DNA from: an uncultured Bacillota bacterium
GTDB taxonomy: Bacteria > Bacillota_I > Bacilli_A > Erysipelotrichales > Erysipelotrichaceae
Direction: 5' to 3'
Length of the DNA stretch: 20,807 nucleotides
NCBI GenBank assembly: GCA_900321955.1
Contig: ONXX01000003.1
Span: 1 to 20,807, forward strand
Every line of letters begins with the position of its first letter. The first letter of the stretch is position 1. The notes below the pieces were generated by a model that saw only the letters and a list, made by a program, of their open reading frames with translations, did not search any database and was not told the DNA's origin. Made by a program: the position numbers and the translations under genes. This document shows positions 1-20,807 of this stretch, piece by piece.

Positions 1-618
1 ATCGACACCAATCTGTTCATGCACAATATCCGCGATCTGCTCGATGGCAAGGAAGTGGATCTGCCGCGCTTTGATTTCAATGAAACAAGAAAAGTCTTTG
101 GTGAGCGGATGACCAGGATCGGCAAAGATCAGCTCATCGTCATCGAAGGCATTCACGGCATGAATGATGAACTGACCGCCAACATCGATGAAAGCGACAA
201 GTTCAAGATCTACATCTCGCCGTTCACGCCGATCTCCATCGACCACCACAACCGCATTTCGACCACCGATGCCAGAATGTTAAGAAGACTGGTGCGCGAC
301 TACAAGTTCCGCAATTCGCCAGCCCAAAGGACCATCTCAATGTGGCCGAAGGTCAGAGCTTCGGAGGATGCCAACATCTTCCCGTACAACTCCAAGGCGG
401 ATGTCTTCTTCAATTCCAACTGCATCTATGAGTATGCCGTACTAAAAAAATACGCTGAGCCGCTCTTGAAGCGCATCAAACGTGAGGAGCCGGAGTATTC
501 CGAGGCACAGCGGATGCTGAGTTTCTTGAAGTATTTCGATCCGATCTATGATGAATACATCATTCCAAACAATTCGATCCTAAGAGAATTCATCGGCGGA
601 TCGGTCATCGTCAAGTAG
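1..618 (+). CDS. Nucleoside (uridine) kinase, C-terminal part
   Basis: The reading frame is open from the first base of the window, so the gene begins upstream and only about 205 C-terminal residues are seen. The first ATG, at 19, is internal. The sequence resembles the uridine kinase/phosphoribulokinase-fold nucleoside kinases that in Firmicutes often carry an N-terminal TGS-like domain (outside this window). Supporting segments are the LIVIEGIHGMND motif (about residues 45-56), which resembles the Walker B/EGIH region of Udk, and the conserved STTDARMLRRLVRDYKFR stretch, followed by a long helical C-terminus. Members are expected to phosphorylate a nucleoside with ATP or GTP in the cytoplasm. 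The P-loop is outside the window, so activity cannot be judged. It is followed directly by a terminator shared with the convergent regulator gene. Confidence 0.8.
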   Translation: MDTNLFMHNIRDLLDGKEVDLPRFDFNETRKVFGERMTRIGKDQLIVIEGIHGMNDELTANIDESDKFKIYISPFTPISIDHHNRISTTDARMLRRLVRDYKFRNSPAQRTISMWPKVRASEDANIFPYNSKADVFFNSNCIYEYAVLKKYAEPLLKRIKREEPEYSEAQRMLSFLKYFDPIYDEYIIPNNSILREFIGGSVIVK

Positions 619-620
619 AA

Positions 621-650
621 AAAACCCGCTGGCTTTCGCTAGCGGGTTTT
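621..650. terminator. Bidirectional intrinsic terminator between convergent genes
   Basis: A 12-bp stem with a 6-base loop: AAAACCCGCTGG (621-632) pairs with CTAGCGGGTTTT (639-650) through one G-T pair. There are A-runs on the left and T-runs on the right, so it can act in both directions. The stop codon of the minus-strand regulator (639-641) is part of the stem. Confidence 0.85.
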
Positions 651-1004
651 CATGTCTTCTTTGATCTTATTGAAGGTCTCATCGGAGATGACGTGTTCGA
701 TGCGGCAGGCATCTTCTTCTGCCGTTTCCGGCGAGACGCCGATCTTGGTGAAATAGTCGGTCAGGATCAGGTGTCTTTCATAGATCTTGTCGGCGATCTT
801 AAGACCCTTTTCCAGTAAAGTGATGTGGCCTTCCTCGTCGATGTCGATGTAGTTTTCGGTTTTCAGATTTTTCATTGCCCTGGAAACCGATGGCTTGGAG
901 AAGCCCATCTTGCGGGCAACGTCGATCGAACGGACGACACCGTTTTTCTGAGAAAGGACATGGATTGTTTCGAGATACATTTCTGCTGATTCTTGAATGT
1001 TCAT
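639..1004 (-). CDS. DtxR/IdeR-type iron-dependent repressor (short, no SH3 domain)
   Basis: A 121-residue DtxR-family metalloregulator. The N-terminal winged helix-turn-helix is about residues 20-65 (RSIDVARKMGFSKPSVSRAM), followed by a dimerisation/metal-binding domain. Counted from the chosen start, it keeps the DtxR-type iron ligands Met9, Cys100, Glu103 and His104 (ACRIEHV), plus His78 of the ancillary site. The equivalents of DtxR Glu83 and His98 are changed to Thr82 and Glu96. It stops before the SH3-like third domain, as MntR does, but its Met/Cys ligand set is of the iron type. The start at 1004 is preferred over an ATG at 1022 because a TATAAT box (1016-1011) lies between them. It is divergent from feoAAB, whose promoter has DtxR-like boxes, so it is the obvious candidate repressor. 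Family call is firm; regulon is inference. Confidence 0.87.
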   Translation of the reverse strand: MNIQESAEMYLETIHVLSQKNGVVRSIDVARKMGFSKPSVSRAMKNLKTENYIDIDEEGHITLLEKGLKIADKIYERHLILTDYFTKIGVSPETAEEDACRIEHVISDETFNKIKEDMKTR

Positions 1005-1010
1005 ACCTTC

Positions 1011-1016
1011 ATTATA
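1011..1016 (-). promoter_or_regulatory. -10 box for the DtxR-type regulator, nearly leaderless
   Basis: On the minus strand a perfect TATAAT ends six bases before the ATG at 1004, so the predicted transcript starts at or next to the start codon. The intervening bases (GAAGGT) could act as a weak ribosome binding site only if transcription begins upstream. No good -35 hexamer is visible at 16-18 bases. Confidence 0.45.
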
Positions 1017-1064
1017 GCGCATTCCGACAAGAGGAATGTTTTTTTGATTTTAGGGGAAAACTCG

Positions 1065-1093
1065 TTGACAGGTTAGGTAGTGCTAACTATAAT
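1065..1093 (+). promoter_or_regulatory. Consensus sigma-A promoter of the feo operon
   Basis: A perfect -35 TTGACA (1065-1070), a 17-base spacer and a perfect -10 TATAAT (1088-1093), upstream of feoA at 1133. One DtxR-like box fills the spacer and a second lies just downstream of the -10, so this very strong promoter is probably kept off by the iron repressor when iron is plentiful. Confidence 0.9.
1072..1087. promoter_or_regulatory. DtxR-like operator box 1 (feo)
   Basis: Inverted repeat GTTAG-N6-CTAAC occupying the promoter spacer exactly up to the -10. It resembles the DtxR/IdeR consensus core TTAGGTTAGCCTAA. An identical architecture occurs 29 bp downstream (centre to centre). Confidence 0.75.
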
Positions 1094-1100
1094 ATATTTA

Positions 1101-1116
1101 GTTAGACGATGCTAAC
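1101..1116. promoter_or_regulatory. DtxR-like operator box 2 (feo)
   Basis: Second GTTAG-N6-CTAAC inverted repeat, with a different N6 from box 1, around the expected transcription start. The duplicated arms with unrelated middles argue for selected protein-binding sites rather than a recent duplication. Confidence 0.75.
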
Positions 1117-1132
1117 TGAGGAGGCTTGGGAT

Positions 1133-1345
1133 ATGCTGCCACTGACATATGCAAACAAAAACGAAACAAACATTATCAAGAAGGTTTCAGGAAAACCGGA
1201 GGTTCGCCAGCATCTGGCCGATCTGGGTTTTGTTGCCGGAACACCGATCAACGTGATCAGTGATGTGAACGGCGCTTTGATTGTGTGTGTCAAGGATACG
1301 AAAGTAGCTTTGGATAAGCAGCTGGCTTCCAAGATCATGATTTAA
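1133..1345 (+). CDS. feoA: FeoA-domain ferrous iron transport protein (first copy)
   Basis: A 70-residue SH3-like FeoA protein, a small cytoplasmic partner required for FeoB-mediated Fe2+ uptake in characterised systems. The family pattern is visible in the central VRQHLADLGFVAGTPINVIS and the C-terminal IVCVKDTKVALDKQLASKIMI. An in-frame ATG at 1109 lies inside operator box 2 and has no ribosome binding site. The start at 1133 is chosen because GAGGAGG (1118-1124) sits eight bases upstream. It is first in the operon feoA-feoA-feoB-Cys-rich protein and is transcribed from the consensus promoter at 1065-1093. Two FeoA copies in tandem are common in Firmicutes; their division of labour is not known from sequence. 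Confidence 0.88.
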   Translation: MLPLTYANKNETNIIKKVSGKPEVRQHLADLGFVAGTPINVISDVNGALIVCVKDTKVALDKQLASKIMI

Positions 1346-1362
1346 CAAAGAAGGGGAAAGAT

Positions 1363-1584
1363 ATGAAGACATTAAAAAATGTACCTGTGGGAGAGACCTG
1401 CAAAGTAAAGAAACTTCATGGCGAAGGCGCCATCAAGCGCCGCATCATGGACATGGGTGTCACCAAGAATGTTGAGATCTATGTCAGAAAACTGGCGCCG
1501 CTGGGTGATCCGATCGAGGTCACGGTCAGAGGCTATGAATTATCCATTCGTAAAGCGGATGCAGAAATGGTGGAGGTCTACTAA
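1363..1584 (+). CDS. feoA: FeoA-domain ferrous iron transport protein (second copy)
   Basis: A 73-residue FeoA-domain protein with the classical pattern GETCKVKKLHGEG, then IKRRIMDMGVTKNVEIYVRKLAPLGDP and the closing GYELSIRKADAEMVEVY. It fits FeoA better than the first copy does. It starts 17 bases after the first feoA ends, with an AAGGGGAAAG ribosome binding site, and ends six bases before feoB, so the three are clearly co-transcribed and probably translationally linked. Role in the cell: cytoplasmic accessory of the FeoB Fe2+ transporter. Confidence 0.92.
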   Translation: MKTLKNVPVGETCKVKKLHGEGAIKRRIMDMGVTKNVEIYVRKLAPLGDPIEVTVRGYELSIRKADAEMVEVY

Positions 1585-1590
1585 AAGAGT

Positions 1591-3750
1591 ATGGAATTAA
1601 GAATAGCTTTAGCGGGAAATCCTAACAGCGGTAAGACAACGCTGTTCAATGCCTTGACCGGTTCCAACCAGTATGTCGGTAACTGGCCGGGTGTCACTGT
1701 TGAAAAAAAGGAAGGTAAGTTAAAAGGTTATGACAACGTCACGATCACTGACTTACCGGGTATCTACTCTCTTTCTCCATATACGCTGGAAGAGGTCGTT
1801 GCCAGAGAATATCTGATCAAAGAAAGACCAAATGCGATCTTAAACATCGTCGATGGTACAAACCTCGAAAGAAACCTGTATCTGACGACTCAATTAACTG
1901 AACTGGGCATCCCGGTTGTTGTCGCCATCAACATGATGGACCTGGTCGACAAGAAGGGTGACGAGATTGATCTGGAATTACTGGAAAAGCAGATGGGCGT
2001 CAAATTCGTTTTCATCTCCGCTTTAAAGGGAACCAACATCGATAAGGCGGCCGCTGCAGCGGTGGAAGCTGCCAAGAACGGCAAGGCCATTCCGATGCAC
2101 ACCTTTGCCGGCAATGTCGAACATGCCCTGGCACATATCGAAGAGGCTTGTGTCCACAATCTGCCGGAAGAACAGCAGCGCTGGTATTCGATCAAACTGT
2201 TTGAACGTGACGACAAGGTCATGGAAGCTTTGAAGCTTGACAAGAAGACCCTCGATCACATCAATAAGGATATCGAAGCAGTGGAAAAGGAAATGGATGA
2301 TGATTCCGAATCGATCATCACCAACGAAAGATATATCTACATCGGTGAACTCTTAAAGGGGATCTATAAGAAGAAATCCACTCAGGGTCTGACGACTTCC
2401 GACAAGATCGATAAGATCGTCACCAACCGTATCCTGGGTCTGCCGATCTTTGCGGCCATCATGACCTTTGTCTACTGGCTGGCCATGGGCCCGTTCGGAA
2501 CCTTCCTGACCGACTGGACCAACGACGTCTTTGCCGGCTGGCTGACCGAAGGTGCTGCCGGCATCATGGAAAGCTTAGGCGTTTCCGATTGGCTGGTCTC
2601 TTTAGTCGCTGACGGTATCGTCGGCGGTGTCGGTGCCGTCTTAGGCTTCGTACCGCAGATGCTGGTACTGTTCTTAATGTTATGTATCCTGGAAGATGTC
2701 GGTTATATGGCACGTGTTGCCTTCATCATGGACCGTATCTTCCGTAAATTCGGTCTGTCCGGTAAGTCCTTCATCCCGATGCTGATCGGTTCAGGCTGTG
2801 GCGTTCCGGCTGTTATGTCAACCAGAACGATCGAAAACGAACGTGACCGCCGTATGACGATCATGACTACCTGCTTCATTCCGTGTGGTGCCAAGCTGCC
2901 GATCATCGGTCTGATCGCCGGTGCGATCTTCAACAACGCCTGGTGGGTATCGGCTTCTGCCTACTTCATCGGTGTTGCCTCGATCATCATCTCCGGTATC
3001 ATTTTAAAGAAGACAAAACTGTTTGCGGGCGATCCGGCTCCGTTTGTCATGGAACTTCCGCCTTACCATGTTCCGTCCTTATCCAATGTCTTAAGAGGAA
3101 CCTGGGAAAGAGGCTGGTCCTTCATCAAGCGTGCAGGTACGGTCATCGTTCTTTCTTCCGTCGTTATCTGGGTACTCAATTCGCTCTCCTTTGAAGGCGG
3201 CTTGCATTATCTGGGTGAAGATGGTGAAGGTGCTTCCATTCTGGAAAACATCGGTTCTCTGTTTGCCTGGATCTTTGCGCCGTTAGGATTCGGCACATGG
3301 CAGGCAACGGTTGCGACGATCTTGGGATTAGTTGCCAAAGAAGATGTCGTCGGTACCATCGGTACTTTGATCTCCATGGAAGATCTGCCTGACCTCGTTG
3401 ACGCCGGCGAAAACATCGCAGGTGTCCTGGATGTCTTCTTCAACGGCTCTGCTGTTGCCGGCTTTGCCTTCATGGTATTCAACCTCTTGTGTGCTCCTTG
3501 TTTCGCTGCAATGGGTGCCATCAAGCGTGAAATGAACAACGCGAAGTGGACAGCCATCGCCATCGGTTACATGTGTGTCTTCGCTTATGCGGTTGCCTTA
3601 TGCATTTACCAGATCGGTTCTGCTTTGAACGGTCAGGTTCATGTCCTTGGTCTGATCTGTGCGATCGCCATCATCGCCTTTGCGGTATACATGCTGTTCA
3701 AGCCTTACAAGGAATCTGAAAAACTGACTCAGACTATAGAAGTCGACTGA
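1591..3750 (+). CDS. feoB: Ferrous iron transporter FeoB
   Basis: A 719-residue inner-membrane Fe2+ transporter with an N-terminal G-protein domain. G1 is GNPNSGKT (residues 9-16), the G2 threonine is in GVTVEKK, G3 is DLPG (54-57), G4 is NMMD (114-117) and G5 is SAL (143-145). A helical spacer domain follows to about residue 270, then the polytopic membrane domain. The two Gate segments with their conserved cysteines are present: GSGCGVPAVMSTRTI and CFIPCGAKLPIIG. Length and motifs are those of an intact FeoB. It is the main transporter of the operon, expected to be derepressed under iron limitation through the two DtxR-like boxes at 1072-1116. Confidence 0.97.
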   Translation: MELRIALAGNPNSGKTTLFNALTGSNQYVGNWPGVTVEKKEGKLKGYDNVTITDLPGIYSLSPYTLEEVVAREYLIKERPNAILNIVDGTNLERNLYLTTQLTELGIPVVVAINMMDLVDKKGDEIDLELLEKQMGVKFVFISALKGTNIDKAAAAAVEAAKNGKAIPMHTFAGNVEHALAHIEEACVHNLPEEQQRWYSIKLFERDDKVMEALKLDKKTLDHINKDIEAVEKEMDDDSESIITNERYIYIGELLKGIYKKKSTQGLTTSDKIDKIVTNRILGLPIFAAIMTFVYWLAMGPFGTFLTDWTNDVFAGWLTEGAAGIMESLGVSDWLVSLVADGIVGGVGAVLGFVPQMLVLFLMLCILEDVGYMARVAFIMDRIFRKFGLSGKSFIPMLIGSGCGVPAVMSTRTIENERDRRMTIMTTCFIPCGAKLPIIGLIAGAIFNNAWWVSASAYFIGVASIIISGIILKKTKLFAGDPAPFVMELPPYHVPSLSNVLRGTWERGWSFIKRAGTVIVLSSVVIWVLNSLSFEGGLHYLGEDGEGASILENIGSLFAWIFAPLGFGTWQATVATILGLVAKEDVVGTIGTLISMEDLPDLVDAGENIAGVLDVFFNGSAVAGFAFMVFNLLCAPCFAAMGAIKREMNNAKWTAIAIGYMCVFAYAVALCIYQIGSALNGQVHVLGLICAIAIIAFAVYMLFKPYKESEKLTQTIEVD

Positions 3751-3766
3751 TAGAAAGGGGGCGTCT

Positions 3767-3946
3767 GTGGAACTGATCAGAACACATCTTGGCGATATCA
3801 TAACCATCCTATGCGTTGTATTACTCCTGTATGTATGCGCAAGAAGTCTCTTCGGCCACGGACGGTCCAAAGGCTCCTGTGCCTGCTCAGGCAAGTGCGC
3901 GACTTGCGCATTGCGCTATGTGCATGGCATGGAACGCAAAGTATGA
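3767..3946 (+). CDS. FeoB-associated Cys-rich membrane protein (GTG start)
   Basis: A 59-residue ORF starting at GTG, preceded by AAAGGGGG (3754-3761), 16 bases after feoB. It has one hydrophobic helix (about residues 10-25, DIITILCVVLLLYVCA) and a cysteine cluster C-x-C-x3-C-x2-C (residues 38-47, CACSGKCATC). This is the layout of the FeoB-associated Cys-rich membrane protein family found after feoB in many Firmicutes. It may handle iron at the membrane as a FeoC-like accessory, but its role is not established. The stop overlaps the base of the operon terminator, so it is the last gene of the unit. It is easily missed because of its size and GTG start. Confidence 0.8.
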   Translation: MELIRTHLGDIITILCVVLLLYVCARSLFGHGRSKGSCACSGKCATCALRYVHGMERKV

Positions 3947-3969
3947 AAGTGCTCTTTGAGCACTTTTTT
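3946..3969 (+). terminator. Terminator of the feo operon
   Basis: A perfect 9-bp stem, AAAGTGCTC (3946-3954) with GAGCACTTT (3958-3966), a TTT loop and a run of T to 3969. The first base is also the last base of the upstream stop codon. Confidence 0.9.
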
Positions 3970-4078
3970 ACTGCCTGTTTTTGCAAAACAAAGATGTTAC
4001 TTTCGGTAAAAAGTGATAGAATCTATTTAGGTACTTGCGATGTCCGCGGGCTGATTTACGGCAAAGCATAATATCAAT

Positions 4079-4107
4079 TTGCAGGATTGACCAGGTGCTT
4101 TTATATT
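4079..4107 (+). promoter_or_regulatory. Candidate promoter of the DtxR-like winged-helix gene
   Basis: TTGCAG (4079-4084), 17 bases, TATATT (4102-4107), then an AAGGTGG ribosome binding site before the ATG at 4127. The -35 match is partial. The rest of the 3970-4126 gap shows no other convincing element; no GTTAG/CTAAC iron box is present. Confidence 0.4.
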
Positions 4108-4126
4108 CTTGAAGGTGGTGTAGAAG

Positions 4127-4447
4127 ATGAAACTGACAGGAAACCAGATCATGTATCTTTTGACGATTAAAAAGATCAGTAACAGCAAGCATGTCATCCG
4201 CAGTGTTGATGTTGCTTCACAGATGGAATACTCCAGAGCGAGTATCCATAAGATGCTTGGAACTTTAAAAAAGCTGAAGCTGATCGACCAGGAATACTAT
4301 GGTTCGATCAAACTGACTTCACTGGGTTCCAGAGTGGCAAATGCATACCAGAAAAAGTATGACACGATCGTTTCAGCTTTGCAGGGAACGGTGAATTTGC
4401 CGGAGGGCTATAATCTCGGTATTTGTTATCTGGCTGAACTGATGTAG
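4127..4447 (+). CDS. DtxR-like winged-helix protein lacking metal ligands
   Basis: A 106-residue protein. Its first 80 residues align with the DtxR-type regulator at 639-1004 (compare RSVDVASQMEYSRASIHKML with RSIDVARKMGFSKPSVSRAM), so it has the DNA-binding winged helix and the start of the dimerisation helix. Met9 is kept. The glutamate of YLET is Leu12, the helix histidine is Lys (YQKKYDTI), and the C-x2-EH metal motif is absent, replaced by a short unrelated tail (residues 82-106). It is therefore probably not a metal sensor, or acts as a modifier of its paralogue. It is monocistronic between two terminators, next to feo. An alternative reading is a generic MarR-like regulator. Confidence 0.65.
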   Translation: MKLTGNQIMYLLTIKKISNSKHVIRSVDVASQMEYSRASIHKMLGTLKKLKLIDQEYYGSIKLTSLGSRVANAYQKKYDTIVSALQGTVNLPEGYNLGICYLAELM

Positions 4448-4485
4448 TTCACCGGAACGGTTTCTTTGCAGGAAACCATGGAAGG

Positions 4486-4515
4486 ACAGAACAGGAAGTG
4501 GTGTTCTGTTTTTTT
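4486..4515 (+). terminator. Terminator after the winged-helix gene
   Basis: ACAGAACA (4486-4493) pairs with TGTTCTGT (4502-4509), followed by T's to 4515. A weaker hairpin, GGTTTC/GAAACC (4459-4477), precedes it. Confidence 0.8.
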
Positions 4516-4559
4516 ATGCCCTGATGTTCGATTGAAACAAAAGAACAGGAAAACAGGCA

Positions 4560-4565
4560 TATAAT
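4560..4565 (+). promoter_or_regulatory. -10 box overlapping the MATE gene start
   Basis: A perfect TATAAT that overlaps the first ATG (4564). Transcription from it would begin about 4572, next to the in-frame ATG at 4573, which would give a leaderless message. No consensus -35 is visible. Confidence 0.4.
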
Positions 4566-5937
4566 GATGGATATGAAACGCCGCAATGTCGATATGCTGG
4601 AAGGAGATCTCTGGCTGAATGTTCTCCTGTTTGCGATACCGGTCATGCTGTCGGGCATCCTGCAGCTGCTTTTCAATGCGATCGATATGATTGTGGTGGG
4701 AAAGTTTTCCGGTTCGGCTTCGATGGCTGCGGTCTCTTCGACCGGTTCTTTGATCAATCTGGTGACCAATCTGTTCATCGGCCTTTCGGTGGGCAGCAGC
4801 GTTTGTATTGCCCGCAGGATCGGCAAGGGACTTTATGATGAAGTCGGCAAGGCCGTCCACACATCGATCGCCATCTCTTTCGGCGCCGGCACGGTTCTGA
4901 TGATCATCGGCATCCTTCTTTCCAGGACCTTCTTGCAGATGATGGGTTCCCCTGCGGATGTCATCGATCTTTCCGCCTTGTATTTAAGAATCTACTTTAT
5001 CGGCATGCCCGGTACGATGGCTTATAACTTCGCTTCCGCAGTTCTAAAGGCCAAGGGCGATACCAAGCGTCCGTTGATCGCTCTGACGATTGCCGGTGCT
5101 TCCAATGCCTTGCTGAATCTGGCTTTTGTCATCCTCTTTAAGATGGATGTGGCCGGCGTCGGTCTGGCTTCCGCCATCTCGGCCTATATCTCGGCAGTCA
5201 TTGTTTTACTTACATTAATTAAGGATGACGGCATGGTCAATCTGGATATCCGCCACCTTTACATCGATATGGACGCTTTAAAGGAGATCATGCAGGTAGG
5301 TGTTCCGGCCGGCGTGCAGTCGACGATCTTTTCGATCTCCAATGTCGCCATACAGTCTTCCGTCAACAGTTTCGGCCGTATTGTCATGGCCGGCAACGGC
5401 GCAGCCGGTTCGATCGCCGATTTCGTCTATACGGTCATGAATTCCTTCTATCAGACCTGTCTGACTTTCACGTCACAAAACATCGGTGCCGGCAAATACA
5501 AGCGGGTCTCCAGGATCTTGCTTGTCTGTCTGGTCATGGTCATCGGCTTTGGCGTGGTCATCGGCAATATCACCTATCTGTTGGGTACGCCGCTTCTCAG
5601 CATCTATTCCGATGATCCGGAGGTCATCGCAGCCGGTTTGATTAAATTACGGATCTTTTGCCGTCCTTACTTTATCTGCGGCATCATGGACTGTCTGGTC
5701 GGTTCACTCAGAGGCATGGGTTATTCGATCTTCCCGATGATCACTTCGCTCTTGGGATCCTGTGCCTTCCGTCTTCTTTGGATCGCCACCTATTTTGCCT
5801 CCCAACGCACGATCGATGTCTTATATTATTCCTATCCTTTGAGCTGGTCGATTACCGCTCTGGTCCATCTGTGCACCTTCCTGTACGGCTACAGCCGCCT
5901 GAAAAAGAAGATGCAGGCGGGTAATGTTACCGTCTGA
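4564..5937 (+). CDS. MATE-family multidrug/organic cation efflux protein
   Basis: A 457-residue polytopic membrane protein with the 12-helix, two-bundle MATE layout. The opening DMLEGDLWLNVLLFAIPVMLSGILQ and the adjacent LLFNAIDMIVVGKF are typical of the first helix of prokaryotic (DinF/NorM-like) MATE proteins. A second homologous half begins near residue 235 (EIMQVGVPAGVQSTIFSISN). Members export drugs or metabolites in exchange for Na+ or H+; the substrate cannot be told. The start is uncertain among ATGs at 4564, 4567 (other frame) and 4573: there is only a weak CAGG upstream, and a -10 box overlaps 4564. If the message is leaderless, 4573 is the real start. No partner gene is evident and the next gene has its own -10. 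Confidence 0.9.
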   Translation: MMDMKRRNVDMLEGDLWLNVLLFAIPVMLSGILQLLFNAIDMIVVGKFSGSASMAAVSSTGSLINLVTNLFIGLSVGSSVCIARRIGKGLYDEVGKAVHTSIAISFGAGTVLMIIGILLSRTFLQMMGSPADVIDLSALYLRIYFIGMPGTMAYNFASAVLKAKGDTKRPLIALTIAGASNALLNLAFVILFKMDVAGVGLASAISAYISAVIVLLTLIKDDGMVNLDIRHLYIDMDALKEIMQVGVPAGVQSTIFSISNVAIQSSVNSFGRIVMAGNGAAGSIADFVYTVMNSFYQTCLTFTSQNIGAGKYKRVSRILLVCLVMVIGFGVVIGNITYLLGTPLLSIYSDDPEVIAAGLIKLRIFCRPYFICGIMDCLVGSLRGMGYSIFPMITSLLGSCAFRLLWIATYFASQRTIDVLYYSYPLSWSITALVHLCTFLYGYSRLKKKMQAGNVTV

Positions 5938-5948
5938 TTTGATTGTTA

Positions 5949-5954
5949 TATAAT
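5949..5954 (+). promoter_or_regulatory. -10 box upstream of the membrane protein/SPFH pair
   Basis: TATAAT 18 bases before the ATG at 5973, giving a leader of about a dozen bases with a weak AGG. No clear -35 is seen. It lies 11 bases after the MATE stop, with no terminator between, so read-through from MATE is also possible. Confidence 0.4.
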
Positions 5955-5972
5955 GGTAATAGCAGGTAAATT

Positions 5973-6455
5973 ATGATTAAGAACGATTTTGAAAAATGGA
6001 ATCAGGATGACTGGCTGGCGAAAGAGATCGCCAGAGAATCCAGGATTTCTGCCTGGGATCTGGATGAAGGGAAAAACCTGAAACGCGAACATGAACGTGA
6101 CTGCGAAGCCAGAGAACTTGCCGGAGAGCACTATGAAAATCATCTGGGAAGAAAAAACGCTTCTCAAAAAGGGATACAGGGCAGACTGTCCCCCTGGTTT
6201 TTCATTGATCTGGCGTTTCTGGTCATTCTGATCATGATGAATGCCTTTTTGCCAAGGCCGTCCTATTTTCCGGTGGCCTTCCTGTTTTTAGCCCTCAACC
6301 CGGGCATCTTTATCTGGCTCTTCTTGCTTAGAAGGACGCCGAGCAAGGCTTATCTGATCACCGTATTGATCATAGCGCTTGTCTTACAACTGTTCATGTC
6401 TGTCGGAGGCGATTTCCGCTCCCTCAGATTCTTACTATGGAGGTTATTCAGATGA
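5973..6455 (+). CDS. Small membrane protein paired with SPFH protein, unknown function
   Basis: I do not recognise a named family. The 160-residue product has a charged, soluble N-terminus of about 70 residues, rich in Glu, Arg and Lys and probably helical (residues 20-60). Three hydrophobic segments follow, roughly 74-92, 97-119 and 126-146. Its stop codon overlaps the start of the downstream SPFH gene as ATGA, and the SPFH ribosome binding site lies inside this gene, so the two products are made together and probably act together. In many bacteria this position is held by an NfeD-family protein. The three-helix region could mimic the membrane half of NfeD, but there is no C-terminal OB-fold and the soluble part is at the wrong end. 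Confidence 0.7.
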   Translation: MIKNDFEKWNQDDWLAKEIARESRISAWDLDEGKNLKREHERDCEARELAGEHYENHLGRKNASQKGIQGRLSPWFFIDLAFLVILIMMNAFLPRPSYFPVAFLFLALNPGIFIWLFLLRRTPSKAYLITVLIIALVLQLFMSVGGDFRSLRFLLWRLFR

Positions 6456-7336
6456 AAGTAGTTATATTCTTGATTTTACTTCTGGTCATCATTGCGGTCA
6501 TCGCATTGACTTCGCTTTGCATCGTTCCACAGGGAAATGCCTGGGTCATTGAACGTTTAGGTAAGTATTCTGCGACCTGGCATGCCGGACTGCATCTCAA
6601 GACGCCGATTCTGGAAAGGATCGTGCGCAAGATCTCTTTGAAGGAACAGGTTGCCGACTTTGAACCGCAGTCAGTTATCACCAAGGATAACGTCACAATG
6701 AACGTTGACTCGGTCGTCTACTTCCAGGTCATCGATCCGGAAGCTCTGACCTATGGCGTGGAACGTCCGATCGCTGCCATCGAAAACCTTTGTGCAACGA
6801 CTTTAAGAAACATCATCGGTTCAATGACGCTCGATGAAACACTGACGTCAAGAGAAAAGATCAACAACGAGACGATCAAGGTCCTGGATGAAGCCACCAA
6901 TAAGTGGGGCATTGATATCACCCGTGTGGAAGTGCAGAACATCACTCCGCCGAAATCCATTCAGGAAGCCATGGAGAAGCAGATGAAGGCCGAACGTGAA
7001 AAGCGTGCCGTCATCTTGACTGCCGAAGGTGAAAAACAATCCGCCATCACCAGAGCCGAAGGTGAAAAGGAATCTGCCATCTTAAGAGCCGATGCGGTCA
7101 GAGAAGAGCGCATCCGTACCGCCCAGGGTGAAGCGGAAGCCATACGCGCTGTTGCGGAAGCCCAGGCCAAGGCCATTGAAATGGTCAACCAGGCTGCTCC
7201 TAGCAAGGCGTACCTGTCGATCCGTTCCATGGAAGCGGCGGAAAAGATGGCCAATGGCCAGTCGACCAAGATCATCGTTCCTTCCAATCTGCAGGATGTC
7301 ACGACACTGGCAACCCTGTTCAAGGAAAGCGAATAA
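6452..7336 (+). CDS. qmcA: SPFH/stomatin-like membrane protein (QmcA-like)
   Basis: A 294-residue SPFH (stomatin/prohibitin/flotillin/HflK) protein. One N-terminal membrane helix (about residues 3-22) is followed by the SPFH domain, with VPQGNAWVIERLGKY and the YGVERPIAAIENLCATTLRNIIGSMTLDE region. A long coiled coil comes next (about residues 170-245), containing Ala/Glu repeats such as AEGEKQSAITRAEGEKESAI. Family members assemble large rings or microdomains in the inner membrane and modulate membrane proteases. The start at 6452 is chosen over 6437 because GGAGG (6439-6443) would then be correctly spaced and the ATG overlaps the upstream stop. It is closest to QmcA/YbbK by overall feel; the exact subgroup is uncertain. 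Confidence 0.9.
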   Translation: MKVVIFLILLLVIIAVIALTSLCIVPQGNAWVIERLGKYSATWHAGLHLKTPILERIVRKISLKEQVADFEPQSVITKDNVTMNVDSVVYFQVIDPEALTYGVERPIAAIENLCATTLRNIIGSMTLDETLTSREKINNETIKVLDEATNKWGIDITRVEVQNITPPKSIQEAMEKQMKAEREKRAVILTAEGEKQSAITRAEGEKESAILRADAVREERIRTAQGEAEAIRAVAEAQAKAIEMVNQAAPSKAYLSIRSMEAAEKMANGQSTKIIVPSNLQDVTTLATLFKESE

Positions 7337-7366
7337 GGTCGTTTAAGAAAAAAACAATTACTATGG

Positions 7367-7391
7367 CAGGGACGGTCTTCCGTCCCTGTTT
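7367..7391 (+). terminator. Terminator after the SPFH gene
   Basis: A perfect 9-bp stem, CAGGGACGG (7367-7375) with CCGTCCCTG (7380-7388), a TCTT loop and a short T-run. The T-tract is weak, so some read-through into the ATP synthase region is possible. Confidence 0.7.
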
Positions 7392-7400
7392 CTAAGCGGA

Positions 7401-7462
7401 CTCAAGCGCCCTTGAGCAATATTGAATTTTGGCTTGAGACAATATAAAATTATGTATATCGT
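7401..7462 (+). promoter_or_regulatory. Probable promoter/regulatory region of the atp operon
   Basis: This AT-rich stretch must hold the atp promoter if the terminator at 7367 works. Candidates are TTGAAT (7422) with TATAAA (7443), spacer 15, and TTGAGA (7434) with TATATC (7455), spacer 15; neither is ideal. It also holds a near-direct repeat, CTTGAGCAATAT (7411-7422) and CTTGAGACAATAT (7433-7445). CTCAAGC (7401-7407) can pair with either CTTGAG copy, giving two mutually exclusive hairpins. Confidence 0.4.
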
Positions 7463-7493
7463 TTGAAAAAATGAACGGTGAAACGGAGGCAGA

Positions 7494-7622
7494 ATGAACG
7501 CTGTATGTGGAAATGCATATGCCGTAAAAGGCTTTCTTCAGCTGAGTCTTGCACTGAGCGGTCAAAAATTTTTTTCTGCCGATAAGTTGCCGTTTTTTCT
7601 TTGCCCGGAGGCAAAGAGATGA
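7494..7622 (+). CDS. Putative leader ORF translationally coupled to atpI
   Basis: A 42-codon ORF beginning MNAVCGNAYAVKGFLQ and ending LCPEAKR. It is preceded by GGAGG (7485-7489), four bases before the ATG. Its TGA stop (7620-7622) overlaps the atpI ATG (7619-7621) as ATGA. The peptide has no recognised family, no clear membrane helix and two cysteines. Its last codons run through the hairpin that hides the atpI ribosome binding site, so its most likely role is cis-acting: ribosomes translating it would open the hairpin and re-initiate on atpI. A still shorter ATG (7471), an eight-codon ORF, overlaps its start in the same ATGA manner. Whether the peptide itself has a function is unknown. Confidence 0.5.
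   Translation: MNAVCGNAYAVKGFLQLSLALSGQKFFSADKLPFFLCPEAKR
7599..7616 (+). promoter_or_regulatory. Hairpin sequestering the atpI ribosome binding site
   Basis: A perfect 7-bp stem, CTTTGCC (7599-7605) with GGCAAAG (7610-7616), and a CGGA loop. The GGAGG of atpI (7607-7611) lies in the loop and the 3' arm, so initiation at the ATG at 7619 should be weak unless the hairpin is melted by a ribosome on the leader ORF. Confidence 0.6.
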
Positions 7623-7972
7623 AGCTGAGAATCTATCTGATCACTGCCGCCATTGCGCTTATCCTGGCGGTCTGCGGCTGGTTCATCGATCCCAAGATCT
7701 CCTATGGACTTCTTTTGTCGGCATGCAGCTCTTTGGTAAACATATTGCTGCTGACAATATCGATGAAATCGGCGATCGGAACGGAAACCGTAAATTACGC
7801 CGCACTGATGACCGGCAATATCCTGCGTTTCGGGATCCTGCTGGCGGTGATCTTTGTGGCTGTTAAGAATCCGCAGTACTTCAACATGATCGGCGTGGCT
7901 GTCGGATTTACATTATTTTTTATCGCATTGCTGATCGATGCGTTAAGCAGAAAGAGGAGGAAAACGGTATGA
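7619..7972 (+). CDS. atpI: ATP synthase subunit I-like membrane protein
   Basis: A 117-residue protein with four predicted membrane segments (about residues 5-22, 27-46, 62-82 and 89-107) in the position of atpI, directly before atpB. AtpI proteins assist c-ring or a/c assembly and are poorly conserved, so the call rests on size, topology and position. The ATG at 7619 is chosen over the TTG at 7601 because GGAGG (7607-7611) is seven bases upstream and the ATG overlaps the leader ORF stop. The end overlaps atpB as ATGA (7969-7972). Expression is probably controlled by the hairpin around its ribosome binding site. Confidence 0.75.
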   Translation: MKLRIYLITAAIALILAVCGWFIDPKISYGLLLSACSSLVNILLLTISMKSAIGTETVNYAALMTGNILRFGILLAVIFVAVKNPQYFNMIGVAVGFTLFFIALLIDALSRKRRKTV

Positions 7973-8649
7973 AACTACAGACAACGGTCTTTACCGTAGC
8001 GATCGTGACGATCTTCATGGCTGCCGTTCTTTTCTATATCAATAAGAAACTGAAGGAGTTTGATCCCTTGAGTGAACCAAAGGGCATCGTCCTTCTGGTC
8101 ATCATGTATGCGGAAATGATCGACAACATGGTCAAAGGAAAGACCAACGAGCGGGTCGCCCGTTATCTGACTCCCTACATCATGACGGTGGCTGCCTACA
8201 TCTTCCTGTGCAACATTTCAGGTCTCTTCGCCCTGGAGACACCGACGTCCAATCTGTCGGTCACCCTGGTGCTGGCGGCTGTGACCTGCATCCTGATCGA
8301 AGTCTATTCGGCAAAGGAAAGAGGCACCAAGGGCTACATCAAATCCTGGTTTGAACCGTTTGCCCCGTTTGTCATTCTGAATGTCATGTCGAAGTTCTCG
8401 ACCCTGTTGTCGCTCTCGCTTCGTCTGTTCGGCAACATCCTTTCCGGCGGTATCTTAATGTCGGTCATCTACCAGATGCTGGGTTCGATCTCCAAGATGA
8501 TTCCGCTGATCGGCAAGTTCAATATCTTCGGGGTGGTCATTGCCCCGGTCCTGCATTTCTACTTTGACTTATTCTCAGGTGTCATGCAGGCATTCATCTT
8601 TATCACGTTAACGATCTCATTCATAGGCAAGGAATTGCCTAATAAATAA
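7969..8649 (+). CDS. atpB: F-type ATP synthase subunit a
   Basis: A 226-residue membrane subunit of the F0 stator that forms the ion half-channels against the c-ring. The essential arginine is present as Arg152 in LSLRLFGNILSGG, corresponding to E. coli Arg210. The C-terminal helix pair (IAPVLHFYFDLFSGVMQAFIFITLTISFI) is typical. The length matches the short a subunits of Firmicutes. It overlaps atpI by four bases and is followed after 19 bases by atpE with its own GAGGAGG site. Confidence 0.95.
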   Translation: MKLQTTVFTVAIVTIFMAAVLFYINKKLKEFDPLSEPKGIVLLVIMYAEMIDNMVKGKTNERVARYLTPYIMTVAAYIFLCNISGLFALETPTSNLSVTLVLAAVTCILIEVYSAKERGTKGYIKSWFEPFAPFVILNVMSKFSTLLSLSLRLFGNILSGGILMSVIYQMLGSISKMIPLIGKFNIFGVVIAPVLHFYFDLFSGVMQAFIFITLTISFIGKELPNK

Positions 8650-8668
8650 AGTACGAGGAGGAAAAATT

Positions 8669-8899
8669 ATGGAAAAAGCGTTAATGGCATTTGCAGCAGC
8701 ACTTTGTGTTTGCGGCGGTTGTGTCACAGGTATCATGGAAGGCAAGGTTGCTGTCCAGGCTGTCGAGTCGATCGGCAAGAACCCGGATGCGGCCGATAAG
8801 ATCCAGTCTATGGCTATCGTCGGTGCTGCGATTTCCGAAACATGTGCTATTTACTGTCTGCTTGTCGCTTTCCTGATTATCTTTATCTTAGGAGCATAA
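8669..8899 (+). CDS. atpE: F-type ATP synthase subunit c, two-carboxylate type
   Basis: A 76-residue hairpin of two membrane helices that forms the rotor ring. The ion-binding glutamate is Glu57 in helix 2 (AAISETCAIYCLL), followed by Thr58 and Tyr62. The polar loop KNPDA matches the usual RQP. In helix 1, aligning on AVES puts Glu24 at the position of Gln32 of Ilyobacter, where Fusobacterium nucleatum has Glu32 in its two-carboxylate Na+ rotor. Na+ coupling is therefore likely but inferred. Odd features are five cysteines (13, 15, 18, 59, 63) and a reduced glycine pattern in helix 1, where most c subunits have GxGxGxG. A strong GAGGAGG site upstream fits the high copy number of c. Confidence 0.93.
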   Translation: MEKALMAFAAALCVCGGCVTGIMEGKVAVQAVESIGKNPDAADKIQSMAIVGAAISETCAIYCLLVAFLIIFILGA

Positions 8900-8900
8900 G

Positions 8901-9410
8901 ATGAATATCGTAGATATTCTGGAACTCCTTGTCCCGGATGTCTGGACAGCCCTGACCCAGCTTTGTGCGACAGCACTGCTGTTTTTCCTGATGTACAAGC
9001 TGGCCTGGAAACCGGTCAAGAAGATCCTGGACGAAAGAAGCAAGTTTGAACAGCAGAAGCTTTCCGAAGCTGCCGCTCTCAAGGAAGAGAACGAAAAGAT
9101 CCACGAACAGGCCAAGGATATCATTTCCGATGCCAACCGTTCGGCGGAAGCGATCGTCAAGGATGCCCGCGACGAGGGTCAGACCATCAAGAACGAGCTG
9201 ATCGAAGAAGGGAAGAAGCAGTCTGCCCAGCTTCTGGAAAACGCAAGACACGACATGGAACTGCAGCGCACCAAGATGATGGAAGAGATGCGTTCCGAGA
9301 TCGTCGATACCGCTATTACGGCTGCCGAAAAAGTCCTCGAAAGCAAGATCGATTCCGATGCCGAGAAACAGAGCATCAACTCTTTTGTCAAGGAAGTGAT
9401 CAATAAATGA
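8901..9410 (+). CDS. atpF: F-type ATP synthase subunit b
   Basis: A 169-residue peripheral stalk subunit: one membrane helix (about residues 14-35), then a long charged amphipathic helix rich in Glu, Lys and Ala that dimerises and reaches up to delta. The [18 protein letters not shown] segment after the membrane helix is the family signature. It begins one base after the atpE stop, with AGGAG (8890-8894) upstream, and ends overlapping the next gene as ATGA. Length is usual. Its partner at the top of F1 is the delta half of the downstream fusion protein. Confidence 0.95.
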
Positions 9411-11467
9411 ACGTCCGTATCAGTACTTATGCAAGAAGGCTGATGGAACTGGTCACGCAGGAAGATCTGATCGATGTCTGCTACAAGGATCTCAAAGAGA
9501 TCAATGACGAGATCAACAGCGATGAGGAACTGCTGAAGTTCATCACCTCTGCCGACAAGAGCATTGATGAGAAAAAGGCCAGACTCCAGGAGATTTTTGA
9601 AAACGATCTGGATGAAGCCGTGCTTCATGCCTTTTTTCTTGTCGTCGAACAGATCCCGCGCAAACATATGGAAGCCGAACTCATCCATGAGTTCCTTTCT
9701 TACTATTACCGGACCAGGGGCATCGTTTTCGGCGCTGCCTATTCGGCCAGAAAAATTGCGGAAGGCGATCTGCTGATCCTGGAAGATGCCTTCTCCAAAA
9801 AGCTTGCACAGCGGATCAAACTGGAAAACAAGGTGGATCCGTCTTTGCTTGGCGGCGTCAAGGTCATCATCAACGATACGGTCTGGGACGGCACCTACCG
9901 TTCCAAGATCAACGATCTGCGGAGTGCGCTTCTTAATGTTGAACTCGACGAGAATTCTTCCGATCTGGGTCTTGACCTGGAAAACGAAGTCAAAGAATAC
10001 AAGCTCGATCCGATCCGGACTGATTCCAATCAGACGACCGGTTATGTCACTTCGATCGCCGATGGTGTTGCCAACATCAGCGGCATCTATCAGGCGATGG
10101 CCGGTGAGCTGCTCAATATCGGCGAAACCAAGGCCATGGTCATGGACCTGGAAGAAGACAACATCGCTGCCGTTCTTTTGGGCAACGACAAGGATATCGT
10201 CAAGGGTACCCAGGTTTCTTCGACCGGCAAGGTCGTGGAAGTTCCGGTCGGCGATGAACTGTTAGGAAGAGTTGTCGATGCCTTGGGCCGTCCGATCGAC
10301 GGCAAGGGCGTTATCAAGACGACGGAAACCAGACAGATCGAAGTTGCTGCGCCGGGTGTTATCGACCGCAGCCCGGTCAACGAACCTTTACAGACCGGTA
10401 TCAAGATCATCGACTCGATGATCCCGATCGGCAAGGGTCAGCGTGAGCTGATCATCGGTGACCGCCAGACCGGCAAGACGGCGATCGCCATCGATACGAT
10501 CATCAACCAGCGCGGCAGAAACGTGAAGTGTATCTATGTCGCCATCGGTCAGAAGAACTCGACGGTCGCCCAGATCATTGAAAAACTCAACAGCTACGGT
10601 TCCATGGCCTACACGACGGTCGTCGTGGCCGGTGCCAGCGAACTGGCTTCCTTACAGTACATTGCGCCATACTCAGGCTGTACGATCGGTGAATACTGGA
10701 TGTCCAAAGGGGAAGACGTTCTGATCATTTACGACGATCTTTCCAAACATGCGGTCGCTTACCGTACCCTGTCCTTATTATTAAGGAGGCCTCCGGGAAG
10801 AGAAGCCTTCCCTGGTGATGTCTTCTACCTGCATTCAAGACTGCTGGAAAGAAGCGGCAAGCTTTCAAAGCGTCTGGGTGAAGGAAGCTTAACCGCGCTT
10901 CCGATCATCGAAACGCAGGCGGGTGATATCTCCGCTTACATTCCGACAAACGTCATTTCCATCACGGACGGACAGATCTTCCTTCAGACGGAAATGTTCA
11001 ACTCCGGCATTCGTCCGGCCATCGATTACGGTCTTTCCGTATCGCGTGTCGGTTCGTCTGCCCAGATCAAGGCAATGAAGAAAGCCTCTTCCTCTTTGAA
11101 ACTGGATCTTTCCCAGTATCAGGAAGTGCTGGATTTTGCCCAGTTTGGTTCTGACCTGGATCCTTCGACCAGAGCCCGTATCAATCACGGTTCCCATCTG
11201 GTGGAAATGTTGAAACAGCCGCAGTACGCGCCAATGTCCACTGCCGATCAGATCATCCTCTTGCTGGCCGGGAAGCTCAATCTCCTCGATGAGATCCCGC
11301 TCAATGAGATCAAGGAATATGAAGAAGAGCTGCTGAAAGAAATGAACAGTGTACACCGCGATCTGATGGAAGAGATCGAAACCAAAAAAGACATCGACGA
11401 GGAGCTGATGGAAAAGCTCACGTCGACGATAACGGTATTTACAACGAGATTTAAATTAATTGAATAA
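9407..11467 (+). CDS. atpHA: Fused ATP synthase delta-alpha subunit
   Basis: One 686-residue frame joins two normally separate F1 subunits. Residues 1 to about 176 are a full-length delta/OSCP subunit: N-terminal helical bundle, then [21 protein letters not shown] (from 148), the usual delta C-terminal signature. After a short linker (about 177-184), a helix (about 185-205) resembles the N-terminal alpha helix that normally docks on delta. From 212 ([13 protein letters not shown]) the protein is alpha through to 686. It has the P-loop GDRQTGKT (351-358), conserved [14 protein letters not shown] (458-471) and arginine finger Arg547 in [10 protein letters not shown]. No ATG, GTG or TTG and no ribosome binding site occur in frame at the junction. 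It overlaps atpF as ATGA. Delta should be one per F1 and alpha three, so either extra delta domains are tolerated or the product is cleaved. Confidence 0.93.
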
Positions 11468-11470
11468 ACT

Positions 11471-13718
<2,248 letters not shown>

Positions 13719-13719
<1 letters not shown>

Positions 13720-14132
13720 TGAAATTCAAGACCGATCTGATCACCTATGAAGGGATCTATCGCACCATTGAAACGGAGAAGCTGAATCTGCCGACTTCGG
13801 AAGGAAGAAGGACGATCCTGGCCAATCACATGCCGCTCATGATGCCTTTGCAGGTAGGGGTCATCGAAACTATGGAAAACGGGGAGCTGAAGCATTATGC
13901 GATCAACGGCGGTGTCCTGTATTTCAAGGACAATATCGCCGAGATCGTTGCCGATTCGATCCTGGATGTTGCGGAGATCGATATCGATGCGGCATTAAAG
14001 GAAAAGGCCAAGGAAGAAGAAAAACTGGCCAATGCCAGAAGAGAAAACGAGCGGATACGTGCTTTGAACCGTCTGGAGGTTGCCGACAACCTCATCCGGG
14101 CAAAAGAAAGATATCTGGACAAGAAGAACTGA
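13719..14132 (+). CDS. atpC: F-type ATP synthase subunit epsilon
   Basis: A 137-residue subunit: N-terminal beta-sandwich (residues 1-85, with TILANHMPLMMPLQVGVIE, the usual GxxxxLxxHxP-like region) and a C-terminal helical hairpin (about 92-137, rich in Lys, Glu and Arg). It attaches to gamma and the c-ring and can inhibit ATP hydrolysis through the helical hairpin. It is the last gene of the operon; its stop overlaps the first base of the terminator stem. Confidence 0.95.
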
Positions 14133-14158
14133 AACGGTGTGGCGACATGCCGTTTTTT
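14132..14158 (+). terminator. Terminator of the atp operon
   Basis: A 10-bp stem, AAACGGTGTG (14132-14141) with CATGCCGTTT (14146-14155), with two G-T pairs and a GCGA (GNRA) tetraloop, then T's to 14158. Confidence 0.85.
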
Positions 14159-14219
14159 CTTGAAAAAAATGGTCCTTAAAAATACCAAACTGTTATCATG
14201 TTAGTAGGAGGATTGTCTG

Positions 14220-15836
14220 ATGATCACGAATATCGTCCTTGTTGTTTCTCTGGTGATCCTGCTTTGTGTCATCACCGAGAAATTCTCATATAAGATCGGC
14301 GTTCCGGCTCTGATCTTTTTCATGTTTATCGGCATGCTGTTTGGTTCGGACGGCTTGATGAAGATCGAATATGAAAATTTCAAACAGGCTGAGATGATCT
14401 GTTCGATTGCCTTGATCTTCATCATGTTCAATGGCGGTTTCAATACCAACTGGAAACATGCCAGACCCTATGTGGGCAAAGCGATCATGTTGTCATCGGT
14501 CGGCGTCTTTCTGACAGCGATGATCACCATGGTCTGCTGTCACTACCTTTTAAAGCTTTCATTCCAGGAAAGCTTTCTCTTGTCGGCAGTACTGGCCTCC
14601 ACCGATGCGGCCAGCGTCTTCTCGATCTTAAAATCCAACAACCTTGATCTCAAGGACGGCACGTCTTCCATACTGGAAGTGGAATCGGGAAGCAACGACC
14701 CGATGGCTTATCTGCTTACGATCACCGCCATCTCGATCATGTCGTCCGGCAAGATGGGCAATCTGTTTCTGACTATCACGGCCCAGCTGGTCGTCGGTTT
14801 AGGCATGGGCCTGGCTTTTGCCTACATCAGCAAGTACACTCTTTCCAAAAAGAACATCATTGCCGATGGCCTCGATGTCATCTTCATCCTGGCGGCGGTC
14901 ATGTTATGTTACGGTGTTTCCGATCGGCTTGGCGGCAATGCCTACCTCTCGGTCTATCTGATGGGTTTACTGTTAGGCAATACCCGAATGAATTCCAAGC
15001 GGCCGATCATTGCCTTTTTCAACGAACTGACTTCTTTACTACAGATCCTGATCTTCTTTATCATCGGTCTCTTAAGTTTCCCGCACTCGATGCCCAAGAC
15101 GATGCCTTTGGCATTTGCAGTCGTCGCCATACTGACTTTCGTGGCCCGTCCTTTGATGACGATCGTCCTCTTGATGCCTTTGAAGTGTTCTTTGCGTCAG
15201 TGTCTTCTGATTGCCTGGGCGGGTTTACGAGGCGCTTCTTCGATCGTTTTTGCCATCGTTGCCGTTTCTTCCGGCATTCATTTGAGTTTTGATATCTTCC
15301 ACGTGGTCTTTTTGGTTTCCTTATTCTCGATCGCCATACAGGGAGCACTGTTGCCAACCATGTCCAAGAAACTGGATATGATCGAAAAGAATGCCAACAT
15401 CATGAAGACCTTCAACGATTACGAAGAAAGCATCGACTTCCAGTTTGCCAAGCTCCATATTGAAAAGGACAACGAGTGGGTCGGCAAGCGTATCGACAAG
15501 ATTGATGTGCCATTGGGTTCGCAAGCCATCATGATCCGCCGCAATGGCAAATCATTGGCGGCCAGAGGCAAGAGCCTGATCAAGGCAAATGATGATCTGA
15601 TCTTAAACGTACCAGCCTATTATCCTTCCGGCACCGAAGAGGTTTCCGAGGTTTCGGTCTATAAGGGCCACAAGTGGGCGAATAAGACGGTGGCCGAGCT
15701 CAATCTGCCGGTCTCCCAGCTGATCATCATGGTGATACGAAACGGCAAAAAGTTCATCCCGAACGGCGATACGCTGATCAAGGAAGATGATGTCTTACTG
15801 ATATTTAATGGTGAGGAACAAGAAAACGCACAGTGA
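14220..15836 (+). CDS. nhaP2: NhaP2-type K+/H+ antiporter with two RCK_C (TrkA-C) domains
   Basis: A 538-residue CPA1-family cation/proton antiporter. About twelve membrane helices (residues 1-385) include ASTDAASVF (126-134) and the ESGSNDP motif (155-161), whose Asn159-Asp160 pair and Asp129 are expected ion-binding or gating residues. Two tandem RCK_C/TrkA-C-like domains follow. The first ends near DDLILNV. The second starts near VSVYKGHKWANKTVAEL and ends DDVLLIFNG; in related K+ transporters such domains bind regulatory ligands. The start is supported by TAGGAGGA eight bases upstream. It stands alone between two terminators. It probably expels K+ (or Na+) in exchange for H+, making it a natural companion of an ATP synthase in a fermenting cell, but there is no operon link. 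Confidence 0.88.
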   Translation: MITNIVLVVSLVILLCVITEKFSYKIGVPALIFFMFIGMLFGSDGLMKIEYENFKQAEMICSIALIFIMFNGGFNTNWKHARPYVGKAIMLSSVGVFLTAMITMVCCHYLLKLSFQESFLLSAVLASTDAASVFSILKSNNLDLKDGTSSILEVESGSNDPMAYLLTITAISIMSSGKMGNLFLTITAQLVVGLGMGLAFAYISKYTLSKKNIIADGLDVIFILAAVMLCYGVSDRLGGNAYLSVYLMGLLLGNTRMNSKRPIIAFFNELTSLLQILIFFIIGLLSFPHSMPKTMPLAFAVVAILTFVARPLMTIVLLMPLKCSLRQCLLIAWAGLRGASSIVFAIVAVSSGIHLSFDIFHVVFLVSLFSIAIQGALLPTMSKKLDMIEKNANIMKTFNDYEESIDFQFAKLHIEKDNEWVGKRIDKIDVPLGSQAIMIRRNGKSLAARGKSLIKANDDLILNVPAYYPSGTEEVSEVSVYKGHKWANKTVAELNLPVSQLIIMVIRNGKKFIPNGDTLIKEDDVLLIFNGEEQENAQ

Positions 15837-15847
15837 TGTGCGTTTTT
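15823..15847. terminator. Bidirectional terminator between antiporter and creatininase genes
   Basis: A perfect 10-bp stem, AAAACGCACA (15823-15832) with TGTGCGTTTT (15837-15846), and a 4-base loop. The antiporter TGA (15834-15836) lies in the loop, and the minus-strand stop (15846-15848) starts on the last stem base. Confidence 0.88.
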
Positions 15848-16571
15848 ACATGATATCGTTGATCAGATGAACGACCTCATCGATGATGGCGTTCAGGAAG
15901 GCCTCGCCTTTTTCGGCTGTTGCCAGGGAAGGATCGCCATAACTGCCGACCGTGATGTATTCATCCCAGGAGACAGGACGATACTTGGCTTCCGGCGGTA
16001 GGGTCGGGAAGTCTTTTTCCGATTTGGACAGGTCGACCAGATCAGGCCGCACCGCCAGCATCATCGAAGTTTCCATCTCGCCGGCATGAACACAGTTGCA
16101 GGGGATCGGGGCTTCCAGATACTGTTTACACAGGTCCTTGTTGACGGACTGCTGGTAGTACCATACGTTGCGGTAGCCGTGGCTTGTGACCAGTTCTCTG
16201 GCCACATCCTTCATTGCCTGGGCGTTGCCGTTGTGGCCGGCCAGCAAGAGGATGTTTCTGGCGCCGAAGTTTTCCAAGGAGATGATGATCTCTTTAAATA
16301 CGGCTTTTAAGGTGTCGTTGCTCAATGAGATCGAACCCGGAAAGTTCCTGGCGCTCCATACCTGTCCGTAATTGATATTGGGCATGACGATGGAGTCGGT
16401 CCTTTTGGCTGCTTCCATGGCCATGTAGTGTCCTAATACATTATCGGTATCCAGAGCCATATGATAACCATGCTGTTCACAGGATCCGGCAGTGACGATG
16501 ACGCATTTTGCTTCTTTGATCCGTTCGGCAAATTCGAGTCTGGTCATATCGCCGGCATAGATTTTTTTCAT
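15846..16571 (-). CDS. Creatininase-family amidohydrolase, substrate unknown
   Basis: A 241-residue member of the creatininase/creatinine amidohydrolase fold. The opening motif AGSCEQHGYHMALDTD supplies metal ligands Glu32, His34 and Asp43. AGHNGNAQAM (His113) and VHAGEMETSM (His162, Glu165) are the other family blocks. These metal-dependent enzymes open lactam or amide rings; known members act on creatinine, formamidopyrimidines, dehydro-inosose-type compounds and the mycofactocin precursor. The start at 16571 is chosen over an upstream TTG because GGAGG lies eight bases before it. It is divergent from a PTS IIC/IIB pair and has its own consensus promoter, so it probably works on the imported compound or a product of it. 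A true creatininase is unlikely in this context. Confidence 0.82.
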   Translation of the reverse strand: MKKIYAGDMTRLEFAERIKEAKCVIVTAGSCEQHGYHMALDTDNVLGHYMAMEAAKRTDSIVMPNINYGQVWSARNFPGSISLSNDTLKAVFKEIIISLENFGARNILLLAGHNGNAQAMKDVARELVTSHGYRNVWYYQQSVNKDLCKQYLEAPIPCNCVHAGEMETSMMLAVRPDLVDLSKSEKDFPTLPPEAKYRPVSWDEYITVGSYGDPSLATAEKGEAFLNAIIDEVVHLINDIM

Positions 16572-16597
16572 AAATTGGTCCTCCAAATGTTATTTCT

Positions 16598-16613
16598 ACC
16601 CTAAATATAGGGT
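16598..16613. promoter_or_regulatory. Inverted repeat over the creatininase -10 box
   Basis: ACCCTA-AATA-TAGGGT, perfect 6-bp arms. The central bases are inside the minus-strand -10, so a protein bound here would block that promoter. It does not resemble the TTATCAT half-sites next to it. Confidence 0.45.
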
Positions 16614-16632
16614 TAAATGATAATAATGTCAA
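16604..16632 (-). promoter_or_regulatory. Promoter of the creatininase-family gene
   Basis: On the minus strand there is TTGACA (16632-16627), a 17-base spacer and TATATT (16609-16604), then a GGAGG site before the ATG at 16571. The -35 lies between the half-sites ATGATAAT (16617-16624) and ATTATCGT (16637-16644). Confidence 0.8.
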
Positions 16633-16655
16633 ATGAATTATCGTAAAAATCATTA

Positions 16656-16679
16656 TTTTATGATAATTTTATCATAAAA
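16656..16679. promoter_or_regulatory. 24-bp palindromic operator in the divergent PTS/creatininase region
   Basis: TTTTATGATAA (16656-16666), TT, TTATCATAAAA (16669-16679): perfect 11-bp arms. It ends four bases before the PTS -35. Related half-sites occur at 16617-16624 and 16637-16648 (TTATCGTAAAA). The DeoR-family protein encoded at 18715 is the natural candidate to bind it; that link is inference. Confidence 0.6.
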
Positions 16680-16682
16680 CTA

Positions 16683-16711
16683 TTGACTTTTATGTAAACG
16701 CATACAATAAT
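16683..16711 (+). promoter_or_regulatory. Promoter of the PTS IIC-IIB operon
   Basis: TTGACT (16683-16688), 17 bases, AATAAT (16706-16711), with GGAGG (16727-16731) before the ATG at 16740. A cre site fills the spacer. Confidence 0.8.
16692..16707 (+). promoter_or_regulatory. CcpA catabolite-responsive element (cre)
   Basis: ATGTAAACGCATACAA matches every position of the cre consensus WTGNAARCGNWWWCAW. It covers the spacer and the first two bases of the -10, so CcpA bound with HPr-Ser-P would block RNA polymerase. The PTS genes are thus probably repressed when preferred sugars are present. Confidence 0.8.
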
Positions 16712-16739
16712 TGAGGTATATTCAACGGAGGAACAATAT

Positions 16740-18182
16740 ATGCAATCATTTCTGTCTAGCATTTCTTCAAACTTGCTGACACAGCCTGCTTACATTATCG
16801 GCTTGCTGGTATTTGTAGGTATGGTCGCTCTGAAAAGACCTGTCTATGAAGCAGTCGCTTCCATGGTCAAGGCCGTAGTAGGCTACTTCATCTTAAGTAT
16901 CGGTTCCGGCGGCTTCACATCGACATTCCGTCCGATCGTCAACGCTCTGGCTTCCAAGTTCAACATCACTGCTGCCCTGATTGATACATATACGCAGCAG
17001 GCTCAGATGAACGACCCGGTCGAAGGTTTCTTCGCATCTTATCCGGATGCCATGGGTTACATCATGATCGCCTTTGTCATCTCGATCATCGTCAACTTCA
17101 TCCTGGTTGGCTTTGGCAAGTACACAAAGATCCGTACTTTATTCACAACCGGTCACATCATTCAGTCTTACTCCTTACTCTGGTTCTGGATGATCATCAT
17201 CTTAAGACCGGAATCCTACAATATGCTTACAGCTGTTGTCTTAGGTATCTTCTGTGGTGTCTGGGCTTCTGTCGGTTCCAACTTCACGGTTGAAGCAACC
17301 CAGAAACTGACTGGTGGTGCCAACTTCGCTGTCGGTCACCAGGAAATGTTAGGTATCCTCTTAACTTCCAAGTTAGCTCCTAAACTCGGTAAAGAAGAAG
17401 ACAACTTCGAAAACCTGAAGATGCCTGGATGGCTCTCCATCTTCTCCGACAACATCGTTTCCACTTCCTTGCTGATGCTCTTATTCATGGGTATCGTCAT
17501 GCTGATCATCGGTCCTGAAACCATGTCACAGTTTGATGCCAGCTACAATACCAAAACCTGGTATGCACTCTACATCTTCAAGACCTGCTTGCACTTCGCT
17601 GTCTACATGAACATCTTACTGTCCGGTGTCAGACTCTTCGTCGGTGAACTGACCAAGGCCTTCAGAGGCTTCTCTGATAAGCTCTTAAAGGGTTCTATGC
17701 CGGCTGTCGACTGTGCCGTTACCTACAGCTTTGTTCCGGCTAACGTTCCGGTCTTAGGTTTCGCTTTAGGTTTCATCGGTGAACTGGTCGGTATCGGTCT
17801 CTTACTGGTCTTCAAGGCTCCGATCCTTCTGCTTCCTGCCTTCATCCCTCTGTTCTTCGACAACGCTACCTTAGCTTGTTTCGCAAACAGATACGGTGGC
17901 AGAAGAGCTGCGGTCATCCTTCCGTTACTCAACGGTTTATTCCAGGTTGCTGTTTCTGAACTGATGCTGCTCTTCTTCCAGAACAACGGATTCAATCTCC
18001 AGGCCTGGGGTGCATTCTTCGATAACAACTCTCTGTTACCGGCTCTCTTACTGGGCGTCAAGGCCATCGGTCCGGTTCCTTGGATGCTGATCCTGAGTGT
18101 TGCCTTACTCGGTGCTGCACAGTTATACTACAAGAAGAACCAGGAACATTACTGGGATCACGTAGACGAATTAGAAGATTAA
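16740..18182 (+). CDS. Ascorbate-type (SgaT/UlaA family) PTS permease IIC
   Basis: A 480-residue polytopic membrane protein with the fold and pattern of the ascorbate-family PTS IIC. It has repeated hydrophobic segments from residue 15 on, IIGLLVFVGMVALKRP near the start, GYFILSIGSGGFTSTFRP (about 47-64), ATQKLTGGANFAVGHQEMLG and a second half rich in short loops. It should bind and translocate the sugar while IIB phosphorylates it. The true substrate could be ascorbate or another sugar acid or polyol; family members have diverged widely. The start has GGAGG eight bases upstream. It is followed after 25 bases by IIB. No IIA is in the window, so it must be supplied from elsewhere. Control: cre-containing promoter plus a palindrome. 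Confidence 0.85.
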   Translation: MQSFLSSISSNLLTQPAYIIGLLVFVGMVALKRPVYEAVASMVKAVVGYFILSIGSGGFTSTFRPIVNALASKFNITAALIDTYTQQAQMNDPVEGFFASYPDAMGYIMIAFVISIIVNFILVGFGKYTKIRTLFTTGHIIQSYSLLWFWMIIILRPESYNMLTAVVLGIFCGVWASVGSNFTVEATQKLTGGANFAVGHQEMLGILLTSKLAPKLGKEEDNFENLKMPGWLSIFSDNIVSTSLLMLLFMGIVMLIIGPETMSQFDASYNTKTWYALYIFKTCLHFAVYMNILLSGVRLFVGELTKAFRGFSDKLLKGSMPAVDCAVTYSFVPANVPVLGFALGFIGELVGIGLLLVFKAPILLLPAFIPLFFDNATLACFANRYGGRRAAVILPLLNGLFQVAVSELMLLFFQNNGFNLQAWGAFFDNNSLLPALLLGVKAIGPVPWMLILSVALLGAAQLYYKKNQEHYWDHVDELED

Positions 18183-18207
18183 TTCAAGAATTGGAGGAAA
18201 AAAGATT

Positions 18208-18498
18208 ATGCTTAAAGTTTTAGTTGCCTGCGGTAATGGTATGGGCACAAGTATGTTGATCAAGAACAAAGCCGAAAAGACTTTCAAAAAGATCGGTCTG
18301 GAAGCAACATTCGATCATTCCGGTCTCGATGAGGCTGCAGCTGCAGCTGCACAATATGATCTGGTATTTACCCCGATGAATCTGGTAAACCAGTTCCATC
18401 TGCCGAAGAGCTGTGCAACTAAAGTTATCGGCATGGTCAACGTTCTTTCCGAACAGGAAATGATCGAAAAACTCCGCGCAAACGGATTTATCGAATAA
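18208..18498 (+). CDS. PTS IIB component, ascorbate/galactitol-like
   Basis: A 96-residue cytoplasmic phosphotransfer protein. The phosphocysteine is Cys9 in the loop ACGNGMGTSM, followed by a Rossmann-like fold (a beta strand near YDLVFTPMNLVNQF). It accepts phosphate from a IIA protein and passes it to the sugar bound in IIC. The size is typical of UlaB/SgaB. GGAGG lies before the start. A six-alanine run (residues 44-49) is encoded by a triplicated GCTGCA (18334-18351), which is also palindromic and could be a slippage site. It is the last gene of the IIC-IIB operon. Confidence 0.87.
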   Translation: MLKVLVACGNGMGTSMLIKNKAEKTFKKIGLEATFDHSGLDEAAAAAAQYDLVFTPMNLVNQFHLPKSCATKVIGMVNVLSEQEMIEKLRANGFIE

Positions 18499-18551
18499 GT
18501 TCTTTTCCCTCGGTATCCGTCGTTTTCGCGCCTGACATTTCTTAACGAAAA

Positions 18552-18575
18552 TCTCTCTGATCCCCTTCAGAGAGA
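18552..18575 (+). other. 3' UTR hairpin of the PTS operon
   Basis: A perfect 9-bp stem, TCTCTCTGA (18552-18560) with TCAGAGAGA (18567-18575), and a 6-base loop without a T-tract, so not a terminator by itself. It sits between IIB and the real terminator and might stabilise the message or belong to a 3'-derived small RNA. Confidence 0.45.
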
Positions 18576-18604
18576 AGACAGATACAACATGGAATAGATA
18601 CATT

Positions 18605-18638
18605 GAAAGGCGGCGTTCTTCGCTGCCTTTCTTTCTTT
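18605..18638 (+). terminator. Terminator of the PTS operon
   Basis: An 11-bp stem, GAAAGGCGGCG (18605-18615) with CGCTGCCTTTC (18621-18631), one G-T pair, loop TTCTT, then a T-rich tail. Confidence 0.8.
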
Positions 18639-18697
18639 CGGGAATGGTACAAAATGAAGTACCCGATTAAAATAATTCGAAAAAATAATACTTAACC

Positions 18698-18703
18698 TAT
18701 AAA
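18698..18703 (+). promoter_or_regulatory. -10 box of the DeoR-family regulator gene, very short leader
   Basis: TATAAA 11 bases before the ATG at 18715, with TTCGAA 16 bases upstream as a weak -35. The predicted leader is about five bases with no ribosome binding site. Confidence 0.4.
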
Positions 18704-18714
18704 ATAGATATTGG

Positions 18715-19500
18715 ATGAAGAGTTCAAAAGAAGAAGTTCAGAATCGCAGAGATAAGGTACTGGATTACATCGTCAGCAAGGAGACTACCAGCATTGACGA
18801 ACTGTCCATGTATTTTTCGGTGTCTTCGATCACCATTCGCAGAGACATTGAAGAACTGCGCAACAACGACATGGTCGACATGCGAAACGGCATCGTCACC
18901 ATCAATCCGCGCTACAAAAGACATCTGAAGGATAACCATCACGCAGCGGAGAGAAGACAGATCCAGATGAAGGCCGCCAAATTCATTGAGGACGGCGATG
19001 TCATCTTCATCAATACCAGCTATACCGCTCTGGGAATCCTGGAATACATCGAAGACAAGAACTGCACAGTGGTAACCAACAATACCCATATCCTGGATCT
19101 CAATCTGGGTCCCAACATCATCCCGATCCTGGCCGGCGGCGAGATCCGTCAGCCGCGGTCTTCTTTATCCGGTGAGTTTACGATGGATGTGCTGCGCAAG
19201 GTCCATGCGACGAAGTGCTTTATCGGTGTTGACGGCATTTCGCTGTCGGGCGGTTCCTATATCGGCGGCGGCGGCGATCTGACCTGTGCGGTGCACCATG
19301 AAGCAATCATCAACGGTGTCATGTTAAACAGCTGCATGGGCAAGAAGTATGTCGTCGTGACCAGCGAGCGTCTCAATCGGACAGACCGTTTCTCATGCGG
19401 CAATCTGAGCATGATCGATGCGATCATCACCGATCATACGGTTGATTCCTTCGCCTTGACGGAATTAAAAAATCAGGGCGTTGAAGTCATCATCGCATAA
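18715..19500 (+). CDS. DeoR-family transcriptional regulator
   Basis: A 261-residue sugar-phosphate-responsive regulator. The N-terminal helix-turn-helix is about residues 12-55 (SIDELSMYFSVSSITIRRDIEEL, the usual DeoR signature). The C-terminal DeoRC effector domain, related to ribose-5-phosphate isomerase, includes IFINTSYTALGIL, ILAGGEIRQPRSSLSG and FIGVDGISLSGG. DeoR regulators respond to phosphorylated sugars, so the neighbouring PTS product is the likely effector and the palindrome at 16656-16679 the likely operator; both are inferences. It has no ribosome binding site and a -10 box just upstream, suggesting a very short leader. It is followed by its own terminator. Confidence 0.9.
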   Translation: MKSSKEEVQNRRDKVLDYIVSKETTSIDELSMYFSVSSITIRRDIEELRNNDMVDMRNGIVTINPRYKRHLKDNHHAAERRQIQMKAAKFIEDGDVIFINTSYTALGILEYIEDKNCTVVTNNTHILDLNLGPNIIPILAGGEIRQPRSSLSGEFTMDVLRKVHATKCFIGVDGISLSGGSYIGGGGDLTCAVHHEAIINGVMLNSCMGKKYVVVTSERLNRTDRFSCGNLSMIDAIITDHTVDSFALTELKNQGVEVIIA

Positions 19501-19506
19501 ACATTC

Positions 19507-19531
19507 GGGATCTTAGATCCCTTTTTCTTTT
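19507..19531 (+). terminator. Terminator after the DeoR-family gene
   Basis: GGGATC (19507-19512), TTA, GATCCC (19516-19521), then TTTTTCTTTT. Short but GC-rich stem with a good T-tract. Confidence 0.75.
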
Positions 19532-19570
19532 GTCTGTACAACAATGAGTTTTCTGATATAGAATACAGCC

Positions 19571-20341
19571 ATGAAGTATTTCTTTTTTGATGTCGACGGC
19601 ACACTGACCAATATCAAGACCGGCGAGTTCATACAGAGCGGACTGGATACGATAAAGAAGCTGGAAGAAAAGGGCAACTTTGTGGCGATCGCCACCGGCA
19701 GGGCATATTACAAGACGATACCTGCCGCCAGAAAAGCCGGTATCCACAACTTCGTCGCCAACGGCGGTGCTGCTTTGATCATCAACGATAAACTGATCAG
19801 GAATGCGCCTTTGGATAAAGAAAAGGCTTTGAAGATCATCCACGAAGTCGATGCATTGGGTTATGGCATACTGGTGGCCAACAGTGACAGCATTGATGTG
19901 CTCATGAAGGATCACCGTTTTCTGGAACAGGCCGGAGAGAGAAAAGAGCCGACCAACTACATCTATCAGCCGGATCTGAAATTTGAAGACATCGATGAGA
20001 TCTACAAGTTCTACATCTCCATGAAAAAGGCCGATGAAGCAAAGATCAAAAACATCGATCTTTTAGGCCACATCCGCATGGGCGACGATTATTTCTGGTA
20101 TCAGCACGATCAGAAGGAAAAGGGGATCATCGACATGGTGGAATATCTTGGCGGCGACATCAAAGACGTCGTTGTCTTCGGCGACGGGGAAAACGACATG
20201 GTGATGTTTAAGAAGGAATGGACATCCATCGCCATGGGCAACGGTTATCCGGAATTATTGAAGATGGCGGACTATGTCACCGATGCTTCGGAAAACGACG
20301 GAATCATGAACGCCTGCAGGCACTTTGGCTGGATCGATTGA
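19571..20341 (+). CDS. Cof-type HAD-superfamily (IIB) phosphatase
   Basis: A 256-residue HAD hydrolase with all four motifs. Motif I is FDVDGTL (catalytic Asp7 and Asp9), motif II is IATGR, the motif III lysine is in the EKGIIDMVEYLGG segment and motif IV is GDGENDM. A large C2-type cap lies between motifs II and III. Such enzymes dephosphorylate sugar phosphates or related metabolites in the cytoplasm. Position beside the PTS/DeoR block suggests it may act on the transported sugar phosphate, but the terminator in between means the link is only proximity. No ribosome binding site is seen; TAGAAT ends six bases before the ATG, so the message may be leaderless. Confidence 0.9.
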   Translation: MKYFFFDVDGTLTNIKTGEFIQSGLDTIKKLEEKGNFVAIATGRAYYKTIPAARKAGIHNFVANGGAALIINDKLIRNAPLDKEKALKIIHEVDALGYGILVANSDSIDVLMKDHRFLEQAGERKEPTNYIYQPDLKFEDIDEIYKFYISMKKADEAKIKNIDLLGHIRMGDDYFWYQHDQKEKGIIDMVEYLGGDIKDVVVFGDGENDMVMFKKEWTSIAMGNGYPELLKMADYVTDASENDGIMNACRHFGWID

Positions 20342-20350
20342 TGTTTGGAG

Positions 20351-20356
20351 TATAAT
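20351..20356 (+). promoter_or_regulatory. -10 box of the tRNA-Gly gene
   Basis: A perfect TATAAT eight bases before the mature tRNA 5' end. No consensus -35 at 16-18 bases; the HAD gene ends only ten bases upstream, so read-through may also feed the tRNA. Confidence 0.45.
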
Positions 20357-20364
20357 AGAGGTAT

Positions 20365-20438
20365 GCAGGCGTGGTTCAATGGTAGAACCCGACCTTCCCA
20401 AGGTTGTGACGCGGGTTCGATTCCCGTCGCCTGCTCCA
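20365..20438 (+). tRNA. tRNA-Gly (anticodon CCC)
   Basis: A complete cloverleaf. The acceptor GCAGGCG (20365-20371) pairs with CGCCTGC (20428-20434), with discriminator T and an encoded CCA (20436-20438). The D arm is TGGTTCAATGGTAGAACC. The anticodon stem CGACC/GGTTG surrounds the loop TTCCCAA with CCC at 20397-20399. The T arm is GCGGG-TTCGATT-CCCGT. It reads GGG codons. A terminator follows, and an integrase remnant downstream suggests that its 3' end once served as an attachment site. Confidence 0.95.
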
Positions 20439-20450
20439 TCTTGAATTAGG

Positions 20451-20483
20451 AAACGCCTCTTTACCGAGGTGTTTTTTCTTTTT
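20451..20483 (+). terminator. Terminator after tRNA-Gly
   Basis: AAACGCCTC (20451-20459) pairs with GAGGTGTTT (20466-20474), one G-T pair, loop TTTACC, then a long T-rich run. Confidence 0.85.
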
Positions 20484-20533
20484 TAAAATGTGCGTATTTT
20501 TATGCTGCTATTTGATAATTGAAGTTAATTGAT

Positions 20534-20803
20534 TTAAATCGATGTTATTTGATCTCTGTGAGAAGATTTTTCCAGTTTTTCAACCAATTCAATATCTGTT
20601 CTTTGGAAAAGCTGCATATAGACCTTCGATGTCATTGACACATCCGAATGGCCAAGCCTTCTTGATACAGCAACAACATTCACACCATCATTGATAAGAT
20701 TTGCAGCATGAGAATTCCTGATAATCCCACACAGCGTATTCTTTGTTCTTCTCCCTAGTTCTTTCGTCAAAAGTTTTTTAACGAAAAAATGACTTGAGAA
20801 GGA
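20534..20803 (-). pseudogene. Tyrosine recombinase (phage-type integrase) remnant
   Basis: About 90 residues with the C-terminal catalytic region of a tyrosine integrase. RNSHAANLINDGVNVVAVSRRLGHSD contains the second catalytic arginine and the LGH histidine, and the following MTSKVYMQLF contains the likely nucleophile tyrosine. The frame is closed upstream by a TAA at 20804-20806 and has no ATG or ribosome binding site. The histidine of the H-x-x-R box is also missing (CGIIRNSHA where HGLRHSHA is usual). It is therefore probably a broken copy, though the window ends too soon to exclude a frameshifted but longer gene. Its end faces tRNA-Gly 96 bases away, the usual arrangement for an element integrated in a tRNA 3' end. 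Confidence 0.7.
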
Positions 20804-20807
20804 TTAC

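Follow-up and report, generated by a model that had tools for sequence, protein, structure and literature searches.

The delta and alpha subunits of F-type ATP synthase are joined in one polypeptide in a clade of Erysipelotrichaceae, and this fusion is real and not an artefact. The analysis started from a stretch of 20,807 nucleotides (here called the window; contig ONXX01000003.1 of an uncultured Bacillota bacterium). From the sequence comparisons described below, we consider it probable that the fusion arose in a single event in the ancestor of the clade and that its product stays uncleaved, in which case each F1 would carry three delta domains, one on each alpha N-terminus. A peptide tether would then take the place of the non-covalent joint between the groove of the delta N-terminal domain (NTD) and the N-terminal helix of alpha, and the delta C-terminal domain (CTD) would grip the b2 stalk as usual, through the canonical contact of delta-CTD with b. 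The original prediction of three deltas per enzyme thus stands as a deduction from the fusion.

The fused ORF (9407-11467, + strand) begins with ATG and runs for 686 codons, with no internal stop. When the 686-residue protein was searched against Pfam, the OSCP family (PF00213) matched residues 7-175 over profile positions 4-172 (94.1 bits, cut-off 22.3), which is the whole length of the family and includes both the NTD and the CTD. The alpha domains follow in the order barrel (209-274), nucleotide-binding domain (331-546) and C-domain (553-676), and the NCBIfam equivalog for atpA, TIGR00962, matched residues 192-682 with 758.5 bits against a cut-off of 484.45. The reading frame and the family matches agree in upholding the original prediction of a single 686-codon frame with a complete delta followed by alpha; delta in the window is not a separate subunit, but shares its frame with alpha, the delta-CTD being fused to the alpha N-terminus. 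The conserved N-terminal docking helix of unfused relatives (EISxLIKxQI type) is strongly decayed in the fused alpha; the hydrophobic spacing is partly kept. The operon is otherwise ordinary, comprising atpI, a, c, b, delta-alpha, gamma, beta and epsilon, of which c and beta were recognised from their place in the operon and their sequence (Table 1); the canonical order is a-c-b-delta-alpha-gamma-beta-epsilon.

Table 1. Features of the atp operon in the window (window positions), and loci of second operons with a delta-CTD-alpha fusion
Feature	Positions	Strand	Basis
atpI	7601..7972	+	PF03899
atpB (a subunit)	7969..8649	+	PF00119
atpE (c subunit, 76 aa)	8669..8899	+	Position between a and b, and hairpin sequence
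atpF (b subunit)	8901..9410	+	PF00430, TIGR01144; stop overlaps fusion start (ATGA)
Delta/OSCP N-terminal domain (residues about 1-104)	9407..9718	+	Pfam OSCP 7-175; border placed at residue 105, the first residue matched by chain 9jc1_I, an engineered delta-CTD-alpha protein
Delta/OSCP C-terminal (b-binding) domain (residues about 105-176)	9719..9934	+	Pfam OSCP to 175; aligned with PDB 9jc1_I 2-73; b binding from literature
Variable linker (residues about 177-186)	9935..9964	+	27-37 residues between delta end and alpha barrel anchor in fused rows
Putative remnant of the N-terminal helix by which alpha docks delta (residues about 187-205)	9965..10021	+	Alignment to the EISALIKEQI-type sequence found in unfused relatives
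Alpha subunit body (barrel, nucleotide-binding domain, C-terminal domain) and stop codon	10022..11467	+	PF02874, PF00006, PF00306, TIGR00962
atpG (gamma)	11471..12328	+	PF00231
atpD (beta)	12325..13719	+	Position and sequence; as query matched beta genes of related operons
atpC (epsilon)	13719..14132	+	PF02823
Second-operon delta-CTD-alpha loci: L047 (G119), L103 (G173), L104 (G170), L105 (G174), L106 (G177)

The c subunit of the window has a glutamate in each helix, E24 in GIMEGK and E57 in SETCAIY. We take this two-carboxylate motif to be like Na+ motifs, and it hints at Na+ coupling. The same two-glutamate pattern is present in c sequences of 26 fused loci, which were picked by motif and are biased toward the pattern. 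Just downstream of the atp operon, at 14220-15836, lies a gene for a Na+/H+-exchanger-type antiporter with a TrkA-C domain. Two-carboxylate c-rings, which the window c subunit resembles, are mentioned in PMC5376962.

We then determined how widely the fusion occurs. A protein search with residues 1-215 returned 55 relatives, every one listed with OSCP and alpha domains and 49 of them 674-688 residues long; one of these, P0002, is 99% identical to the window protein over residues 1-215 and represents 94 member sequences. With the protein of locus L012 as query, 13 relatives were obtained, all with both domains, and those with a name were designated Erysipelotrichaceae bacterium. In genome contigs, 21 loci were located, comprising 15 with one open frame (L001-L015, L014 ending at a contig edge), five with delta and alpha as separate genes (L016-L020), and one weak and partial match (L021). 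Among 272 genomes searched in the family of G001, 250 had a delta match, and 39 of these had a fused delta-alpha frame as counted by side-by-side reading of the lists of search matches, not by script. The frame is intact in 33 of the 39 (683-703 codons) and cut by a contig end in six (L014 and five of 24 further genomes). Genome G073 has a separate delta of 185 residues. Of 296 genomes sampled across the class, those with an unbroken frame as long as the fusion were, among the matches listed, G001 and G243, which belong to the same clade, and G277 and G289.

The original prediction had directed attention both to relatives with the same fusion and to a separate atpH or atpA elsewhere in the genome. 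Relatives with the fusion were found in numbers, and the fused genomes tested showed no separate copies. Each of the 39 fused genomes has exactly one delta (OSCP) match, which excludes a hidden separate delta, and all 15 fused genomes tested for alpha have exactly one over the cut-off (in G014, the gene is split across two contigs), excluding a hidden separate alpha in these. Extra a or b genes were likewise excluded in the 20 fused genomes tested, all of which have one of each over the cut-off.

The distribution of the fusion was mapped onto a tree of 92 alpha sequences, made by a quick method without bootstrap. The 39 fused rows (the window and 38 loci) lie on one side of a branch with an SH-aLRT value of 99 and with no unfused row among them, and the fused or unfused label requires one change on the tree for the window clade. 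Locus L039 (G235) is also fused, yet its sequence was not long enough to be placed in the tree. L084, which is unfused, is sister to the fused clade; it sits on a long branch, and its alpha helix looks canonical. The alpha start of most unfused relatives lies at about -28 relative to the barrel anchor, and the delta stop either overlaps this start or lies at most 20 bases away; in several, the two genes are in the same frame. Loss of a stop and a start could therefore fuse delta and alpha genes that abut in one frame, and we infer that the delta stop and the alpha start were lost in this manner where the two genes abut in the operon.

We compared the conservation of each domain between pairs of sequences with similar alpha identity, using 34 of the 39 fused rows (L014, L023, L032, L045 and L046, cut by contig ends, were left out) and 34 unfused rows. 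Omitted from the 45 unfused rows of the tree were L050, L096, L084 and L044, three rows having no usable delta match, and L051, L080, L099 and L101, which were mis-joined. In the bin with alpha identity of 0.70-0.75, holding 279 fused and 184 unfused pairs that are not independent of one another, the identity of the delta NTD was 0.345 in fused versus 0.271 in unfused pairs, and that of the delta CTD was 0.467 versus 0.320. The opposite was seen for the junction (residues 177-208), the least conserved region compared, with 0.168 in fused versus 0.470 in unfused pairs. The three other bins of alpha identity gave the same direction for the NTD, the CTD and the junction. In the 0.70-0.75 bin, the alpha barrel also had lower identity in fused than in unfused pairs (0.558 versus 0.622), and the loosening therefore partly extends past the docking helix. 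The dN/dS ratios of 12 fused pairs ranged from 0.019 to 0.395 for the NTD and from 0.010 to 0.333 for the CTD, rough values as many dS were near or above 1. By these measures, purifying selection acts on both delta domains, which are therefore not passengers.

The NTD of bovine OSCP binds residues 6-17 of alpha through its helices 1 and 5, mainly by hydrophobic contacts (PMC4057687). The docking regions were matched to the bovine protein by sequence alignment, and residues were counted in 37 of the 39 fused rows, L045 and L046 having no delta N-terminus. In the delta NTD, position 11 is small in all 34 unfused rows but in only 5 of 37 fused rows, and position 75 is a large hydrophobic residue in 33 of 34 unfused and none of the fused rows. 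In the alpha helix, position 190 is hydrophobic in 32 of 34 unfused but in 3 of 37 fused rows, and over an ungapped stretch of 14 residues of the helix, mean pairwise identity was 0.208 for the 39 fused compared to 0.518 for the 34 unfused rows. Helix positions 187, 191 and 195 mostly keep their hydrophobic class in the fused rows (0.92, 1.00 and 1.00), and some helix contact may therefore persist. Conserved positions that were lost are weakly enriched in the docking regions (Fisher p of 0.030 or 0.105 by threshold, with both regions and thresholds picked post hoc), and positions 101 and 138, outside these regions, were lost just as completely. The flips of docking residues are probably one ancestral change and not 37 independent ones. 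As judged from these alignments, constraint on the alpha docking helix is much reduced, and in the delta-NTD groove some residues have flipped. The old docking joint seems to have given way to a peptide tether; in our reading, it became dispensable after the peptide bond linked delta to alpha.

If the fused polypeptide is assembled three times into each F1, the number of peripheral stalks becomes a question. In E. coli, the peripheral stalk touches all three alpha N-terminal helices, and does so asymmetrically (PMC5214741). Ueno et al. (2025; PMC12229609) argued that the delta NTD, which sits on the threefold axis, limits the Bacillus PS3 enzyme to one stalk; with the NTD removed and the delta-CTD fused to alpha, they reported 0, 1, 2 and 3 stalks in 15, 51, 26 and 8% of particles, and an H+/ATP ratio of 5.8. 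One central seat would presumably not hold three NTDs, and therefore either two of the deltas are spare, or the NTDs are set aside and there are more stalks. Both would be outcomes of the uncleaved three-delta enzyme that we prefer.

We slightly favor the first of these, if tentatively, in which one NTD would occupy the central seat, the other two deltas would be free, and the fusion would be near-neutral with a single stalk. The argument from the position of the NTD in PS3 (PMC12229609) is in keeping with this outcome, as are the purifying selection on the delta NTD, which has positions conserved in the fused clade only, and the single a and b genes in all 20 fused genomes tested. However, the canonical NTD groove and its alpha helix are partly changed, such that binding of the NTD in its old pose is not assured, and two wasted 20-kDa domains per enzyme, kept throughout the clade, need a reason. 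The second outcome, in which each alpha-borne delta-CTD would bind its own b2 and a to give as many as three stalks and raise the ion/ATP ratio, is a serious possibility, though we give it somewhat less weight. The same delta-CTD/alpha joint does yield up to three stalks and the raised H+/ATP ratio in PS3 (PMC12229609), the NTD-alpha docking pair is partly decayed in the window clade, and the delta-CTD is under stronger constraint than in unfused kin. Against this, the engineered PS3 enzyme has no NTD while the window clade retains it, and a and b are not duplicated, though duplication would not be needed. The fuller form of this second outcome, a natural multi-stalk F-ATPase with the NTD off its crown seat, an ion/ATP ratio about two- to threefold the usual and possibly Na+ coupling, we regard as rather unlikely.

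Less probable than either outcome is cleavage of a precursor in the linker, after synthesis or assembly, which would restore ordinary alpha and delta. No part of the protein varies more than the junction, which is probably exposed, so a protease could gain access. However, the linker sequence differs between fused rows, over a distance of 27-37 residues from the delta end to the barrel anchor, and no shared cleavage motif was seen by eye among them. A cut alpha would further be expected to need its docking helix, and yet the helix is the very part in which constraint has been lost. Cleavage after assembly, which the original prediction had offered as one option, is thus disfavored by the variability of the junction, and we consider it improbable.

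The original prediction also held that no start lies at the junction. Within the window there is no in-frame ATG, GTG or TTG between 45 residues ahead of the barrel anchor (residue 212) and 11 residues past it, and all 39 fused rows were scanned for these three codons by alignment. None was present from -32 to -6 in 24 rows, the window included; the other 15 have some such codon at differing positions, with ATG at -25 in L012, L013, L031 and L036. A Shine-Dalgarno run of at least 4 was found for none of these 15, versus 25 of 41 unfused alpha starts. A conserved internal start was accordingly rejected, and the prediction stands. Internal initiation could in principle also yield a separate alpha, such that fused and plain alphas would be mixed in each F1, and the 15 rows with a start codon, particularly the four with ATG at -25, lend it something; given the 24 rows with none of the three codons and the Shine-Dalgarno counts, we consider it highly improbable. 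Least likely of all, to the point of being negligible, is an assembly or sequencing artefact concealing a stop and a start: although 15 of the carriers are metagenome-assembled genomes, it is refuted by recurrence of the fusion in 39 genomes of different species, by the 94 member sequences behind P0002, and by the well-supported fused clade with unfused relatives outside it.

Further fusions of delta with alpha were encountered outside the window clade. Six genomes of the family (G119, G170, G172, G173, G174 and G177) have two F-ATPase operons, one with delta as a separate gene and a second in which alpha starts with a delta-CTD without the NTD. The match in G177 has one TAA in its frame in one scan, and the 580-residue ORF holding its OSCP match is open; a protein search with L047 gave one relative, 99% identical. 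In G172, the second-operon protein (L049:101-2380, - strand; 760 residues) has three tandem delta-CTD-like repeats before alpha, with 27/75, 29/74 and 35/72 identical columns in pairwise comparison, two of the three being scored by Pfam. This architecture could potentially place nine delta-CTDs on each enzyme. Nearly full delta-alpha proteins of 676 residues, with the OSCP profile matched from position 19, are encoded at L097:3175-5202 (+ strand; G289) and L098:3032-5059 (+ strand; G277), in operons with a long gamma of 306-307 residues. These two genomes also have a separate delta elsewhere, of 179 residues in G277 and 178 in G289. The eight extra fusions (the six of second operons, L097 and L098) are placed apart from the window clade in the alpha tree, and by that tree delta-alpha fusion therefore arose at least twice; a common origin of the window fusion and the second-operon fusions is rejected. 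The unfused L099 groups with L097 and L098 (support 84), apart from the other six, and we are unsure of the number of origins among the eight, which have long branches. Across a phylum sample of 392 genomes, at least five (G302, G373, G417, G481 and G511) have a delta-CTD-alpha-like frame of 577-599 codons, that of G481 being a read-through frame with a TAG. The separate fusions, one with tandem repeats, suggest that this route was taken more than once.

Three other unusual arrangements of delta were observed. Beside a divergent alpha in G157, a 349-residue protein (L050:2221-3267, + strand) has a hydrophobic segment at its N-terminus and an OSCP match at its C-terminus, with no PF00430 match, and may represent a second-operon fusion of b with delta like that of mycobacteria. 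A separate delta of 130 residues in G227 (L044:3411-3800, + strand), beside an unfused alpha, matches OSCP profile positions 84-172 only, most of the NTD missing. In L096 (G021), delta and gamma are each in two frames, the delta pieces having 139 and 59 codons, which represents either frameshifts or assembly errors.

The rule for F1 is a single delta, whose presence makes the head depart from threefold symmetry and permits a single stator stalk. In the fused clade, this rule would be broken in the gene itself, clade-wide, with the NTD that has been argued to enforce one stalk still there. The question is thereby raised of whether the ion/ATP ratio can be tuned by the number of a subunits, besides the size of the c-ring.

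Canonical FoF1 enzymes, such as those of Bacillus PS3 and E. coli, have the same subunit families and gene order as the window, but their delta is one separate subunit per enzyme. A delta/b fusion, termed a 'Rosetta Stone', is described from Gordonia and some Mycobacterium species (PMC5709465); there delta is joined to b, whereas the window delta is joined to alpha and b has an ORF of its own (8901-9410). The original prediction, which knew of no described delta-alpha fusion, has to be corrected on this point: Ueno et al. (2025) engineered one and noted a natural one in Acidaminococcus fermentans, also naming UniProt G4Q3K6 and A0A1I2C5T3 (PMC12229609). The natural fusion of A. fermentans lies in an atp operon, as in the window, but by the published description lacks the delta NTD, and for the full-length form that retains the NTD we found no description in the literature searched, a scope outside which fell most subscription papers and all preprints. 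The NTD-retaining fusion is thus a new variant relative to the delta-deltaN-alpha forms already described. Natural proteins resembling the engineered multi-stalk enzyme of PS3 are the delta-CTD-alpha fusions of L047 and L103-L106. In the engineered delta-deltaN-alpha FoF1 of PS3 (PDB 9JC1; PMC12229609), the delta C-terminus is likewise joined to the alpha N-terminus, and residues 105-678 of the window protein form a single alignment with its delta-CTD-alpha chain, 9jc1_I, solved by cryo-EM. The engineered protein is without the delta NTD and the window protein retains it, its OSCP match spanning residues 7-175, and the fused clade would therefore offer a test case from nature for the proposal of Ueno et al. 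(2025) that stalk number is set by the delta NTD.
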